Assembly (NCBI GenBank): GCA_903851445.1
Contig: CAINOH010000009.1
Span: 87,908-151,907, forward strand
DNA: 64,000 nt
Direction: 5' to 3'
Origin: an uncultured Microcaldota archaeon
GTDB taxonomy: Archaea > Micrarchaeota > Micrarchaeia > Norongarragalinales > CAINOH01
Made by a program: the position numbers and the translations under genes. This document shows, piece after piece, positions 1 through 64,000 of the stretch. A model generated the notes under the pieces. That model had not been told where the DNA came from. It made no database searches and saw nothing but the letters and a program-made list of their open reading frames with translations. Within the stretch, counting starts at the first letter, position 1, and the number at the start of each line of letters is the position of its first letter.

Positions 1-1
1 G

Positions 2-238
2 GTCGCGCTTGCAGGGCCCGGCGTGAACATCCTGCTGTGCCTTCTGTTCTTACTGTTGGCGGGAACCGTATATGGGGCTGGAAGCCTTCTGCTTGTCGGC
101 GCGAGGGTAAATGCTTTCCTTGCCGCATTCAACCTCCTTCCAATGGAGCCGTTCGACGGCGCGAAAGTGATGCGCTGGAACAAGCCGGTCTGGGCAGCCG
201 CATTCGCGCTTTCAGCGGCGCTCGTGATACTCGTCTAA
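2..238 (+). CDS. Site-2 protease (peptidase M50), C-terminal part
   Basis: Partial gene whose 5' end lies outside the window. The reading frame is open from base 2 and gives about 78 residues. It contains AGPGVNI, the AGP-x-x-N sequence typical of M50 intramembrane zinc metalloproteases, then a hydrophobic segment, then NLLPMEPFDGAKV. The latter is the M50 element whose Asp supplies a zinc ligand (family knowledge). A final membrane segment closes the protein. The HExxH part must lie upstream. The phosphoribosyltransferase starts 7 nt after the stop, so the two are probably co-transcribed. The substrate cannot be deduced. Confidence 0.8.
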   Translation, partial: VALAGPGVNILLCLLFLLLAGTVYGAGSLLLVGARVNAFLAAFNLLPMEPFDGAKVMRWNKPVWAAAFALSAALVILV

Positions 239-244
239 AGGTGA

Positions 245-661
245 ATGCGCTTGGTGTTGTTCGAAAAGCTCTCCTGGTCGGCGTTTGATTCCTCGTGCAA
301 GAAAATCGCCCGCTTTGTCAGCCAAAAGCAGAATGCCGGGTTGAAAGTCGACAAAGTCTACGGCATCCCGCGCGGCGGGCTTGGCATGGCCCTGCGCATC
401 TCGCACCTATTGGACATACCACTCATCGTTGACGAGGCAATGCTTGACAGCGGGACCCTTGTTGTTGACGAGATTTGCGACACCGGACGCACACTCTCGG
501 AATTTTCCAGAAAGTTCGCGGGCCGCTACGCGCTCATTGCCACAATCTACCACAAGGACGGCGCATCGTTTACCCCGGACTATTACCTGAAGCTCAAGAC
601 GGACAAGTGGGTTCTCTTCCCGTGGGAGACCGCAAAGACCACCTGGATGGAAGACGAATAG
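245..661 (+). CDS. Phosphoribosyltransferase, type I
   Basis: A 138-residue protein of the type I PRTase fold. The PRPP-binding loop reads LVVDEICDTGRT (about residues 72-83), with the acidic pair and the DTGRT phosphate loop, and YGIPRGG near residue 40 fits the pyrophosphate-binding loop. The size and the WxxFPWE-type C-terminus resemble short archaeal and bacterial xanthine/guanine or hypoxanthine PRTases. It would transfer ribose-5-phosphate from PRPP to a purine base in the cytoplasm (inference). The start is ATG 245, preceded by an AAAGGTGA ribosome-binding site right after the M50 stop. The exact base specificity is unknown. Confidence 0.85.
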   Translation: MRLVLFEKLSWSAFDSSCKKIARFVSQKQNAGLKVDKVYGIPRGGLGMALRISHLLDIPLIVDEAMLDSGTLVVDEICDTGRTLSEFSRKFAGRYALIATIYHKDGASFTPDYYLKLKTDKWVLFPWETAKTTWMEDE

Positions 662-726
662 GTTTTGCCTCTGCGCCATCGCTCGTGGCGGGCGCGTAAC
701 TAGGCTAAACACAATGTTGCCGTTGA

Positions 727-1389
727 CTAACGGCTAACTGGCTGCCGTTTATGCAGTTGCTTGCGTTCAAAACTATAATACGGCAGCGGACCGTAGGCTG
801 CGCCAGGCATGAGCAGTACCTTCAGCGGTTCGTTTCCTTTTTGTTCATCCCGTATTGCGTGCGTGACCAGTCCACAGTACGTGTTTCCAACGCACTGGTT
901 TGTGCTTACTGTCTTGCTGGGCGTCCGCACCGCCGCCTGGTTCTTTTTCCTGTCCCGTGCCTGCAGCCACCTGCGCTCGTACTGCTCCACTTTGCGGTTG
1001 CCCGCGTCAACGCTTCTCTCCCACAGGTTCATACCTCCCAAAAACACGCTCTTTGCGCCTACCGACTTGATGAATCGGTAAAGGTCGCCGTGGCCTTGGT
1101 CGACCTTGTTGCCTTCCAGCAACGGCGAACTGCGAGAACGCCCGGTGGGAATGACAAGGCACGGCCTCTGCAACCTTTTCAGGCGCTCCTTAAGGCTTTG
1201 GGTTCTTCCCTCCTCTTCCATAATCACGAGGTTCTTTCTCCGTCCGATGATGCCATCGACTGTCCGAAGGTAATCCTTATCGTTCACGTTCCGGAAATAC
1301 GGGTGCACCAAAAGTATGAGCCTGCCCTTGGACGCCTTCACGGATTCGGCAAGCGCGGCCGCATCTGATTCCGTTATTCCCTTGAGCAT
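727..1389 (-). CDS. Hypothetical protein, possible Rossmann-like fold
   Basis: A 220-residue soluble protein that I do not recognise. The N-terminal half alternates hydrophobic strands and charged helices (LILLVHP, LVIMEEEG, PCLVIPTGR, SVFLGGMNLW), suggesting a three-layer alpha/beta fold. The middle is very basic, and two cysteines occur at NQCVGNTYCG. The C-terminus has MPGAAYGPLPYYSF. There are no membrane segments. It is divergent from the gene at 1488 and convergent with the PRTase. Whether it is an enzyme or nucleic-acid-binding is not decided by the sequence. Confidence 0.6.
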   Translation of the reverse strand: MLKGITESDAAALAESVKASKGRLILLVHPYFRNVNDKDYLRTVDGIIGRRKNLVIMEEEGRTQSLKERLKRLQRPCLVIPTGRSRSSPLLEGNKVDQGHGDLYRFIKSVGAKSVFLGGMNLWERSVDAGNRKVEQYERRWLQARDRKKNQAAVRTPSKTVSTNQCVGNTYCGLVTHAIRDEQKGNEPLKVLLMPGAAYGPLPYYSFERKQLHKRQPVSR

Positions 1390-1487
1390 CCTCCAACCCC
1401 AAAGTTATTTTTTCCCCGGCAGATATAAACACGATGCAAAACGCGCTTGCAAGGGCTTATTTATTCCCCGATTGAGTAAATTCCTTT

Positions 1488-2246
1488 ATGAAATTTTCAC
1501 TGGCCCTGCTTGCCGTTGCGCTCCTCCTTGCGCTTCCCCTAGCGCAAGCCTACACCGACCACTCGCTTTCGGTAACCGTCTTGGTAAAGACGGACGGCAC
1601 CGCACACGTCCGCGAAAAGACCATCTTCTACGTCGACACCGACGCGGAAATCGAGGCGTTCAAGGACAACCTCAAGCTCGGAAAGAGCACCATCCTCGCG
1701 TGGAAGAAGTTCTCCGACAACATCCGCTACCACATAGGAGGGGTGCAGAGCCCTGTTGACAACCTCACGATTACCGCAGGCCCGGAGTACGACATAAAGC
1801 AGAACGCGCGCTCGGTCACCCTTGACTATGACCTGGTGGACAAGTTCGTCGAAGGCGAAAAAATCGGCAGCAGAACAATCCGGTTTACACTCAACGAGGA
1901 GATACTTGGCTTTGACAAGTCCGAGACGCGCCAGACCATACTCGGGAGCAACGTCTATTTCACCATCGCCCTGCCGCAGGGAGCGACCCTTGTAAAGAAG
2001 GACGGCGCGGTGCAGGTGGGCCCCTCGCCGTACGAGTATGACGAATCCAACAGGACGATAATGTGGTTCGGGCCGAGCACCGGGCGCTGGATACTTGAAT
2101 ACGAAGTCGAGGAACCGCTAAGCGACGAAGTGTTCGGGTTCTTCTCCGACCTTTACAACAAGCTTGTCGAGCTTTTGCCTCTTGCGGTTCTCCTGGTTTC
2201 CGCAATAGTCATATTGACGATGCTTGTCAAGATGAAGCGCGCCTAG
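1488..2246 (+). CDS. Secreted membrane-anchored protein, unknown function
   Basis: A 252-residue protein with a clear Sec signal peptide (residues 1-21, hydrophobic core then AQA, probable cleavage before Tyr22). A beta-rich external domain follows (about 22-210), then one C-terminal membrane helix (about 227-247) ending in KMKRA on the cytoplasmic side. The ectodomain resembles general archaeal surface proteins that begin with a 'VTVLVKTDGTAHV' type strand, as seen in DUF2207-like ectodomains; this is a weak resemblance. The start is ATG 1488. The gene converges with rfcL, and their stops overlap by 4 bp. Confidence 0.75.
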   Translation: MKFSLALLAVALLLALPLAQAYTDHSLSVTVLVKTDGTAHVREKTIFYVDTDAEIEAFKDNLKLGKSTILAWKKFSDNIRYHIGGVQSPVDNLTITAGPEYDIKQNARSVTLDYDLVDKFVEGEKIGSRTIRFTLNEEILGFDKSETRQTILGSNVYFTIALPQGATLVKKDGAVQVGPSPYEYDESNRTIMWFGPSTGRWILEYEVEEPLSDEVFGFFSDLYNKLVELLPLAVLLVSAIVILTMLVKMKRA

Positions 2247-3397
2247 GGCTTCCCATAGGCGTCCTCGATTGCGCCCCTCTCTTCCTTTTCAAGCCCGAAG
2301 CCCTCGGCCTGCGCCTCTGAAAGGTAGGGGAGCACGTCCTTTTTCGCCCGCCTTGACGAGGTGTGGATTATTTTCCCCACTTTCATCCCGGCTGACTTGA
2401 GCGCAGCCCTAGTCCCCCGCGAGGAAGCCATCTTGGAAAGCTTGCTTGGAAATGCGTATTTTGCGAACTTCATGTACTTGCCCTTCTTTGCAAGCGCGGT
2501 GCCCGTAAGCGCAAGCGTCCGCGCGTACTTCCAGAACGAGTAGTCGTTGGTCTTCCGCACGTGGCCAAGGAACATGTCCGAGCGGGAGAGGATGTCAAGG
2601 GCCTTCGCAACCTCGGCCGGGTCCTCGTATTCTATCGGCACGTTCTCGCAAAGCCACAGGAGCATCGTTGATATTTCCTCGTCAACCCCGTCAGCAGCCT
2701 TGAGCGCCTCCAGGTAGTTGTCCGCCTTGAGCGTCCGCCTCACTGCGTCGAACATCCCTGCCTCGCGTTCGCGCACGGATGAGGCGGCCTTGCCGCCGCC
2801 CGACTGCAGGTCAATTAGGGCCGCGCGCATGTCGCCCGAACTTGCCTTTGCAATCTCGTCAACGTATTCGCCTTCTGCCATGCCCTCGGCTTTTGCGATT
2901 TTCTTGAGCGCAGCTGCGATTGACCTTGAGTTGAGCTTCTTGAACTCAACCGGCTTTGTGAGGAATCGCAGGGGCTTGACCGCGTCATCCCACGCGTCGT
3001 TTGCTATGAATATGATTGGCTGGGCGGACTCCCGCGCAAGGGCAGCTAGCGCGGACGAGCTGCCCCGGTCGGATGTGGAGCCAATCTCGTCGATTATGAG
3101 CAGCCGCCTCGAACCGAAAAGCGAGCCGTAGCCAGCTGACGCGCCCAGCACTTCCTTGATGTCAGCTGCTGAGCGCAGCCTCGACGCGTCCGACTCTACG
3201 GTCTCCCAGCCCATCTCCTGCGCAAGGGCCCTTGCAACCGCGGTCTTCCCTGTTCCGGGCGGGCCGTAAAGGAGCAATGGCTTTTCCCGCGTGCCGGACT
3301 CGATGCTTGCAGCCCACTTTTTGATTTCCTGGCGCGGCTCCTCGTTGCCTATGAAGTCGGCAACAATCTTTGGCAGGTGCTTTATCGTCCAGAGCAT
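2243..3397 (-). CDS. rfcL: Replication factor C large subunit
   Basis: A 384-residue AAA+ ATPase. The N-terminus (WTIKHLPK, 'FIGNEE') is typical of archaeal RfcL. Walker A is GPPGTGKT (45-52), and Walker B is LLIIDEIGS with sensor IIFIAND downstream. RfcL with the small subunit loads the PCNA clamp at primer ends. Family members are usually about 450-500 residues with a basic C-terminal tail ending in a PCNA-binding motif. This one stops after the collar domain at YGKP and shows no such motif. The gene stands alone; no small subunit is nearby. Confidence 0.95.
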   Translation of the reverse strand: MLWTIKHLPKIVADFIGNEEPRQEIKKWAASIESGTREKPLLLYGPPGTGKTAVARALAQEMGWETVESDASRLRSAADIKEVLGASAGYGSLFGSRRLLIIDEIGSTSDRGSSSALAALARESAQPIIFIANDAWDDAVKPLRFLTKPVEFKKLNSRSIAAALKKIAKAEGMAEGEYVDEIAKASSGDMRAALIDLQSGGGKAASSVREREAGMFDAVRRTLKADNYLEALKAADGVDEEISTMLLWLCENVPIEYEDPAEVAKALDILSRSDMFLGHVRKTNDYSFWKYARTLALTGTALAKKGKYMKFAKYAFPSKLSKMASSRGTRAALKSAGMKVGKIIHTSSRRAKKDVLPYLSEAQAEGFGLEKEERGAIEDAYGKP

Positions 3398-3513
3398 TTC
3401 AAAGACCTAAATGCGAAAACGGAAAAATGTCCGATAGGATAAGGGTGACGGCAAGGAATAAAAGTAGAAAGAAAATGGGAAAAAACAAAAGGGGATAAAA
3501 GCCGCTTGGAAGC

Positions 3514-3591
3514 CTACTTCTTCTTTGCCGGCTTCTTCTTGGCTACCTTCTTCGGCTTTGCGCCGCACGTGCATCCACAACCACAACTCAT
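3514..3591 (-). CDS. Cys-rich/Lys-rich microprotein (25 aa)
   Basis: A 25-codon frame, ATG 3591 to TAG 3514. It encodes a head with four cysteines alternating with glycine or threonine (MSCGCGCTCG) and a tail of Ala, Pro and Lys ending KPAKKK. Upstream are GGGGTG and an in-frame GTG. The four closely spaced cysteines could hold a metal ion, and the Lys tail resembles nucleic-acid-binding tails (inference). A diverged second copy of its beginning lies at 3659-3688, which supports it being a real element. Function unknown. Confidence 0.45.
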   Translation of the reverse strand: MSCGCGCTCGAKPKKVAKKKPAKKK

Positions 3592-3658
3592 CTTCTTCAC
3601 CCCGTTGCAACGGATTAGGGATTCAATCTTTAAAAACGGTTAAAACCCTTGCCGAACC

Positions 3659-3688
3659 TTATTTGTATCCGCAACCACAACTAATCTT
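3659..3688 (-). pseudogene. Degenerate partial copy of the Cys-rich microprotein start
   Basis: Bases 3665-3688 match 3571-3594 at 21 of 24 positions. In the frame of the intact microprotein the copy reads Lys-Ile-Ser-Cys-Gly-Cys-Gly-Tyr-Lys-stop. The ATG is replaced by ATT, and one Cys codon differs silently (TGT/TGC). No ATG is available, so it is either a decayed duplicate or would need an AUU start. It also lies where the promoter of the downstream tRNA-Phe is expected. Confidence 0.4.
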
Positions 3689-3700
3689 GAGTGTTTTTGC

Positions 3701-3774
3701 GCCGCAGTAGCTCAGCCTGGGAGAGCGTTCGGCTGAAGACCGATAGGTCGGGTGTTCAAATCACCCCTGCGGCA
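3701..3774 (+). tRNA. tRNA-Phe (anticodon GAA)
   Basis: A 74-nt cloverleaf without an intron. The acceptor stem is GCCGCAG/CTGCGGC with discriminator A. The D-arm starts GCTC, the anticodon loop is CTGAAGA giving GAA, and the T-arm is GGGTG-TTCAAAT-CACCC. The first pair of the anticodon stem is a T-T mismatch. CCA is not encoded. A T-rich element (TTATTTGTAT, 3659-3668) upstream may be the TATA box. Confidence 0.95.
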
Positions 3775-3836
3775 TACCTTTTTCAAATCCGTTGGCCTAT
3801 GCAATCCATAGGTAAACGATAATGGGGTGTTGGTAG

Positions 3837-4079
3837 ATGCCGAAAAACAAGTCGTCCTCAAGCATAAAAATCACCGGCATTGAGAACCTGAAGAACCTAG
3901 ACTGCAAGCCGGCGAGTCCCGGAGCTTCCGGTGCCGTCTACGGGCTTGGCTTTCTTGGAGCGCTGTACTACTACCTGACCACCGCAACCAGCCTCTGGAT
4001 GGGAGTTGTGGGCGTAATCAAGGCGATATTCTGGCCCGGCGTGCTGGTGTACGGCGCACTCAAGTTCCTCGGACTGTAG
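3837..4079 (+). CDS. Small membrane protein, unknown
   Basis: An 80-residue protein from ATG 3837, with GGGGTGTTGGTAG upstream. The first 30 residues are soluble and Lys/Ser-rich (MPKNKSSSSIKITG). Two hydrophobic helices follow (about 34-50 and 55-78, including WPGVLVYGALKFLGL), a helical-hairpin membrane protein. Not recognised. It sits between tRNA-Phe and a transporter but has its own start signals. Confidence 0.6.
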   Translation: MPKNKSSSSIKITGIENLKNLDCKPASPGASGAVYGLGFLGALYYYLTTATSLWMGVVGVIKAIFWPGVLVYGALKFLGL

Positions 4080-4178
4080 GCTGCGAGGTGCCCGAACGAT
4101 ACCCAAATATGAGTAAAATTCATTTTTGGGTAAAAGCTATTTATCCCTAGCCTGCAAAATCCTTGAAGTGATGATAGG

Positions 4179-5138
4179 ATGGACTTTCTTTCGAAATTGA
4201 CTTCCAAGCAGAACGCGCCGCGAGTGGGCGCGCTTGCGGTAATCTTTGCAGCGTTCCTGTGGGGATTGGACGGGGTCGCGCTCACCCCGCAGCTTTACAC
4301 GCTTGATGTTGTTAATGTCGTATTCCTGGAGCACGCACTCGCATTCCTGTTCATGATTCCGCTTCTTTGGATTGAGATAAAGGAACTGCGAAAGCTCAAC
4401 AGGAAGGACTGGCTTGCATTCTGCTGGATTGCTCTCTTCGGCGGCGCAATAGGGACGATGGCAATAACGCAGGCGTTGTTTCTTGTGGGGTTCGTCCCGC
4501 TGTCCGTCCCCATACTCATCCAGAAGCTCCAGCCGCTTTTCGCAATAGGGCTTGCGGTGCTTCTCCTTGGCGAGAAACCCACTAAGAAATTCTATGCATA
4601 TGCGGGCCTTGCACTATTGGGAAGCTACCTGATTACGTTCGGGTTTGCAGCGCCGGTGATTAGCCTTGAGAACAAGACGCTCCTTGCCGCACTCCTAGGC
4701 CTTGTTGCCGCTTTCGCGTTCGGGACATCCACAACAGTCGGCCGCTATGCAGTTGAGAAGGTGAACTACCGCGTCTCAACCTACCTGCGCTTTGGGCTTA
4801 CCGCTGCGATTATGGGCGCCCTTGTGCTTGCCCTTGGAAAGACCGGCAACTTCGCAGCAGTAACTTCGTTCCAGTGGCTGATACTTTTCATAATCGTATT
4901 CACAACAGGCGGCCTTGCAATCGGGATTTACTATTACGGCCTGCGCTTTGTGCCTGCGGCGAAGGCCACGCTCTACGAGCTCGCGTTCCCGTTCACGGTG
5001 ATAGTGCTCGACTGGCTCCTCAACGGCAAGGTCCTTTCAATCGGCCAACTGCTTGGAGCGGCAATACTGGTCTATGCAATCCTGAAAATCAACCAGAGCA
5101 AGGTCGGTTTGGGTCCGGGCGAAGAGATTAAGGCTTAG
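4179..5138 (+). CDS. EamA/DMT-family transporter
   Basis: A 319-residue polytopic protein with ten predicted membrane helices arranged as two EamA (DUF6) repeats of five. The repeats are about residues 14-143 and 165-303. WGLDGVALTP in helix 1 and the end of repeat one (ILIQKLQPLFAIGLAVLLLGE) are characteristic of drug/metabolite transporters; the same 'ATLYELAFPF' pattern recurs in repeat two. It would export a small metabolite, but the substrate cannot be predicted. ATG 4179 has GATAGG in front, and a TATA-like CTATTTATC lies near 4138. Confidence 0.9.
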   Translation: MDFLSKLTSKQNAPRVGALAVIFAAFLWGLDGVALTPQLYTLDVVNVVFLEHALAFLFMIPLLWIEIKELRKLNRKDWLAFCWIALFGGAIGTMAITQALFLVGFVPLSVPILIQKLQPLFAIGLAVLLLGEKPTKKFYAYAGLALLGSYLITFGFAAPVISLENKTLLAALLGLVAAFAFGTSTTVGRYAVEKVNYRVSTYLRFGLTAAIMGALVLALGKTGNFAAVTSFQWLILFIIVFTTGGLAIGIYYYGLRFVPAAKATLYELAFPFTVIVLDWLLNGKVLSIGQLLGAAILVYAILKINQSKVGLGPGEEIKA

Positions 5139-5166
5139 AACGCGCACAAAAGTGCAGCGTGATTTT

Positions 5167-5340
5167 ATGGAGCGTGCTGCGCGCACTGCTGGGAATCGCC
5201 TAAGGCAGGACAACGAAAAGCTTCTTAGCATACTCCTGAAGCTTGCAAGAAAAGCGGGCGGCTTTGGCAAGCTGAAAGGATGTGGCCTGAGCGAAGAGGA
5301 AATCAAATTCCTCAAGAACGAGTTTCAAGTCGAGGAATAA
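5167..5340 (+). CDS. Small helical protein, unknown
   Basis: A 57-residue protein if started at ATG 5167; an in-frame GTG at 5152 would add five residues. It is mainly charged helix, with a middle stretch ILLKLARKAGGFGKLKGCGL and a last helix SEEEIKFLKNEFQVEE. The pattern resembles small helical DNA- or protein-binding modules, but I do not recognise it. It lies between the EamA transporter (14-28 nt upstream) and 5S rRNA and may be co-transcribed with the transporter. Confidence 0.5.
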   Translation: MERAARTAGNRLRQDNEKLLSILLKLARKAGGFGKLKGCGLSEEEIKFLKNEFQVEE

Positions 5341-5368
5341 GAGGCACAAGAACCGCCTCCGCTCAAAA

Positions 5369-5379
5369 GCCATAAAAAG
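5369..5379 (+). promoter_or_regulatory. Putative TATA box of 5S rRNA
   Basis: The sequence CCATAAAAAG is centred about 26 bp before the predicted 5' end of 5S rRNA, the usual archaeal TATA spacing. It indicates that the 5S gene has its own promoter and is unlinked to 16S/23S here. Confidence 0.5.
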
Positions 5380-5401
5380 CAATACCTGCATTAGAATATC
5401 C

Positions 5402-5519
5402 GGTCAGCGGTCATAGGAGAGGGGTCACGCCCGTTCCCTTTTCGAACACGGAAGCTAAGCCCTCTTACGACGTTGCTTGTACTGCCCGTACGGGTGGGAA
5501 CGCATGTTTCCGCTGCCAC
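5402..5519 (+). rRNA. rrf: 5S ribosomal RNA
   Basis: About 118 nt with the archaeal 5S core: GGGGTCACGCCCGTTCCC, then CGAACACGGAAGCTAAGCCC. Terminal helix I forms between CAGCGG near 5405 and CCGCTG near 5510. A T-rich tract (TTATTTTTAA, 5531-5540) follows and may end transcription. No 16S or 23S gene is in the window, so the 5S gene is solitary, as in several reduced archaeal genomes. Confidence 0.93.
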
Positions 5520-5529
5520 TCATACTCTC

Positions 5530-5541
5530 CTTATTTTTAAA
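5530..5541 (+). promoter_or_regulatory. T-rich tract: 5S terminator and/or TATA box of the next gene
   Basis: CTTATTTTTAAA lies just after the 5S 3' end, where a T-rich archaeal terminator is expected. Its centre is also about 30 bp before the ATG at 5566, which fits a promoter producing a nearly leaderless transcript. Both roles are possible. Confidence 0.4.
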
Positions 5542-5565
5542 TTTGCTAAGTGAATAGTAGTTGGT

Positions 5566-6585
5566 ATGGCCATCATAGCGTTCCAGCACCCGTTCATACT
5601 CACCGCAGTGATAACGTTCATCACAACAGTGGCCGCGACCTGGGTCCTTATCCCGCGGCTTACGCGCGCGGGGCTTGTCGGGGTCGACCTGAACAAGGTC
5701 CCTGCAGGCTTCGACCGTTCCAAGATAAAGCAGCTCAAGGACAAAGGGTACCCGGGACTTCCTACTGTGCCGCGCTCGGGCGGCATCGCGATGATACTCG
5801 GCTTCTCAACAGGCATGCTCGTCTCGCTCATCATCTATCCGTACCCAGACATAGTCTCAATCCTTTCCGCGCTCCTTACTGCCACGCTCATCTCCACAAT
5901 CGGCATAGTCGAGGACTTCCTCCCAATCAGGCAGGTTTACCGCACGCTCCTTCCTGCAATCGCCGCGCTGCCGCTGATGGTCGCAACAGCAGGACAGACA
6001 GAGATGTCATTGCCGTTCGTTGGGACAATACAGTTTGGAATAGTCTACACGCTGGTGCTAATCCCGATTGGCGTGATGGCCGCGTCAAACCTGGTCAACC
6101 TTCTCGCGGGTTTCAACGGCCTTGAGGCTGGGGTTGGCGCGATAGTGGGCACAACGCTTTTCATAGTCGCTTACTCTGCAGGAAGCTCGGTTGCCGCGTT
6201 CATCGCAATGGCGCTTGCCGCGTCGTGCGCCGCGTTCCTGGTGTTCAATAGGTACCCGGCAAGGATTTTCCCGGGCAACGCAGCAACGTACATGATTGGC
6301 GCGGTCATAGCTGCAATAGCAATCATCGGCAATATGGAGCGCGTCGCGGTAATAGCGCTCATCCCGCAGATTGCGGAGTTCTTCCTCAAGGCAACCGGCA
6401 GGTTCAGGGCCGAGAACTTCGGAAAGCTCGGAAAAGACAACCGGCTCTCCTACGACGGCCCCACGCAGTCGCTTACGCACCTTTTGATGAAGGCCTTCAG
6501 GCCTACTGAACGGCAGCTTGTGCTCATGCTCCTGACAATACAGGCGGTTTTTGCCGCAATTGCGATAGTCTCGACGTCGTGGTAA
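5566..6585 (+). CDS. UDP-GlcNAc-type dolichyl-phosphate sugar-1-phosphate transferase (AglH/Alg7-like)
   Basis: A 339-residue polyisoprenyl-phosphate hexose-1-phosphate transferase of the GPT/MraY group, with about ten membrane helices. Diagnostic parts are the substrate-entry segment VPRSGGIAMILGF, the Asp motif GIVEDF near residue 107, NLLAGFNGLEAG near residue 178 (metal and nucleotide binding) and FPGNAATYMIGA. Archaeal members attach the first sugar phosphate to dolichyl phosphate for N-glycosylation. This fits the many N-x-S/T sequons in the adhesins at 23-28 kb (inference). The exact sugar is not determinable. Confidence 0.88.
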   Translation: MAIIAFQHPFILTAVITFITTVAATWVLIPRLTRAGLVGVDLNKVPAGFDRSKIKQLKDKGYPGLPTVPRSGGIAMILGFSTGMLVSLIIYPYPDIVSILSALLTATLISTIGIVEDFLPIRQVYRTLLPAIAALPLMVATAGQTEMSLPFVGTIQFGIVYTLVLIPIGVMAASNLVNLLAGFNGLEAGVGAIVGTTLFIVAYSAGSSVAAFIAMALAASCAAFLVFNRYPARIFPGNAATYMIGAVIAAIAIIGNMERVAVIALIPQIAEFFLKATGRFRAENFGKLGKDNRLSYDGPTQSLTHLLMKAFRPTERQLVLMLLTIQAVFAAIAIVSTSW

Positions 6586-6591
6586 ATTAGT

Positions 6592-7716
6592 CTATTTCTT
6601 AGTGACCTTGAAGTCAATCACGACCTGCACGACATACGGCCCGAATGGCCGCACGACCCGCTTGCCTGTAATCCTGCACGACATCCCTGCTTTCCTGCAC
6701 TTTTCCTTTACCAGGGCAACCAATGGCGCGTAGATGTCCTTGTGGAACTCGGTCTCGCCCTTTGCCTTGGTCTCGACGAAGCCGTAAAAGTGAATGGTGC
6801 AGCCTTTAGGATTCGCACCAATTAGTGCCGCGTCCAAAAAGTCGCTAGCAGAATGGGGAAGGGGCATGATGATGCGGTCCGCCCAGCCGCGATACCTTTC
6901 TGGCACTACTTTCTTGACATCGCCAAGGATTGCCTTGACATTGGAAGACTTGTTGAGGATGATGTTGCGCTGGAAGGATTTTACCGCATCCGGATTCAAC
7001 TCAATCCCGACTATTTGCGTCCTGGGCTTTCGCTTTGCAATAACTATCGCAAAAGGCCCTACTCCTGCAAAAAGCGCGAGAATCTTTTCCTTTGGCTTTA
7101 CCAGGGATGCTATGCGGAGCCGCTCGTGGGAAAGCCTGACGGAAAAATACACTTTCACGATGTCGAATTCGAACGAGCACCCGCTCTCGCGGTAGAGGGT
7201 GGTCGTCCTGTTTTCCCCTGCGATTATTGTGAGCTTTCGCACGCGGAACTTTCCAAGCATGGGACTGTCCTTGCGGGCAACCACCTTGATGTGGCCATTC
7301 TGGTCCATTATCGCCCGGGCGATCGCGTCCTGCTTGGAAATAAGCCCGTCTGGAATCTCGGCAATCGCGATGTCTCCGACGCAGTCGTACGAGCGCACTA
7401 CCTTGGAGATTTCCTCAGGCAGCAGCGCGTGCTTTTGCGCAAGCGCCTCCTTTACCGAGCCCTTGGCCTGCGTCTGGTGGGGCTCGAAATCCTTCTTGGC
7501 TGCTGTGGCTTTGAGGCCCGGCGGAATCTTGGCGCCATTGACAAGGGGAAAGTAGATGAACCCGCCAGCGTCGCGCACTATCCTGTAGCCCTTTGCAAGG
7601 ATGCCGCGGTCAAAGAGGGCCTTGCGTACGCTCTCGGCGTTTTTTGCCTGCACCTTTGCGCAACCCAATTCCATTTTGCAATCAGCACCAAGCACTGGAG
7701 GTATTAGGCCCTGCAA
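6592..7716 (-). CDS. trm5: tRNA (guanine(37)-N1)-methyltransferase Trm5
   Basis: A 374-residue class I SAM methyltransferase. An N-terminal recognition domain precedes the Trm5 core. The core has the linker RESGCSFEFDIVKVYFSVRL, the SAM loop LALFAGVGPFAI, acidic strand end IVGIELNPDAV, and MPLPHSA in place of the MNLP-type catalytic motif. It makes m1G37 (or the first wyosine step) on tRNAs such as Phe to prevent frameshifting. It converges with the AglH-like gene; the stops are 6 bp apart. Confidence 0.93.
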   Translation of the reverse strand: MQGLIPPVLGADCKMELGCAKVQAKNAESVRKALFDRGILAKGYRIVRDAGGFIYFPLVNGAKIPPGLKATAAKKDFEPHQTQAKGSVKEALAQKHALLPEEISKVVRSYDCVGDIAIAEIPDGLISKQDAIARAIMDQNGHIKVVARKDSPMLGKFRVRKLTIIAGENRTTTLYRESGCSFEFDIVKVYFSVRLSHERLRIASLVKPKEKILALFAGVGPFAIVIAKRKPRTQIVGIELNPDAVKSFQRNIILNKSSNVKAILGDVKKVVPERYRGWADRIIMPLPHSASDFLDAALIGANPKGCTIHFYGFVETKAKGETEFHKDIYAPLVALVKEKCRKAGMSCRITGKRVVRPFGPYVVQVVIDFKVTKK

Positions 7717-7766
7717 AGCACTTTAACCTGCCTTGGAGAAATAACTTTTGCCCTTGTGACCGCAGA

Positions 7767-8624
7767 ATGGCTTTTGACCTTTCCTCATTCATCAACGAGT
7801 ACTTCATCTACCCCATGAGGTATCCGGGGCAGTACGCGCCGTACAACATATACAATACAGCTGCGTTCGCAATCATTGCCATTGTCGCAGTTTATTGCAT
7901 TTATTGGGCAATCATCAAGCACCTAAGGCTCAAAATTGACGGGAACTTCTTCTTTGCCGCTGTCCCTTTCGTTCTTTTCGGCGCGTTCCTGCGCGTAATC
8001 CAGGACGCCGCCCTTCTTCCAAGGGAAGTCGTGGTCGCAGGCATCCCGCTTTTTCCGTTCATCACTCCAGGAATCTACTTTCTCGTCTTTTTCGTGCTCG
8101 TTGCAGGTTTTACAGTTAGCTGGATGGTTGACAAGAAGAAGGCTGTGGGAAACTCCGCCAAGGTTGGCTGGCTCTTTGCAGCTGTTTCGTTCCTGATTCT
8201 GCTTTCGAGGCTGAGTTTTCCGAATGCCGCAATAGGAATCGGAATAATCGCCATTGCGACGGCGTGCTCCGCATTGTTCCGTTTTGCCGACAGGAAAGTC
8301 TTCAAAATCAAAACTGAAAGAATCGAGCTTGCAACCGTGTTCGGCCAGTGCCTTGACGGCGCAGCCACGTTCCTCGGAGTCGGCTTTGCAGGTTACGGCG
8401 AGCAGCATGTTGTTGGCAACGTGGTGATGAGTGGGCTTGGCGGCCCGGTTGCGTTCTTTATCCTGAAGGCGGTTTTTGCGTTTGCAGTCATCCACGTCGC
8501 ACGCCGCGAGTTCTCAAAAAGCGAACAGGACACGCAGGCGCGGACGTTCCTCCTGCTTTTGATTGCGATATTCGGCCTAGGCCCGGGGATGCGTGATTTG
8601 GTAAGGATTACTCTAGGAGTATAA
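7767..8624 (+). CDS. DUF63 family membrane protein
   Basis: A 285-residue protein from ATG 7767; the open frame extends further upstream but only as the antisense of trm5. It has about seven membrane helices. The archaea-specific DUF63 family is recognisable from the N-terminal 'INEYFIYP...YNIYNT' segment, the mid-protein FGAFLRVIQD, and GQCLDGAATFLGV followed by GEQHVVGN. The family's biochemical role is unknown. The gene starts about 50 bp from the divergent trm5. Confidence 0.88.
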   Translation: MAFDLSSFINEYFIYPMRYPGQYAPYNIYNTAAFAIIAIVAVYCIYWAIIKHLRLKIDGNFFFAAVPFVLFGAFLRVIQDAALLPREVVVAGIPLFPFITPGIYFLVFFVLVAGFTVSWMVDKKKAVGNSAKVGWLFAAVSFLILLSRLSFPNAAIGIGIIAIATACSALFRFADRKVFKIKTERIELATVFGQCLDGAATFLGVGFAGYGEQHVVGNVVMSGLGGPVAFFILKAVFAFAVIHVARREFSKSEQDTQARTFLLLLIAIFGLGPGMRDLVRITLGV

Positions 8625-8649
8625 AAAACAGAAGAATTCAACCCGCAAC

Positions 8650-9018
8650 CTAGACTACGAGTATGATGAACATTATGACCACGCCTACTGCGGCGAGGTC
8701 CTTGAAGCTGAAGTCCGAGCTTACTGCAAACGAGCCCATCAGTAAGAGCAGGAGTATGCCGGGAATAAGCGCTGCGCCTGAAGCTCCGAGAAACAGTCCA
8801 GTGACGCTTCCGAACACGCCAAGCGGGCTGATGCCGTACCCGTCGCCTAGAAGCAACAGGAATATCATCATCGCGCCAACGACTGTGTAAATGTCTATCC
8901 GGTCGTCCATTTTCTTGTTCCCACTGCCCTCATCAACGTCCCGCCAGCCCCCGGAAGCGAGTTTACTTGCAAGTATAAATACAAGTACGGCCAAGAAAGT
9001 ATTCCAAGCCGCTTGCAT
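8650..9018 (-). CDS. Small membrane protein, unknown
   Basis: A 122-residue protein with four predicted helices: about 5-22, 46-62, 66-90 with many glycines, and 105-121. A charged loop lies between the first two (RDVDEGSGNKKMDDR). Not recognised. It converges with DUF63 and is divergent from eL21; a TATA-like tract near 9055 could serve it. Confidence 0.6.
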   Translation of the reverse strand: MQAAWNTFLAVLVFILASKLASGGWRDVDEGSGNKKMDDRIDIYTVVGAMMIFLLLLGDGYGISPLGVFGSVTGLFLGASGAALIPGILLLLLMGSFAVSSDFSFKDLAAVGVVIMFIILVV

Positions 9019-9085
9019 ATCTTGCTTTTGAACTACTAGAAAGTAGTGACAAAAAGATATTTATTACCGCGCCCGACGGCCGGGC

Positions 9086-9093
9086 ATTTATAA
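9086..9093 (+). promoter_or_regulatory. TATA box of the eL21 operon
   Basis: ATTTATAA is centred about 26 bp before ATG 9115, implying a leaderless transcript that starts at that ATG. Confidence 0.55.
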
Positions 9094-9114
9094 CCGCCAA
9101 AAAAGGTGCCTAAA

Positions 9115-9474
9115 ATGAAGAGAAGTCACAGCAAATACTCAAAACAGGGACGGAACCTGAAAAGCAAGGGTCGCCGGCCCATTACCCACCAGCTGAAGAC
9201 GCTGGAAGTGGGCGACCTGGTGCGCATCGATGTGGACCCGCGCTTTGCAGCCGGAATGCCCCACCTGCGCTTTAACCACCGCTCGGGGTTCATCAAGGCC
9301 AAGCGCGGCAAGGCCTACGAGGTCCAGTTCAACGACGGCAACAAGGCCAAGATACTGCTCATGACCAACGTCCACCTAAAGAAGATGACTGCGACCCCGA
9401 AAATGGAGCAGACGGAAGCCAAGACGGCAACAGCAAACCGGAAGGCGTCGACAAATAAGAAAGGCACGAAGTGA
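9115..9474 (+). CDS. rpl21e: 50S ribosomal protein eL21
   Basis: A 119-residue protein starting MKRSHSKYSKQGRNL. The family core is present: HQLKTLEVGDLVRIDVDPRF, GMPHLRFNHRSGFI and a KRGKAYEVQFNDGNK strand pair. After residue 90 it has a Lys/Thr/Ala-rich tail longer than usual for eL21 (about 95-100 residues). ATG 9115 is preferred over GTG 9106 because the TATA box places transcription start at 9115. It heads the conserved eL21-rpoF-DUF655 arrangement. Confidence 0.95.
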   Translation: MKRSHSKYSKQGRNLKSKGRRPITHQLKTLEVGDLVRIDVDPRFAAGMPHLRFNHRSGFIKAKRGKAYEVQFNDGNKAKILLMTNVHLKKMTATPKMEQTEAKTATANRKASTNKKGTK

Positions 9475-9480
9475 TTCCAG

Positions 9481-9888
9481 ATGAAACTCATATCCGAAAA
9501 GCCAGTAACCCTCCTTGAGATCAACGAGATGCTCAAAAAGAGGCACAAGGAGTCAACAGGCGAGTTCCCGTACGAGCAGCAGAACACCCTCGACTACTCC
9601 GAAAAGTTCGTTGACAGGATTACCCCGGCCAAGGCAAAGGAGCTCAAGAAGGAGCTTGCCGCGCTCGGCTTTCTGACTGCGGACCAGATTGTCACGCTCA
9701 TCAACATCCTCCCGAGAAAGGACGACGCGACCAAGGCGTGCCTTACAGGCGAGAAGCTCGACGTCACCGAGGAGCAGGTCAAGGAAGTGACCAAGGTAGT
9801 CAAGCCCTACGCGAAGGACGCCAAGGAGCCCTCCAAGTCCGAGCACAAGGAGACCAAGGCGGAAGCCAAGGAAGCGACAAAGGCATAA
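9481..9888 (+). CDS. rpoF: RNA polymerase subunit Rpo4 (RpoF)
   Basis: A 135-residue Rpb4-like subunit. The HRDC-like core is present: PVTLLEINEMLKK, TLDYSEKFVDRITPAKAKEL and LADQIVTLINILPR-type helices. It forms the stalk with Rpo7 and helps open promoters. The tail (about 115-135) is an Ala/Lys/Glu-rich extension similar in composition to the eL21 tail just upstream. It starts 7 bp after eL21 and is almost certainly co-transcribed. Confidence 0.92.
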   Translation: MKLISEKPVTLLEINEMLKKRHKESTGEFPYEQQNTLDYSEKFVDRITPAKAKELKKELAALGFLTADQIVTLINILPRKDDATKACLTGEKLDVTEEQVKEVTKVVKPYAKDAKEPSKSEHKETKAEAKEATKA

Positions 9889-10088
9889 GCGGCCATCAAA
9901 GACCCACACATTCTTTCCAAACCTTTAGCCGGCAGCTTGCCTTGCAATAGGCTAAAATACTTTCTAAAGCTAAAAACATACAACCAAGGAACGAAGGGCA
10001 ATCAACGGGGAGGAATGTGCTGACCGGGCTAAAATGCAACCGCCATTACTATCAGCCTTAAACCCTCGCAGAATTGACGGTGTTACTT

Positions 10089-10760
10089 ATGAACGAAACT
10101 CCTGTTGCAACCAGAAAGGAGGACTACGCGCTCGTGCTAGACTACCTACCGATAGGAAACTCGGGCGAGGCGCGCAAGGAGCCCATAATCCAGGTGGTTG
10201 GAGAGCACTACTTCACCCTCCTCGAGATAGTGGTCATTCCGGGAAAGGCGTTCGCGCCGCTTGAGCGCGTCTATATCGGCAAGGGCGAGCGCCAGAACAT
10301 CGCCCAGATACGCGGCAGGATAAACTATGACAAGCTCACGAGCACCGGCCAGCGCGAAACCGACGCTGCTGTCCACCAGATTGTAAAGGCGCGCGAGGCT
10401 GAGTTCGTCTCGTTCCTCAACCGCGCAGGCTCGATAAACATCCGCGCGCACTCCCTGGAGCTGCTTCCGGGCATCGGCAAGAAGTACCTTGAGGAGATCT
10501 TGCGCCAGCGCGAGCAGAAGCCGTTCGAGAGCTTCGCAGATGTCTCGGCGCGCATCTCGCACCTCGGCGACCCTACTGAAATCTTCGTCTCGCGCATCCG
10601 CGAGGAGCTCAAGGGCAACGAGAAGTACTACATGTTCTCCAAGGCGCCCGCGGAGGAGCACTTTGACCGCGGGTACGACCGCCGGGAAGGCCACGGTTAC
10701 ACCCCGCGCGAGGGAAGCTACAGGCCGACATACGGGTCGCGCGACAGCTACCGTAGGTAA
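10089..10760 (+). CDS. DUF655 protein (helix-hairpin-helix, RNA-binding-like)
   Basis: A 223-residue protein from ATG 10089. It has an OB-like N-terminal domain (YALVLDYLPIG, ...LLEIVVIPG), then a helix-hairpin-helix unit at LELLPGIGKKYLEEIL. The C-terminal tail is rich in Arg, Gly and Tyr (GYDRREGHGYTPREG..., YGSRDSYRR), like an RGG-type RNA-binding tail. The gene normally follows rpoF directly. Here 200 bp intervene and a TATA-like CTTAAACC near 10060 suggests its own leaderless promoter. The usual next gene, ksgA, is absent. Confidence 0.85.
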   Translation: MNETPVATRKEDYALVLDYLPIGNSGEARKEPIIQVVGEHYFTLLEIVVIPGKAFAPLERVYIGKGERQNIAQIRGRINYDKLTSTGQRETDAAVHQIVKAREAEFVSFLNRAGSINIRAHSLELLPGIGKKYLEEILRQREQKPFESFADVSARISHLGDPTEIFVSRIREELKGNEKYYMFSKAPAEEHFDRGYDRREGHGYTPREGSYRPTYGSRDSYRR

Positions 10761-10806
10761 AACAAAAAATTAGATAAGCGGCAAGGAGTGCCGCGCTCTT
10801 TTTCTT

Positions 10807-11007
10807 TTATCTGCTCGCCAGCTTGATGTCCTCGCTTGTGACTGTCTTCCTTCCTGCGTGCTTTGCAAGCTGGACTGCCTTCTGCGAGATGTCGATTGCC
10901 ATGTCCTCAAGCACATCAGCAAGTGCTTCCGAGGCATCCTCGGACACGCGCTCCGCGCCTGCTTTTCGAATAAGGCGCTCTACTGGCGCCAAAGGAACGT
11001 CACCCAT
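10807..11007 (-). CDS. Archaeal histone
   Basis: A 66-residue minimal histone fold. [20 protein letters not shown] forms alpha-1, [27 protein letters not shown] covers alpha-2 and its loop, and [11 protein letters not shown] forms alpha-3. The RKT/RKS DNA-contact loop is intact. It dimerises and wraps DNA. ATG 11007 lies about 27 bp from a TATA-like box at 11030-11039, so the mRNA is probably leaderless. A second histone gene is at 41931. Confidence 0.95.
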
Positions 11008-11029
11008 CTTAATCGACCTCCGTTAGTGG

Positions 11030-11039
11030 AAATATACTG
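11030..11039 (-). promoter_or_regulatory. TATA box of the histone gene
   Basis: On the minus strand CAGTATATTT is centred about 27 bp before ATG 11007, consistent with leaderless transcription. Confidence 0.45.
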
Positions 11040-11163
11040 TGGGAAGGCTTATTATTTAATTTTGCGGAAGGAGTAGGTGTTTTGAGCCTCGCTTTGTCGG
11101 GGGTTTTCAATGCCGCCCGGCCGAAGGCAACAGTAGATAATTCTGCAAACCGTGTAACTTTTC

Positions 11164-14100
11164 ATGGACGATAGTGTGGTCACTGCTGGCCTTTCGCTCA
11201 AAAACGCCGACTCGGTGCAGCTGCGGCAATACCAGCTTGCTGCTGCAAAGACCGCACTGGAAAAGGGCAACACGCTTGTTGTGATGCCGACTGCCCTTGG
11301 CAAGACTTTTGTCGCGGTGCTGGTAATCGCAAGGATGCTGTTCATTGAAAGGGACGCGGCGAGGAAGGCAGCGGACAAAGGGGCAAAAGAAATCGCCGCA
11401 AATGCCGCCAACGCAGCAACGAGGCCCGGAAAATATCTCTTCCTTGCCCCAACCAAGCCACTGGCAATCCAGCAAGAACAGCGGCTCCTGGAGACGCTTG
11501 ACATTGCCGATGAGGAGTCGTGCGTGCTCACTGGCGAAATCCCGCCGGCAAAGCGCGAGGCCCTGTGGAAGGAACGCAAGTTCTTCTCCTCGACACCACA
11601 GACTGTTGAGCACGATATCCTGACAGGCAAGATTGACCTGAAGGAATTCAAGCTGATTGTATTCGACGAAGTTCACCACGCGGTCAAGAACTACGCATAC
11701 TCGTTCATCGCCCGGCAGGCTACTGCGCAGAACCCGTCGTGTTTGCTTCTTGGACTGACTGCATCGCCTTCAGCCGACAGGGAAAAGGTTGCTGAAATCT
11801 GCTCCAACCTCAACATCAAGAACATCGAAGTGATTACGGGCGAGGAAAAGAACGTCGAGGCATACTCCAAGGACCTGGATGTTGAGAAGATTTTCGTTGA
11901 CATGTACCCGGAGCAGAAGGAAATCTCGCAGGTCTTGCGCGAGATGCTCTCCGACGTGCTCAAGGAGCTCAAGAAGATGGGGCTTGCAAAGTCAGCTGCG
12001 GTCTCGATTGACAAGCACGAGCTGCTTGAGATGCGCGCTTTGCTCCTTTCGGAGCTTGCAAAAGGCAACACCAACGCCTACCGGGGCCTGAGCCTGCAGG
12101 CAAAGGCGATGAACATACTGCATGCAATCGACCTTTTGGAGGCCGAGGGCATCAACTCGCTCAAGCGTTTCCTGGACTCGCTTACTGGCCGGGAGAAGAA
12201 GACCAAGGCAATCCGCGAGCTTATGGCCGACCCGCGGTTCACAACAGCCAGGTCAACTGCTGACCTTGCGCTGCTAAAGGGGCTCAATCACCCCAAGATG
12301 GAAAAACTGAGGGCGATACTGGAAGAAACCGCCTCGAAGGGCCAGTCCGCAATCGTGTTCGCGCACTACAGGCACTCTGTAGAATCCATCCTTGAGGAAA
12401 TCAGGGCAAACCCCAGAATCAAAGCGGCTGCTTTCGTGGGAAAATCAAACGAGGGGATGAGCCAGAAGAAGCAGCACGAGACGCTTGAAAAGTTCAGGGC
12501 GGGAAGCTACAACGTGCTTGTGTCAACATCGCTTCATGGAGATGAATTCATCATCGTAAGGGACGATGCCAATTCGCGTATTCAAATAACCAAAATCGGG
12601 GAATTCGTCGAACGATTCTTAGAAGCCGGAAAAAAATCTGCATCGCTTTCGAGTTGGTCCGCGCTTTCCACTGACGGGAAGAATGTTTCATTCAAGCGGA
12701 TGACCGCAGTCTATCGCCATCTGCGAAAAAATAATGTTGTTCGTGTCAGAACTGAAAATGGATTTGAAACGATAATTACTGAAAACCATAGCCTGTTTTC
12801 ATTCAATAGTAAGGGTGGATTGGTGCCTGCCAAACCCTCGCTCAACAAGTTCGTTGCGCTGGCTTCGCATGCACCACCCGCCGAAACCATTACGGAAGTC
12901 GACTTGCTGCGAGAAATGAGGAACTCGTTGCCTGCCAGCGAGTATAAAAATATATATTGCTCGCTGTCGGGGATAACACAAGCAAAAGTGCGAGAGATGA
13001 AAAGTGAACTCGCAGTATTGAAAAATGCCTCCGCCGGATGTTACGAGGATATCGCTGCAACAGCCGGGCTAGACCGGACAACGATAACGGACGTTGTAAA
13101 ACGGCTTGAAAAAAACGGCTTCGTCACAGCTAATTCAGAAAAGCGAAAGCACTATTTCGAAGTTTCTTTGTCTGGTAAGGAGCACCTCGAATTCTTAGCG
13201 TGGTATTTCGAGAATATGCATTACTATAAGAAAAAATACCGCGTCCCAGCCGAAGCAGTCATCAAACAGGAGTTTGACGCCAAAAGAAACGATTGCTTAT
13301 GGATTGAAAGCGCGTATTGCAAGTTTAAGCTTCGTCGTATGCTTAAAATTACCCCGGCGCTCTGCCGTTACTTCGGCTTTTATGTATCGGAAGGATTTTC
13401 GGGCCGTGATAAGACGCATTCTCGCGTGTTCTTGGCAGCCCAACGGCCCACTATGCGAAACCGAATGATTGAAAGCATCAGGCGGGGCCTGGAACTACCG
13501 TGCCGGGAAAGCCCGAAGGGGGTTGCCTTGAACTCGCATCTTGGTTTCCTACTTACACGCCGTGTTTTCAATTGTGGCGCTGGCGCGCACGAGAAAGAGG
13601 TGCCATCAATAGTATTCAATGCATCCAAGGAGTGTAAGTGGGCATTCCTTGAAGCGTATACTGCCGGCGACGGCTACGTTAGTAAAAAGGGCAAGATAAT
13701 AGTTCTCACGACGGTGAGCCGAAAGCTGGCTGCGGGTTTGATTTTTCTCTTAAGACAGCTGGGGGTGAAAAAAGTAACCGTCAGAAAAGACCACACATAT
13801 CGGATAAATATTCACGAACCGCTTCCGTTCGCCCAGATAAAGGACTCGAGAGGAAAGAAATCATACTACAACACGATTCCAACCGCGTTGAGCTCACAAA
13901 AAGCGTTCGCTGTGCTCGGCAATGATTATGCGGTCTTGAAAACCAGTCTTAGAGCAAGAACAAAGACGGATGTGGTGGGGCCAATCTGCTTTGACTATGT
14001 AAAAAGCATTTCCAAAGTTGAAAACCAGCCGAAGTACGTCTACGACCTCGGAGTCGAAGAGACCGAACGATTCTTTGGGGGGGTCGGATTGCTGGCGCTT

Positions 14101-14415
14101 CACAACAGCATCGGTGAGGAAGGGCTCGACATTCCAAGAGTAGACCTCGTGGTCTTCTACGAGTCCGTTCCCTCGGAAATCCGGCTCATCCAGCGCCGGG
14201 GCCGGGCGGGCAGGGTGCGCGCAGGAAACGTGCTGATGCTCGTGACCAAGGGCACGAAGGACGAGGCGTTCCTGTGGATTGCAAGGCGCAAGGAAAGGCA
14301 GATGCACGAGAACATGCGCAGCCTCAAGAAGAGCCTTGCGCGGGGCGACAAAGACGCGGCTTACGCAGGGACCAGCTTTGACAAGAGGCAGAAGAAGATA
14401 GACGAGTTTTTTTAG
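11164..14415 (+). CDS. hef: Hef-type SF2 DNA helicase, intein-containing, no nuclease domain
   Basis: The precursor is 1083 residues; removing the 526-residue intein leaves a 557-residue helicase. Motif I is PTALGKT (42-48), motif II is DEVH (168-171), motif III is GLTASPS, motif V VSTSIGEEGLDIP is reassembled across the intein site, and motif VI is QRRGRAGR (1010-1017). An extra helical region between the RecA lobes matches the Hef/FANCM fork-binding insert. Euryarchaeal Hef continues into an XPF-type nuclease plus HhH; this protein stops at once with QKKIDEFF, a perfect PCNA-interacting (PIP) motif. It probably remodels stalled forks in partnership with PCNA (inference). ATG 11164 has no clear Shine-Dalgarno sequence. 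Confidence 0.93.
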   Translation: MDDSVVTAGLSLKNADSVQLRQYQLAAAKTALEKGNTLVVMPTALGKTFVAVLVIARMLFIERDAARKAADKGAKEIAANAANAATRPGKYLFLAPTKPLAIQQEQRLLETLDIADEESCVLTGEIPPAKREALWKERKFFSSTPQTVEHDILTGKIDLKEFKLIVFDEVHHAVKNYAYSFIARQATAQNPSCLLLGLTASPSADREKVAEICSNLNIKNIEVITGEEKNVEAYSKDLDVEKIFVDMYPEQKEISQVLREMLSDVLKELKKMGLAKSAAVSIDKHELLEMRALLLSELAKGNTNAYRGLSLQAKAMNILHAIDLLEAEGINSLKRFLDSLTGREKKTKAIRELMADPRFTTARSTADLALLKGLNHPKMEKLRAILEETASKGQSAIVFAHYRHSVESILEEIRANPRIKAAAFVGKSNEGMSQKKQHETLEKFRAGSYNVLVSTSLHGDEFIIVRDDANSRIQITKIGEFVERFLEAGKKSASLSSWSALSTDGKNVSFKRMTAVYRHLRKNNVVRVRTENGFETIITENHSLFSFNSKGGLVPAKPSLNKFVALASHAPPAETITEVDLLREMRNSLPASEYKNIYCSLSGITQAKVREMKSELAVLKNASAGCYEDIAATAGLDRTTITDVVKRLEKNGFVTANSEKRKHYFEVSLSGKEHLEFLAWYFENMHYYKKKYRVPAEAVIKQEFDAKRNDCLWIESAYCKFKLRRMLKITPALCRYFGFYVSEGFSGRDKTHSRVFLAAQRPTMRNRMIESIRRGLELPCRESPKGVALNSHLGFLLTRRVFNCGAGAHEKEVPSIVFNASKECKWAFLEAYTAGDGYVSKKGKIIVLTTVSRKLAAGLIFLLRQLGVKKVTVRKDHTYRINIHEPLPFAQIKDSRGKKSYYNTIPTALSSQKAFAVLGNDYAVLKTSLRARTKTDVVGPICFDYVKSISKVENQPKYVYDLGVEETERFFGGVGLLALHNSIGEEGLDIPRVDLVVFYESVPSEIRLIQRRGRAGRVRAGNVLMLVTKGTKDEAFLWIARRKERQMHENMRSLKKSLARGDKDAAYAGTSFDKRQKKIDEFF
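12529..14106 (+). other. Intein with LAGLIDADG homing endonuclease in helicase motif V
   Basis: Residues 456-981 of the precursor. Block A is SLHGDEFIIV (nucleophile Ser1, not the common Cys). Block B contains TENH. Blocks F/G are VYDLGVEETERFF...LLALHN, followed by Ser+1 of the C-extein. All residues needed for splicing are present. LAGLIDADG helices are at about 736-745 (FGFYVSEGF) and 828-837 (FLEAYTAGDG). A winged-helix-like segment (about 626-660) lies before the endonuclease. The DNA is visibly more A+T-rich than the flanking helicase codons, consistent with horizontal acquisition. Confidence 0.95.
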
Positions 14416-14466
14416 TCGCGCCCCTTCGCCGCAAGCATTAATAAACATAAGCTACGACTTATATTA

Positions 14467-14718
14467 GTGGAAACTAAAACCAAGACGCTCAAAGCCCTCT
14501 CGGACCCCACGCGGCTTTCGCTTTTGCAGTACATCTCAAAGGGGGAAGTGAGCGCCTGCAAGCTCAAGTGCTGCAAGGTAAGCCAACCCGCGGTTTCACA
14601 GCACCTCTCGACCTTGCTTTGTGCGGGACTGGTAAAGGTGCGGAACGCCGGGTCGAAGCGCTTCTACTCGGTTACGCAGAAGGCAAAAAGAGTGCTGGAC
14701 GATATAAAAAAATGGTAG
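14467..14718 (+). CDS. ArsR-family winged-helix regulator
   Basis: An 83-residue protein starting at GTG 14467. The ArsR signature is clear: LKALSDPTRLSLLQYIS, CCKVSQPAVSQHLSTLLCAGLV (recognition helix) and the wing VRNAGSKRFYSV. A cluster ACKLKCC at the start of the DNA-binding helix gives three cysteines that could sense metal or thiol state. The gene is 28 bp upstream of the thioredoxin-CcdA fusion, which it may regulate (inference from position). A TATA-like CTTATATTAG overlaps the start, so autoregulation is possible. Confidence 0.9.
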   Translation: METKTKTLKALSDPTRLSLLQYISKGEVSACKLKCCKVSQPAVSQHLSTLLCAGLVKVRNAGSKRFYSVTQKAKRVLDDIKKW

Positions 14719-14746
14719 AGACAAAATAATGAAGGTGTAGATTACG

Positions 14747-15973
14747 ATGATAAAAGGCGCAAAGGACTTTCTTTCGAACCCGTTCAACCGCAACCTGTTC
14801 ATAGCCCTGGCCGTGCTCGGCTTTTTCCTGCTTGCCTTCGAGCAGGCGCAGATGCCGGTGACGACAACTTCGAACACCAACGGCACCTGCGCAGAGAACC
14901 TCACGGTGCACTTCTTCTACCTGCCGACCTGCCCGCACTGCGCAGCACAGGAGCCTTTCAACGACGAGCTGATGAAACAATACCCGCAGGTTACGTGGGT
15001 GCAGCACGACATCTCGAAGACCTCCGAAGCGCAGTTCATGTCGGCTATGATGAAGGACCACGGGATGCAGGGCGACAACCTGCGCGTGCCCATGACGTTC
15101 GTTGGAAACACCTACATCCTCGGCTTCGATTCAAGGACCACCACCGGAGTCCAACTTTCGGCAATGCTTGCCGACTACGTCTCAAAGAACCCGCAGGCTG
15201 CAAACAACACAACCACAGACGAAGGCAAGTTCACTCTTGACATACCATTCCTTGGGAAGACCAACTTGCGCGAGACGTCGCTGCCTGTGCTTTCCGTAAT
15301 CCTCGGGCTGGTGGATGGCTTCAACCCGTGCGCGATGTGGGTGCTAGTGTACCTGATTGCGCTTGTGATGGAGCTTAACAGCAAGAGGAGGATGTGGCTC
15401 ATTGTCGGAACGTTCCTTTTCGCGTCCGGCGCACTCTATTTCCTCTTCATGACCGCCTGGCTCAACCTGTTCCTGCTCGTTGGCTACCTGCGGCCGATAA
15501 TGATAATCATAGGCTTGGTTGCGCTTGGAAGCGGAATCCTTGCGGTCCGCGAGTACCTGCAGACCAAGGGAAGGCCCGTTTGCAAGATTGAGGATGAGGA
15601 CGACAAGTCAAAGAAGGCGAACAGGATGCAGGAAATCATCTCCTCGCCGCTTACAATCTCCACTTTGCTTGCAATCGTGGGCCTTGCGTTTGCGGTCAAT
15701 GCGGTTGAGTTCATGTGCTCTGCCGGAATACCCGCGGTGTTCACACAGATTCTTGCCCTGTCCAACCTCTCAGGCGTCGAATACTATGGCTACATCCTGC
15801 TGTATGACGTCTTCTACATGCTTGATGACATCATAATCTTCTGCGTAGCCGCGTTCGCCCTGTCCTCAACGGACTTCACCGAACGCTACGCCGGCTTTTC
15901 CAAGATCGTGGGCGGAACAATCCTGTTCATACTCGGCTTCTTGATGCTGTTCGCACCTGGGCTGCTGAGGTAA
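14747..15973 (+). CDS. Thioredoxin-fold domain fused to CcdA/DsbD-like membrane domain
   Basis: A 408-residue protein. A membrane anchor (about 17-32) is followed by an exported thioredoxin-fold domain (about 48-155) with the redox motif CPHC (62-65). The polytopic CcdA-like part is about 177-408. Cys195 in GFNPCAMW and Cys324 in EFMCSAGIP sit in equivalent positions of the two half-repeats, as in CcdA/DsbD. This arrangement passes electrons from cytoplasm to an extracytoplasmic thiol acceptor. A single-chain fusion of carrier and acceptor is unusual. It lies directly downstream of the ArsR regulator. Confidence 0.88.
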   Translation: MIKGAKDFLSNPFNRNLFIALAVLGFFLLAFEQAQMPVTTTSNTNGTCAENLTVHFFYLPTCPHCAAQEPFNDELMKQYPQVTWVQHDISKTSEAQFMSAMMKDHGMQGDNLRVPMTFVGNTYILGFDSRTTTGVQLSAMLADYVSKNPQAANNTTTDEGKFTLDIPFLGKTNLRETSLPVLSVILGLVDGFNPCAMWVLVYLIALVMELNSKRRMWLIVGTFLFASGALYFLFMTAWLNLFLLVGYLRPIMIIIGLVALGSGILAVREYLQTKGRPVCKIEDEDDKSKKANRMQEIISSPLTISTLLAIVGLAFAVNAVEFMCSAGIPAVFTQILALSNLSGVEYYGYILLYDVFYMLDDIIIFCVAAFALSSTDFTERYAGFSKIVGGTILFILGFLMLFAPGLLR

Positions 15974-16035
15974 AATAACTTGCCCAAAAGACACCGGGGG
16001 ACAGCGACGAGTATTGCCCGATGTGATGGGGGCCA

Positions 16036-16926
16036 TTAACGCCGGTATGCGTACAGTATCCCCAGCGCCATATCCTGTTCCATTGGCCCGGCGCGCGGGA
16101 TGAACTCCGGGGCGGCCTGCAGCCTCACCTTGAAGCCTGCGCGGCCAAGCCTTTCCGCAAGGTCCTTGTAGCCGTAATGGTACTCTACGACCATACAGGC
16201 CACCTTGCGCAGGGCGGAATCCGGGGCGGAAAGGAGGAACGGGTATTCGCCGCCTTCGCAGTCAACCTTGAGGACTATTCGCTCAAGCCCTAGGTCGGAA
16301 AGCATTGTCTTGAGGCGGACAAAACGGACTGCCGTGCCCTTTCTTGCCTTTCTTGCAACTGCGCCTTCGGACGCGGTATTGTCAATTATGATTTTCCCGT
16401 CGCGGCCGGCGACGCCCTCGTTACGGACGGTGACCTTCTTTGCCAGCCCGTTAATCCGAACGTTCTCAACTGCCTGCCGGAACGGCCGCGGGAACGGCTC
16501 GTACGCGTAGACGTGTCTCGCTCCGAGCAATGCGAACCGGATGGCGGAATCGCCGACGAACGCGCCGACGTCCACCACGTCCTCGCCTTCACAGCAAAGG
16601 TTGGCATACATGTCCGAGAAGAACACTTCGCATACGGTGGCAATGTTCTCATCCAGGAGCCTGACCTTCCTTCCGTTGAAGGCAAACGACAACATCCCGT
16701 CAGAACCCCGCGCGATGCCGTTCCTTCTCTCAAGGTTCTTGGATGCGTATTTTGGAAACGTGGCCCGGGTTATGCCCGTAAGTTCGGTCCCGTCGCGAAA
16801 GCGCGGGTTCGCCTGCCTTTGCAGCCCCAAAGACAGCGCGGCAATGGAATGCCAGTTGCGGGTGGTCCTGCGCATCGAAAGCAAAGTCCTGCCCCTGCGC
16901 AGCATCTTCGTGTAGCCCGCCTTCAT
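16036..16926 (-). CDS. FkbM-family SAM-dependent methyltransferase
   Basis: A 296-residue protein from ATG 16926. Upstream codons overlap the tadC gene, so the longer frame is unlikely. The SAM motif VVDVGAFVGDSAIRFAL and the following HVYAYEPFPRPFR are typical of FkbM methyltransferases, as are the late VLKVDCEGGEY motif and VVEYHYGY. Such enzymes O-methylate sugars or glycolipids. It is the last gene of the pilus cluster, about 80 bp after tadC2, so a role in modifying pilus glycans is plausible (inference only). Confidence 0.85.
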   Translation of the reverse strand: MKAGYTKMLRRGRTLLSMRRTTRNWHSIAALSLGLQRQANPRFRDGTELTGITRATFPKYASKNLERRNGIARGSDGMLSFAFNGRKVRLLDENIATVCEVFFSDMYANLCCEGEDVVDVGAFVGDSAIRFALLGARHVYAYEPFPRPFRQAVENVRINGLAKKVTVRNEGVAGRDGKIIIDNTASEGAVARKARKGTAVRFVRLKTMLSDLGLERIVLKVDCEGGEYPFLLSAPDSALRKVACMVVEYHYGYKDLAERLGRAGFKVRLQAAPEFIPRAGPMEQDMALGILYAYRR

Positions 16927-17008
16927 GAGCAATGCGTCTGCACGGGAAACGTTGTTCCATACGTCGCGGGAATTCCTGGCAATTGTAACATCAACTCTGC
17001 ATCTTGCC

Positions 17009-18016
17009 CTAGCCGCCGAACCCGGACAGCATGGCGCCCATCGCTCCTGCCGCGAACAGGTACGATGCGACCGAAAAGACCGCAAGGGGGATGATATACT
17101 TCAGCCCCATGACCGGGTCGTTGTCCATCATGACCCCTATCAGCGCCGACGTAAGCACGGAAACCACCACGAGCAGCAATACGAAGATGCCCTGCAGGTC
17201 CAGCGTCTTTACGTAGGGGTTGCCGCCTATCTGCAGCCCCAGCATGTTGGGCCCGTCACTCGCGTTTTGCCCCAGGCCCAGGGCGTTGTACGTCCTTACG
17301 AACTGGCCGGAAATCGCAAGCAGGAATGGCGCAACCAGTATAAGGAGAAAGCAGAGGAAAATGACGTTGGACTTTACGGACGAGAGGAGCAGTTCCTCCA
17401 TTTCCCTGCTGGTGCGTATTTCCTCGGCAATTGCCTTGAGGAGCTTCGAGAGCTTGCTTCCGCTGCGCACGCCCTTCTCGAACACGCGTATCACGTCCTG
17501 CAGCATCTTTGAGGGGATGCGTTCGGACAGGTCGTGGAAGACCGACCCGAGCGCGCCCGTTCCCTGCGTCTTTGCCGAGACGTAGAGGACCTCGTTGTAA
17601 AGGGGGCCGAACTCCGGCCGCGCAGCAGCGCGGAACGAGTCGAAAGGCGCGATTCCGGCGCTGAGGTTTGACGCTATCAGCTCGAGGTAGTCCGGGAGGA
17701 ATTTTTCAATCTCCTTGATCCTGCGCTTGACCTCATAATACAGGAGCAGCAAGGTCAGGCCCGAGCCGAACGTGAATGCGAGGAAGAAGACGACAAAGCG
17801 CGCAAGGTTGACTGACACCCCGTCCGGCACAATGGACGGGACGAGCCGCACCAACAGGACGCCGGCCAACCCCAGCGCAACAGAGTTGGACATGAACTTC
17901 CCAAGCCATATCTCCGAGCTTTCGCTTATCCCGGCGTAAGTCAGCATCCTTTCTACCCACAGCCGGACCGCTGACGGGAACCACAACCCGACCCTTCTCA
18001 AAATGTTCTGAAACAT
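17009..18016 (-). CDS. tadC: Pilus assembly membrane protein TadC/FlaJ-like (second copy)
   Basis: A 335-residue T2SSF-domain protein from ATG 18016, 5 bp after the preceding tadC gene. Hydrophobic helices occur at about 47-62 and 75-90, then three helices in the last 120 residues. The cytoplasmic T2SSF domain between has FLPDYLELIASNLSAGIAPFDSFR and SERIPSKMLQDVIRVFEKGVRSGSKLSKLL. It forms the inner-membrane platform on which TadA polymerises pilins. Paired TadC proteins suggest a heterodimeric platform, as in Tad and some archaeal pili. Confidence 0.9.
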   Translation of the reverse strand: MFQNILRRVGLWFPSAVRLWVERMLTYAGISESSEIWLGKFMSNSVALGLAGVLLVRLVPSIVPDGVSVNLARFVVFFLAFTFGSGLTLLLLYYEVKRRIKEIEKFLPDYLELIASNLSAGIAPFDSFRAAARPEFGPLYNEVLYVSAKTQGTGALGSVFHDLSERIPSKMLQDVIRVFEKGVRSGSKLSKLLKAIAEEIRTSREMEELLLSSVKSNVIFLCFLLILVAPFLLAISGQFVRTYNALGLGQNASDGPNMLGLQIGGNPYVKTLDLQGIFVLLLVVVSVLTSALIGVMMDNDPVMGLKYIIPLAVFSVASYLFAAGAMGAMLSGFGG

Positions 18017-18021
18017 GCAAA

Positions 18022-18900
18022 TCACTTGTTTACCTTCGGCTTTGTCTGGCCGATGAACCCGATTATGGCCACCTGCACGAAACACGAAATGATCAGGATT
18101 GCGTTTATCAGGGGCGCCGGATTGAGGTCTGCCGAGAAAGTCGCGTATATCACCAGGAAAGTCACGATTAGTGCGGGAAGGACAACCGAAGTCAACAGGT
18201 ATATCCATACCATGAAGTTAAGGGAGCTGGAGTAGTCCTTGAGCTGCTGCACCTGCCTTGCCTTCATCATGTCGGCTATCTGGCGCAGAACCGGCGCAAG
18301 GGCAGCTCCCGAAGTCAGCGCGGTCACCACCTGCCAAAGGGATTTCTTCAAGAACTCGCTGCGCGTCCGGACGGCCATCCGTTCAAGCGCCACTTTCTCC
18401 GAATACCCGGAGTTCACCTCCGCAACGGTGACTGCGAACTCGCGGGACACCGCGCCGAAATTGGAGCTTGCTATGTCGGCCATGGTGTCATAAAGCGGGA
18501 TCCCGCCCTCTATCTGCAGCGCCATCTCGCGCAATGCAAAAGGCAGGTCCCGGTCAACGGCCTCCGCGGTCATGTTGACGATTATGCTCGGATAGAACAG
18601 GTTGACTAAAAAGGACAGCACCAGCACGACGATGCCGTAGGCCAGCGCCAACAGCAGCGCGTCGATTTCGCCCCTCACGCTCAAGGCAAGGTAGGACACG
18701 CCGAAGATGACCAGGGAGTACAGCAGCGCGTTCAGCATGCAGCTGAAGGCAAAGTCGAAGGCGTCCACCTCGACTTCCAACGCGCCAAGCTCATTGCCAA
18801 GGGTCGGCCGTATCGCTGCAAGCCTAGCGCCAAGGGAGCGGTAGGGCCCGGACCAGTTCTCGACCTTGTCCGCCGAAATGAGCATCAGGGGAAAGCGCAT
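18022..18900 (-). CDS. Pilus assembly membrane protein TadC/TadB-like (first copy)
   Basis: A 292-residue T2SSF-domain protein. Two helices near 53-72 and 82-103 precede a cytoplasmic domain with DRDLPFALREMALQIEGGIPLYDTM, the typical T2SSF start, and LKKSLWQVVTALTSGAALAPVLRQIADMM. Two helices follow, with a short tail. ATG 18900 directly abuts the tadA stop, so translation is coupled. It probably pairs with the next gene product in the pilus platform. Confidence 0.9.
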   Translation of the reverse strand: MRFPLMLISADKVENWSGPYRSLGARLAAIRPTLGNELGALEVEVDAFDFAFSCMLNALLYSLVIFGVSYLALSVRGEIDALLLALAYGIVVLVLSFLVNLFYPSIIVNMTAEAVDRDLPFALREMALQIEGGIPLYDTMADIASSNFGAVSREFAVTVAEVNSGYSEKVALERMAVRTRSEFLKKSLWQVVTALTSGAALAPVLRQIADMMKARQVQQLKDYSSSLNFMVWIYLLTSVVLPALIVTFLVIYATFSADLNPAPLINAILIISCFVQVAIIGFIGQTKPKVNK

Positions 18901-20634
18901 CTACAAGACCTTGCCCGGCGGCTGACCCTTGCGGACGCCCTCAAGCAGGGTTGCGCCGTCATCGTAGTACTGCTTTATCACGCGGCCGACGTTTTCCACG
19001 CTGCTGATGTGGTTTTTGTACATCCACGAAAGCACCGCCTTCTTTTCCGACAAGTCCTGCACAATCTCCTTCTCGGTCATGCCGGTATGCAGCTCCAAAA
19101 GGGAATAGTATTTCGCCGGCTTGTGCACGCTTGCGAACGTGTCACTGCGCGGGCTGTACGCGAAAATCTGGCAAAGGTCGGGCACGCCCTTGTCCATGAA
19201 GACCTCGCAGACTTCGAGCGTGCGGCGCAGGTTCTTGCGCCGGTCGCGGTACTGCACCACCACGAGGTCAACAGAAGCCACTTCCTGGTATGGGAGCGCA
19301 AAGGGCGGGTTCTCAAGGCGCTCTATCAGCTGGCGGGCAGTGTCAGCGTGGAGGGTCCCGTAGACGCTGTGGCCCGTGTGCATCGCCTCGAACAGCACCT
19401 CCGCCTCCTCCTTCTTGCGGATCTCGCCCATCACTATGCGGTCGGGCCGCATGCGCAGGGAGTTCACCAACAAGTCAAGCATGTTCACCTCGCCAAAGCC
19501 TTCGGGGTTCCTTGAGCGGGTGCAAAGCGCGACCCAGTTCTCGTGCGTTGACGGGAGCGCAAGCTCCCTCGTGTCCTCGATGGTGAGTATCCGTTGGCGC
19601 GGGGGCACGAACGTAAGCAGCGCGTTGAGCGTAGTTGTCTTCCCGCTTGCAGTGCCTCCGCAGACCAGCATGCTGCGCTCGTAATGGATGGCCTGCCACA
19701 TGAACGCGGCCATGTCGAAGGACATGTTGTTCATGCTGCCCGCGAAATCAATTATGGTGATGGGGTTGCGCGCGAACTTGCGTATGGTTATCGCGCTTCC
19801 GAGGGAGGATATGGGAAACAGCGTGACGTTGACCCTGTCGCCCGAAGGCAGGTGCGCGTCGAGGAGGGGATAAAGCGAGCTGACCTGCTTTCCCACCTTG
19901 CGGCCAACAAGCGAGGCGAGGTTGTATATCTTGTCCTCGTCCTCGAAGGCCAGGTTCGTCTTGAGCCAACCGTGCTTTCTGTGGTATACGAATGCCGGAA
20001 GGCCCGCCTTGTTGACCGTGACTTCCTCTATGTTGTCATCGGACATCAGGATGTCGATTTCGCCTATGCCGAACATGGCGCGCATGACGATTCCGCACAG
20101 GCTGTCAAGGCCCTGCGCGTCCTTGCCCAGGTTCGACGCGAGTACGGAAAGCACGAGGTCCCTGCGCTGCTTTATGACCGGTGCTTTGATGTCGTCGTCG
20201 ATGGACGCGGGCTCCGGCGGGATGACCTTGGCCACCTCGTCCTTGACCGCCTGCAGCACAAGCTCGGTGTAGCGGCTCGGGTAGGGAAAATCGGCGAAAT
20301 AGACGGGCTGCTTGTCCTCTTCGGAAAATATTACCGAGACCGCCACGTCCGTCTTGCCGTTGTCCATCTGGAAGGAATAGTCGGCAAGGTGCTTGCCCTT
20401 CGGGATCTTTTCCCTCTGCTTGGTCTCGACTTTCTTTGCAAGCATAAGCTCGGGCGTGTGGTTTATTGAGAAGGGATAGACTATGCTCAGAACCCCGACC
20501 CGCTCAAGGGTGCGCGCGACCTTCTCTATCAGGCGCGCATCCCACGAAAGCTTGGTGGACAACTGGCCTATGTCCTTCTGGCCGCCTTCAAGCTGGGCTA
20601 TAAGCGAGTCTATTTTCGTGTGCATTAGTCCCAT
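18901..20634 (-). CDS. tadA: Type IV pilus/secretion ATPase TadA (GspE family)
   Basis: A 577-residue ATPase from ATG 20634; an in-frame TTG at 20667 would extend it. An N-terminal three-helix and winged region precedes the ATPase. Walker A is GGTASGKTTT, the Asp box is LTIEDTRELALP, Walker B is RIVMGEIR, and the His box is GHSVYGTLHAD. It powers pilin assembly for the adjacent prepilins. It starts an assembly operon (tadA-tadC-tadC-fkbM) with its own TATA box at 20681-20690. A second TadA-type ATPase gene is at 62518. Confidence 0.93.
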   Translation of the reverse strand: MGLMHTKIDSLIAQLEGGQKDIGQLSTKLSWDARLIEKVARTLERVGVLSIVYPFSINHTPELMLAKKVETKQREKIPKGKHLADYSFQMDNGKTDVAVSVIFSEEDKQPVYFADFPYPSRYTELVLQAVKDEVAKVIPPEPASIDDDIKAPVIKQRRDLVLSVLASNLGKDAQGLDSLCGIVMRAMFGIGEIDILMSDDNIEEVTVNKAGLPAFVYHRKHGWLKTNLAFEDEDKIYNLASLVGRKVGKQVSSLYPLLDAHLPSGDRVNVTLFPISSLGSAITIRKFARNPITIIDFAGSMNNMSFDMAAFMWQAIHYERSMLVCGGTASGKTTTLNALLTFVPPRQRILTIEDTRELALPSTHENWVALCTRSRNPEGFGEVNMLDLLVNSLRMRPDRIVMGEIRKKEEAEVLFEAMHTGHSVYGTLHADTARQLIERLENPPFALPYQEVASVDLVVVQYRDRRKNLRRTLEVCEVFMDKGVPDLCQIFAYSPRSDTFASVHKPAKYYSLLELHTGMTEKEIVQDLSEKKAVLSWMYKNHISSVENVGRVIKQYYDDGATLLEGVRKGQPPGKVL

Positions 20635-20680
20635 GGCCTGTAAAACCCCGACAGAGTATTTCACCAAATTACGCGATTGG

Positions 20681-20690
20681 AGTATTTATT
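20681..20690 (-). promoter_or_regulatory. TATA box of tadA
   Basis: On the minus strand AATAAATACT is centred about 26 bp before position 20659. The predicted mRNA would therefore begin downstream of the TTG at 20667, favouring ATG 20634 as the tadA start. Confidence 0.45.
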
Positions 20691-20742
20691 GGCTCGCAAC
20701 TTTGAAAGTCCGCCAGGGTGGATGGGCTGGCGCCGGCCTTGC

Positions 20743-21612
20743 CTAGCGGCGAACCTGGGCCTCTACGGAACGGTTCATCCGGAGTCCCATCAGCGAAGCT
20801 GAGAAGGAATCGGGAAAATACCACTCTGAAACGCTTGGCGTACGGTTCTGCGAGAAGGTGATGTTGAAATATGGCGCGTCGGAGCCAAAGCTTAGGCGCA
20901 GCGCGCCTTTACAGGAGCTTAAGTTGCCGAAGCTCACGTTTGCCAACAGCATGGAGTTGTTGTCGTAGAACTGGAAGGAGCTTAACTTGCTGCTGTTGAG
21001 CGTGCGTTGGACAACCACAACACCGCTTGGGTCCGCATAGCTCAGGTTGACCGGTATGCCGTCTGTTTGGTTGGAGGAATCCTCTGCGGATTTGTTGAAT
21101 GTCGCTGGCGAATAGATGCTGATGGAATACGCCGTTATGCCCGTGCTGCCCGTTGAAGTGTTGAAGCATTCCAGCTTCGCAGAGCCGCTCCTGTTGTAGA
21201 AATAAGCCAGCCGACCGGGCCAGTTGGCACCAAACCCGGCGCTTGAGTTGCCGGACAGGTTCATTTGCATGCTGTAGTACGACGGGAGGCTGCTGTTTGT
21301 GAAATTGCGGAACGCTCTAATGTTGCTTTCAGGCTGCATCGGGCCCTGGGCGATGGTGATGTTTTCGAAATTTGAGTCATAGGTGCCGTTAAGGCTGACT
21401 GAGCATAGCGACGAAAGCGCGGCGGATATGTCACGCTCTGCTCGTGACATCTTCTGTGCGCTTGCATAGGCACCAAAGGCACTGTCGTATTGCTGCGCGT
21501 ACTGGCCTACCAGCGCGGCGAAAAGCACCATGAGCGTGAGCATGCCCACAATGGAGAGGGTGACAAAGAACCCCCTCTTTGAAGGTGCGGTACTTGTGGA
21601 AGGAGGAGTCAT
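20743..21612 (-). CDS. Pilin-like surface protein
   Basis: A 289-residue protein from ATG 21612, which overlaps the preceding stop (ATGA). A short basic N-terminus ending PSKRG is followed by a hydrophobic helix (about 15-35), the pattern of class III-like prepilins cleaved before the helix. The remainder is a Ser/Asn-rich, beta-type ectodomain with many N-x-S/T sequons and paired cysteines. The C-terminus is MNRSVEAQVRR. Probably a minor pilin or adhesin subunit processed by the A24 peptidase encoded at 33706 (inference). Confidence 0.75.
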   Translation of the reverse strand: MTPPSTSTAPSKRGFFVTLSIVGMLTLMVLFAALVGQYAQQYDSAFGAYASAQKMSRAERDISAALSSLCSVSLNGTYDSNFENITIAQGPMQPESNIRAFRNFTNSSLPSYYSMQMNLSGNSSAGFGANWPGRLAYFYNRSGSAKLECFNTSTGSTGITAYSISIYSPATFNKSAEDSSNQTDGIPVNLSYADPSGVVVVQRTLNSSKLSSFQFYDNNSMLLANVSFGNLSSCKGALRLSFGSDAPYFNITFSQNRTPSVSEWYFPDSFSASLMGLRMNRSVEAQVRR

Positions 21613-22004
21613 TGGTACCAACTTGCAATCGACGCCACGTAGGACGACCCGCCATATATGAAGACTTTGTACGCAACTACACGGCGCCTGCCGATGCCCT
21701 GGCAATCAGGCCGCGACACCGAAACCGTGACGTTCCCGCTTTCGTCGTAGATGAATATGGCGGGGCAGTATTTCAGCGGGATTGCGGAAAGATTCGAGCG
21801 CAGCGGTGCGGTGTTGTTCTCCATTGCGCTAAACAGGAGGCCTGACGAGTACGCGTAATCGAGGAAATCGCCGGACATTGCTGACGCGGTGCTGTCGGCA
21901 GGCAAGCTTGAGTGCTGCTGGGACGCGAACATCAAAGTCAGCGCGATGCCGAAAACGCACATTGCAAGGAGCGAGTCCAAAGCGCCCACGTAGCCTTTTT
22001 TCAT
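21609..22004 (-). CDS. Minor pilin-like protein
   Basis: A 131-residue protein whose N-terminus MKKGYVGALDSLLAMCVFG has a basic lysine-glycine cleavage site followed by a hydrophobic helix with an acidic residue near its start, as in prepilins. The rest is a small beta-rich domain with two cysteines (KYCPAIF, RPDCQG). It starts 4 bp after the preceding gene and overlaps the next by 4 bp, so it belongs to the same operon. Confidence 0.72.
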   Translation of the reverse strand: MKKGYVGALDSLLAMCVFGIALTLMFASQQHSSLPADSTASAMSGDFLDYAYSSGLLFSAMENNTAPLRSNLSAIPLKYCPAIFIYDESGNVTVSVSRPDCQGIGRRRVVAYKVFIYGGSSYVASIASWYQ

Positions 22005-22008
22005 TGCT

Positions 22009-22512
22009 TCATCGCCATACCACCACGTCCACGCGCACTACTGAACCGTTGAGCTCGACCAGGCGCGAGGATGAGAACGCGCGCACCGCCGAAACCGGGA
22101 CGCATCCAAAATAGAATTCAGACGAATTCACAAAAACATAGTAGCCTCCTGCGCCCAGCCTCTGCCGGAGCAGGGTATAGTTATAGTCAGTCGCATAATC
22201 TGTCGCGCAGTTTATCGGACTCATACTTTCCAGCTTCTCTGACTTTGCCTCGGAAAGGAAAAGCCCGGAAGATATTATCCCCGGCACGGTTGAATTGGAA
22301 AAGTTCAGCTCCCAGTCTGAAGGCGACCCTTGGGAGAACAGGTTGAAATCAACTGCCTCAAGAGCCGCTGCCGCCTGGCCGTCAGCCCGCACGGAAGAAT
22401 AGGACGACGAGATGTGCCCCCACAGGACCAAGGTAAGCAGTAGCAGCACGGAGTAGACCATTGTGGCAAGCAGGATGTCGGAAATCCAAAGCTGGCCGCG
22501 CTTAGCCTGCAA
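22009..22512 (-). CDS. Minor pilin-like protein
   Basis: A 167-residue protein starting MQAKRGQLWISDILLATMVY. The KRG-Q site followed by a long hydrophobic helix marks a class III-type prepilin. The ectodomain has N-x-S/T sequons and two cysteines (PINCATDY, FYFGCVP). It overlaps the preceding gene by 11 bp, so translation is coupled. Confidence 0.74.
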   Translation of the reverse strand: MQAKRGQLWISDILLATMVYSVLLLLTLVLWGHISSSYSSVRADGQAAAALEAVDFNLFSQGSPSDWELNFSNSTVPGIISSGLFLSEAKSEKLESMSPINCATDYATDYNYTLLRQRLGAGGYYVFVNSSEFYFGCVPVSAVRAFSSSRLVELNGSVVRVDVVVWR

Positions 22513-22969
22513 CGTGAATCACCCCGCCTATGTTTGTCAGCGCCAAATGCCGGGTAGTACCTGCCGTGGCCCAGGTTGCAGCAGTCGTGTTAAGGTCGTT
22601 GCGTGGCCTCTGGCAGCTTTCCACCGAGCAACTTCCAACAGTACAATTGCCGTATGAGACGGTCACCGCTTCATCCGTCACCGATTTGTCTGACACGCGG
22701 ACAGATGCCTGCTCGGGCAGGGTCACGTTGGCACTGCCACCGTTTCCCAAGGCCGCGACCGCATACAAAGCGTCGCAGACTTCCCGTGACAGTACCCCTG
22801 CCTGCGACTCCTGCTTGTACTGGTCATAATCGCGGGCCTGGTTGGTCGTGATGGCCGCAGACATCAGGATTGCGGTGCAGCTTATCGCAATGACGACCAG
22901 GAGCTCCGCTTGCATCTGCGCCCTGCGCCCCATTACAGATTGCCTTTTCGCAGCCAAAGCACGTTTCAT
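22502..22969 (-). CDS. Class III signal-peptide pilin-like protein
   Basis: A 155-residue protein. The site is RRA-QMQAELLVVIA: cleavage before Gln+1 with Glu at +5, then a helix, as in archaeal class III signal peptides. The N-region is long; ATG at 22933 is an alternative start. The ectodomain has five cysteines, four closely spaced (GNCTVGSCSVESCQ), likely disulfide-bonded. It lies 21 bp after the 771-residue adhesin. Confidence 0.78.
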   Translation of the reverse strand: MKRALAAKRQSVMGRRAQMQAELLVVIAISCTAILMSAAITTNQARDYDQYKQESQAGVLSREVCDALYAVAALGNGGSANVTLPEQASVRVSDKSVTDEAVTVSYGNCTVGSCSVESCQRPRNDLNTTAATWATAGTTRHLALTNIGGVIHVAG

Positions 22970-22990
22970 CTCACAGACCGGAAAGCCTCA

Positions 22991-25306
22991 TCAGGGATAT
23001 TTCGAAGAGTTGAGTGCATAGTCAATCACGCGGATTGTGATGTTTGTGCCGTTGTCGGTGAATAACGAGGAATCGGCGTTTATTCCCCAGCCAAAGAAGC
23101 TGCCGTTCACCCAGAGTACGGACTGGTTGATAAGCCGGGTGCTGTTACTGTTGCCACTCATCGCGTCTGCGAGCTTGCTTGCATTGGATGTCATTGAGAA
23201 GTTGTTGTAATAGTATGTTGCGCTTGACTGGAGAACGCTTAAGCGACCCAAATAATATGGCAACGTGATGTAACGCGAGTTGTTGGCTATGTAGATTCTG
23301 GAGTTGCTAACACTTGTGCCGTTGTAAGCTGAGAGCTTGAAGTCCCAGGGCGCATACAAAAGGGCCGCAGACAAAAGCAGCACGGAACGGTTAGAAGCGT
23401 TGAACTGCTTTACCACGGACGACAAGTTCCAGCTGGGCGAGTAGTTGACAAAGACGAGCATGCGGTAGAAGCTCGTGTTGAATTTGCTGTTGTTCACCCA
23501 CGTGGCGTTTGCAGTATCCAGCGTCCAATTGGTGATGCTGCCCTGTGTTGAATTTATGAAATCTATCCATGACGCCTCCGTGCTGCTTGGGATTGAGGAA
23601 TTTGTGATGAGGAGCATCGAGCCGTAGAAGGGCATTGAAGAGGTGGTTGTGTTGTTGACTGCAAGGCTCGCGCAGGAAAACGAAAAGTTATGCTGCCCGG
23701 GCGAAACATTGACGTAGTTCACGGAATAGTTCAGAACAACGGTTTCATTGCTCGCGTTGTAGCTTCCGTTTTCAGCACGCATGAAGTATATGTCTGACAA
23801 GTTGTCCCTTAAACTGATACACCCGGCGATGTTGTTTTGCGGGGATACGCGAATCGGAAGCTTGAGGGTGACGTTGTCGTAGCTGAAAGGCTTAGGCGGG
23901 CTTGCTGACATTGGACCTAGAAGAAGTATCGAACTGTAGAAGGACATGTTATATGCGGTTGTGTTGTTGACTGCGCGGCTTGTGCAGGAAAACGAAAAGT
24001 TATGCTGCCCGGGTGGAACGTTAGAGTAGTTCACAACAGCCGTTTCATTGCCCGAGTTGAAGCTTCCATCTTCAGGATACATTGTGGAGTTCGACCCACC
24101 AAAGGAACTCTTGCATCCGGTGATGTTGTTGCCTTGCGGGTATGCCAAAAGCGGGACTTTGAAGGTGACATTGCTGTTGCTGAAAGCCAGAAGCGGGCTT
24201 GCATTCACCGGGCCGAGATAAAGCCGGTTTACAGCCAAAAGGTTGACGTTTGCAATCGAGGCTGCTGTGTCGTTCACCCCTGCGCTGTTGCTCAAAAGCA
24301 TCATCAGGCTTGAGGTATAATTTCCTGCTGTAGCGCCGTCGGGAGCAAGGAAGGTCACGGTCTTGTTGAAGCACGTTTGCGGCGGCACTGAAAAAACAGG
24401 GGCGATGTTTCCATACCAGGAGGATGTGTTCCCGTATGCACCAAAGTATACATCCCACGCAGATGCGGCGCCAGGCACGCATATGAGATACTGGGAGGAG
24501 TAGTTCACACCAGTCTCATAAGTGTTGAAGGTACGCGCCGGAGAGAACAGACCTGTTGGCGAGGAGTAGTTGGTCGCTGGCTGGGGCAACGGATAAAGGT
24601 CGACGCTTATGGACACTTTTGAGGTGTCGGAACCGTTCGTGTACGAACTTTCGACTGTCGCAAGTCCGGAAAACGACCCTGGAAGAAGCTCGGGCGAAGA
24701 CGCGCTTACGTTCACCATCAGGGAGCCGCCGGCTGGAACGGGGGCAGCGCACGGGCTGCATGCAAGGTCCACGTTGGGAGACAGGTCAGGCAGGGAAACT
24801 GCAACGTTCGCAGGTGAGCCCGCGTTGTTGTATACTGTGAAAGTAGCGTATCCGGTGTGGTTCAGCATCAAAGAATATGCAAGCTGGGCGGGGATTACAA
24901 AAACCACCTCGCTGTTGACAAGCACGTAGGTGTCCTTGTTGTAAAGGAGAACCTTGCCCGTGCCGTGCTCCTTCGGCAGGGTGCCCTTAAGCTGAACCCC
25001 GGAGTCGCACACCATGTCGCCTTTCCCTATGCGCATCAACACCGTCGAGTTCTCTATGAACGAATTGTTGGGGTCGTAGGACGACGGAAGAGAGTATCCA
25101 ACAGTAGTCGACGAGCCTTCCCCGCGCAGGTAGAGCGCCTTTGCCGAAAGGCACAGCTGGTCAAGGGATGCGCGCGCAAGGGACTCGTCGCTTGAAAGGT
25201 TCAGCCGGACCATCTCCTCGTTCACCAAGGAGATGAAAAAAACCAGCATCGCAAGCCCGACTGACACGAGGAGTAAGTACTCGGTTGCTGCCTGGCCGCG
25301 AACCAT
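22991..25306 (-). CDS. Large class III signal-peptide adhesin with internal repeats
   Basis: A 771-residue surface protein. MVRG-QAATEYLLLV is a textbook class III signal (Gln+1, Glu+5). A region of Ig-like beta domains follows, with CSPCAAP cysteines. Two tandem repeats of about 85 residues (about 375-455 and 460-550) share SPPGQHNFSFSC-type endings. A C-terminal domain of about 200 residues ends in a Trp-Val-Asn-Gly-Ser-Phe-Phe-Gly-Trp-Gly motif region. Dozens of N-x-S/T sequons suggest heavy N-glycosylation. The C-terminal domain is closely similar to that of the 910-residue protein upstream, indicating gene duplication. Confidence 0.82.
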   Translation of the reverse strand: MVRGQAATEYLLLVSVGLAMLVFFISLVNEEMVRLNLSSDESLARASLDQLCLSAKALYLRGEGSSTTVGYSLPSSYDPNNSFIENSTVLMRIGKGDMVCDSGVQLKGTLPKEHGTGKVLLYNKDTYVLVNSEVVFVIPAQLAYSLMLNHTGYATFTVYNNAGSPANVAVSLPDLSPNVDLACSPCAAPVPAGGSLMVNVSASSPELLPGSFSGLATVESSYTNGSDTSKVSISVDLYPLPQPATNYSSPTGLFSPARTFNTYETGVNYSSQYLICVPGAASAWDVYFGAYGNTSSWYGNIAPVFSVPPQTCFNKTVTFLAPDGATAGNYTSSLMMLLSNSAGVNDTAASIANVNLLAVNRLYLGPVNASPLLAFSNSNVTFKVPLLAYPQGNNITGCKSSFGGSNSTMYPEDGSFNSGNETAVVNYSNVPPGQHNFSFSCTSRAVNNTTAYNMSFYSSILLLGPMSASPPKPFSYDNVTLKLPIRVSPQNNIAGCISLRDNLSDIYFMRAENGSYNASNETVVLNYSVNYVNVSPGQHNFSFSCASLAVNNTTTSSMPFYGSMLLITNSSIPSSTEASWIDFINSTQGSITNWTLDTANATWVNNSKFNTSFYRMLVFVNYSPSWNLSSVVKQFNASNRSVLLLSAALLYAPWDFKLSAYNGTSVSNSRIYIANNSRYITLPYYLGRLSVLQSSATYYYNNFSMTSNASKLADAMSGNSNSTRLINQSVLWVNGSFFGWGINADSSLFTDNGTNITIRVIDYALNSSKYP

Positions 25307-28038
25307 TATGGTAACCTCGATGCGGTTATGGCGGAGTCAATCACGCGAATCGTGATGTTGGTGCCGTTGGCGGTGAATAACGAGGAATTGGCGCCGATGC
25401 CCCAGCCGAAGAAGCTGCCGTTCACCCAGAGTACGGACTGGTTGGTAAGCTTGCTATTGTTATTATTATACATTGCATCTGCGAGCCTGCTTGCATCGAG
25501 TGCCATTGACAAGTTGTTGTAATAGTACGTCGCGTTTGACGAAAGCACATTCAGGGAACCCAAAGGATACGGTGATGTGATGTAGTTCGTGTTGTTGGTT
25601 ATGTTGACTCTGTAGCTGCTCTTGCTTGTGCCGTTGGAAGTTGAGAGGCCAAGATACCACGGCCCGCTTGCAACCGCGTCAGAAAGGAGCACTACGGTGC
25701 GGTTGAGCGCAGTAAAGTTTCCAAGCACGTTTGAAAGACTGACAGCAAGGCTCCCGTTAGTAGGATAATCTGAGAGCACCGACGTCAGGAAATACGTCAA
25801 GTTTACCGAGCCGTTCAGAAGGCTTGGAAGGCTAATCACGTCAACGCTCCAGTTCGCCAGCGTCCCGTTGCGGCCGCGCAGCCAAGTTATCCAGTTGTTT
25901 TCAGCTAGAGTCGTTGAGGACGAGTTCGTTATGAACGCCATTGCGCCGTAGCCGTAGACTATCACGTTGGTCGAGTTCAAAAGGCCGTCGTTATTCGCGC
26001 ACGAGAAGCCGACGGTGTGCGAACCCGGAGTGATGTTCACATAGTTGTATTGTGCAGTCTCGGAGTTTGAGTCGAACGCGCCGTCGCTTGCACGCGCCTG
26101 CCTGGGCGCGCCGCTGTCAAGTGAGACTGAACAATTTACCACGGTTGTGTTTGGCGGGTAGCTCAGTATGGGGCAGGACACGGTCACGTTGGCAAACGGA
26201 AGGACTGGAGGCACCAGAGTCGGCGTCGGCGTGGAAGCGGGCGTCTCGGAGCAGGTACAGGCGGAAACCGCATCAACGAACGTTCCCAGCGAGTCCGGTA
26301 TTCCGCCATCAGCAAGTGTGATGTTCGTTGACGTGGAGTTGGCTGTGAGAATATAGGTATGCACTGTCCAGTTGGTGCTGGTGCCCCGGAATCCGGAAAT
26401 GTTGGCAGTTAGATTGTTGTTCCAATAGAAATACAGGATGTCTAGGGCGTTGTCCGAAGTACTAGATTTTGTCCTAGGTGTGAATGCGAATGAAACAGTA
26501 TAATTTTTGCCAGGAGTGGTGTTCAAAGTCTGCCATATCCGCACTGACGCGGGCTCACCGCTTAGCGGGTCGTCGGGTCCGCCCCAGTCCGCATCAAGCT
26601 CGGCGAATTGATGACCACTATAACGATATGCCGCCGTGTCCTGGTACTCCAAATTAGCTACGGTTGGCCGGGTAGCATTCGTGCCATTAGGGTAGGGGTA
26701 CTTCGTGATGTTGCTGATCCACGCTATGGACCAGTTCACCCAAGTGGTGTTGTCGTTGGGCTTGGTGGTGGTTTGATTATATATGTACCAACCTGAGGAA
26801 TCGGTTACATACGGCGTCTCAAAGTCGCCGTTGATAAGGTTAAGCGAAGGGTCGCACGTGGGAATCGGCGTGGGAACCGACGTGGGAGTCGGCGTGGAAG
26901 ACTGGGAGACGGAATAGGAAATCGGGCCCATATAGAGGCTGGGGATATAGACCTGGAAGGCCATCACTGCGCCGTCAATCGCTTCGGGCACGAGCATCAA
27001 CAGGCTCGACGCCCAATATCCCTCGGTGTCGTTTGGTGGAGTTATCGTGACTGTGCGATAGAAGCACTGCTGCGGCGCAACCCCGGCCTCGGGGGCTACG
27101 TTTGAAAGCCAGCCGGATGAATTGCCGTAGGAGGAGAAGCTGACGTTCATGGAGGCGTTGGCAGAAGGCGCGCAGATGGTGAAATTCTGGCTGTAGGACC
27201 GCCCTGCCTCAATCGTCATGTTGACTGTGGGCGGCGAGAAATAAGTGGCTGCCAGGGTCTCGTTCGAAGGCGGAGAAGGAGGCAAGCTGACCTCGACAGT
27301 AATCGGCAGGAAAGACACGTCCTGGTAGCCGGAGTAAGTGGTGGCTACCTGCGCCTGCCGCGTGTACGAGCCTGCTGCGGAGTTGCTTGACGTTGCGGTT
27401 ATGTTTACTGCCGTTTCCTTGCCAGCGGGAATGAAGACGTTGCACCCGGTGCAGGAAAGGTTAATCCGCGGGTCGATGTCAGGCAAGGTAATATTGACCA
27501 GGGCCGTGCCGGGGTAATTGTTTGCAATGCGAAAATCTGCCGAACCGCTGGAATTGACAAGAAGGTAGATGGTCAGTTGGCCGGCGGACAGGGCAATGGA
27601 GTCGTTTCCTATCTGGACGTAATACCCCATATTTTCCACGCTTGCAGTCCAAACGCCGGGTGATGCGGGAAGCGAGCCGGAAAGGGGGATGCCCGCATCA
27701 ACGACGTAATCCGTGCCGCCTGCGTGTATTACCACGCTGGTGCCGTTGATTCTGGACTGGCTGGCGTTGTAGTTGCTTGGAAGGGCCAATTGCAAGTAGA
27801 CCCGGCTATTCCTGCCCTGCGAGTAAACCTGTTTTGCAGCGTCGCCAATCCGCTGCGTTGCAAGCCGTGCCGAAAACTCTGCGCTGCTCGCCTCCATTCC
27901 CTGGGCCTGGTTGTTGCCAACGGACAACAGCCAGAATATCACCAGGACTGCGACGGAGGTGAATATCAGGAATTCGGCTGCAGTCTGCCCCCTGCAGGCT
28001 GAACGAAAAGAAACATTGTGCTTGCGGCCGATGAACAT
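25306..28038 (-). CDS. Large class III signal-peptide adhesin with carbohydrate-binding-like insert
   Basis: A 910-residue paralog of the downstream adhesin. The signal is CRG-QTAAEFLIF (Glu+5). The N-terminal beta domains (about 50-375) parallel the 771-residue protein. Residues about 379-612 are an extra segment: a Pro-Thr linker, a jelly-roll-like domain starting NLINGDFETP with later WQTLNTTPGKNYTVSF, then a second Pro-Thr linker. One repeat unit and the shared C-terminal domain follow. It shares one base with the next gene. An A+T-rich TATA element (28053-28064) lies about 22 bp upstream. It is the first gene of the adhesin operon. Confidence 0.82.
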   Translation of the reverse strand: MFIGRKHNVSFRSACRGQTAAEFLIFTSVAVLVIFWLLSVGNNQAQGMEASSAEFSARLATQRIGDAAKQVYSQGRNSRVYLQLALPSNYNASQSRINGTSVVIHAGGTDYVVDAGIPLSGSLPASPGVWTASVENMGYYVQIGNDSIALSAGQLTIYLLVNSSGSADFRIANNYPGTALVNITLPDIDPRINLSCTGCNVFIPAGKETAVNITATSSNSAAGSYTRQAQVATTYSGYQDVSFLPITVEVSLPPSPPSNETLAATYFSPPTVNMTIEAGRSYSQNFTICAPSANASMNVSFSSYGNSSGWLSNVAPEAGVAPQQCFYRTVTITPPNDTEGYWASSLLMLVPEAIDGAVMAFQVYIPSLYMGPISYSVSQSSTPTPTSVPTPIPTCDPSLNLINGDFETPYVTDSSGWYIYNQTTTKPNDNTTWVNWSIAWISNITKYPYPNGTNATRPTVANLEYQDTAAYRYSGHQFAELDADWGGPDDPLSGEPASVRIWQTLNTTPGKNYTVSFAFTPRTKSSTSDNALDILYFYWNNNLTANISGFRGTSTNWTVHTYILTANSTSTNITLADGGIPDSLGTFVDAVSACTCSETPASTPTPTLVPPVLPFANVTVSCPILSYPPNTTVVNCSVSLDSGAPRQARASDGAFDSNSETAQYNYVNITPGSHTVGFSCANNDGLLNSTNVIVYGYGAMAFITNSSSTTLAENNWITWLRGRNGTLANWSVDVISLPSLLNGSVNLTYFLTSVLSDYPTNGSLAVSLSNVLGNFTALNRTVVLLSDAVASGPWYLGLSTSNGTSKSSYRVNITNNTNYITSPYPLGSLNVLSSNATYYYNNLSMALDASRLADAMYNNNNSKLTNQSVLWVNGSFFGWGIGANSSLFTANGTNITIRVIDSAITASRLP

Positions 28039-28052
28039 TTTTCTCTAATCTA

Positions 28053-28064
28053 TTTAATATTTAA
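28053..28064 (-). promoter_or_regulatory. TATA box of the adhesin operon
   Basis: On the minus strand the CTTAAATATTAA element is centred 20-26 bp before ATG 28038, consistent with a nearly leaderless start of the adhesin/pilin operon. Confidence 0.45.
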
Positions 28065-28147
28065 GGGTAATAATTCCGACTGTTTGGACGCCTCACGCAC
28101 CGGGCGGGGTGTGCCGTGAGCGTGGGCACTGGCACAACAATAAAAAA

Positions 28148-28315
28148 TGCAGCCGCCGGGATTTGAACCCGGGTCTCGAGATTGGCAATCTCGTGTCCTG
28201 TTGCCCGCCAAGCCGAAAGGGAGCATTGGATGCGTTTTGTCCAAAACAGAATTCGGCGGCTCCAGGTTGTCCGGCCAAAGCCCCTGTTGGATTAAGGCCT
28301 CTGGACTACGGCTGC
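28148..28315 (-). tRNA. tRNA-Gly (anticodon GCC) with an intron in the D-loop
   Basis: The 168-nt gene has acceptor stem GCAGCCG/CGGCTGC (discriminator A), D-stem GTCC/GGAC, anticodon arm CGAGA-TTGCCAA-TCTCG (GCC), and T-arm CCGGG-TTCAAAT-CCCGG. About 94 nt separate the two D-stem strands beyond a normal loop; removing them leaves a 74-nt tRNA with a D-loop near AGAGGCAACA. AGGCC near the 5' junction can pair with GGCTT near the 3' junction, compatible with a relaxed bulge-helix-bulge. The exact splice sites are uncertain by a few bases. A CAATTATTC element about 27 bp upstream may be its TATA box. Confidence 0.88.
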
Positions 28316-28419
28316 GTTCTGGCTGTTTGCGAAGAATAATTGCGAAAAGAAAGGTTAAAACGATTGCTGTGCCGGAAAAAAGCTCCGGTATGGCCGCAGG
28401 GCGCAGCGGACATCCGGCG

Positions 28420-28602
28420 TTAATGGCTCACGTTGCTCATGTTCTGCAGGTAATTGAGGTAGCTGTTCGTTCCGCCGCTGATAACGACGTTCGTCTGGTT
28501 TGCCGAGCCTTGCACCATCATTATCACGATTGCAGCGATGAGCACGCACCCGCCGATAATCAGGAGGTATTCGAATGCGGCCTGGCCGCGCGATTTTGCC
28601 AT
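28420..28602 (-). CDS. Class III signal-peptide pilin (probable major pilin)
   Basis: A 60-residue protein from ATG 28602. MAKSRG-QAAFEYLLIIGG is a perfect class III prepilin signal (Gly-1, Gln+1, Glu+5). The mature protein is a single helix with a short Asn/Ser-rich tail carrying N-x-S/T sequons. The small size is typical of archaeal major pilins of the DUF361 type. A strong TATA element lies 8-9 bp before the predicted transcript start. It is transcribed separately from the adhesin operon, with tRNA-Gly between. Confidence 0.88.
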   Translation of the reverse strand: MAKSRGQAAFEYLLIIGGCVLIAAIVIMMVQGSANQTNVVISGGTNSYLNYLQNMSNVSH

Positions 28603-28630
28603 ATAAACCCGAAATACTAAACGGCTGGCG

Positions 28631-28640
28631 CTATAAATAA
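28631..28640 (-). promoter_or_regulatory. Strong TATA box of the major pilin gene
   Basis: On the minus strand TTATTTATAG lies about 33 bp before ATG 28602, predicting a leader of roughly eight bases. It is one of the best TATA matches in the window, fitting high pilin expression. Confidence 0.55.
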
Positions 28641-28682
28641 ACATACCAAGGCAATACGACTGACTCGTAGCGCCTGCCAAGA

Positions 28683-30356
28683 TTACCGGCGCCGTTTTTT
28701 TACGACAAACGCAAGGACCAGGGAGGCGATTGTGACAGCCAGCGCACTTTCCAAAAACTGCGGGGACGAAAGGGCGGACAGCAGTTCCTGGTCGAACGGC
28801 ACGCTGTACGGCGCCGGCGCAGCGCCCCCGGAAAGGTCGACCACTATCTCGCGATTGTAAGTGGCTTCGGCCATCTTGACTGAAAGGTTCCCCTCAAACG
28901 TTTTAGGGTTTGCAATAAGGGCATAAGGCACCAGGAACTCGACGCGGATCGAGCTGCCGACCGCGAGGTAGCTGATTGGTTTTGTGAACTTCGAGCCTGA
29001 AACCGAAAGCTCAAGCACCGCATCGGAGACCGGCGCGCTCCCGGAGTTTCGCAGCCAGAAGTAGAGCTGGAGGGAATCGGGAAGCTTCTTTGCCACCAGG
29101 CTCTCAATCGCGATGGACGCCGATGTCGCGGACGAGCCGGACTGCGACGCAAGAAGGTAGCCAGTTTGCTCGAAACCGTACGCGGATACTGTTGAGGAAT
29201 AGTTGTAGGAATACCCGCCCAAGACATTGGATGGGTATACAACGACCCAAGAAGCTGTTGCCTGCGAGCCTGCGGGAATGACCACGATTTGCTCCGATGA
29301 GCTTGGTGATGAGAAGTCGGTGTGCAGCGAAAGTGAAAGGGGGACCGCGATGGTGCGCGAAAGCAGGTTTCGGACCGTCACATTCACCCTGTCGGTCTCT
29401 GACAGGTTGTGCACGCCAGCAGGAAAAGACGCCGAGAAGGAGAAGAAGTGAGAATATGGCAACTGCGACCCGAAGGAGAAGTTGGATGCTGCACCTACTG
29501 TTGTACCGGAAAGGTTGCTCGTGCCCGTTGCCTTGAGCGAGTACTTGGTGTCCTCCTGGTCGCGGCCAACGGCCAGGCGAATATGCGTAGCGTCGATGAA
29601 GAAAAGCTCGTTGAACGTCGGGTCAACAGGCACCCACTTTCCGTTTATCACAGCCTCGACCCACGCGTGGGGCTGCCAGTCAACTCCGGAATATGCAAAG
29701 CCGACCACGTGCCTTGCGGGAATTCCCCGGGAGCGCAGGAACGCCTCCAGCAAGTGCGCCTTCTCGTCGCACGTGCCGCGGCCTACGGCGAGGGTGGCTG
29801 AGGAGTCGAGCGCCTCGTCCTTGTACTTGGAATCATAGACTACGTTCACATAGACCCAGGAAGATAGCGCTGCAACGGCCTCCTCGGTACAGGTCGCGTT
29901 GGATGCGATTGATTTTGCAAGCGACGCCGCCTGCGAATCCAGTATCACTAGCTTGCTCTGCGAAAGGTAATCAACACCAGAACTCGCAACGGGCTCGAAA
30001 TCGTACCGCGAAGGGTCATAGGAGACATTCACCAAGGAATCAATTGCTATTTTGTTGGCCTCGCCGGGCGTCGGCCTGTAATGGAATGAAAGCACGCTGT
30101 TTCCATAAGCGTCGGTTGAAAGCGAGTAGGCGTCGGATGAATTGAATACCGCGGATTGCACGGAGGAGTTTGCAAAGGCGTAGGTTGAGAAAATGACGTC
30201 GGTTGCCGCGGGTGGGACCAGAACGGAATACTCAAGGTGCGCGAAAACAACGGACGCGCCTATGGCTTCGGATGACTGAGCGAAGGCAAAGGGGACCAAG
30301 AATAAGAATGCAAGAAGGGCCAATCGCGTTGGCGAAAAATTATTGGCAGCAATCAA
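28683..30356 (-). CDS. Secreted transglutaminase-like protein with membrane anchor
   Basis: A 557-residue protein. TTG 30356 overlaps the rnp4 stop (TTGA) and is followed by a good signal peptide (LALLAFLFLVPFAFAQ); upstream codons belong to rnp4 in another frame. A transglutaminase-like core (about 140-270) has the Cys-His-Asp triad in RGTCDEKAHLLEAFLRSRGI, HAWVEA and WVPVDPTF. Beta-sandwich domains follow (about 290-510), then a C-terminal membrane helix and KKRRR. It probably acts at the cell surface as a peptidase or cross-linker (inference), possibly on the neighbouring pilin and adhesins. Confidence 0.83.
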   Translation of the reverse strand: MIAANNFSPTRLALLAFLFLVPFAFAQSSEAIGASVVFAHLEYSVLVPPAATDVIFSTYAFANSSVQSAVFNSSDAYSLSTDAYGNSVLSFHYRPTPGEANKIAIDSLVNVSYDPSRYDFEPVASSGVDYLSQSKLVILDSQAASLAKSIASNATCTEEAVAALSSWVYVNVVYDSKYKDEALDSSATLAVGRGTCDEKAHLLEAFLRSRGIPARHVVGFAYSGVDWQPHAWVEAVINGKWVPVDPTFNELFFIDATHIRLAVGRDQEDTKYSLKATGTSNLSGTTVGAASNFSFGSQLPYSHFFSFSASFPAGVHNLSETDRVNVTVRNLLSRTIAVPLSLSLHTDFSSPSSSEQIVVIPAGSQATASWVVVYPSNVLGGYSYNYSSTVSAYGFEQTGYLLASQSGSSATSASIAIESLVAKKLPDSLQLYFWLRNSGSAPVSDAVLELSVSGSKFTKPISYLAVGSSIRVEFLVPYALIANPKTFEGNLSVKMAEATYNREIVVDLSGGAAPAPYSVPFDQELLSALSSPQFLESALAVTIASLVLAFVVKKRRR

Positions 30357-30679
30357 GCCTTTTTCACCACTTTCGCTTTTCCTACCATCCGCCTCTTTCC
30401 GCACGAGCCGCACACGCGGTAGGCCTTGCCGGCAACCACGCGCACCTTGTGCGTCTTTCCCTGTTCGCAAAAGACTTGGTTGCAGTGCTTGCAGAACGCG
30501 GCAACCCCGATTTTGAGCCTGTGGCGCATCGCAATCTTGCGCGCAAGGAGCACGTAGCGCGTCGAGAGCTTCTGCTCGCCTGCGCAATAGGCGGCCCCTG
30601 AAAGGGAAAGCAATGTGTCGATGCGCTTTCTTGCGGCCTGGTCCTCGAAGGACGACTGAGATGCGGCTTTTCGTTTCAT
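30353..30679 (-). CDS. rnp4: Ribonuclease P protein component 4 (Rpp21)
   Basis: A 108-residue protein. The family sequence is present: helices ending in RYVLLARKIAMRHRLKIG, then a zinc ribbon with ligands in FCKHCNQVFC and VCGSCGKRR, and the basic KTHKVRV strand. It assembles with Rnp1-3 on the RNase P RNA to mature tRNA 5' ends. The tail is Lys-rich. It is followed by an overlapping secreted transglutaminase-like gene, an odd functional pairing. Confidence 0.92.
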   Translation of the reverse strand: MKRKAASQSSFEDQAARKRIDTLLSLSGAAYCAGEQKLSTRYVLLARKIAMRHRLKIGVAAFCKHCNQVFCEQGKTHKVRVVAGKAYRVCGSCGKRRMVGKAKVVKKA

Positions 30680-30731
30680 AAGTGTACTATCCTGCCATAC
30701 ACCTTACGGTCTAGTCATAGAAAAAAGGGTA

Positions 30732-30844
30732 TGGGCCTGGTGGGATTTGAACCCACGAACTTCCAGTTCGCCTAGAACCAAAGTCCTTTCGGGCTTTGGC
30801 GTCATATAAGACTGGCACTCTGGACCAAGCTGAGTTACAGGCCC
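30732..30844 (-). tRNA. tRNA-Ile (anticodon UAU) with an intron after position 37
   Basis: A 113-nt gene: acceptor GGGCCTG/CAGGCCC with discriminator A, D-stem ACTC/GAGT, anticodon stem CCAGT/ACTGG, T-arm GTGGG-TTCAAAT-CCCAC. The loop begins CTTATA, giving UAU at 34-36 whichever side of the ambiguous junction base is chosen. About 37 nt of intron contain a stable hairpin (CCAAAGCCC-GAAA-GGACTTTGG) and CGCC/GGCG pairing at the junctions. Most archaea instead read AUA with an agmatidine-modified CAU tRNA. Confidence 0.88.
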
Positions 30845-30977
30845 TAAAATTCGGGTGATTTACAATAGTGCGAGGCAAGCAATAAAACCCGTTACAAAAC
30901 CCGCTCAAGTGCCCCTGCATGACTCAAAGCCCGCGTTCTTCGTCAGGTTTAACTATCCCGGATTCTCCTACCATAGT

Positions 30978-31547
30978 ATGACCATACTGAACAGGAAAGC
31001 AGGCGAACTAGCACTAAAGGACTTGTTCACTTTCGCAAGCGTCGCCTTCGGCATACTCGCAATAGTTCTCTCACTGCAAGGCGTTGCCTGGGCGCCGGGA
31101 CTCGTGCTCCTTTCGGTTGTTGCAGACTTTTTGGACGGCAAGGTCGCGCGCTGGACCAACAAGTTCAACGATTTTGGCCTGCAGCTTGACTCGCTTGCTG
31201 ACGCAATCTCGTTCGGCGCGGTTCCTGCGGTCTTGGGAATCGTCCTTTGCGGAGCGGTCTTCGACTATGTAACTGTCGCTTGCGCGGTGTTCTTTGCAAT
31301 CTGCATCGTCATGAGGCTTGCCTGGTTCAACCTGCAGGACCCGAAGGCGGAAAAGGGCGTGTACTATGGGCTGCCAAGCCCGCTTGCCGCGCTGTTTGCA
31401 GTTTTCATCCCGTGGTACCGCGCCTGGAACCCCGCAGTGACCGCCGCATCATTTCTAATCTTTGGCGTGCTCGCAATCTCGGGCTTTCGGACAAGCAAGA
31501 AATCGCTCAAGGCAGCGCTCGGGCCGCTCGGTATAATATTTTCGTAG
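30978..31547 (+). CDS. CDP-alcohol phosphatidyltransferase (archaetidylserine/phosphoglycerol synthase type)
   Basis: A 189-residue membrane protein from ATG 30978. It carries the CDP-alcohol transferase signature in DFLDGKVARWTN...LQLDSLADAISFG (the D-x-x-D-G-x2-A-R-x8-G-x3-D-x3-D form) and about six helices. In archaea these enzymes replace CMP of CDP-archaeol with serine, glycerol phosphate or inositol phosphate. FGAVP after the motif resembles serine-type (PssA) members, but specificity is uncertain. It probably works downstream of GGGP synthase (45072) in lipid synthesis. Confidence 0.85.
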   Translation: MTILNRKAGELALKDLFTFASVAFGILAIVLSLQGVAWAPGLVLLSVVADFLDGKVARWTNKFNDFGLQLDSLADAISFGAVPAVLGIVLCGAVFDYVTVACAVFFAICIVMRLAWFNLQDPKAEKGVYYGLPSPLAALFAVFIPWYRAWNPAVTAASFLIFGVLAISGFRTSKKSLKAALGPLGIIFS

Positions 31548-31557
31548 TGGAACGGCT

Positions 31558-31911
31558 ATGCAAAAGGAAAAAATAGTCGTCAGGCACCTTGGCTCCATCC
31601 CGCTTGAGGCCGCGCACGATGGTGCGGGCCGGCGTCAACTGGTTTTTTCAAACCCCGATATCCCAAACAGCAAGCTTGAGGCGGTAACCGTCGGGTTTCT
31701 TCCTGCCAAAGGCAGGTTCAAAGCGCACAAGCACGATGGCATCGACGAAGTCATGATGATGAGAAAAGGGTGCGGCCGCATCGAGTCCGGAAAGAAAAAA
31801 CTCGGCGTGTCCCCTGGAGACTTCGTGCTCTTCCCCGCCGGGGTAACCCACGCAATCATAAACACGGGCAAAGGCAAGCTGGCCGCCCAGTTCATACGGT
31901 TCAGAAGATAA
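31558..31911 (+). CDS. Cupin-domain protein
   Basis: A 117-residue single cupin domain. Cupin motif 1 is partly kept as FKAHKHDGIDEVMMMRKGCGRI (His-x-His and Glu metal ligands), and motif 2 is SPGDFVLFPAGVTHAIINTG (His). It could bind a divalent metal and act as an isomerase, epimerase or sensor; no substrate can be named. It starts 11 bp after the phosphatidyltransferase and is likely co-transcribed. Confidence 0.82.
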   Translation: MQKEKIVVRHLGSIPLEAAHDGAGRRQLVFSNPDIPNSKLEAVTVGFLPAKGRFKAHKHDGIDEVMMMRKGCGRIESGKKKLGVSPGDFVLFPAGVTHAIINTGKGKLAAQFIRFRR

Positions 31912-31988
31912 CTTCCCCTCACCTGGCTGAAAACCCCTCTTTTTCTTGCTTTGCGTCTCAAAATACATTATTGAAAGACAATTAGTCT

Positions 31989-33320
31989 GTGGAATCGAAA
32001 ATGGACCTTGGACAGGGCATTCGAAAGGCGCTTGCGGCCATCACCGGAGCGGCGCTCGTTGACGAGAAGGCAGTAAAGGCGTTCTCAAAGGACCTCCAGC
32101 GAGTGCTCATCAGCAACGATGTCGAAGTTCGGCTAGTATCATCGCTGTGCAAGAAGATTGAGGAGCGCATACTCAACGAAAAGTTCCCCGCAGGCTCAAG
32201 CGTGCGCGAGCACGCCGTCCGGGTCGTATACGAGGAGCTTTGCAACCTGATGGGCGGTGAAGCCTACGCGCCAACAGTGGAAAAAAAGAAGATACTCCTT
32301 CTCGGGCTCTTCGGATCCGGAAAAACGACGTCCGTCGCTAAACTAGCAAAATACTATCAGTCCAAGGGCCTGAAAGTGGCCGCGATTGCAGGCGACGTGC
32401 ACAGGCCGGCTGCAATAGACCAGCTTGAGCAGGTCTGCAAGTCGGTCAACGCGGGGTTCTACTCCGACCGCTCGCACAAGGATGCTGCAAGGATTGCAAA
32501 GCAGGGCCTTGAGACTCTGGAACCGCACTACGACGTCATAGTCGTTGACACTGCCGGCCGCTCGGCTTTTGACAGCGAGCTTGCGGACGAGCTGAAGAAG
32601 ATTGACCAAACGATCAAGGCTGATGAGAAGTTCCTGGTAATCAGCGCGGACATCGGCCAGGTCGCAGCAAAGCAGGCAAGGCAGTTCGACGAGGCAGTAG
32701 GCCTTTCAGGAGTCATAATCACAAAGATGGATGGCAGCGGAAAAGGAGGCGGCGCGCTCAGCGCAGTGGCAGCTTCCAAGGCCGCAAAGATTTCGTTTAT
32801 AGCGTCCGGCGAAAAGCCTGACGCGTTCGAGGCCTTTGACGCGAAGAAATTCGTAGCCCGGCTGTGCGGATTCCCAGACCTTGACGCCTTGCTTTCCAAG
32901 GCAAAGGAGCTTTCAACAGAGGAGAACCTGCAGAAGGCGATGGAGGAGGGAAAGCTCGACTACGAGACGTTCCTTGCGCAGATGAAGGCCATGAAGAAGA
33001 TGGGGCCGCTCAAGCAAATCATGCAGATGGCTGGAGCTTATGACCTTCCGGAGGAGCTTGTAGGAAAAAGCGAGGAGAAGATGAAGTCATTCGAAGCGGC
33101 AATCCACTCGATGACACCTGCGGAGCGCAAGGAGCCCAAGCTCATGAAGGTGCGCTCGCGCCAGGAGCGCGTCGCAAAGGGCGCGGGGCTTAAGCTGGAC
33201 GACATCCGTGAGATGACGGAAAACTTCGACCGCGTACAGAAGATGATAAAGGGAATGCGCGGCAACCGCGGGTTCCTCAAGGGACTGCAGAAGATGATGC
33301 CTGGCATGGGAATGAAATGA
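31989..33320 (+). CDS. srp54: Signal recognition particle protein SRP54
   Basis: A 443-residue GTPase. The N domain (about 1-90) is followed by the G domain with GLFGSGKTTSVAKLA, DVHRPAAIDQL, VDTAGRSAFD, TKMDGSGKGG and DLDALL. A Met-rich M domain (about 300-443: MKKMGPLKQIMQM, RVQKMIKGMRG, KMMPGMGMK) binds signal sequences and 7S RNA. The start is GTG 31989, near the predicted transcript start from a TATA-like ATACATTATT at 31963-31972; ATG 32001 is an alternative. Confidence 0.96.
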   Translation: MESKMDLGQGIRKALAAITGAALVDEKAVKAFSKDLQRVLISNDVEVRLVSSLCKKIEERILNEKFPAGSSVREHAVRVVYEELCNLMGGEAYAPTVEKKKILLLGLFGSGKTTSVAKLAKYYQSKGLKVAAIAGDVHRPAAIDQLEQVCKSVNAGFYSDRSHKDAARIAKQGLETLEPHYDVIVVDTAGRSAFDSELADELKKIDQTIKADEKFLVISADIGQVAAKQARQFDEAVGLSGVIITKMDGSGKGGGALSAVAASKAAKISFIASGEKPDAFEAFDAKKFVARLCGFPDLDALLSKAKELSTEENLQKAMEEGKLDYETFLAQMKAMKKMGPLKQIMQMAGAYDLPEELVGKSEEKMKSFEAAIHSMTPAERKEPKLMKVRSRQERVAKGAGLKLDDIREMTENFDRVQKMIKGMRGNRGFLKGLQKMMPGMGMK

Positions 33321-33634
33321 ATATGCGGGCGCACACCATGGAAAACCCTAACGGCATCAAGAGACGCTTTATCGTGAAACACTGCACTCCATTTACTAAG
33401 GTGGGGTGCCCGGGAATTGGCCACCTTGTTCAGCTGGCGGACAGGGCATATGAAAACCCCGATGCCCAAAAACGATTCTACTTATCACTGAAACCCTACG
33501 AGAAAGACAGGTCATTCGACCGGGTGCCAAAGACAATGGCAGAACTTCCATTGATACACAGCGAAAATGACTACAAAATAATCCGAAGTGAGCTGCTGAA
33601 ACGAAAATTCGCAAGAAAACTCAAAAGGCCCTAA
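33317..33634 (+). CDS. Hypothetical protein
   Basis: A 105-residue basic soluble protein whose ATG overlaps the srp54 stop (ATGA), so it is translationally coupled. It contains FIVKHCTPFTKVGCPGIGHLVQLADRAYENP (Cys near 23 and 31) and a charged C-terminal helix ending RKFARKLKRP. Not recognised. Coupling to srp54 is the only functional hint. Confidence 0.55.
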   Translation: MNMRAHTMENPNGIKRRFIVKHCTPFTKVGCPGIGHLVQLADRAYENPDAQKRFYLSLKPYEKDRSFDRVPKTMAELPLIHSENDYKIIRSELLKRKFARKLKRP

Positions 33635-33705
33635 GCACAGGCTTCAATGTCTGAATGCCACAACAGAATAAAACCCCCTTTCCCTAATTGTTGCGGTTTT
33701 GAACC

Positions 33706-34602
33706 TTGAACTTCGAGCTCATACGTGTCGCAGCCGCCCTGTTGGGAACCGGCGCCGCCGCATACCAGGATGCGAAGACCAGCTTCATCGACGACAAGCT
33801 CACGCTCTCGATGATTGCGCTCGGGACGCTGTTCAATATCCTTGTGTTCAACTGGGACTTCGCGCTCTACTCGATAGGCATAACCGCGGTCATTTTTGCT
33901 GTCGGGTACCTGCTTTACCGCGCGGGCCAGCTTGGCGGCGGCGACGTTTTGCTTTTCTGCGGGCTGCAGGCCCTCTTGCCATTCTACCCCTCGCAGGCGA
34001 TGGCACAGGTTACGTCCGCAATCGGGCTTGCGGCGCAGCAGCAAATAATCTTCTTCGAACCACTACTCCCGTTCTTCGTCTCAATCTACCTTGCAAGCTC
34101 TTTCCTCGGGATGGCAATAAGCGGCTACGTCTACGCGTGGAAGCTTTACAAAAAGACTGGCTTCCGGAAGCTGCGGCCAAACTACGCGCTGGGCGGCGCA
34201 ACTCTTGCAGCCGCACTGTTCATAGTGTACTGGCTCAGCGCCGTGTTCGAGATTGCACCACAGAAAACCGCTATTGTCGGCCTCTTCCTTGCGCCTGCGG
34301 TGTTCCTCGTGATTTTCAAGAAGGACGTTTCGGAGAAGGTCGCGTTGCGGTGGATACCGCGAAAGGATTTCCAGGACGAGGACATAATCAGCACCGAATT
34401 GCTCCCGCAGAAGATCGTTGAAAAGTACAAAATAGAGCGCGTGCTCACCACGGAACAGCGCAAGGTCTTGGAAAAAGTGGAGCGCGAGGAAGGCATCCAC
34501 AAGTTCCCTGTGCAGAAGGACCTGCCGCGCTTCGGGCCTTACGTTCTCGCAGGATTAGTCGTCTGCCTGTTCGTTCCCGACCTTCTTTCGCTCCTATTTT
34601 AG
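33706..34602 (+). CDS. Type IV prepilin peptidase (A24 family; archaeal class III signal peptidase)
   Basis: A 298-residue polytopic aspartic peptidase. The two catalytic Asp motifs are AYQDAKTSFIDD near residue 21 and GQLGGGDVLLF near residue 75 (GxGD type). A long cytoplasmic stretch (about 205-275) lies before the last helix. The start is TTG 33706. It would cleave the class III prepilins at 21-29 kb. The enzyme is longer than bacterial TFPPs; the extra C-terminal part resembles EppA/FlaK-type archaeal proteins (family knowledge). Confidence 0.85.
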   Translation: MNFELIRVAAALLGTGAAAYQDAKTSFIDDKLTLSMIALGTLFNILVFNWDFALYSIGITAVIFAVGYLLYRAGQLGGGDVLLFCGLQALLPFYPSQAMAQVTSAIGLAAQQQIIFFEPLLPFFVSIYLASSFLGMAISGYVYAWKLYKKTGFRKLRPNYALGGATLAAALFIVYWLSAVFEIAPQKTAIVGLFLAPAVFLVIFKKDVSEKVALRWIPRKDFQDEDIISTELLPQKIVEKYKIERVLTTEQRKVLEKVEREEGIHKFPVQKDLPRFGPYVLAGLVVCLFVPDLLSLLF

Positions 34603-34604
34603 CC

Positions 34605-34616
34605 CTTATTTTATTA
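34605..34616 (+). promoter_or_regulatory. TATA box of the LonB-like gene
   Basis: CTTATTTTATTA is centred about 29 bp before ATG 34640, indicating a nearly leaderless transcript. Confidence 0.5.
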
Positions 34617-34639
34617 GCCTTGCCGCGCATTCTACTGTT

Positions 34640-36091
34640 ATGGCAGAAACTGAATTTCCCTACTTGTCAGCCGAGACTACCGAGGACATAGAAATACCCC
34701 GGAACCCCTTGGAGCAGGTCATCGGCCAGGACGAGGCAGTGAAATACTGCAAGATTGCCGCGCTCCAGCGAAGGCACGTTTTGATGGTGGGCCCGCCCGG
34801 CACCGGAAAGTCGATGCTTGCACAGGCAACTGCATACTGCCTACCAAAGCCCGAGCACGAAATCAGCGTGCTGCACAACCCGGAGAACCCCGAGCATCCG
34901 ATTATCGAGATTCTCTCAAAGGAGCAGATACTGCGGGAAAAGAAGCTTGCAAAACAGCTTGAAGGAAGGCTTGTTGATGCCCGCGAGGTGCCGTCGTTCG
35001 TAGCCGAGCGTCTCGGATACAGGTGCAGGCGCTGCGGAAAATTGTCGCGGCCCCAAGATGGCGCGTGCCCCTCTTGCGGCATGGACAAGTATGCAAACGA
35101 AAGTTCGCCCTTTGGGGACCTCCTTTTTCCGCACATGCCAACAGGACAGAAGACGCGCGTGCACACAACCCGCTCAACCGAGGACGGACACGAGGAAATC
35201 ATAGTCTATGAGGGGGCCGGAGAGAAAATCCGCGTGATGGACCAGGTCTCGCTCGAGAAGCTCGACTTGCAGAAGAGGAAGGCCCCCCGAAAGACGATCA
35301 TACCCCTTAACCGCAAGAACTTCGTGGTCGCAACCGGCGCCTCGGAGACCGAACTCTTGGGAGACGTGCGCCACGACCCGTACGGCGGCCACGCACAGAT
35401 TGGCACCCCGCCGTACACGCGGGTTGTCGCAGGTGCGATGCACGATGCGCACGAGGGCGTGCTGTTCATTGACGAAATCTCGTCGCTGCACAACATCCAG
35501 CGTTTCCTCCTTACCGCAATGCAGGAAAAAAAATATCCCATAGTCGGCAGGAACCCGCAGTCAAGCGGCGCTTCGGTGCGGGTTGACGACGTGCCCTGCG
35601 ATTTCGTGCTCATGGCCGCTTCGAACATCAATGACATCCCGTACATCCTGCCGCCGCTCCGCTCGCGCATCATCGGAAACGGCTACGAGCTGCTCTTGCA
35701 GACTACGATGCCGGACACTGCCGCGAACCGCCAGAGGCTTGCACAGTTCGTCGCGCAGGAAATCAAGAAGGACGGCAAGATCCCTCCTGCAACCCTTGCC
35801 GCAGTCGAGGCGGTGATTGCGGAGGCGCGGCGCCGCGCAAAGAAAGTCGATGGCGCCGAGGACGCTCTTACGCTCCGTCTTCGCGAGCTTTCCGGGGTGG
35901 TCAGGCTTTCTGGGGACCTTGCAGTCACCGAGCACGCGCCGCTCATCGACGAGGGCATGATTGCGCGCTCGATAATCCGCAGCAAGAACATTGAGGAGCA
36001 GCTGTCGGAAAGGTACGGCTCGGTGTGGAACGCCAACAAGTCGGAGATAATCTCAACCGAACCACACAGGGACCAGAAGGAGATACGCTGA
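34640..36091 (+). CDS. LonB-like AAA+ ATPase lacking the protease domain, with zinc ribbon
   Basis: A 483-residue protein. The AAA+ core matches archaeal LonB: IGQDEAVK, Walker A GPPGTGKS (51-58), GDVRHDPYGGHAQIGTPPYTRVVAGA, Walker B GVLFIDEI (273-280), sensor MAASN and arginine finger LRSRI. Archaeal LonB is usually over 600 residues, with a Ser-Lys protease domain after the ATPase and two membrane helices between Walker A and B. Here that insertion site holds a zinc ribbon (Cys129, 132, 143, 146) and the protein ends after the lid. A remodelling ATPase rather than a protease is suggested (inference). ATG 34640 appears leaderless. Confidence 0.85.
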   Translation: MAETEFPYLSAETTEDIEIPRNPLEQVIGQDEAVKYCKIAALQRRHVLMVGPPGTGKSMLAQATAYCLPKPEHEISVLHNPENPEHPIIEILSKEQILREKKLAKQLEGRLVDAREVPSFVAERLGYRCRRCGKLSRPQDGACPSCGMDKYANESSPFGDLLFPHMPTGQKTRVHTTRSTEDGHEEIIVYEGAGEKIRVMDQVSLEKLDLQKRKAPRKTIIPLNRKNFVVATGASETELLGDVRHDPYGGHAQIGTPPYTRVVAGAMHDAHEGVLFIDEISSLHNIQRFLLTAMQEKKYPIVGRNPQSSGASVRVDDVPCDFVLMAASNINDIPYILPPLRSRIIGNGYELLLQTTMPDTAANRQRLAQFVAQEIKKDGKIPPATLAAVEAVIAEARRRAKKVDGAEDALTLRLRELSGVVRLSGDLAVTEHAPLIDEGMIARSIIRSKNIEEQLSERYGSVWNANKSEIISTEPHRDQKEIR

Positions 36092-36190
36092 CTATAAAAA
36101 ATAAAGCAAAAGGGCAGAAGAACAGACTGAAAAAAGAGACCTGAATAAAAAATAAATAAAATGAAGAAAAAAAGAACGCTAATTTTTCAA

Positions 36191-36655
36191 TCAGCGCCTA
36201 TAGGATTTCTTTGCAGCCGCGGCCTCTCTTGCCAGCTTCTCGCGGTGCGCGCGGACTGCCTCGATTATGGCCTGCTTGTGGCGCTCCGGGACGTTGTGCT
36301 CGTACTCCTCAATCGGGAACACGAACTTGCCGGCCTGGTAGACCATAAGGGCGATTACGAGGAAGCCGAGCCAGAGCATGAAGTCTGCTGTTGGCGTGAG
36401 CAGCACGCCGATGATGTCCTGGAGCGAGAACGCCGTCGGGCTTGACGGGTATGCTGTTGCGGACATCGTCCAGCCGAAGAACTGCGGGATGAGCGTTGGG
36501 TTGACCTCCGCTGCCCGGACCTTTTCCATTGTAAGGAAGATGTTGTATGCGGCCTGCATCACCTTGAGCATGAAGGTGACTATCAAAAACGAGCCGGCAA
36601 GCTTGAGAAGGTGCAACTTCGTGTCGCCTATCTTGAACCACAACATCCTGCGCAT
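36191..36655 (-). CDS. Membrane protein with charged C-terminal helix, unknown
   Basis: A 154-residue protein from ATG 36655; the frame is open further upstream but the extension looks non-coding. Two or three hydrophobic helices occur at about 15-35 and 82-106, then a positively charged helical tail (ERHKQAIIEAVRAHREKLAREAAAAKKSYRR). Not recognised. It is convergent with the LonB-like gene and divergent from the small membrane gene at 36835. Confidence 0.6.
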   Translation of the reverse strand: MRRMLWFKIGDTKLHLLKLAGSFLIVTFMLKVMQAAYNIFLTMEKVRAAEVNPTLIPQFFGWTMSATAYPSSPTAFSLQDIIGVLLTPTADFMLWLGFLVIALMVYQAGKFVFPIEEYEHNVPERHKQAIIEAVRAHREKLAREAAAAKKSYRR

Positions 36656-36782
36656 ATGAAACACTTCCCCGGGCGCCCTAATGGCCTTGGTTGGCGCGTT
36701 CGGACTTAGGAATCGATTACCTTTTGGCACAATTTAAGCCTTTGTCAGAGTATGAAAATGCACAAGGAAGGCCAAAAAGGAA

Positions 36783-36793
36783 GGCTTAAATAC
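36783..36793 (+). promoter_or_regulatory. TATA box of the 36835 gene
   Basis: GGCTTAAATAC, centred about 47 bp before ATG 36835, predicts a leader of about 20 bases. Confidence 0.4.
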
Positions 36794-36834
36794 CAATTCG
36801 ACAATATGTTACTACGCAGAAAGAGTGACAAATA

Positions 36835-37065
36835 ATGAGGACTTACGAATCCGCGCTGGACATAATCTTCGTCGCAATCGACTTCATAGTGGGCGCGCTG
36901 ACCATACCCCTGCGCATACTGTTCCCGAACGTTCCCGGCATCTCGCTTGACGGAAAGCTCGCCATGGGACCGTACTGGGGCAGCTCAATACCATACGACA
37001 AGTCTGACTCGTGGGGAGTCTGGTTCTGGGTAATGCTCCTAGGCCTCGTTGTTGCCTTCATGTAG
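36835..37065 (+). CDS. Small two-helix membrane protein, unknown
   Basis: A 76-residue protein. The first helix IIFVAIDFIVGALTIPLRILF (about 9-29) and the last helix WVMLLGLVVAF (about 62-75) flank a loop rich in Gly, Ser and Pro. Not recognised. It has its own TATA box and lies head-to-head with 36191. Confidence 0.58.
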   Translation: MRTYESALDIIFVAIDFIVGALTIPLRILFPNVPGISLDGKLAMGPYWGSSIPYDKSDSWGVWFWVMLLGLVVAFM

Positions 37066-37109
37066 GCCGCGCTAAAAAAAAGCGGCTAAAGAACATACTC
37101 CGCCAGCCA

Positions 37110-37325
37110 CTACTGCCCAAAAAACGAACGGATTTTCGAAAACAGCGAGCCGAATAATCCTGTTTCAGCAGGCTTTTGCGTTTGGGGCTTGGTTCCTGCA
37201 GCTTGCGACGCAGTCCCGTTTTCTTTCGGAACATAGGACTCGAGCACCTGCACACCCGCCTCGTCAGGAGGCGTGCGCTCCTCTGCATCCTTTGAGGTTA
37301 CGGATACTACTCTCGGCCGGTCCAT
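37110..37325 (-). CDS. Small hydrophilic protein with amphipathic C-terminus, unknown
   Basis: A 71-residue protein. The first 55 residues are charged and Pro/Gln/Thr-rich (low complexity), and the last 15 form an amphipathic, Phe-rich helix (GLFGSLFSKIRSFFGQ) that could touch membrane. ATG 37325. Not recognised; coding status rests on length and codon use only. Confidence 0.45.
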   Translation of the reverse strand: MDRPRVVSVTSKDAEERTPPDEAGVQVLESYVPKENGTASQAAGTKPQTQKPAETGLFGSLFSKIRSFFGQ

Positions 37326-37387
37326 GCACAGTGTTTTGCGACAAACGGGCTTTTATTTCCTAATGCAAATAAAGATTGAAGATTTTC

Positions 37388-38008
37388 ATGGCCCGACAAT
37401 ATACTTTCTATTCCTACTACCTTGTGGCTGCCTGCGTCGCAGTATTCCTGCTCCAGCTGGCGTTCGCGCCGGCGTCGCCTACTGGCAAGGACTGGTTCAC
37501 CGGACTATTTGCACTAACACCGAATCTTGTGATTGCCCAGCCGTGGACTCTCGTCACCGCGATGTTTTTGCACGGCGACTGGACGCACATTTTCTTCAAC
37601 ATGTTCGCCCTCTACATGTTCGGCCCCTACCTGGAATACAAGATAGGCGGGAAGCGCTTCCTGCTCCTCTATTTCACAGCTGGGATTATCGGAAACATAG
37701 GCTATGCCTTGCTTTCGCCAAGCGCGTTCATCCCTGGGCTGGGAGCGTCCGGCGCAATATATGGCATAATGGCCGCGCTGGCCATGCTGGAGCCCAACCT
37801 GGAGGTATACCTTTTCTTCATCACCCCGCTGCCTTTGTGGATTGTAATGTTCTTCTGGGCCCTGGTCAACCTTTGGGGTACTTTGAGCCTGGCCGGAGGC
37901 ATAGGCTATTCCGCCCATCTGGCAGGGGGCCTGGCCGGAGTCGTTTACGCCTACTGGCTCAAAAAGAAGAACGCCAAGCTCTTGGATAGTTACGGGCTCG
38001 ATTACTGA
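37388..38008 (+). CDS. Rhomboid-family intramembrane serine protease
   Basis: A 206-residue protein with six membrane helices, from ATG 37388 (an in-frame TTG upstream is less likely). The HGDWTHIFFNM segment supplies His67 and Asn71, the nucleophile is Ser121 in GLGASGAIYG, and the partner is His177 in YSAHLAGG. All catalytic residues are present. It cleaves membrane-helix substrates, which are unknown here; surface proteins with C-terminal anchors in this window are conceivable targets (inference). Confidence 0.94.
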   Translation: MARQYTFYSYYLVAACVAVFLLQLAFAPASPTGKDWFTGLFALTPNLVIAQPWTLVTAMFLHGDWTHIFFNMFALYMFGPYLEYKIGGKRFLLLYFTAGIIGNIGYALLSPSAFIPGLGASGAIYGIMAALAMLEPNLEVYLFFITPLPLWIVMFFWALVNLWGTLSLAGGIGYSAHLAGGLAGVVYAYWLKKKNAKLLDSYGLDY

Positions 38009-38152
38009 TTTTCAAAAACCCAAAAAAAGCTGAAAACAGGGTTAATTTGAAAATGTGAGTTTCTAGCTTCTTGGAAAAACTTAAAAAAAGAGAGTTTTAC
38101 GGTTTACCGCAATTGTTAGAAGCTGATGCCAATCCTGGTTTCTGAGCCAAAA

Positions 38153-38443
38153 TCAGAAGATATATTCGAAAAAGATGCCTGCTCCGAAAGCAAGGAAAAC
38201 TGAAATAATCAACTTCGTCCCAGAATCAAGCGTGGCAGCGGGCCCGCCAACACCCAGCAGGGCCTCGAGGATGGGGGTAAAATAAAGCACAAGAAAGGTC
38301 ACGATCACGACGGAAACAGAGAAGGGCAGGGCGCGGCGGCCCTCAATGCTATCTATTGTGCTGCCCGCACTCTCGTCGGGCTCGCCGACAGTATCGGTCG
38401 TGTCTTCGAAACCCTCGTCTGCACCATTGGTTGTATCCTCCAT
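38153..38443 (-). CDS. Acidic N-tail membrane protein, unknown
   Basis: A 96-residue protein from ATG 38443. An acidic Thr/Glu/Asp-rich N-terminus (about 1-35) is followed by two hydrophobic helices (about 41-62 and 78-95, ending GIFFEYIF). Not recognised. It follows the Nre gene by 92 bp on the same strand. The 144 bp between it and the rhomboid gene are A-rich convergent spacer with no gene that I can see. Confidence 0.55.
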   Translation of the reverse strand: MEDTTNGADEGFEDTTDTVGEPDESAGSTIDSIEGRRALPFSVSVVIVTFLVLYFTPILEALLGVGGPAATLDSGTKLIISVFLAFGAGIFFEYIF

Positions 38444-38535
38444 CCGATTGCCCCCAAGATATTGATTTGCTACCCGGCTATAATCGTTTCTTTTGCCTGC
38501 TGACCTGAATCCCAAACAGCACCCATTCACGCAGC

Positions 38536-39804
38536 CTAAAAGTATGCAGAAAGTCGCGTCTGACCCATTATCCTGCTCTTTGCAAGGTAGGAGGATATGG
38601 GGTTCTTCAACCTTGGAGCTAAGTAACCCAAGGCTTCCTTGAGCGTTGCGAACTTCGCATCAGCTCCCTTTCGCAGGGCGTTGCGCGCGTTCTCGCGTAC
38701 CTCCCACACACCCACTGGAATGTCATAGCCTTCATCTATCTCTCGAATTACGAGGACCTTTGCCTGGCGCCCAAGTGCTAGCAGTGCCTCTGCAGCTGCA
38801 AACCGGCCGGCATAGTAGCCGCCGCCCTCTTCCTTTGCGTAGTCGCTCCTGCCTCCAAAGCCCTCGTACTCGTGGGCTATGCTTGCGGTGCTGCCAAAGG
38901 CGTTCCAGGCGGTCCCGGGGGTCCAGCACTCGAACTGCTCGAACTCCCACGTCCCGGGAAGCAGGAGGATTTCGAAGCGGTTGTGCAGGTACTCGCTGGA
39001 GAAGGCCAGTACCTCCGATATGGTTTCGAAATTACGGACCTTGACCAAGTGGTCGTCAGCAACAATCTTGTCAGAGGCTGTGATGCTCCAGCGGGTCGGA
39101 ACCATCTTTTTTCTGTCTTTTTTGCCCAAAAGCCCGGCGGATAGGAGCTTTTGTATGTAATAGGAGCCGAAATCGTGCTCCAAAAGCTCTGAAACCGCCG
39201 TTCGCGCGTCCAAATTCTCTTCCAACAAGGTGCTTGTCTTTTTTGGTATGCTCGGGTTTGAAGTCACGCGTAGCTTGGAAAAGGGTCCGGACGGCCCCAT
39301 CGGCTGGACTACTTCGGAAAAGGAAATCCTGTAAGTGGGAACCTTTGCAAATGATACTTCCATGTCAACCGGGTTCTCCGCAAGAAGCGCGTAAGAGAGT
39401 TCCTCCATCTCGCGAGTGGGCTTTCGCACGCTAGAGCGCTGCATCCCCCGCGCAAAACCTGCACGGAAACTTATGATGTCTTTTATCGGAGTGCCGAACC
39501 AGTTCGAAGGGTCGTCGCACAGGAGCGCATTCTGGCTCGAGATTGCGTCGTCAAAAGACACGAGCGGCCCAGCATAAACTTCAGGATATCCAGCCCGGCC
39601 CACGAACAAGTTAGGCGGTGAAGGACCGAAGATGTCCTTCTTTAGGCTCTGCGCCTTTGGAGCGATCACTTCAATGCGATCAAGTATGGGACACGCACGC
39701 AGGCCGCACAAGAGCCGACCGCCCTTGCACTGCACGCAGAGCCGTCCGTTGTCTGTGAGCTTGCGCATCTGACTTGGACTCTGGGCGGAAAGTGCTATGG
39801 CCAT
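38536..39804 (-). CDS. Nre-family DNA repair protein (NreA/NreB) with PIP motif
   Basis: A 422-residue protein. The N-terminal Cys cluster (LCVQCKGGRLLCGLRACP), LFVGRAGYPEVYAGPLVS, IISFRAGFARGMQ and the central FEILLLPGTWEFEQFECW belong to the archaeal Nre family, implicated in repair of alkylation and crosslink damage with PCNA. The C-terminus QTRLSAYF is a complete PCNA-interacting motif, as known in this family. It is divergent from the AAA+ gene across a 370-bp intergenic region with repeats. Confidence 0.9.
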   Translation of the reverse strand: MAIALSAQSPSQMRKLTDNGRLCVQCKGGRLLCGLRACPILDRIEVIAPKAQSLKKDIFGPSPPNLFVGRAGYPEVYAGPLVSFDDAISSQNALLCDDPSNWFGTPIKDIISFRAGFARGMQRSSVRKPTREMEELSYALLAENPVDMEVSFAKVPTYRISFSEVVQPMGPSGPFSKLRVTSNPSIPKKTSTLLEENLDARTAVSELLEHDFGSYYIQKLLSAGLLGKKDRKKMVPTRWSITASDKIVADDHLVKVRNFETISEVLAFSSEYLHNRFEILLLPGTWEFEQFECWTPGTAWNAFGSTASIAHEYEGFGGRSDYAKEEGGGYYAGRFAAAEALLALGRQAKVLVIREIDEGYDIPVGVWEVRENARNALRKGADAKFATLKEALGYLAPRLKNPISSYLAKSRIMGQTRLSAYF

Positions 39805-39887
39805 CTTTTTTCACAAAAAACCTTACGCCATGCTGTGGATTGGAACGAATAAAATTGGGCGCGCGGCCCGTTTCCGCTGAAAATGTT

Positions 39888-39913
39888 TGTAGTGCCTAAC
39901 TGTAGTGCCTAAC
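39888..39913 (+). repeat. Perfect 13-bp tandem repeat
   Basis: TGTAGTGCCTAAC occurs twice head to tail with no mismatch (39888-39900 and 39901-39913). It lies about 85 bp upstream of the Nre start and 7 bp before a TATA-like TTTATAAA (39920-39927) reading rightward. It could be a regulator site or a recent slippage duplication. Confidence 0.8.
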
Positions 39914-39986
39914 TTTGATGTTTATAAAGGCCCTGCAAGGACGAATGGCGCAAATTCTCCATCCAACCCTTGCACAACAAACTTAC

Positions 39987-40137
39987 TTGTCTTTTACGTG
40001 TCTCGTATATGTCTCTTAGATGCCTTTTACATCTTGGTTGTGGCTTGTAAATGTCTTTTACAACTATGCAACCGGAAAAACCTTGTAAGAGACTTGCAGT
40101 TCCACTATTTACCAAGGCTTTTAAATCTCCCTTACAA
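39987..40137 (+). repeat. Array of 13-bp iteron-like elements upstream of the AAA+ gene
   Basis: The consensus is close to ATGTCTTTTACAA. Copies start at 39987, 40009, 40020, 40051, 40083 (inverted) and 40125; the 40051 copy is part of a 19-bp element with a 7-bp inverted repeat (TTGTAAA/TTTACAA, 40045-40063). Start-to-start distances are 22, 11, 31, 32 and 42 bp, all near multiples of a 10.5-bp DNA turn. The surrounding 370 bp are much more A+T-rich than the window. The last copy sits just after the TATA box of the AAA+ gene. Origin iterons or an autoregulatory operator are the main options. Confidence 0.7.
40117..40127 (+). promoter_or_regulatory. TATA box of the AAA+ gene
   Basis: GCTTTTAAATC predicts transcription start near 40148, before GTG 40159 and ATG 40174. 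The last array element (40125-40137) overlaps its downstream edge, a position where a bound protein would block initiation. Confidence 0.45.
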
Positions 40138-40173
40138 ACTTTGTCTACGAAAAATCAAGTGGATGTAAAGAAC

Positions 40174-41568
40174 ATGGAAAAGGTCTTTGAGGCAAAGCAG
40201 GCGCTCATGTCCGCGCTGGGCTGGAGCGAGAACCCGTTCGTAAAAGACCTGCGGCTTGAGAACAAGGAAGAGTTCTTGAAGTTCTATTGCCCGTTCGAGT
40301 CCGCAAGCATGCTCAAGAAGCTCGCGTTCGACACCAAGGCGTGCATCCTTTTAGGGCCGAAAGGCGTCGGGAAGACTTCCGCTTTGCACTATGTCATGTA
40401 TTCCCTCCCAAAGGAGGAGTTCGTGGCCTTCTTTTTCAAGCAGCCTCCTGAATCGCTCGACGAGTTCGCAGCCGAGATTGGCGCTGCAAAGCACGGCATC
40501 GTGCACAAGATACGCAGCCTGTTCGCAGGGAAGAAGCCAAAGGGCTCCACCCGTGGCCAGATTGCCGAGCGCGTGAAATATTTTGACAACCGCAAGGTCG
40601 TGTTCTTCATAGACGAGGCGCACCTTTTGCGCAATGCAGACATGTACATGGAATTCAAGTACTTGCTTGACGAGTTGCCGGACTTGCGGATGGTGCTTTG
40701 CGCGCTTTCAAAGGACAGCTTCCCCGACTCGCTCCTGCACATAGTGGGCGAGGGAAGTGTATTCTACCGCAACAAGTTCACCGAAAAGGAGATGCGCGAA
40801 ATCATAGCGCACCGCATTTCCGCCGTCGGCGGGAGCGGACTCGTGCCGTTCGATGCTGAATTCCTCGAGAAAACTTTCACCGAGCAGAACCTGCTCACTC
40901 CGCGCTACGTTTTTGACGAGCTGAACAACTACCTGGCGGACCTTGCGCTTGATGAGAAAAGGATGGACAGACTTCGCGCAAGGAAGCCGAAAGTCGTTTC
41001 GATTTCAGACGAGAGGAGGGCAGAAAACCCCGCGACCGCCTCTGGTGAAAAAAAACCCACAATAATTTCCTCTGACGGCATCGACCTTGAGAAGGAATAC
41101 GAGCACGACACGCTCGTCGCAGACATTATTGCCGAGTCAAGGAACGCACAGCAAAAAAAATCAAACGAAAGGAACATTGTTGACGCTGACGAGGAAGTGG
41201 ATGTCAAGGAAATGGAAGCGTCCGGCGACTCCGGACCAAAAGGCAACGGCCAAACGCTCAGCTTCCTCACCACGATACACGCGGAATGGTGGGTGCAGCT
41301 TTCGCCGTCCCAGCAGCAGATCCTGAGCCTCCTGCTCCCAAGCCAAGCCGGGCTCACGCTTGCACAGATTATGGCAAAGACCAAGCTTTCGCAGAACACC
41401 GCGTTCAACGCGCTCTACCAGCTCCGAGGCGACGACAAGGCGGAGATTGCCCGGAAGTCGGAAGTGCCTTTCCCGCTCATCAGCGTAAAGAAGCAGGTTG
41501 TCGGAAAGAAGAAGCGCAACATCTACTTTGCGAATGAGAAAATCCGGAACATTTTCACGACGAACTGA
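40174..41568 (+). CDS. AAA+ ATPase with C-terminal winged helix (ExeA/Orc1-like)
   Basis: A 464-residue protein from ATG 40174; the open frame reaches back to 40051 but crosses the repeat array and promoter. LGWSENPFVKD at the N-terminus, Walker A GPKGVGKTS, Walker B VVFFIDEAHLL and an AAA lid (about 200-260) recall ExeA/GspA-type and Orc1/Cdc6 ATPases. An acidic, disordered linker (about 285-375) leads to a winged helix (PSQQQILSLLLPSQAGLTLAQIM... near 400-460). It could be a DNA-bound initiator or regulator acting at the adjacent repeats (inference). It is not a clear Cdc6. Confidence 0.72.
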   Translation: MEKVFEAKQALMSALGWSENPFVKDLRLENKEEFLKFYCPFESASMLKKLAFDTKACILLGPKGVGKTSALHYVMYSLPKEEFVAFFFKQPPESLDEFAAEIGAAKHGIVHKIRSLFAGKKPKGSTRGQIAERVKYFDNRKVVFFIDEAHLLRNADMYMEFKYLLDELPDLRMVLCALSKDSFPDSLLHIVGEGSVFYRNKFTEKEMREIIAHRISAVGGSGLVPFDAEFLEKTFTEQNLLTPRYVFDELNNYLADLALDEKRMDRLRARKPKVVSISDERRAENPATASGEKKPTIISSDGIDLEKEYEHDTLVADIIAESRNAQQKKSNERNIVDADEEVDVKEMEASGDSGPKGNGQTLSFLTTIHAEWWVQLSPSQQQILSLLLPSQAGLTLAQIMAKTKLSQNTAFNALYQLRGDDKAEIARKSEVPFPLISVKKQVVGKKKRNIYFANEKIRNIFTTN

Positions 41569-41589
41569 AAGGATGAAAAGGTGATTTGC

Positions 41590-41787
41590 ATGGATATAGG
41601 CCTGGATGAGTTCCTTGAACTTGCGGATGCGAACCGCCGCGGCCAAAAGGCCCGCGTAGGAGAACTGCCGCTCGGGCAGGTCTATGCGATGCACGCGCAC
41701 TGCACCTCGTCGCTGAAGTTCTCGGTTGTTGCAGGCGAGGCCATTGTCGCAATCGACGGCCTTGCAGCGGCATTAAAATCATATTAG
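41590..41787 (+). CDS. Small protein, unknown
   Basis: A 65-residue protein from ATG 41590, with GGTGAT five bases upstream; GTG 41581 is an alternative start. It opens with a helix (MDIGLDEFLELADANRRG), then beta-like strands (GQVYAMHAHC, SLKFSVVAGEAIVAIDG). Not recognised. It starts about 20 bp after the AAA+ gene and is likely co-transcribed. Confidence 0.5.
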   Translation: MDIGLDEFLELADANRRGQKARVGELPLGQVYAMHAHCTSSLKFSVVAGEAIVAIDGLAAALKSY

Positions 41788-41836
41788 AAAAAAACAAAAA
41801 TCGCCTTGGCAACTTGTTTCCTGGCAGGGAAACTTG

Positions 41837-41929
41837 ATGCAGACAAACAAGGCAAAAAAAGCACAGCCGCCGAACACCAGGGGTTTGCTGGCAGGCAACA
41901 CCGCGTTTGGCAATAGGGGGGTCAATTGA
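41837..41929 (+). CDS. Possible 30-residue peptide upstream of histone
   Basis: A frame from ATG 41837 to TGA 41929, with GGCAGGGA about 7 bp upstream. The peptide is basic and Asn/Gly-rich (MQTNKAKKAQPPNTRG...GNRGVN), which might be a nucleic-acid-binding or leader peptide. Its stop is 1 bp before the histone ATG, so translational coupling is possible. It is short, and no homolog is known to me. Confidence 0.35.
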   Translation: MQTNKAKKAQPPNTRGLLAGNTAFGNRGVN

Positions 41930-41930
41930 A

Positions 41931-42149
41931 ATGATAAGAGGTTCCTTTTCGCTGTTCGACATGGACAGCATAATCCGCAAGTCCGGCGCGGAGCGGGTCG
42001 GCGAGGACGCGAGCATCAAGCTCTCCGAAAAGCTGGAGGATACCGGAAAGGACATACTCCTCCGCGCGAAGCAGCTTTCCTACCACGCTGGCCGCAAGAG
42101 CATCACGCGCGAGGACATAATGCTTGCGGCGATGCATGTGCGCTCGTAA
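41931..42149 (+). CDS. Archaeal histone (second copy)
   Basis: A 72-residue histone from ATG 41931 with GGGGGG upstream. FSLFDMDSIIRKSGAERVGEDA forms the first helix, ILLRAKQLSYHAGRKS the second helix and loop, and ITREDIMLAAMHVRS the third. Relative to the histone at 10807 it has an N-terminal extension (MIRGSFS) and a divergent helix 2, so the two may form heterodimers. It lies in an operon-like run from the AAA+ ATPase to ribK. Confidence 0.93.
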   Translation: MIRGSFSLFDMDSIIRKSGAERVGEDASIKLSEKLEDTGKDILLRAKQLSYHAGRKSITREDIMLAAMHVRS

Positions 42150-42159
42150 GGTGATTTTG

Positions 42160-42219
42160 ATGGAGAAAAACAAGCAGAAGAAAGCCAGGAACAGTTGGAC
42201 CTTCGACTGGCTTGAATAG
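42160..42219 (+). CDS. Possible 19-residue peptide after histone
   Basis: ATG 42160 to TAG 42219, with AAGGTGAT 2-9 bp upstream overlapping the histone stop. It encodes a basic then aromatic/acidic peptide (MEKNKQKKARNSWTFDWLE). The good ribosome-binding site argues for translation. Size limits confidence. Confidence 0.35.
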   Translation: MEKNKQKKARNSWTFDWLE

Positions 42220-42242
42220 GCATTTCGCACAGTGCTCCTTGT

Positions 42243-42518
42243 ATGTCCCGCCTTTCGCAGAAAAGCTTCCAGAAGGTTGCCGAGCAGGTGCTTGGGATAC
42301 TCTACGAACGCTATCCAACCCCGCTTTCAACCAATGCCATTTCAAAAGAGCTTGGCCGCGACAACGAGTTCACGGGAAAAATAATGGGTTTTCTCCACGA
42401 AAAAAGGTTCGTCGCCCTGTGCAGGGTGTCAAAATCAGGCAGGCAGTTCTCAACCCGCAAGTGCTGGCGGCTCTCGACGGAGACGCATATGAAGTACTCG
42501 CACATGTCAACGCGGTGA
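42243..42518 (+). CDS. Winged-helix domain protein
   Basis: A 91-residue protein from ATG 42243. KVAEQVLGILYERYPTPLST and NAISKELGRDNEFTGKIMGFLHEKRFV form a helix-turn-helix with recognition helix, followed by a basic wing (SKSGRQFSTRKCW). It probably binds DNA. It ends 11 bp before ribK, itself a wHTH fusion, so it may be a regulator of the flavin gene (inference). Confidence 0.68.
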   Translation: MSRLSQKSFQKVAEQVLGILYERYPTPLSTNAISKELGRDNEFTGKIMGFLHEKRFVALCRVSKSGRQFSTRKCWRLSTETHMKYSHMSTR

Positions 42519-42529
42519 CTTTTGTTCTT

Positions 42530-43210
42530 ATGAAAAAGTGCAAGCTTGATTTGCTGATTCTCCTTGCCAGGAAAGGCGCGCTATCCGAGAGCATTCTCGT
42601 TTCAACTAGTGCGCTTTCAGCGGAATTTGGTGGCAGCAAGGACGGCATAAGCCAGCAGACGGTCTCGCGCTGGCTTTTGGAACTTGAGGACTCTGACCTC
42701 ATTGGAAGGAACGGGAAACGCGTGCGCATCGAAAGCAGCGGCAGGCAGAAAATCGAGGAAATCGCGCTTGTTGCAAAGGAATCGCTTGCAGGAAAAACCG
42801 CGAAACCAGCTGAATGCTGCGACATAAAAGGAAAAGTCGCCTCTGGTTTTTGCGAGGGAAAATACTATGTCGCCCTTCCGGAATACAAGAAACAGCTTGC
42901 CTCCAAGCTTGGCTTTTCGCCCTTTGCCGGAACGCTCAACATCCGGCTTTCAAGATCATCGGACGTTGAGCGCGTCCGAAAGCTCAAAGCCTCTGGTGGC
43001 ATAGAAACTGACGAGTTTGTGCGCGACGGCCGCTCCTTCGGACGCTCGAAATGCTTCCCCGTTCTGATTGCTGGAAAAATCAGGGGCGCACTCATCTTCC
43101 CTTCCCGCTCGCACTATGGTGATGAGGTTGTTGAAGTCATTGCGCCGGTTTGCCTGCGCGAGAAATTGAAGCTCAAGGATGGGAAGGAAGTTTCAATCCG
43201 CGTTCTTTAG
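42530..43210 (+). CDS. ribK: CTP-dependent riboflavin kinase with N-terminal HTH (RibK)
   Basis: A 226-residue protein from ATG 42530. A winged helix (about 1-85) precedes the archaeal RibK beta-barrel. Diagnostic parts are GKVASGFCEGKYYVALPEY, LGFSPFAGTLNIRL (nucleotide and flavin contacts) and the C-terminal EVIAPVCLREKLKLKDGKEV. It converts riboflavin to FMN using CTP. HTH fusion is common in this family and suggests autoregulation. Its 3' end overlaps the convergent DHH gene by 18 bp. The FAD-forming partner may be the RibL-like enzyme at 56308. Confidence 0.92.
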   Translation: MKKCKLDLLILLARKGALSESILVSTSALSAEFGGSKDGISQQTVSRWLLELEDSDLIGRNGKRVRIESSGRQKIEEIALVAKESLAGKTAKPAECCDIKGKVASGFCEGKYYVALPEYKKQLASKLGFSPFAGTLNIRLSRSSDVERVRKLKASGGIETDEFVRDGRSFGRSKCFPVLIAGKIRGALIFPSRSHYGDEVVEVIAPVCLREKLKLKDGKEVSIRVL

Positions 43211-44686
43211 CTGGCATTCTATTATTTCCTTTGCCTTGAGCAAGAAGCGCTTGGCGTTCTCTCCAGACTCGTCTGCAAATAATGTCGCACCAGCTGCGAC
43301 GTTGTGCCCGCCGCCAACCCCGATTCCTTCCGTTGCCTTTCGCAGCATCACATTCAAGTCCAGGCCCTTTGCAACAAGCGCGTCTGTCCCGCGCGTGCTG
43401 ATCTTGACGTTGCCGTTCGGGTCAAGCGAGAAGCCTATGATGGGCTTGCTCGGGTCAACGACCCCGCTTGTGAGGAACGAACCGCACACGATTCCGACTA
43501 CCGAGTCCTCTACCTGGCCACGGCCGTCTAGGAAATAGAACGCACCAAAGTCGGAGACGTGCTTTCGCGCGTACAACAGCCCGGAGCGTATCTGCGTGCG
43601 GTGAAGCGTTACCAGTGACCGCGCCTGTTCAAGCGCGCCCTTTTCGTGCAGGCACACGCTCATCCCGAGCGTCTCCGCCTTGTGCCGTCCGCAGGCGTTC
43701 AGTACTGTCGAGAACTCGTAAGCGTCGTAGATTTCGATGCTTTTTTCCTCCTTGGGAAAAAGGTAGACGTTTCCCACCATTGCCTTGATTGCGTGGGCTT
43801 TGACCTTGTGCGAATAGGCATAGTTTATCAGCGCGGAAGCCAGCTTTTGCCTCTGCTCGAAACCCAAATCATAATAGTGCAGCCATTTTCTCTTGACCTG
43901 CTCGGTTCCTGTGCCGTCGTGTTCCGTGGTCTGCCAGTCGGTGGTGCCCTTTGTTTCCTCAAACAGCGGGATTCCCAAGTCATTTACAAAGAGCGCGCAC
44001 GCCTTGTCGTTGCCAGAAAGCCCCGGTAGGTACGGCTCGGTGCAGAACGAAATGAAGGAAACGAGTGTCCGCGAGACCCGCCCGAATGCGCGCAGGTCCT
44101 TTTCGACTTTTACATAGCCTGTTGCGACGCCCTCATCTACAACCCGCTGGTTTGTCGGCGAGAGCACGTCCTTGTCCTGCATGTCGCCGACAATTCCCAC
44201 AACCGCAAGCTCGTTGATGAGCCAGTCGTCGAGGTGCGAAAAGCAGAAATACGCCGTTGAGGCTGCGCAAGCTTCTGTTGCGCCGGACAAGCCGAACAGT
44301 TCGCAGTTCGCCTCGGCCAACCCAAGTTTTGCGCGCTCGTCTTTTGGCGTGTCAAGGACGTGGTGGTCGATGATGACGATTTTTTGCGGAGGTATCTTCG
44401 CAAGCAGCCGCTGCGCCTGGCCGGAGCCGAAGTCGACTATGATGACGTCGCGGCCGCTTGCTGCGAGGCGCTCGATTGCATTGTCGTCAAGCTGGCGGAA
44501 GGTGATTTCCTCGCAGGGCTTTTGGAGCAGCCGGAACGCGCGGCACACGATTGCGCTGCTTGACAGGCCGTCCGCATCGTAGTGGTGCGCAACAACCGGA
44601 GAATTCATCGAGAGCGCACGCTCGCCCACTTTCTTGCAGTGGCTGTAGAACTCCTCGCGGTTGCCGCTTGCTTCGACCGTTGCCAT
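43193..44686 (-). CDS. RecJ-like DHH/DHHA1 phosphoesterase (GAN-type)
   Basis: A 497-residue protein. DHH domain motifs are present: VVAHHYDADGLSSSA, VIIVDFGSGQ, IVIIDHHVLD, and VGIVGDMQDKD. DHHA1 ends with GIGVGGGHNVAAGAT. All metal-binding Asp and His residues of the RecJ family are kept. Archaeal relatives degrade single-stranded DNA or RNA and associate with GINS (GAN), supporting replication and repair. The start is ATG 44686. No GINS gene is near. Confidence 0.9.
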   Translation of the reverse strand: MATVEASGNREEFYSHCKKVGERALSMNSPVVAHHYDADGLSSSAIVCRAFRLLQKPCEEITFRQLDDNAIERLAASGRDVIIVDFGSGQAQRLLAKIPPQKIVIIDHHVLDTPKDERAKLGLAEANCELFGLSGATEACAASTAYFCFSHLDDWLINELAVVGIVGDMQDKDVLSPTNQRVVDEGVATGYVKVEKDLRAFGRVSRTLVSFISFCTEPYLPGLSGNDKACALFVNDLGIPLFEETKGTTDWQTTEHDGTGTEQVKRKWLHYYDLGFEQRQKLASALINYAYSHKVKAHAIKAMVGNVYLFPKEEKSIEIYDAYEFSTVLNACGRHKAETLGMSVCLHEKGALEQARSLVTLHRTQIRSGLLYARKHVSDFGAFYFLDGRGQVEDSVVGIVCGSFLTSGVVDPSKPIIGFSLDPNGNVKISTRGTDALVAKGLDLNVMLRKATEGIGVGGGHNVAAGATLFADESGENAKRFLLKAKEIIECQLKNAD

Positions 44687-44797
44687 AAGGTATTGTGTGC
44701 TATAGAAAAGAGAATAAGCTAGTGGTGCGCAGTTGCCGGTGACGAAAAAACAAGGCTAAATAATCTGCAAATCCACATCCTCTTCGGGGAGATTTGC

Positions 44798-45031
44798 ATG
44801 TATTCAAACGAAGTCGAGAACTCAGACCTTCGCAAGGCGCGCGCGAGCATAGCGGAGGAACTTGATGCAGTAAGCTGGTACGAAAAGCGCATCGAATCCG
44901 TGAAGGACGCGAAGCTCAAGAAAATCCTCGCGCACAACCGCGACGAGGAGAAGGAGCACGCCGCGATGCTCATCGAGTGGATGCGAAAGACGGACAAGAA
45001 ACAGGACGAGGCGTTCAAGAAGCATGACTAG
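44798..45031 (+). CDS. Encapsulated-ferritin-like protein (EncFtn family)
   Basis: A 77-residue all-helical protein from ATG 44798 with GGGGAG upstream. Helix 1 (about 8-33) has EELDAVSWYEKRI and helix 2 (about 36-66) has HNRDEEKEHAAMLIEWMRK. Glu21, Glu51 and His54 are spaced 30 and 3 apart, matching Glu32, Glu62 and His65 of the Rhodospirillum EncFtn ferroxidase site (from memory). EncFtn proteins dimerise to form the di-iron site and are cargo of encapsulin shells. No shell gene lies in the window, and the C-terminus (KKHD) shows no obvious targeting peptide. Confidence 0.8.
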   Translation: MYSNEVENSDLRKARASIAEELDAVSWYEKRIESVKDAKLKKILAHNRDEEKEHAAMLIEWMRKTDKKQDEAFKKHD

Positions 45032-45071
45032 GTCGGTTGCCTAGCGCCCTTTTTCTTTTTTTATTGCCCGC

Positions 45072-45857
45072 TCAAATCCGCTTCTTTCCTTCCTTGCGCA
45101 CTGCCTCGGCGAACTTCCTTATCTTGGCGCCTGCCCTGCCGTCCTCGAACACGTTGCCTACCTGTATGCCGTCAGCGCCGCTTGCGATGGCCTGGCCTGC
45201 GGCCTGTGCCGTGCGGATTCCGCCGGCGTAAAAGTAGAAGAGCTCGCGGTTGCACGCTGCAGCCACGCCCTTTATCAGCTCGTACGGCGGGTTCTCGATT
45301 TCCGCGCCGCTGCCCGAATCCGTGATTATGACGTGCGAACCGGAATACTTCGCGGCGAGCGCGCAGGCAGCTGCAAGGTCGGGCCTGTCGCGGGGCACTA
45401 GGTTGGCGTTGCCAATCCAGCCAACGGCGCGGCCCGGCTCGACAATGACATAAGTAGTTGGAATTGCCTCGATCTTCATCTTTTGAACAACTGGCGCCGC
45501 CTGTATGAGCGCAGTTGACATCCAGTAGACGTCGCGCGAGTTGAGCATGTGCATGAAGTACACCGCGTCCGCGTACTGGGTCAGGCCGGATACGTTGCCC
45601 GGGTAGAGGACGATTGGGATGCTGACCTCCTCCTTTATCATCCGAGTTGTCTCGTCAAGCTGCGAACCCTGCGCGCCGATGCTTCCACCAAGCAGGATGA
45701 CGTCCGCGCCGTTCTCGTAGGACTCCTTTGCAAGGGCAACTGCGCGCTCCAGGTAAATCTTGTCCGGGTCGATGAGCGAAAAGAGCATTGCGCCCTGGCA
45801 CTCAATCTTTTCGTGGTAATACTTCTCGGTTTTTCCCAAAGGACGGACGGGCAACAT
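45072..45857 (-). CDS. Geranylgeranylglyceryl phosphate synthase
   Basis: A 261-residue TIM barrel. LFSLIDPDKI near the start, GADVILLGGS, IPIVLYPGNVSGLT, YVIVEPGRAVGWIG, YFYAGGIRTAQAAGQAIASGAD and IQVGN are GGGP synthase signatures. It joins geranylgeranyl diphosphate to sn-glycerol-1-phosphate, the first committed step of archaeal ether lipids. Its presence shows that this cell can begin lipid synthesis, unlike some DPANN. ATG 45857. Confidence 0.95.
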   Translation of the reverse strand: MLPVRPLGKTEKYYHEKIECQGAMLFSLIDPDKIYLERAVALAKESYENGADVILLGGSIGAQGSQLDETTRMIKEEVSIPIVLYPGNVSGLTQYADAVYFMHMLNSRDVYWMSTALIQAAPVVQKMKIEAIPTTYVIVEPGRAVGWIGNANLVPRDRPDLAAACALAAKYSGSHVIITDSGSGAEIENPPYELIKGVAAACNRELFYFYAGGIRTAQAAGQAIASGADGIQVGNVFEDGRAGAKIRKFAEAVRKEGKKRI

Positions 45858-45972
45858 AACTCTGACCTACCTCTTGAAACTGGATAAGGAGTTTTAGGCG
45901 CAAGGGCTTAATAGTTGTTGTCCATTTAGTTTAACGGCCTTGAAGGAACCTTGCCCCGATACCGTGTTGCAT

Positions 45973-47292
45973 ATGACAAACCCCGGCCTTGACGAACTCA
46001 TAAACGCAATAGCCAAGGCCAAGAACACCGACGCGGATTCCATCCGCAAGCTGGTCAAGGAAAAACAGGCGGAATTTTCCGGTTTGCTTACTGAGAAAGG
46101 CGCTGCCCAGCTTCTAGCCCAGGAAGCCGGGGTTGAAGCTGCAAGCGACTCCAACGACGAGGACGCCTCTGCTGTGATTCCGCTTGCCGACGCTTTGGAC
46201 CAGGCAGACGTGTTCGTGCGGGTAGTGTCCGTGTTCGCGCCGAAAGGCTTTGAGCGCAACGGAAGGAAGGGCCGCGTGTGCAACGTGCAAATCACCGACG
46301 GCAAGACCAAGGCTTCGCTCGTCCTTTGGAACCGCGACGTTGACCTTGTCGAGTACGGCAAAATCGAGCGCAACGACTTCCTCCTGATACGCAACGCGCA
46401 GGTAAAGTCAACCGAGCCGCTTGAACTGCAGTCATCAATGCTTACGAAAGTCATTGTAAAGAAGCCTGACGAAATCACGACTGAGCTTTCGCCGCTTGCT
46501 GCTGGAATCCTGCCAAACACCGCTGTTCCCGTCCGGAAAATCTCCGAGCTTATCGACACCGAGCCCGAGTTCGACATTTACGGCCGGGTTCTTCGCGTTG
46601 ACGAGGAGAAGGAGTTCGTCTACAAGGACGGCCGCAAGGGCAGGGTAGCAAAGCTTCTCATCGCCGACGGCACCGGCACTTGCCGAGTCATATTGTGGGA
46701 CAAGAACGCTGACCTTGCACAGCGCGCCAAGGTCGGCGACGCCTTGAAAATCGAGGCAGGTTACGCCAAGAAGGCCCTGAACTCCGACGCTTTTGAAATC
46801 AACGTCGGCTGGAAAGGCCACGTTTTCCTGCACCCGAAAAAGCACCCGCTTGGCGAGAAGGAGGACGTGCTTTCGGCGATGTACAAGGAAAAGCCCCTTT
46901 CCTCAGCAGCCGAGGGTGACGAGTTCATCTCCTGGGGAACAATCACCGGCATCGACAGCGCCGCTGTTGTGAAGAAGTGCCGCGCTTGCAACACAACTAT
47001 CAAGGCTGGTGCGAAAGCGTGCGAAAAGTGCGGGGGCACTAACGCACGCGACCTTCTTGTTGTCTCGGTCGTGCTCAACGACGGCACCAAGGACGTGCGC
47101 GCGGCGTTCTTTGACAGCCAGGCAAAGGAACTGCTTGACGTCCACGAGATTACAGTTGACATGGACACCGTTGTCCGGCTCAAGCGCGAGTACCTGATTG
47201 GAAAGAAGGTGCGCGGAGTCTTCGCGGCGCGCACGAACGCGTTCTCCGGGAACCTGGAAGTAACCGCAAGGCACGTGATTTCGGTAAAGTAG
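45973..47292 (+). CDS. rpa: Replication protein A (ssDNA-binding, multi-OB)
   Basis: A 439-residue protein from ATG 45973. An N-terminal helical region (about 1-60) is followed by OB folds at about 70-150 (VFVRVVSVFAPKGFERNGRKG...VCNVQITDG), 190-280 (DIYGRVLRVDEEKEF...LLIADGTGTCRVILWD) and a C-terminal OB (about 315-435). A zinc finger lies in the last (CRAC...CEKC). It coats single-stranded DNA in replication and repair. Immediately downstream is a convergent SWIB-like small gene. Confidence 0.9.
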   Translation: MTNPGLDELINAIAKAKNTDADSIRKLVKEKQAEFSGLLTEKGAAQLLAQEAGVEAASDSNDEDASAVIPLADALDQADVFVRVVSVFAPKGFERNGRKGRVCNVQITDGKTKASLVLWNRDVDLVEYGKIERNDFLLIRNAQVKSTEPLELQSSMLTKVIVKKPDEITTELSPLAAGILPNTAVPVRKISELIDTEPEFDIYGRVLRVDEEKEFVYKDGRKGRVAKLLIADGTGTCRVILWDKNADLAQRAKVGDALKIEAGYAKKALNSDAFEINVGWKGHVFLHPKKHPLGEKEDVLSAMYKEKPLSSAAEGDEFISWGTITGIDSAAVVKKCRACNTTIKAGAKACEKCGGTNARDLLVVSVVLNDGTKDVRAAFFDSQAKELLDVHEITVDMDTVVRLKREYLIGKKVRGVFAARTNAFSGNLEVTARHVISVK

Positions 47293-47385
47293 AAGCTAGA
47301 TGAATAATTCAACGAAAAATTCAGAAAGCCGGAATAAAATCAGGAATTAAAAAAAGAAAAAAAAGAAAAAAGAAAATCTTTCAAC

Positions 47386-47544
47386 TTATTTCTTTGAAAG
47401 TCCCTTCTTCTTGACGAATACCCAGAGCTTCTTTGTCATTTCTGACGGAGTGATTGCTCCAGTTCCGAAGACTTCCCCAACAGTTGCGTCCTTTACGCTT
47501 CCGAAGGAGATGGTGTAGCCACCGAACGGCTTCTTTGCTGCCAT
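47386..47544 (-). CDS. Small SWIB-like protein (52 aa)
   Basis: A 52-residue protein from ATG 47544 to TAA 47386, preceded by a run of G residues acting as ribosome-binding site. Residues about 23-50 (GEVFGTGAITPSEMTKKLWVFVKKKGL) resemble the first half of the SWIB/MDM2 fold, whose hallmark is TKKLWEYIKK. The start (MAAKKPFGGYTISFG) is unlike it. The protein is basic and probably chromatin- or RNA-associated (inference). A TATA-like TTTTAAAC lies about 38 bp upstream. Confidence 0.6.
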   Translation of the reverse strand: MAAKKPFGGYTISFGSVKDATVGEVFGTGAITPSEMTKKLWVFVKKKGLSKK

Positions 47545-47720
47545 AGGTTTGAACCCCCCCCCAAATTTTGTTATTGTTTAAAAGAAGGAAAATTTCTCGC
47601 ACGTTTTCAGACGCGTTTTGTTCTCTTCCCCCTTTCTCACCAATTAAACTAACTCCGTTTATAAGCGTTTTTACGAGGGAGCGAGGGAAAACCGGCAAAC
47701 GGAGGGTTATTTAAGAGGGA

Positions 47721-47758
47721 AAACGCAGGTAGCCGGCCGATAAATCGTGGCTGCGTTT
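47721..47758 (+). other. Hairpin in the intergenic region before radA
   Basis: AAACGCAG (47721-47728) pairs perfectly with CTGCGTTT (47751-47758) around a 22-nt loop containing GCCGGCCG. It lies just after a TATA-like TTATTTAAG (47707-47715). The surrounding 346 bp (47545-47890) contain no gene that I can support, apart from promoter-like A+T tracts (TTTATAAGG near 47806). A regulatory RNA or protein-binding hairpin is possible. Confidence 0.35.
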
Positions 47759-47890
47759 GCGGTCCTAAAAACAGGCAATTCACCGGAAATGCGGCCTGCT
47801 TTTAATTTATAAGGTGCCTAGAGATGTTTATCCATTCAGGAATTGCGAAAATGCCCGCATCATGCGGTGCTCTTGCGGAGTTGGTTAAGA

Positions 47891-48919
47891 ATGGCAAAAG
47901 ACAAGTCTCCGGTTATGGAGATAGAAGCGGAAGAAGAGGTTCAGCAGCAGGCTGTTTCTAAGGACACCGGACCCAGGCGGATAACGAGCATCTACGAGTT
48001 GCCCGGGGTCGGCGAGTCAACTGCCAAGAAACTGGCCGAAGCGGGCTACGAGAACCTTGACCAGGTGGCCAAGGCCCGCAGGATGGAACTGCAGGAAATC
48101 GGCGGCATCGGCGAGATGACCGCTGAGAAGATTATCGAGGCCGCAAAGGAAGCGATGGGAATGGGCTTCGAGCGGGCGGACATTGTTATGATTAGGCGGC
48201 TTGCAATCGAGCGCATCTCAACAGGCTCGGTTGAGCTTGACAACCTGCTTGGTGGCGGGGTCGAGACGCAGGCGCTCACCGAGGCTTTCGGAAAGTTCAG
48301 CTCCGGAAAAAGCCAGCTCGCGTTCCAGCTGTGCGTCAACTGCCAGCTTCCAAAGGAGCAGGGCGGGCTGGGCGGCGCAGTCATGTTCGTGGATACCGAA
48401 AATACATTTAGACCCGAGCGCATCAAGCAGATGGCCGAGGCGAAGGGGCTGGACGTGGACAAGCTGCTCAAGAACATCTTTGTCGCGCGTGCGTTCAATT
48501 CCGACCACCAGTCTCTCTTGATTGAGAAGGCGGATAAGCTCGTTCGCGAGAACAATATCCGGCTCATCATCATCGACTCTTTGATGTCCGAGTTCCGCTC
48601 GGATTACCTTGGGATGGAGATGCTTGCGCGACGCCAGCAGAGCCTGAACAAGCATTTGCACCAGCTGCAGAAGCTTGCTGACACGCACAACCTAGCTGTG
48701 TACGTGACCAACCAGGTCATGGAAAAGCCGGGAATGCTCTTCGGCGACCCCACAGTACCAATTGGAGGGAACATTGTTGCCCACCAGGCAACCTATCGGC
48801 TATACTTGCGCAGGAGCAAGGAGGACCGCAGGATTGCAAAGCTGGTTGACTCGCCCAACCTGCCTGACGGCGAGTGCGTGTTCCGCGTGACTGAAGCGGG
48901 AATAAGCGACGTAAAATAA
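47891..48919 (+). CDS. radA: DNA repair and recombination protein RadA
   Basis: A 342-residue RecA/Rad51-family recombinase. An acidic N-terminus is followed by an HhH domain (ELPGVGESTAKKLAEAGYENLDQVAKA) and the ATPase core with STGSVELDNLLGGGVETQALTEAFG. Walker A is GKFSSGKSQ (commonly GEFGSGKTQ in RadA), Walker B is LIIIDSLMSEFRSDY, and L2 has VTNQVM...GGNIVAHQATYRLYLRR. It forms filaments on ssDNA and exchanges strands. ATG 47891 is chosen because the MAKDKS start fits the acidic tail. It lies 127 bp before herA. Confidence 0.95.
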   Translation: MAKDKSPVMEIEAEEEVQQQAVSKDTGPRRITSIYELPGVGESTAKKLAEAGYENLDQVAKARRMELQEIGGIGEMTAEKIIEAAKEAMGMGFERADIVMIRRLAIERISTGSVELDNLLGGGVETQALTEAFGKFSSGKSQLAFQLCVNCQLPKEQGGLGGAVMFVDTENTFRPERIKQMAEAKGLDVDKLLKNIFVARAFNSDHQSLLIEKADKLVRENNIRLIIIDSLMSEFRSDYLGMEMLARRQQSLNKHLHQLQKLADTHNLAVYVTNQVMEKPGMLFGDPTVPIGGNIVAHQATYRLYLRRSKEDRRIAKLVDSPNLPDGECVFRVTEAGISDVK

Positions 48920-49046
48920 TCAGAAGTGGAAACGGCAAATAAAATCCCCTTCCATTCCTCTTTTCTTTTTATTTTTTTCAAACCAACCCCACCCGGCCTT
49001 TTCTTAATTGTTGGCCTGCCCTATTGTGATAGAGTGAACAGCTGCG

Positions 49047-50594
49047 ATGAAAACCCTCGGCACGGTCATATCCGGTCTTGAAAGCCCGTCAACGAACGAA
49101 TTCTACTTCGTAGTTGGCTCGAAGGACGTGCGGAAGGGCCAGTACGTGCAAGTTGGCGACTCGGGCGAGCCGATAATCGCAATTGTATCAGACCTGTTCT
49201 CCGCAAACCGCTACTTCGAGCGGCCGGAAAGCATAGCCGAGTACGAAAAGAACTTCGCAAAAACCGGCGGCTCCTTTTTCGACCACTTCCCGGTAAACGA
49301 CTGGGAATACCTTGTCGCAAAGTGCTCCGTCCAGGGAAGGTACGCCAAGGGTAAGCCGCCTCTTCGCGTGGGCTTCCCGCCATCACCAGGAAGCAAGGTC
49401 TCCGAAGCGCCGCACGACGTGATTGCGGAGTTCCTGCAGCTTGACCCTGACGGCCTGCACCTTGGCAAGATGCTCGCGCACGACCTTGACGTGAAGGTCG
49501 GCCTGGGAAAGCTCCTGCAAAAGCACTTGGCCATACTCGCGATGAGCGGGGCCGGAAAGAGCGTGCTCGCAACAGTAATCATCGAGGAACTGCTCTCACG
49601 AGAGAAGGAAAAGGGCCGGATTGGCGTGGTCGTGTTTGACGTGCACGGCGAGTACACTGCCTTTGCGGACAAGCGCAAGAACTACGAATGGGCGCAAAAG
49701 ACCGAGGTCATTGACGGGAAGAAAGTCCGCATCGCAACGCGGAGGCTTGCAACAAAAGCTTCGGAATACCTGCCTGACCTTTCGGCTGCGCAGGCGCGAG
49801 AGCTCTCGCGCGTTATAAGCTACCTTAAGGACACCAAGGTGGATGAGGAGAAAAACCCGATCCCGTTCGACCTTTCGGACGTGCGCACACAGATTGAGGC
49901 CGACGGGGAAATCAAGGACAACGTCAAGGCGCCGCTTTTAGCAAGCGTCGAACAGCTAATGTCCCTGAGGCTTTTTGCAAAGAACGACTACCCGAAGACG
50001 AAGGACATAGTGTGGCCCGGCGGGCTTTGCGTGTTCGACCTTTCCACTTTCACGAACCAGAAGCGCAGGCAGATCATAGTCGCGTATTTTGCGTCGCGGC
50101 TTTTCGTGCAGCGGCACAAGGAAAAAATCCCGCCGTTCGTGCTCTTCGTGGAGGAGGCGCATAATTTTGCGCGCGAGCAGTCGAAGAAGGGTGACAGCGC
50201 GGCAAAGCACGCAATAGAGCGCATCGCACGCGAGGGCCGCAAGTTCGGAGCCTGCCTGGTGCTCGTCTCACAGCGTCCGGCAAACCTTTCCACCACTGCG
50301 CTTGCGCAGTGCAACACGTTCGTAATACTCCGCGTGACCAACCCCAACGACATCAAGCACATCGGCGAAAGCTGCGAGGCCATGGACGCCGGCGCGCTCT
50401 CGCAAATCACGACGCTGCGCGTTGGCGAGGGAGTCATCATCGGCGAGGCGGTTGGCAGCCCGGTTTTCGTGCGCATCAGGATGCCAAAGAGCACGAGGGG
50501 CGGAAGGCTCGGCGGCCTTGAAGATATGGCCAAGAAGTTCGAGGTTGCGCCCGGCGCGGTTCTTACCGACTCTGACTTGGACGCGTTCGTCTAG
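49047..50594 (+). CDS. herA: HerA DNA-end-resection helicase/translocase
   Basis: A 515-residue ATPase. An N-terminal HAS-barrel (about 1-100, TVISGLESPSTNEFYFVVG) precedes the FtsK/HerA-type core: Walker A AMSGAGKS (165-172), VVFDVHGEY, Walker B FVLFVEEAHNFA, SQRPANLSTTALAQCNTFVILR and a conserved Arg. It forms a hexamer that drives DNA into the nuclease NurA during end resection with Mre11-Rad50. The usual nurA-herA-mre11-rad50 operon is split: rad50 is at 57892, and mre11 and nurA are not in the window. Confidence 0.92.
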   Translation: MKTLGTVISGLESPSTNEFYFVVGSKDVRKGQYVQVGDSGEPIIAIVSDLFSANRYFERPESIAEYEKNFAKTGGSFFDHFPVNDWEYLVAKCSVQGRYAKGKPPLRVGFPPSPGSKVSEAPHDVIAEFLQLDPDGLHLGKMLAHDLDVKVGLGKLLQKHLAILAMSGAGKSVLATVIIEELLSREKEKGRIGVVVFDVHGEYTAFADKRKNYEWAQKTEVIDGKKVRIATRRLATKASEYLPDLSAAQARELSRVISYLKDTKVDEEKNPIPFDLSDVRTQIEADGEIKDNVKAPLLASVEQLMSLRLFAKNDYPKTKDIVWPGGLCVFDLSTFTNQKRRQIIVAYFASRLFVQRHKEKIPPFVLFVEEAHNFAREQSKKGDSAAKHAIERIAREGRKFGACLVLVSQRPANLSTTALAQCNTFVILRVTNPNDIKHIGESCEAMDAGALSQITTLRVGEGVIIGEAVGSPVFVRIRMPKSTRGGRLGGLEDMAKKFEVAPGAVLTDSDLDAFV

Positions 50595-50669
50595 AATGCT
50601 GGGCGGCATTGTGCAAGAAATGTTTTTCAAGACGGCTGCAGTATTATCGTTCAGAGGAGTGTTTTGCCT

Positions 50670-51113
50670 ATGAAAAAGAGACCCGTTCCCGAAGACAAGC
50701 GCTTCATCCCGACTCTCGGGGGTTTTCCACAGGCCGAGGAGCGGTTTCCGTTCCCGCGCTTTGCCGCAAAGATGATGCACCGCGCGCTGTCGGAGCCGGT
50801 AATTGACGTTTTCCAGACCAAGGACGAAGTGGTCGCGACAATAGAGCTCCCGGGAGTCAAGAAGGAAAACATCTCGCTCAAGGTCTCGCCGTCCTCGCTT
50901 GTGCTGCAGGTGCGCTCGGGCCGCAGGGAGGAAAAGCACGAACTGGAGCACTACGAGTATTCCGCACGCTTCGAGGGCCACTCTGAATCGGTCTCGCTTC
51001 CCGCACGGGTCGACTCGACAAAGGCCAAGGCAACGTACAAGAATGGCGTCCTTGAAGTGCGCGTGCCAAAGCAGGCCGAAGGCGCGAAGGCAGGAAGCGT
51101 AAAAATCGACTGA
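50670..51113 (+). CDS. Hsp20/alpha-crystallin small heat-shock protein
   Basis: A 147-residue chaperone from ATG 50670; TTG 50664 is also possible given GAGGAG at 50653. A variable N-terminus with PFPRF precedes the alpha-crystallin domain (about 42-137): VIDVFQTKDEVVATIELPGVKKENI, then LEHYEYSARF and ATYKNGVLEVRVPK. The usual C-terminal IxI is replaced by VKID. It holds unfolding proteins in oligomers. A TATA-like TATTATCG near 50641 suggests a leaderless mRNA, consistent with stress regulation. Confidence 0.9.
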   Translation: MKKRPVPEDKRFIPTLGGFPQAEERFPFPRFAAKMMHRALSEPVIDVFQTKDEVVATIELPGVKKENISLKVSPSSLVLQVRSGRREEKHELEHYEYSARFEGHSESVSLPARVDSTKAKATYKNGVLEVRVPKQAEGAKAGSVKID

Positions 51114-51240
51114 ACGCAAAGCCCGGGCGCTGCCAAAACCGCGCGCTATGCAAATAACGGTTCCGCTGCTATTACGCCCCTTTTTTACTTTTTACAGCCA
51201 TAGTTCATACCATAGGCCAAAAGAAAGGTTACTCTTTATC

Positions 51241-51525
51241 ATGGAAAAGAAAATCACCAAACAGGACATCGAGCGCGTCGCATCAATAGCCCGGCTTAGC
51301 CCTTCAACGGAAGAGCTTGACGGGCTTACTGCTGATGCCAACGCAATATTGGAATACTTTTCGCTAATAGACGAGATACCCGACTCGGAAACCCCGCAGA
51401 CGTACGTCCTTTCGCACGACAACGCGCTGCGGCCGGACGAGGAGAAGAAGACCGACCCGAAGGGCATACGCCGCGGCTTTAGCCGTGAGCAGGACGGCTA
51501 CATGCTCGCGCCAAAGAGCTTCTGA
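51241..51525 (+). CDS. gatC: Asp/Glu-tRNA amidotransferase subunit C
   Basis: A 94-residue GatC from ATG 51241. ITKQDIERVASIARLSPSTEEL and LEYFSLIDEIPDSE are the family core, and the C-terminal belt peptide ends LAPKSF. It stabilises GatAB. It is the first gene of a tight gatC-gatA-gatB-rdgB operon; gatA begins at the very next base after its stop. Confidence 0.92.
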   Translation: MEKKITKQDIERVASIARLSPSTEELDGLTADANAILEYFSLIDEIPDSETPQTYVLSHDNALRPDEEKKTDPKGIRRGFSREQDGYMLAPKSF

Positions 51526-53019
51526 GTGAAACTGATGGAAATTTTGCCAAAGACGCTTTCGACAACGAACGCCATAAGGTCCGGCAAGCTCACTGCAAGC
51601 GCCAACCTGGAACAAAAGATTGCTGCTGTTGAGAAACACGATTCTGCTGTCAGGGCGTTCATCGAAAAGTATTATGACGATGCAAGAAAGTCAGCTGCAC
51701 AAGTCGACGCCAAAATCACGGCTGAAAAGCCAGTTGGCCGGCTTGCGGGCCTTGTTGTCGCTGTAAAGAACGTGATTGCGGTAAAGGACAGGAGGCTTAC
51801 CTGCGCTTCCAGGATGCTTGAAAATTACCTTTCGCCGTACGACGCTGCGGTAGTGGAGAAACTCCGCGCACAGGACGCAATAATCATCGGCAGCCTCAAC
51901 TGCGACGAGTTCGCCTGCGGGAGCGACAACACCAAAAGCGCGTTCTTTCCAACAGTAAACCCGGTAAGCTTTTTTGACGAAAAGGGAGAAATCACAAACG
52001 CCAACGCCTCCGAAAAATACGTCCCTGGCGGCTCGTCGGGCGCAAGCGCCGCAGCAGTTGCCGCTGACTTTTGCGACTTGGCGCTTGCGACTGACACCGG
52101 CGGCAGCATCCGCTGCCCGGCAGCGTTCTGCGGGGTAACGGGATTCAAGCCAACCTACGGCACGGTGTCGCGATACGGCATGGCGGACATGGCAATGAGC
52201 TTTGAGCAAATCGGGCCGATGGCGCCTGACGCTTACGGGTGTGCGTTACTTTTATCAGTCATTTCAGGAAAAGACTATCGCGATTCGACCACTTCAAAGA
52301 CAGTTGCAACAAAAGCGCCAGATGCGTCTTTTGCAGCTTCGGCCAATAATGCGAAAATCCGCATTGGCGTCCCGAAGGAATTCTTCGAAGGCGCAGACCC
52401 CAAAGTCGCAAAGGCAGTCAAGGATGCAATGGCTAGGTTTGCATCCAAAACCGGGTGCGAGCTCGTTCCCATCTCGATTCCCGCAGTCAGGTTCGGGATT
52501 CCCGCATATTACCTTCTGGTTTACAGCGAGTTCGCCTCTGCGATGCAAAAGTACGACGGCTTGAAGTACGGCGCAAAACCCGAGGCAAACGAGGAGCTCG
52601 TGCCGACAGTGAGCAAGGTCCGGACAGCGAACATCGGCAAGGAGTGCAAGCGCCGCATCATGCTCGGGACGTACATCACCACAAAAGAGCACAAGGACGC
52701 GTGGTACACCAAGGCGCTCAAGGCCCGCGCGTATGTGCGCGCGCAGTTTGATGACGCGCTTGCAAAGTGCGACTTCATAATCGGGCCTACCATGCCGAAC
52801 CTTGCTTGGAAAATCGGCGAGAAGGCTGCTGACCCGCTTCAATCCTATTTGGAGGATGTGCTTACTGTTCCCGCAAACCTTTGCGGCTTGCCTGCGGGAA
52901 GCGTGCCGTGCGCAAGAATAGGCAAGCTCCCGGTCGGGCTCCAGGTGATTGGAAAGCGCGGCAGCGATTACGAGACGATTTCGCTGATGGCACAGATTGA
53001 ATCTTCACTTGTTGGTTGA
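51526..53019 (+). CDS. gatA: Asp/Glu-tRNA amidotransferase subunit A (amidase)
   Basis: A 497-residue amidase starting at GTG 51526. The Ser-cisSer-Lys triad is visible: Lys81 in VVAVKNV, cis-Ser in GGSSGAS near 170, and nucleophile Ser194 in TDTGGSIR. The subunit releases ammonia from glutamine and passes it to GatB. Archaea generally use GatCAB for Asn-tRNA formation and GatDE for Gln. Whether GatDE exists here is unknown; without it GatCAB would serve both tRNAs. Confidence 0.95.
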   Translation: MKLMEILPKTLSTTNAIRSGKLTASANLEQKIAAVEKHDSAVRAFIEKYYDDARKSAAQVDAKITAEKPVGRLAGLVVAVKNVIAVKDRRLTCASRMLENYLSPYDAAVVEKLRAQDAIIIGSLNCDEFACGSDNTKSAFFPTVNPVSFFDEKGEITNANASEKYVPGGSSGASAAAVAADFCDLALATDTGGSIRCPAAFCGVTGFKPTYGTVSRYGMADMAMSFEQIGPMAPDAYGCALLLSVISGKDYRDSTTSKTVATKAPDASFAASANNAKIRIGVPKEFFEGADPKVAKAVKDAMARFASKTGCELVPISIPAVRFGIPAYYLLVYSEFASAMQKYDGLKYGAKPEANEELVPTVSKVRTANIGKECKRRIMLGTYITTKEHKDAWYTKALKARAYVRAQFDDALAKCDFIIGPTMPNLAWKIGEKAADPLQSYLEDVLTVPANLCGLPAGSVPCARIGKLPVGLQVIGKRGSDYETISLMAQIESSLVG

Positions 53020-53021
53020 AA

Positions 53022-54416
53022 ATGGACAGTTCGGAACTTACTGTAATGATTGGCCTGGAAATCCACGTGCAGCTTGCCACTAAAAGCAAGCTGTTCTGCA
53101 GCTGCAACACCGATTACCAGACTGCTGCCGGGCCTAACGAGAACGTGTGCCCGACTTGCACCGCGCAGCCGGGCACCAAGCCATTTGACATGAACGCTTA
53201 CGCGTTCGAGCAGGCGCTCAGGATTGCGCTCGCACTCGGGTGCGACAGGATGCGCGACAGCGTGACCATGCAGCGAAAGCACTACTTTTACCCGGACTTG
53301 CCGGCAAATTACCAGCGAACATCAACCCCGATCGCTGAAGGCGGGAGCCTTGCCGGAGTCTCAATAACCGAAGTGCACATCGAGGAGGACCCGGGAAGGT
53401 ACGACCTCAAGACGGGCATCGTTGACTACAACAGGGCAGGAGTGCCGCTGTTGGAAATAGTGACCGACCCGGTAATCACCTCGCCGGACCACGCGCGAAA
53501 GTTCCTCGAAGAGCTCCGCGCAATTCTTGATTACCTTGGCGCTGCCCGCGACGTTGAGTCAGGCAGCATGCGCGCTGACGCAAACCTATCAATAACCGGC
53601 CACAACAGAGTTGAGGTAAAGAACATCAACTCGTTCCACGGCGTGTTCTCAGCCCTGACTTACGAGACTTCGCGCCAGAAGAACATGGTAAAGAACGGCT
53701 TGGAGCCCGAGCGGGAGACGCGGCACTTCGACGAGGACCGCGACATCACGCTTGGCCTGCGTAAGAAGGAGAGCGTGGACGACTACCGCTACATACCGGA
53801 CCCGGACGTGCAGCCGATTGCGATTACCAAGGAACAGCTCAATAGAATCAATGCCTCACTCCCGGAACTGCCGCGAAAGAAGATGGAACGTTTCAGGGGC
53901 CAGTACGGCGCAAGCGACGACGAAGCCCATGCTTTGTGCATGGAGCTTGCGATGGCTGATGCTTTCGAGCGCGTCGCAAAGAAAGTTGACCCCAAGCTCG
54001 CTGCCGGGTTCATGCGCGGCACGCTCAAAAAGCAGCTGAACTTCCGCTCGTGGAACTTTGCAAAGGTCGCACAAAAGGAGCAGTTCATCATAGATACCCT
54101 GCTTTTGCTTTCAGAGAGAAAAGTCACGGATAAGGTTGCTGAGAAAATCCTCATTGACGCGATGGACGGAAAGGCCGGGCAAAAAACAGCCAGCCAATAC
54201 GCGGAATCAGCAGGGCTCATTGGGGTGCAAAAATCGGGCGAGCTTGCGGAAATCATAGAGAAAGCGATTGCGGAGAACGCAAAGGCGGTTTTGGATTACG
54301 ATGCAGGTGCCGCAAAGGCACTACAGTTTTTAGCAGGACGCGTGATGGCAATGACTAAGGGACGGGCGGACCCGACAACGGTCCAGGAACTACTCAAAAA
54401 AAGGTTGTCAAAATGA
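53022..54416 (+). CDS. gatB: Asp/Glu-tRNA amidotransferase subunit B
   Basis: A 464-residue GatB from ATG 53022, 3 bp after gatA (TTG 53016 is possible). Core motifs are IGLEIHVQL, zinc-site cysteines FCSCNTDY and VCPTC, RKHYFYPDLP, DYNRAGVPLLEIVTDP, and MRADANLSI. The C-terminal helical and YqeY-like tail domain (about 300-464) binds tRNA. It phosphorylates and amidates mischarged Asp- or Glu-tRNA using ammonia from GatA. Confidence 0.95.
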   Translation: MDSSELTVMIGLEIHVQLATKSKLFCSCNTDYQTAAGPNENVCPTCTAQPGTKPFDMNAYAFEQALRIALALGCDRMRDSVTMQRKHYFYPDLPANYQRTSTPIAEGGSLAGVSITEVHIEEDPGRYDLKTGIVDYNRAGVPLLEIVTDPVITSPDHARKFLEELRAILDYLGAARDVESGSMRADANLSITGHNRVEVKNINSFHGVFSALTYETSRQKNMVKNGLEPERETRHFDEDRDITLGLRKKESVDDYRYIPDPDVQPIAITKEQLNRINASLPELPRKKMERFRGQYGASDDEAHALCMELAMADAFERVAKKVDPKLAAGFMRGTLKKQLNFRSWNFAKVAQKEQFIIDTLLLLSERKVTDKVAEKILIDAMDGKAGQKTASQYAESAGLIGVQKSGELAEIIEKAIAENAKAVLDYDAGAAKALQFLAGRVMAMTKGRADPTTVQELLKKRLSK

Positions 54417-55051
54417 GCAAGGCCAAGATAATCGTAGCAACTACGAACGGACACAAGGTGCAGGAAATCCGCCACATAGCCGAACTTTTGGGCTGGGATG
54501 TCGACCTCGTGCCGCTGTCTGATTTTTCGGACGCGCCAAAAGTCGAGGAGACCGGCAAGACGTACGAGGATAACGCAAAGATAAAGGCGGTTGCAGTTGT
54601 ACATCGCTACGGCGTCCCCGCGCTTGGCGAGGACTCCGGCATGGAAGTCAACGCGCTTGCAAAGATACCCGGAATATATTCCGCGCGCTTCATGGACCGT
54701 GCTGGAAAGACCTGCGGGTGCACCTCTTCTGCTTGCGCGCAGGGTGCTGCAAACCGCGACATCATAAGGCTGCTTGGCGGTAACGAGACCGAGGACAGGA
54801 GCGCGAGGTACGTCTCTGCTGTCTGCCTTGCCTTTCCCGATGGGAAGGTTTTCTGCACAAAAGGCGAGGTAAAGGGAAGGATTTCCGACCGGGAACGCGG
54901 GACCGAAGGCTTTGGCTTCGACCCCATATTCATGCCTGAAGAGTACGATTACGAGCAGACGTTCGGGGAGCTCGGCCAGCGCGCAAAGGACTCCATCAGC
55001 CACAGGCGAAGGGCGCTCGAGGCGCTTGTTGCGAAGATTGCGAGAAAATGA
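54413..55051 (+). CDS. rdgB: XTP/dITP pyrophosphatase (HAM1/RdgB family)
   Basis: A 212-residue protein whose ATG overlaps the gatB stop (ATGA). IIVATTNGHKVQEI at the start, DNAKIKA, GEDSGMEVNAL, PGIYSAR, and ERGTEGFGFDPIF are the family motifs. The region DRAGKTCGCTSSACAQG is a Cys-rich insertion in the usual loop. It removes pyrophosphate from non-canonical purine NTPs. Its place in the gat operon is not functionally obvious. Confidence 0.93.
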   Translation: MSKAKIIVATTNGHKVQEIRHIAELLGWDVDLVPLSDFSDAPKVEETGKTYEDNAKIKAVAVVHRYGVPALGEDSGMEVNALAKIPGIYSARFMDRAGKTCGCTSSACAQGAANRDIIRLLGGNETEDRSARYVSAVCLAFPDGKVFCTKGEVKGRISDRERGTEGFGFDPIFMPEEYDYEQTFGELGQRAKDSISHRRRALEALVAKIARK

Positions 55052-55069
55052 TTCCAAGAAAAAGAATAG

Positions 55070-55202
55070 CGGGCCCGGCGCGACTCGAACGCGCAACCGC
55101 CTGGTTGCTCCTGCCGAAAGCAGAGTAAGACAAGAGTCCGAACAATCGTCGGGCTCTTGCGGCATTCGAAGCCAGGCACTCTGTCCGTTGAGCTACGGGC
55201 CC
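55070..55202 (-). tRNA. tRNA-Arg (anticodon UCG) with an intron at 37/38
   Basis: A 133-nt gene: acceptor GGGCCCG/CGGGCCC, discriminator G, D-stem GCTC/GAGT, anticodon stem CCTGG/CCAGG, T-arm GCGCG-TTCGAGT-CGCGC. The loop begins CTTCGA (UCG) and ends with A. The insert of about 60 nt between positions 37 and 38 is in the canonical place and includes a GAGCCCGA...TCGGACTC hairpin. It converges with rdgB. Confidence 0.93.
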
Positions 55203-55293
55203 AGTCTAATTATTAGGATTGCAAAGGAACAAAAGCCATAGCAACGACCATATTATTTCGGAAAAATCGGGACAAAGCAAACTTGGTGCTGGA

Positions 55294-55827
55294 ATGCCGG
55301 AAAGAAAGCTCAAACCCTTTGGGATAAGAAAAATCAAGCTTGGAAAAAGCACGCTTATCCTGCGGCCGGGAAAACTTTCAGACGCCAAGGCGCTTAATTC
55401 GATAGTCAATGAAAGGGGTGTGAACGAGTTCCTTCTGCTTGAGAGGCCTATAAGCCTAGCGTCCACCAGAAAAAAGCTGAAAGAGGAAAAAAAACTTCTT
55501 TGGATAGCTGCTGAGTTTGACGGCAATGTCGTCGGTTCGGTATCGCTCGTCCCGGGCGTAGGCCGCCAAGACGTCATCTGCGAATTTGGAATCGCCTTCT
55601 CAAGCAAAGTCCACGGAAAGGGCGTTGCAAACACCGCATTAAAGGCCTGTCTTGACTGGATGAAGAAAAACGGCTTCGACAACTGCACCGCGCGGGTCAG
55701 CGAAAAGAACGCGAGGGCCAGGAAGTTCTACAAAAAGATGGGTTTCCGGGAGCTTGCCTTCGTCCCGAGGCAGTTGAGGTTCAAGAAAAAGCTGGTCGGA
55801 ATCTACACAATCCAGAAAAGGCTTTGA
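55294..55827 (+). CDS. GNAT-family N-acetyltransferase
   Basis: A 177-residue protein from ATG 55294. It has the acetyl-CoA-binding signature of GNAT enzymes: CEFGIAFSSKVHGKGVANTALKACLDW (motif A with the Gly-containing pyrophosphate loop) and ARARKFYKKMGFRE (motif B). The start RPGKLSDAKALNSIV is typical. Related proteins acetylate ribosomal proteins or small metabolites; the substrate is not predictable. It lies between two tRNA-Arg genes. Confidence 0.88.
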   Translation: MPERKLKPFGIRKIKLGKSTLILRPGKLSDAKALNSIVNERGVNEFLLLERPISLASTRKKLKEEKKLLWIAAEFDGNVVGSVSLVPGVGRQDVICEFGIAFSSKVHGKGVANTALKACLDWMKKNGFDNCTARVSEKNARARKFYKKMGFRELAFVPRQLRFKKKLVGIYTIQKRL

Positions 55828-55834
55828 AAATAAG

Positions 55835-55908
55835 CGGGCCCACGGGGATTCGAACCCCGGTCTGAAGCTCCGCAAGCTCCCGTTCTGTCCAAGCTATACT
55901 ATGGGCCC
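55835..55908 (-). tRNA. tRNA-Arg (anticodon GCG)
   Basis: A 74-nt gene without intron: acceptor GGGCCCA/TGGGCCC, discriminator G, anticodon stem GGAGC/GCTTC with loop TTGCGGA (GCG), T-arm CGGGG-TTCGAAT-CCCCG. The D-stem pairs poorly (GTAT against GAAC), an unusual point. It reads CGC and CGU codons. Confidence 0.88.
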
Positions 55909-56122
55909 ACTAAAATTCGCAGAACTGAGTGTGTTGCGGGAATAGATATTGGGCAAAGCAACGCATAAATAAGCGCGCAAGCCTGGCGGTTCCAAAGGCC
56001 GTTCCGGCGGGCATTTAAGCGTTTTCGGCCCTAATGGTATTCCTGCTTTTAGAGGCGACTGCTTCTCCTAAGCTGTCAGGGCATAAGATGCAAAAATCGC
56101 GTTTGGAAAGGTGTTTTTGAAT

Positions 56123-56272
56123 ATGAAGACTTGCTCAAGCTGTGGCTCCGGCACAAACGACTACGTCACTTTCAAGTGCCCGTCGTGCGGGAAGGAGACG
56201 GTAATACGCTGTGCCGCGTGCCGAAAGAACAACACCAGGTACATCTGCAAGTGCGGGTTCCGCGGGCCATAA
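56123..56272 (+). CDS. Small zinc-ribbon RNA-binding protein
   Basis: A 49-residue protein from ATG 56123. It has four CxxC knuckles: CSSC, CPSC, CAAC and CKC. The end YICKCGFRGP and the middle KETVIRCAACRKN are typical of the DUF1610-type archaeal zinc-ribbon proteins. In archaea this gene usually sits next to aEF1-beta, which here follows after one intervening gene. The 214 bp upstream (55909-56122) contain TATA-like CATTTAAG near 56013 but no other gene that I can support. Confidence 0.88.
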   Translation: MKTCSSCGSGTNDYVTFKCPSCGKETVIRCAACRKNNTRYICKCGFRGP

Positions 56273-56307
56273 GGCCAGTTCGATAATTTGGGAGAGTGCG
56301 CGTGTTT

Positions 56308-56727
56308 ATGGCAAAGGGAAAAGTCCTGGTTGCCGGCACGTTCGATTTCCTTCACCCCGGGCACGTTGACTTTTTTTCGCAGGCAAGAAGGCACGGCGAT
56401 TTTTTGGTGGTGGTTGTCAGCCGCGACGATAACGCCAGGAAATTCAAGAAAAAAAAGCCGTACTTCAACCAGAAGGAGAGGCTTGTGCTGGTTGCTGCGC
56501 TAAGGATTGTTGACAAGGCGGTGCTTGGCAGCTCGAAGGATTTCTTCGAGGCAATAAAAAAGGAAAAACCCAAAGCAATAGTGCTTGGCTACGACCAGTG
56601 GCCCGATGAGCGGGCCCTCCGCAAGGCGCTTGACGCTGCCGGGCTTAGAAAGACAATAATTTTCAGGGCAAATGCTTTTTGCGAGAAAAGGTACAAGTCC
56701 TCGAAGATAAGGAAATATTTTGAATAA
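56308..56727 (+). CDS. ribL: Cytidylyltransferase-like nucleotidyltransferase (RibL-type FAD synthase)
   Basis: A 139-residue protein from ATG 56308 (GTG 56296 is an alternative). VLVAGTFDFLHPGHVDFF is the HxGH nucleotidyltransferase signature. VVVVSRDDNARKFKKKKPYF, QKERLVLVAALRIVDKAVLGS and IVLGYDQWPDE match archaeal RibL, which adenylates FMN to FAD. Glycerol-3-phosphate cytidylyltransferases are relatives, so specificity is likely but not certain. It sits between the Zn-ribbon gene and aEF1-beta. Confidence 0.82.
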   Translation: MAKGKVLVAGTFDFLHPGHVDFFSQARRHGDFLVVVVSRDDNARKFKKKKPYFNQKERLVLVAALRIVDKAVLGSSKDFFEAIKKEKPKAIVLGYDQWPDERALRKALDAAGLRKTIIFRANAFCEKRYKSSKIRKYFE

Positions 56728-56752
56728 CTGAAATTGTTCTTGGTGGTTTGGA

Positions 56753-56998
56753 ATGGGCAAGGTCATTACGGTAATCAAGGCGTACCCCGACGAGGGGGTT
56801 GATGTTGAGGCGCTTGCACAGGACATCAAGAAGCTTCCAGAATGCAACAACGTCAAAGTGGTCGAAATCGCGTTCGGCGCAAAGGCGATTATGGCCTCCT
56901 TCGTGTGCGAGGACGCACAGATGAAGGATTTCGAGGAGCTCGTGCGCACGGTAAAGGGCGTGTCCGAAGTCCAGTTCGAGGAATCCGGCCTGCTTTAA
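56753..56998 (+). CDS. ef1b: Elongation factor 1-beta
   Basis: An 81-residue protein with the aEF1-beta ferredoxin-like fold. MGKVITVIKAYPDEGVDVEAL at the start, VVEIAFGAKAIMASFVCED in the middle, and DFEELVRTVKGVSEVQFEESG near the end match the family. It exchanges GDP for GTP on aEF1-alpha. The length matches the family (about 80-90 residues). Confidence 0.94.
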   Translation: MGKVITVIKAYPDEGVDVEALAQDIKKLPECNNVKVVEIAFGAKAIMASFVCEDAQMKDFEELVRTVKGVSEVQFEESGLL

Positions 56999-57068
56999 GC
57001 GGGGCCGAACCCAACTTTTTCTCCATAAGGATAAATAGCCGCCAAGCGTACTAGCTACGAGGGAAATT

Positions 57069-57779
57069 ATGCCTTCGGAACGCGTTGACTCTGGCATTCC
57101 CGGGTTCAACGAACTCATCAACGGCGGGTTCATACCACAGAGCCAGGTGCTCCTCTCCGGAGAGGCCGGCACGGGAAAGACCATTTTTTCGCTGCAATAC
57201 CTTTTGCAGGGCGCCAAGGACAACGAGCCCGGGCTTTACATCACGCTTGACGAGCCCGAGGTCAACCTCGCCTGGAACATGCGCAACTTCGGCTGGGACT
57301 TCGACCGCCTGGCCCAGAACAGGCTCTTTTCGGTCTATCACATGAACGTCTTCAAGGAAGGCAACGTGTTTGAAAAGATCAACAACGAGATGACCCAGAT
57401 AGAGGAGGAGATAGAGTCCGTCGGCGCGAGGCGAGTTGTGATAGACTCGGTTACCGCATTCTCAATCTGGACCGGCGATAACCAGCTTTTGCGGCTCATG
57501 CTGAGCTCGACCCTTGACTTGCTGCGGCGAAAGCACTGCACATCAATACTTACCTGCGAGTCGCTGCACAACGAGGCGAGCAGGTTCGGTGTCGAGGACT
57601 TCCTCTGCGACGCGGTGGTGATGCTTTACATGATGCCGCAGCTGCGCGCGCTGCGCGTGAAGAAGATGCGCGGCACCAAGCACGACAAGGCCATCCACCC
57701 GTACGAGATAACCGACAAGGGCATCGAGGTGGACGCCCGCCAGCAGGTCCTCTGGGAAGCCATCAAGGCAAACCAGTAG
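57069..57779 (+). CDS. KaiC-like RecA-superfamily ATPase
   Basis: A 236-residue single-domain KaiC-like protein. ERVDSGIPGFNELINGGF at the start, Walker A SGEAGTGKTIFSLQYL, YITLDEPEVNLAWNM, and Walker B RRVVIDSVTAFSIW are all present. C-terminal VKKMRGTKHDKAIHPYEI is also typical. Archaeal single-domain KaiC-like proteins are regulators or signal-transduction ATPases, but the target is unknown. TATA-like GGATAAATAG near 57030 precedes it. Confidence 0.9.
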   Translation: MPSERVDSGIPGFNELINGGFIPQSQVLLSGEAGTGKTIFSLQYLLQGAKDNEPGLYITLDEPEVNLAWNMRNFGWDFDRLAQNRLFSVYHMNVFKEGNVFEKINNEMTQIEEEIESVGARRVVIDSVTAFSIWTGDNQLLRLMLSSTLDLLRRKHCTSILTCESLHNEASRFGVEDFLCDAVVMLYMMPQLRALRVKKMRGTKHDKAIHPYEITDKGIEVDARQQVLWEAIKANQ

Positions 57780-57891
57780 GCCAATTCCCAACCGCTTGTT
57801 GTTTTTCACCGGAAACCTGCCAGCCAAAGCGCTCTAAATCCTTTCCAAGCACTTAGTCTTCCGAGCAACAACGGGGGCTATAGGCACAGCG

Positions 57892-60267
57892 ATGATTACC
57901 GCAATAGAGCTTACCAATTTCAAGACCCACGAGAGCACCGCGCTCTCCTTTGGCCGGGGCACCAACGTGATAGTGGGCGTGATGGGCAGCGGCAAGAGCT
58001 CGGTCATGGAGGCGCTCTGCCTCGGGCTTTTCGGAACGTTCCCTGCGCTCAAGAGCCACAAGCTATCGCTTTCGGACGTGGTTCGCGGGTTTGCAAAGGA
58101 CAGCAAGCCCAACGCCGCGTCAGTCCGAGTTGATTTTGAGGTTGACGGCGAGGCGTATTCGGTAACAAGGCAGATTAGCGATGGTGCAAGCGAAGCGTTC
58201 CTGCGAAAGGCGGGCGTCCTTTTGGAGGGACCGCAACCGCAGCGCGTCACGGAGCGCGTGGCCGAACTCTTGGAGATGGATTACGACACCTTCGTGCGGA
58301 CGGCGTATTCCGAGCAGAACAAGATAGACCACTTCCTCACCGTTGGGAAGGGCGACCGCAAGAGGCAGTTGGACGACCTTCTGGGCCTTGAGCGACTCGA
58401 AACCGCAAGGCAGAGCCTGTCAACAGCAGCCAATAAGCTGACTGTGGAATCCAACGCACTCCGCTCGACAACCGCGAGCGCGGAGCAGGTTGCCGAGGCC
58501 GAGAGGCTGCTTGCCGCAGCAGAGGAATCTGCCGCGTTTTTTGAGAGCCGCGTGATGGAGCTGGGCGATGCCGAGGAAGCAAGCCGCAAGGCGCTTGAGG
58601 AGAAGAACCGCGAGGTCGGGGCCGCCCGTTTTGCGCGCGACAAGATCAGGCTTGCCGAGGCGGGGGTTCAGAAGGCGGACGCGACGCTTTCCGCTTTTGG
58701 CGCGGAGGAAACCCAGAGGCGCGAGAGAATCGCGCAACTTTCGGACAGCGGCTTGGCGGGAAAGGACGCAAAGGAAACCGAACGCGAGCTGCTGCAAAGC
58801 AATGAAATAATCCGGCAATTGGAGGCTGGACTTGTTGATGCCATGTCACAACAGGCCCGCGCAAGGCAGGCCCTTGAACGCCACGAAAAGGCGGCAACGG
58901 AACTTGAGGCTACAAAAGCCCTGCTTTCAAAAATACTCGCGCATACAGCAACTGCAAACGAGGCCGGGCTTGCGGAAAAGCTTGCTGCGACGGCGCAGCA
59001 GAAGGCCGCGTTCCAGCAGAAGGCGGCCCAATACCGGGCGCTGCTTGGCTCCTCAAGAAAGGCCTTCGACGCACTCCAGACTGCAGACGCAGCGTGCCCG
59101 GTGTGCGAAAAACCACTTGAGACCGCGGAGCGCGAGGGCCTTTCGGCAAAAAAAGAAGAGGAAGTTAGGCACTACGAAGCCGAGACCGCGGCAGCCGAGG
59201 CGCTGTTCTCGTCGGAGGACGCGAAGGAGCGCGAACTGCGCACCCTGCTTGAAAAAGCAGCTGCTGCATTGCAGAAAACCGCGTCCCTCCTTTCCGAGTG
59301 CGCACTGCTTGCGTCGGAATCGAAAAAGGCGCCAGGGGCAGACGCGCGCGTAACCGCCGCAAAGACAGCCCTTGCACAAGAGCGGCAGAAAAACTCCGCG
59401 CTTTCCAGGGCGGACCAGCTTGCGACTGCGCTTGCCTTCGAGGAGCGCGCGCTTTTCGCTGCGCTTGAAAAAATGGCCCGGGCACAAGGCGAAAGGATTG
59501 CACAGCTGCGGATGCTTGAGTCGCTTCGGGCCGACGGGCTTTACCTTGGCGAGGAAAGACACGTAAAACTTGAGGCCGAACGCGAGGCCGCGATTAGGCG
59601 TGTGTTCGAAATCTCCTCGGAAAAGGAGAAGGCCTTCTCACAATCGCAAATTAGGCGCAACGAGGCGGCAACTGTTCGGAAGAACCTTGCAGATTCCAAG
59701 GCGCGGACTGGGGCCGCGAACGTGCTTTCCCAGAAGGCTTCCAAGGCCAAGGCCATGCAGAACGCGCTTGTCGAGGTGCAGGAAAACCTCAGGACGAGGC
59801 TCATCAGCGCGGTGAGCTCCGAGCTTTCCTCCGCCTGGACGCACCTTTACCCTTATGAAGATTATTCTTCTGCCAGGCTTTCAGCGCTTTCGGACGACTA
59901 CTCGCTTGAACTCTGCACCGCAAACGGCGAGTGGGTCGGCGCAGAACGGGCGTCTGGCGGCGAGCGGAGCATCGCGTCGCTTGCATTGCGCATCGCGTTT
60001 GCACGCGTGCTCGCGCCAAGGCTGGATGTGCTGATACTCGACGAGCCGACGCACAACCTTGATGTTGCGGGAATAACGGCGTTGAGCTCGGCGCTGCGCG
60101 AGGCCGCCTCCGCGCCGGGCGGGTTCTCGCAGGTTTTCGTAATCACGCACGATGACGGCCTGCGCGATGCTGCCGAAGGCTCGGCGTTGTACGAGTTCTC
60201 GCGCTCGAAGGAGGACAGCAACGACCCCACCACGGTCAGCAGGGCCGGCCAGGACGCGGCTGCCTAA
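57892..60267 (+). CDS. rad50: DNA double-strand break repair ATPase Rad50
   Basis: A 791-residue SMC-like protein. Walker A is GVMGSGKSS (about 30-38). Long coiled coils (about 160-390 and 410-660) flank the zinc hook CPVC (402-405). The C-terminal half has the signature ERASGGERSIASLALRIAF and Walker B VLILDEPTHNLD. Partner Mre11 is absent from the window. At 791 residues the coils are shorter than in Pyrococcus (about 880). It tethers and processes DNA ends with Mre11. It overlaps the convergent cca gene by 4 bp. Confidence 0.95.
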   Translation: MITAIELTNFKTHESTALSFGRGTNVIVGVMGSGKSSVMEALCLGLFGTFPALKSHKLSLSDVVRGFAKDSKPNAASVRVDFEVDGEAYSVTRQISDGASEAFLRKAGVLLEGPQPQRVTERVAELLEMDYDTFVRTAYSEQNKIDHFLTVGKGDRKRQLDDLLGLERLETARQSLSTAANKLTVESNALRSTTASAEQVAEAERLLAAAEESAAFFESRVMELGDAEEASRKALEEKNREVGAARFARDKIRLAEAGVQKADATLSAFGAEETQRRERIAQLSDSGLAGKDAKETERELLQSNEIIRQLEAGLVDAMSQQARARQALERHEKAATELEATKALLSKILAHTATANEAGLAEKLAATAQQKAAFQQKAAQYRALLGSSRKAFDALQTADAACPVCEKPLETAEREGLSAKKEEEVRHYEAETAAAEALFSSEDAKERELRTLLEKAAAALQKTASLLSECALLASESKKAPGADARVTAAKTALAQERQKNSALSRADQLATALAFEERALFAALEKMARAQGERIAQLRMLESLRADGLYLGEERHVKLEAEREAAIRRVFEISSEKEKAFSQSQIRRNEAATVRKNLADSKARTGAANVLSQKASKAKAMQNALVEVQENLRTRLISAVSSELSSAWTHLYPYEDYSSARLSALSDDYSLELCTANGEWVGAERASGGERSIASLALRIAFARVLAPRLDVLILDEPTHNLDVAGITALSSALREAASAPGGFSQVFVITHDDGLRDAAEGSALYEFSRSKEDSNDPTTVSRAGQDAAA

Positions 60268-61676
60268 AGCCAGTGGCAGGCGCGAAAAGCATACCGGGCA
60301 ATCTCTGGCTTTGCCTGTGGGGAAACCGCTGCAACAACCTTCTTCTGGCCGACGAAAACCTTTGCGGACTTCAGGGGCTTTTGGAAGTGGCTTGCCGTGC
60401 CGAGGCTCCTGCAGGAGCGCAGGTATTCCGCAACCGCCTTTTGCGCTGGCAGGATCCGCGAAACTTCGACAACCAACCGGCCTTCCCGTATGAACGGGCC
60501 GCGGATGGCGGTCTTCTTTCGGCTGGACACAAAACCAGCTACTGCCTGGCTGTCGGATGCAGGAGGCCCGTTGCAAACTTCAACTGGCGGCGCTTTTGGA
60601 TACGCAAACTCGAACAGCAGGTACGTAAACTTGCCGTCGGAAAAATGCGCGCTGTCAATGAGGGCTTGGCCGCGGCGCTTCAGGTATGCAACCATTGACT
60701 CGCGGGTCTTCGCAAGCTGCGGGTAGAAGATGTCGTCGACTATGCGCGGCGCGCTCGCCTTCACAAGGACAATGTGCGTGCCGCGCCTTGAAAGCAAAGT
60801 GCGGATTGCCGAATCCGAGGGAACTTTTTCCTTGTGGAAAAACAATTCTGTGGAAGGGTTTGCGACTGCGGCGCGTGCAAGGGTCATGAACGAGGCGAGG
60901 CTGTCTGTGGATATTGCTGCTGCTGCGTTGCGCTCCTTGTCGGTCACGTCAACAACAACCAGTTGCGCGCCCGGAAAACGCGCAAGCGCTGCCTTGCTGT
61001 CCTGGTAGTAGCTGCCCTCGATGTCGATTACAACCGGTAGGCGCCAGGCTGACGCTTCCTGCAGCAGTTCGTAGAGACTGCGGTAGTTGAGCACCAAAAG
61101 CTCGCAGACGTATCCCGAAAACCCGCCGATTTTGGCTTCGGCTCCGTAGATTCCGGCTGATTTCAGCAGCTGCTTGAGCACGCGCACGTCGCGCCGCTGG
61201 AGAATGTTGAGGTTGCGTTCCAGGTAGACCATATGAAGGGGCGAGCGGTCAACTGCAGAGATTATCCGCTGGTTCTCCTTGATTGCAAAGCAGGGGATGA
61301 CCTCGACCGTGAACCCTCCAACCTTCGCCTGCAAGTAGGGGTGCTCTGCATAGTGCTTCTCCCACTTTGCGCCCGGCGCGCACGTTCTTGCTGCTGCGAA
61401 AGTCTTGGCGACTATCTCCTCCTCGGCGCCCTTTGGAAATGCTGCGAAGATGTCGATGTCGCGGCTGCCCCGCAGGCCGGTGTCACGCGCTGCGGAGCCG
61501 ATGAAGACCACCTTTGCGCCGGGAAGCAACCTTGAAAGCCGCGCCACAAAACCTGCAGCGAACTTCTTCTCAGCTGCAGCCTCCTCTGGCGTGGGGCTGA
61601 CTATTGCAGCCACCTTGGCTGCGGCTTGCTCGAACCTTGCGGCTTTGGTGTTGCCTTGGGTTGCGGCGTGTTTCAT
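60264..61676 (-). CDS. cca: CCA-adding enzyme (class I tRNA nucleotidyltransferase)
   Basis: A 470-residue protein. The catalytic motif GSAARDTGLRGSRDIDIFAAFP holds the Gly-Ser and Asp-x-Asp of class I polymerases, with a third Asp/Glu in FTVEVIPCF. VRVLKQLLKSAGIYGAEAKIGGFSGYVCELLVL is the archaeal CCA neck and body. It adds CCA to tRNA 3' ends. None of the five tRNA genes here encodes CCA, so the enzyme is needed. ATG 61676. Confidence 0.94.
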   Translation of the reverse strand: MKHAATQGNTKAARFEQAAAKVAAIVSPTPEEAAAEKKFAAGFVARLSRLLPGAKVVFIGSAARDTGLRGSRDIDIFAAFPKGAEEEIVAKTFAAARTCAPGAKWEKHYAEHPYLQAKVGGFTVEVIPCFAIKENQRIISAVDRSPLHMVYLERNLNILQRRDVRVLKQLLKSAGIYGAEAKIGGFSGYVCELLVLNYRSLYELLQEASAWRLPVVIDIEGSYYQDSKAALARFPGAQLVVVDVTDKERNAAAAISTDSLASFMTLARAAVANPSTELFFHKEKVPSDSAIRTLLSRRGTHIVLVKASAPRIVDDIFYPQLAKTRESMVAYLKRRGQALIDSAHFSDGKFTYLLFEFAYPKAPPVEVCNGPPASDSQAVAGFVSSRKKTAIRGPFIREGRLVVEVSRILPAQKAVAEYLRSCRSLGTASHFQKPLKSAKVFVGQKKVVAAVSPQAKPEIARYAFRACHWL

Positions 61677-61747
61677 AGCATACTATGCACTGCTGGTGCA
61701 GATAAAACGATTGCGCAGCCCCCCTCACCTTGCGTGCCTTGGCAGAA

Positions 61748-61852
61748 TCAGAAGAACGGCACGCTCGAGTTCGCAAACTCCCACGCGGCAACAAGAATGA
61801 GCCAAAGCGCCACGAACGAGAGCGGGTCTGAGAACGGGTCGGGTCCGAACAT
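61748..61852 (-). CDS. Micro-membrane protein B (34 aa)
   Basis: A frame from ATG 61852 to TGA 61748. It encodes a short N-head MFGPDPFSDPLS, one hydrophobic helix (FVALWLILVAAW), and a polar tail with NSSVPFF. It begins 3 bp after the stop of the similar upstream peptide. The shared head (Phe-Gly-x-Asp-Pro-x-Ser) indicates that the two are paralogs. Function unknown. Confidence 0.5.
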   Translation of the reverse strand: MFGPDPFSDPLSFVALWLILVAAWEFANSSVPFF

Positions 61853-61855
61853 AAG

Positions 61856-61963
61856 CTAGAAACCCCAGTTCCCGGCCATCTTGGTCCAAAGGACGGCAAG
61901 CATCCCGCAAATCGCAAGAAGCGAGAGCGGGTCAAGGCCGAAGGCGATTGGCGCAAATTCCAT
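61856..61963 (-). CDS. Micro-membrane protein A (35 aa)
   Basis: A frame from ATG 61963 to TAG 61856. MEFAPIAFGLDPLS precedes a hydrophobic helix (LLAICGMLAVLW), ending TKMAGNWGF. A T-rich TATA-like element about 27 bp upstream (near 61990) predicts a leaderless mRNA beginning at this ATG. Paired with the next gene as a tandem duplication of single-helix membrane peptides. Function unknown. Confidence 0.5.
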   Translation of the reverse strand: MEFAPIAFGLDPLSLLAICGMLAVLWTKMAGNWGF

Positions 61964-62031
61964 AAGGTAATGTCTGCGCGTTCAGGTTAAAAAATGGGAA
62001 GAAAAATAAAAGGAAGGAATGCCCGGGGGAA

Positions 62032-62346
62032 CTACTTCTTGTCCTCGGGGAACTGCATGTACTTTTCCAGGAGCTCTACTGCGCGCTTTATCGACTGACC
62101 GATCTGCTTTTCGCTCTTTGCGCCGGAGCAGATTATCTTGCCGTTCTTGAAAAGTAGGAGCGTGGTGCCGATTTCCTTCAGGCGCATGATTGCGCCGGGA
62201 AACTGCTCGGGCTCGTACTCGACGTTGTCTATCTCCATCGCTATGTTGAAAAGGTCGAGCTCGACTTTGAGGTTCGCCGAGGCGACTATGTTCTCAACCC
62301 TGAATGCGGTATCGATTCTCCGCTTTGGTTTTGACTGCTTTGCCAT
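62032..62346 (-). CDS. tbp: TATA-binding protein with a single repeat
   Basis: A 104-residue protein from ATG 62346. FRVENIVASANLKVELDLFNIAM, NVEYEPEQFPGAIMRLKE, and TLLLFKNGKIICSGAKSE are the hallmark sequence of one TBP half; LGQSIKRAVELLEKY-type helix 2 completes it. Archaeal TBP is normally about 180-200 residues with two such repeats forming the saddle. Here only one is encoded, so a homodimer must form the saddle (inference). A TATA box 62369-62379 lies about 28 bp upstream, indicating a leaderless mRNA and possible autoregulation. Confidence 0.88.
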   Translation of the reverse strand: MAKQSKPKRRIDTAFRVENIVASANLKVELDLFNIAMEIDNVEYEPEQFPGAIMRLKEIGTTLLLFKNGKIICSGAKSEKQIGQSIKRAVELLEKYMQFPEDKK

Positions 62347-62368
62347 CGTGACACACCAACCGTAAAGG

Positions 62369-62379
62369 ATATTTAAAGG
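62369..62379 (-). promoter_or_regulatory. TATA box of the TBP gene
   Basis: On the minus strand CCTTTAAATAT is centred about 28 bp from ATG 62346. It supports that ATG as start and a leaderless transcript. Confidence 0.55.
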
Positions 62380-62517
62380 CATTAGAATAACTTTTAAACC
62401 CTTTTTAAACGTTCGGGCGGCGGGACCGGCCGCAAGGCGTTTGCCAGCCGCGCCTTTGCGGTGGCTTTTTCTTCTGCCGCCGGATTATGGTTGTGGCAAT
62501 ACAAAAAGTGAGTTCTA

Positions 62518-63960
62518 TTGGACGCCGAGATAATCGAAGACTACCCGATGTGCCGGTACACCGTGCGGCCCGACGAGCTTACGAAAGACGAGCTTGCGCT
62601 TGCGCAGAAGTTCTGCGACCTCTTGGCGGATAAGACCACGCTTGGAGCGTTCACAAAGGCAATGGGTTTTGCCGACACCGGCGCCCTGGAGTCGTTCATA
62701 TCCTCGCGCGACAAGACAACAACGGGAAAGCCCCTTTCCAAGGAGGCTTTTGACGCGTTCCGCGATGCCATCGAGCAGTTTGCAGCTGCGGCCTCGAAGA
62801 AGGTGGACGCGCGGATTGTCGCCGATTACGTTGCCGACGCTGTGCACGGTTACCGCATCATACAGCCGCTGTTTCGCGACACTGACCTTGAGGAGGTAAT
62901 CGTCAACGGCCCGGGCCAGCCGGTCATCGTGTACCACCGAAAGTATGGCATGTGCCGCACCAACCTGGTGCTCCGCAACGACAACGAGATGCGCGCGCTG
63001 CTTACGCAGATCGGGGCTGACGAAAGCAAGCCTTTCAACAACCTCAGGCTTGCGGACGGGTGCAGGGGCAATGTCGTGTTCGAGCCAACCGCGTTCAGGA
63101 CCGCCATTACCATCCGCAAGTTCCAGTACAAGCCTATGAGCATCATTGACTTGCTCAACAACAACACCCTCACGCTTGATGTCGCAGCGTTCCTGTGGAC
63201 CTGCCTCGACGGTTTCACAGTGTACCCGCTGAACATCTTCATCGTGGGCGGCACGGCAAGCGGAAAGACAACAACGCTGAACGCCCTCCTGAGCCTGGTC
63301 CCGCAGAACGAGCGCATCGTCTCAATCGAGGACACTCTTGAAATCAACCCAAGCCTGAGGGAGAACTGGGTGCGCCTCGAGTCCAACCCGGCTGCAAGCC
63401 TGGAGGACCTTGTCAAGAACGCGCTGCGGATGCGGCCCGACAGGATAATCGTTGGCGAAATCCGCGGTTCGGAGGCGGAGGACCTGTTCACGGCCATGAA
63501 TGTGGGCCACCGCGGGATGCTTGCCACGCTTCATGCGAACTCCGACAGGGACACGGTGCGCAGGCTTGAGAACGCGCCGATGAACGTGCCGCACTCGCTC
63601 ATACCCCTTGTTGACATCATAGTCGTGCAGAACCGGCTGCGGTTTTCGGGGAACGAGACCAAGCGCCGCGTGGTGCAGGTCAGCGAAGTCTCCAGCCTCG
63701 ACGACCGGGTCGCGCTGAACGAGATTTTCGCCTGGAACCCCGAGTCGCGCAGCCTTGAGCGGACCAAGCTGCCAATACAGTCCAAGGAAAAGCTCGCAGC
63801 AGTGACCGCAAAAAGCATCAATGACGTCAGCGACGAGATCGAGCGCCGGAAGGCCGTGCTTTCCTACCTGGTTTCCCACGGCATCAGCCAGAATGACGAC
63901 GTCTGCAAGTTCATGGACTCGTTCTACGCAAAAATGAATGAGAGCCAGTTCGGAAAATAG
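62518..63960 (+). CDS. Type II/IV secretion or archaellum/pilus ATPase (TadA/FlaI type)
   Basis: A 480-residue ATPase starting at TTG 62518. The N-terminal domain is followed by FRDTDLEEVIVNGPGQPVIVYH. The core has Walker A GGTASGKTTT, Asp box VSIEDTLEINPSL, Walker B RIIVGEIRGSEA, and His box GHRGMLATLHAN. It is diverged from the TadA at 18901 and probably heads a separate pilus or secretion operon whose other genes lie past the window end. The 171 bp upstream hold only the TBP promoter and a G+C-rich spacer. Confidence 0.9.
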   Translation: MDAEIIEDYPMCRYTVRPDELTKDELALAQKFCDLLADKTTLGAFTKAMGFADTGALESFISSRDKTTTGKPLSKEAFDAFRDAIEQFAAAASKKVDARIVADYVADAVHGYRIIQPLFRDTDLEEVIVNGPGQPVIVYHRKYGMCRTNLVLRNDNEMRALLTQIGADESKPFNNLRLADGCRGNVVFEPTAFRTAITIRKFQYKPMSIIDLLNNNTLTLDVAAFLWTCLDGFTVYPLNIFIVGGTASGKTTTLNALLSLVPQNERIVSIEDTLEINPSLRENWVRLESNPAASLEDLVKNALRMRPDRIIVGEIRGSEAEDLFTAMNVGHRGMLATLHANSDRDTVRRLENAPMNVPHSLIPLVDIIVVQNRLRFSGNETKRRVVQVSEVSSLDDRVALNEIFAWNPESRSLERTKLPIQSKEKLAAVTAKSINDVSDEIERRKAVLSYLVSHGISQNDDVCKFMDSFYAKMNESQFGK

Positions 63961-64000
63961 CGCTTGAAGGTTTTTGCCTTTCGAAGGGATTTATAATCAG

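Follow-up and report, generated by a model that had tools for sequence, protein, structure and literature searches.

A conserved, helically phased repeat array in the promoter of a predicted Orc1-like AAA+ ATPase gene of Micrarchaeota, a probable autoregulatory operator

Short repeats spaced at nearly whole turns of DNA lie upstream of an AAA+ ATPase gene in an uncultured Micrarchaeota archaeon, and raise the question of whether they mark a replication origin, an operator or another nucleoprotein assembly, and which protein they serve. The window (the whole stretch of 64,000 nucleotides analysed, G000:C9:87908-151907) belongs to a 1.09-Mb assembly, G000, of 1,094,458 bases in 25 contigs. A sequence-only reading of the window had offered two functions, a replication origin or an autoregulatory nucleoprotein complex. 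The second is supported by the present analysis and the first is not. We consider it most probable (roughly 60%) that the repeats serve an ATPase-histone gene pair as an operator array, phased with the DNA helix and placed in its promoter, with the ATPase itself as the likeliest ligand and regulator of its own synthesis.

The repeats lie in an A+T-rich intergenic region (40.7% G+C, versus 55.1% for the window), flanked by Nre (Pfam E = 3e-85), the AAA+ protein with a C-terminal HTH and a histone-fold protein, as the sequence-only reading had proposed. The features of the locus are as follows.

38536-39804 (minus strand): Nre (archaeal DNA repair), a divergently oriented neighbour on which the array does not depend
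39989-40062 (plus strand): array core, six direct units of about 11 bp, conserved in orthologous promoters
39989, 40000, 40011, 40022, 40042 (degenerate) and 40053 (plus strand): G positions of the core units
40083-40095 (minus strand): inverted unit, AAGTCTCTTACAA
40116-40137 (plus strand): a pair of degenerate units (40116 and 40127) with a spacing of 11 bp
40119-40126 (plus strand): predicted TATA box of the ATPase gene, TTTTAAAT, assigned from its sequence and from the unit-TATA register in 22 promoters
40159-41568 (plus strand): AAA+ ATPase with a C-terminal winged helix and a predicted Orc1-like fold; start at GTG 40159 or ATG 40174
41590-41787 (plus strand): small ORF between the ATPase and histone genes, present in few relatives only (similar in L004 and L016)
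41931-42149 (plus strand): small divergent histone-fold gene, the constant downstream neighbour of the ATPase gene

The longest ORF would start the ATPase at ATG 40051, a position inside the array that lacks support from the orthologues, and this start was rejected.

Six copies of the motif ATGTCTTTTACAA with 0-3 mismatches start at 39987, 40009, 40020, 40051, 40083 (inverted) and 40125, with the start-to-start spacings of 22, 11, 31, 32 and 42 bp described previously. Two degenerate copies had escaped notice, with their G at 40000 and 40042, and their addition turns the motif series into a direct repeat of about 11 bp with the consensus TGTCTTTTACA. Matched over 44 bp to a tandem of four consensus units, the array reaches a score of 37, whereas 1000 first-order Markov resamplings of the intergenic sequence never exceeded 27; the self-match at lag 11 is 31 (resampling maximum 27). 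The array exceeds chance, since neither observed score was reached in any of the 1000 resamplings. When all 1,094,458 bases of the assembly were scanned with a unit model derived from relatives, with G000 left out, the array scored 37.7 and the next-best place 14.7. The motif on its own is not rare, with 31 genomic matches at ≤2 mismatches, but the cluster is unique to this site. The original observation is thus confirmed, and is stronger than first described. The degenerate unit at 40116 overlaps the TATA box and that at 40127 lies just after it; units are similarly placed on and after the TATA box in L005, L017, L018 and L019, where they match the consensus better than in the window.

Orthologues of the ATPase, 51–57% identical over the alignment, were found in 22 genomes of one Micrarchaeota order, G000 included, and the four nearest public orthologues are labelled Candidatus Micrarchaeota. 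In a sample of the phylum (295 genomes), matches outside the order were weak, restricted to the AAA+ domain and seen in four class-level genomes only; no 11-bp array was found at distant AAA+ homologues from outside the order. By sequence comparison, the ATPase gene is lineage-specific and confined to one order. The repeats, whose conservation in related genomes had been proposed as a check, are indeed conserved: the 22 usable upstream regions contain 92 forward units (2.3 expected) and 14 reverse units (14 of 106), a density about 60 times that in the rest of those loci. Pairwise distances between units fall almost solely at 11, 20–22, 30–34, 41–44, 52–55, 62–65, 72–77, 82–87, 95–98 and 105–109 bp. 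The best period of 10.65–10.7 bp gives a resultant of 0.84, which remains 0.81 after removal of adjacent copies (maximum 0.36 in 2000 random placements) and 0.79 for distances above 40 bp (0.48 in random placements). Since this period is near the helical repeat of B-DNA and persists over about 10 turns, the phasing is genuine and has been maintained by selection, and the near-whole-turn spacing noted in one genome holds across 22 promoters. A few genomes, namely L003, L012 and L014, have weak arrays. In L004 (G018:C88) the array is mostly inverted, with six reverse and two forward units, unlike in all other relatives.

The units are also in register with the promoter. Their distances to the TATA box share a common phase (R = 0.85 at 10.65 bp, n = 71, 22 promoters), a result weakened by the choice of TATA boxes by eye where several candidates were possible. 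A unit recurs 34–35 bp upstream of the TATA box, and in several genomes one unit lies on the TATA box and another 11 bp beyond. The array is kept in L003, L006, L008, L021 and L022, which do not have Nre as their adjacent divergent gene. In the relatives, tandem pairs that match exactly or with 1 mismatch are located upstream of the ATPase gene; tandem pairs with two mismatches elsewhere in these genomes are absent or few, at the level of control patterns. The array therefore belongs to the ATPase promoter, and is attached neither to Nre nor to the genome at large. In seven genomes of the order without a detectable ATPase gene, some of them incomplete, no tandem pairs above the control level were found; as far as can be seen, the array and the ATPase gene have the same distribution. 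The locus thus has what an autoregulated promoter would be expected to have, several conserved sites that go with the promoter of the gene itself. Conservation, helical phasing, confinement to a single promoter and register with the TATA box of that promoter all support the proposed autoregulatory nucleoprotein complex.

Several further matches were considered. Apparent second arrays in G003 and G026 are merely two-mismatch matches within coding sequence, and downstream of the ATPase gene in G025 two identical two-mismatch matches occur with no surrounding array. Ten viral contigs have one exact tandem pair; none of the viral contigs searched encodes a relative. An inverted unit, AGGTCTTTTACGA, at 40238-40250 of the window (minus strand) lies in coding sequence, over the codons for the invariant VKDLR motif of the ATPase, an overlap that may be a coincidence. 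Another element, AATAGTGGAA/TTCCACTATT, at 40100-40109 of the window (minus strand), lies between the array and the TATA box in several relatives. It is also found upstream of the main orc1 gene (G000:C15:44595, L032 and L036), has eight exact copies in the genome and resembles half of an ORB dyad. In L007, L009, L010 and L013, leaders of about 110–185 nt with possible hairpins separate the TATA box from the ATPase start. A search of eight orthologous loci against Rfam gave no match, and so the long leaders in genus g9 correspond to no known RNA. A perfect 13-bp tandem duplication, TGTAGTGCCTAAC, is located in the Nre leader region at 39888-39913.

The ATPase has Walker A, Walker B and lid regions and a C-terminal winged helix; Pfam assigns AAA_22 and, weakly, an IclR-type HTH. 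No named NCBIfam family was assigned to it, no Orc1/Cdc6 match was obtained among the 22 orthologues, and a sequence search of the PDB gave no significant relative. In Foldseek searches with AlphaFold models, the best match of the window ATPase is a chain of the yeast ORC-Cdc6 complex (E = 3e-8), and that of a shorter orthologue is Aeropyrum Orc1 with DNA (E = 6e-10). The ORC/Cdc6 alignments span both domains, with TM-scores of just 0.3–0.4 because the domain placement differs. Lower-ranked matches include clamp loaders, RuvB, plant NLRs and a MalT-system structure (8bob). The models thus suggest an AAA+ domain and a C-terminal winged helix in the Orc1 arrangement, with extra helices predicted between strands 2 and 3, a candidate counterpart of the DNA-contacting motif specific to initiators.

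However, this resemblance in fold does not extend to sequence. The Orc1/Cdc6 model TIGR02928 identifies two genuine Orc1/Cdc6 genes in G000 (C15:43360-44472 and C9:250222-251256) and does not find the ATPase gene above the cut-off. Full-length similarity to the Orc1/Cdc6 proteins of these genomes was not seen either, as hhalign aligned only the Walker A-Walker B region (84 columns). By these sequence tests the ATPase is not an Orc1/Cdc6, and its earlier description as initiator-like appears apt for the predicted fold but not for family membership. The window also contains, at 2798-3400 (minus strand), a second AAA+ gene resembling the RFC small subunit (54 bits), the canonical one being at G000:C9:58254.

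A small histone-fold gene follows the ATPase gene on the same strand in 22 of 23 loci; in the exception, L017, the sequence ends 178 bases past the ATPase gene. The gap between the two genes usually has no TATA-like site, consistent with a possible common transcript, although gaps reach about 540 bp, and in some genomes the histone gene may be transcribed from a separate promoter. The main histone gene of the genome, at 10816-10998 of the window (minus strand), scores much higher than the ATPase-linked one, which is a second, divergent histone of this genome.

The mechanism considered most likely is as follows. One protein unit would bind per helical turn, with all units on one face of the DNA and in register with the TATA box, and occupancy of the array would help or block TBP/TFB. 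The ATPase would most likely bind the units via its winged helix and assemble cooperatively via its AAA+ domains. The upstream units could nucleate such a complex, while those on or just after the TATA box could block TBP or the polymerase. The ATPase-histone transcription unit would thereby be autoregulated.

The proposal that the ATPase is the ligand was explored by comparing variation in the units with variation in the protein. The second base of the unit varies (GTC or GCC). In a post hoc analysis of 21 genomes and 168 protein columns, the column most associated with this base corresponds to the residue that begins the predicted recognition helix. Where this residue is Glu (G001, G003 and G025), all 11 of 11 units have C; in the remaining genomes it is Gln or Met and the units mostly have T, except that L011 and L012 have Gln yet mostly C. 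On the tree, the association between Gln-to-Glu and T-to-C requires three changes, at least two of which are forced by well-supported branches. The exact P-value for these genomes is 0.0008, with 0.006 within the recognition helix and 0.22 over all 168 columns, so that self-binding is likely rather than proven. The tracking of T-to-C by Gln-to-Glu thus supports binding by the ATPase only suggestively.

The same operator could instead be read by another protein, such as a winged-helix or ribbon-helix-helix factor or the histone-fold protein of the operon. The conservation, period and TATA register name no ligand, a unit of 11 bp would fit a small protein that binds DNA and is tight for a full-length Orc1-type protein, and the histone-fold gene is always present as well. 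Histone folds, however, are usually not sequence-specific. An array found solely at the ATPase gene, in the genomes that have this gene, is what is expected of a self-regulator, and the recognition helix that covaries with the unit is that of the ATPase; another ligand is therefore possible but doubtful. Phased T-tracts that bend the DNA intrinsically, in which case no specific protein need be involved, would account for the TTTT in many units and for a period near the helical repeat. Many units, however, contain CTCTTA, CACTTA or CCCTTA in place of a T4 tract, copies found by offset alone prefer G, C and A outside the tract (0.59, 0.64 and 0.73), and the units are strongly directional (92 versus 14); curvature is the least credible explanation.

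A replication origin, with the ATPase as an extra initiator and the units as iterons beside its own gene, is suggested by the Orc1-like fold and by the position of the phased repeats, which lie beside the ATPase gene in an A+T-rich gap. Archaeal origins have ORB boxes in an A+T-rich gap next to orc1/cdc6, a layout that the locus resembles. The sequence-only reading had proposed GC skew as a check on this idea, and no switch was found at the array in the three genomes analysed. The array ranks 41 of 77 in G000 and 11 of 24 in G003. G008 has a clear skew minimum at 63.5 kb, only 12 kb from the array, but in a different A+T-rich gap. ORB-type patterns, including mini-ORB boxes, were not found at the array, and the unit TGTCTTTTACA is unlike ORB. 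With no skew switch, two genuine Orc1/Cdc6 genes elsewhere in G000 and no ORB-like sites, an origin at the array is unlikely; the TATA register is not expected of an origin, and the ATPase lies outside Orc1/Cdc6 by sequence. We regard the origin as quite improbable. An ORB-like sequence, GGAAAGAAAGGGGTTTT, upstream of the C15 Orc1 gene was discarded, as it is not conserved in six class-level Orc1 loci. The G008 minimum (L174:2000-3900, corresponding to G008:C1:62000-63900) is sharp, lies inside a long gap of 32–40% G+C with dispersed AAATCTGCCTACTTT-like repeats, and is a candidate replication origin of that genus. Skew extremes lie beside the same large gene in G008 (64 kb) and in G000 (356 kb), but they have opposite polarity, and a link between them was rejected for that reason.

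The layout also recalls plasmid partition. In plasmid R1, direct repeats of 11 bp precede the ATPase gene, ParR requires two of them or more, and the operon is autoregulated (PMC9426499 and references therein); these parC-parM-parR repeats are both operator and centromere (PMC9426499). Here too, direct repeats of about 11 bp precede an NTPase gene, a small DNA-binding protein is encoded next, and the ATPase-histone pair is conserved. A centromere-like site doubling as an operator is nevertheless improbable. Of the components of type II partition (ParMRC), the upstream direct repeats are present, but the actin-like ParM and the ribbon-helix-helix adaptor ParR have no counterpart: the ATPase is an AAA+ protein rather than an actin-like, tubulin-like or ParA-like one, and the small protein has a histone fold. 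Moreover, the genes here are chromosomal, and the ATPase gene is confined to one order. By analogy with parC-parM-parR, but with Orc and histone parts, an Orc1-like AAA+ protein might polymerise at one subunit per turn with its histone-fold partner, the array serving as both operator and segregation or chromatin-nucleation site. Such a chromosomal nucleoprotein organiser is a speculative reading to which we assign a low probability.

For the preferred reading, an operator bound by the ATPase, the closest functional precedent is Orc1-2 of Sulfolobus/Saccharolobus, a non-initiator Orc1 that regulates transcription upon DNA damage and is thought to bind its own promoter (PMC9738581). Like the ATPase, Orc1-2 combines AAA+ and winged-helix domains in an Orc1 fold and is encoded beside genuine Orc1/Cdc6 genes. 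It differs in binding another motif, ANTTTC, in many promoters, while the array here consists of many phased units at one promoter, and the ATPase lacks recognisable Orc1 sequence membership. ANTTTC, the element expected of a DNA-damage regulator of the Orc1-2 type, is absent from either strand of 39987-40140. Another parallel is offered by bacterial activators. MalT and related STAND-ATPase activators, in which an ATPase is joined to an HTH, act at bacterial sigma-70 promoters. In both cases self-assembly of an ATPase-HTH protein would be expected on a set of oriented sites close to the promoter, but MalT has another HTH class and a large sensor domain absent from the ATPase here.

Little is known of regulators and their sites in DPANN archaea, and a search of the literature on Micrarchaeota Cdc6 and phased archaeal promoter repeats yielded nothing on this locus. 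The array is a cis-element that can be read by comparison alone in 22 diverged promoters, including its unit, orientation, period, TATA register and probable ligand. If correct, the proposed self-regulation would be the second example, distinct in sequence, of transcription regulation by an Orc1-fold protein. The pairing of an Orc-like ATPase with a dedicated histone gene bears on the recruitment of replication and chromatin proteins to gene control.

Elsewhere in the window, Rfam gives tRNA matches at 30732-30844 and 28148-28204 (both minus strand) that ARAGORN does not report; the 113-nt match at 30732-30844 probably holds an intron.
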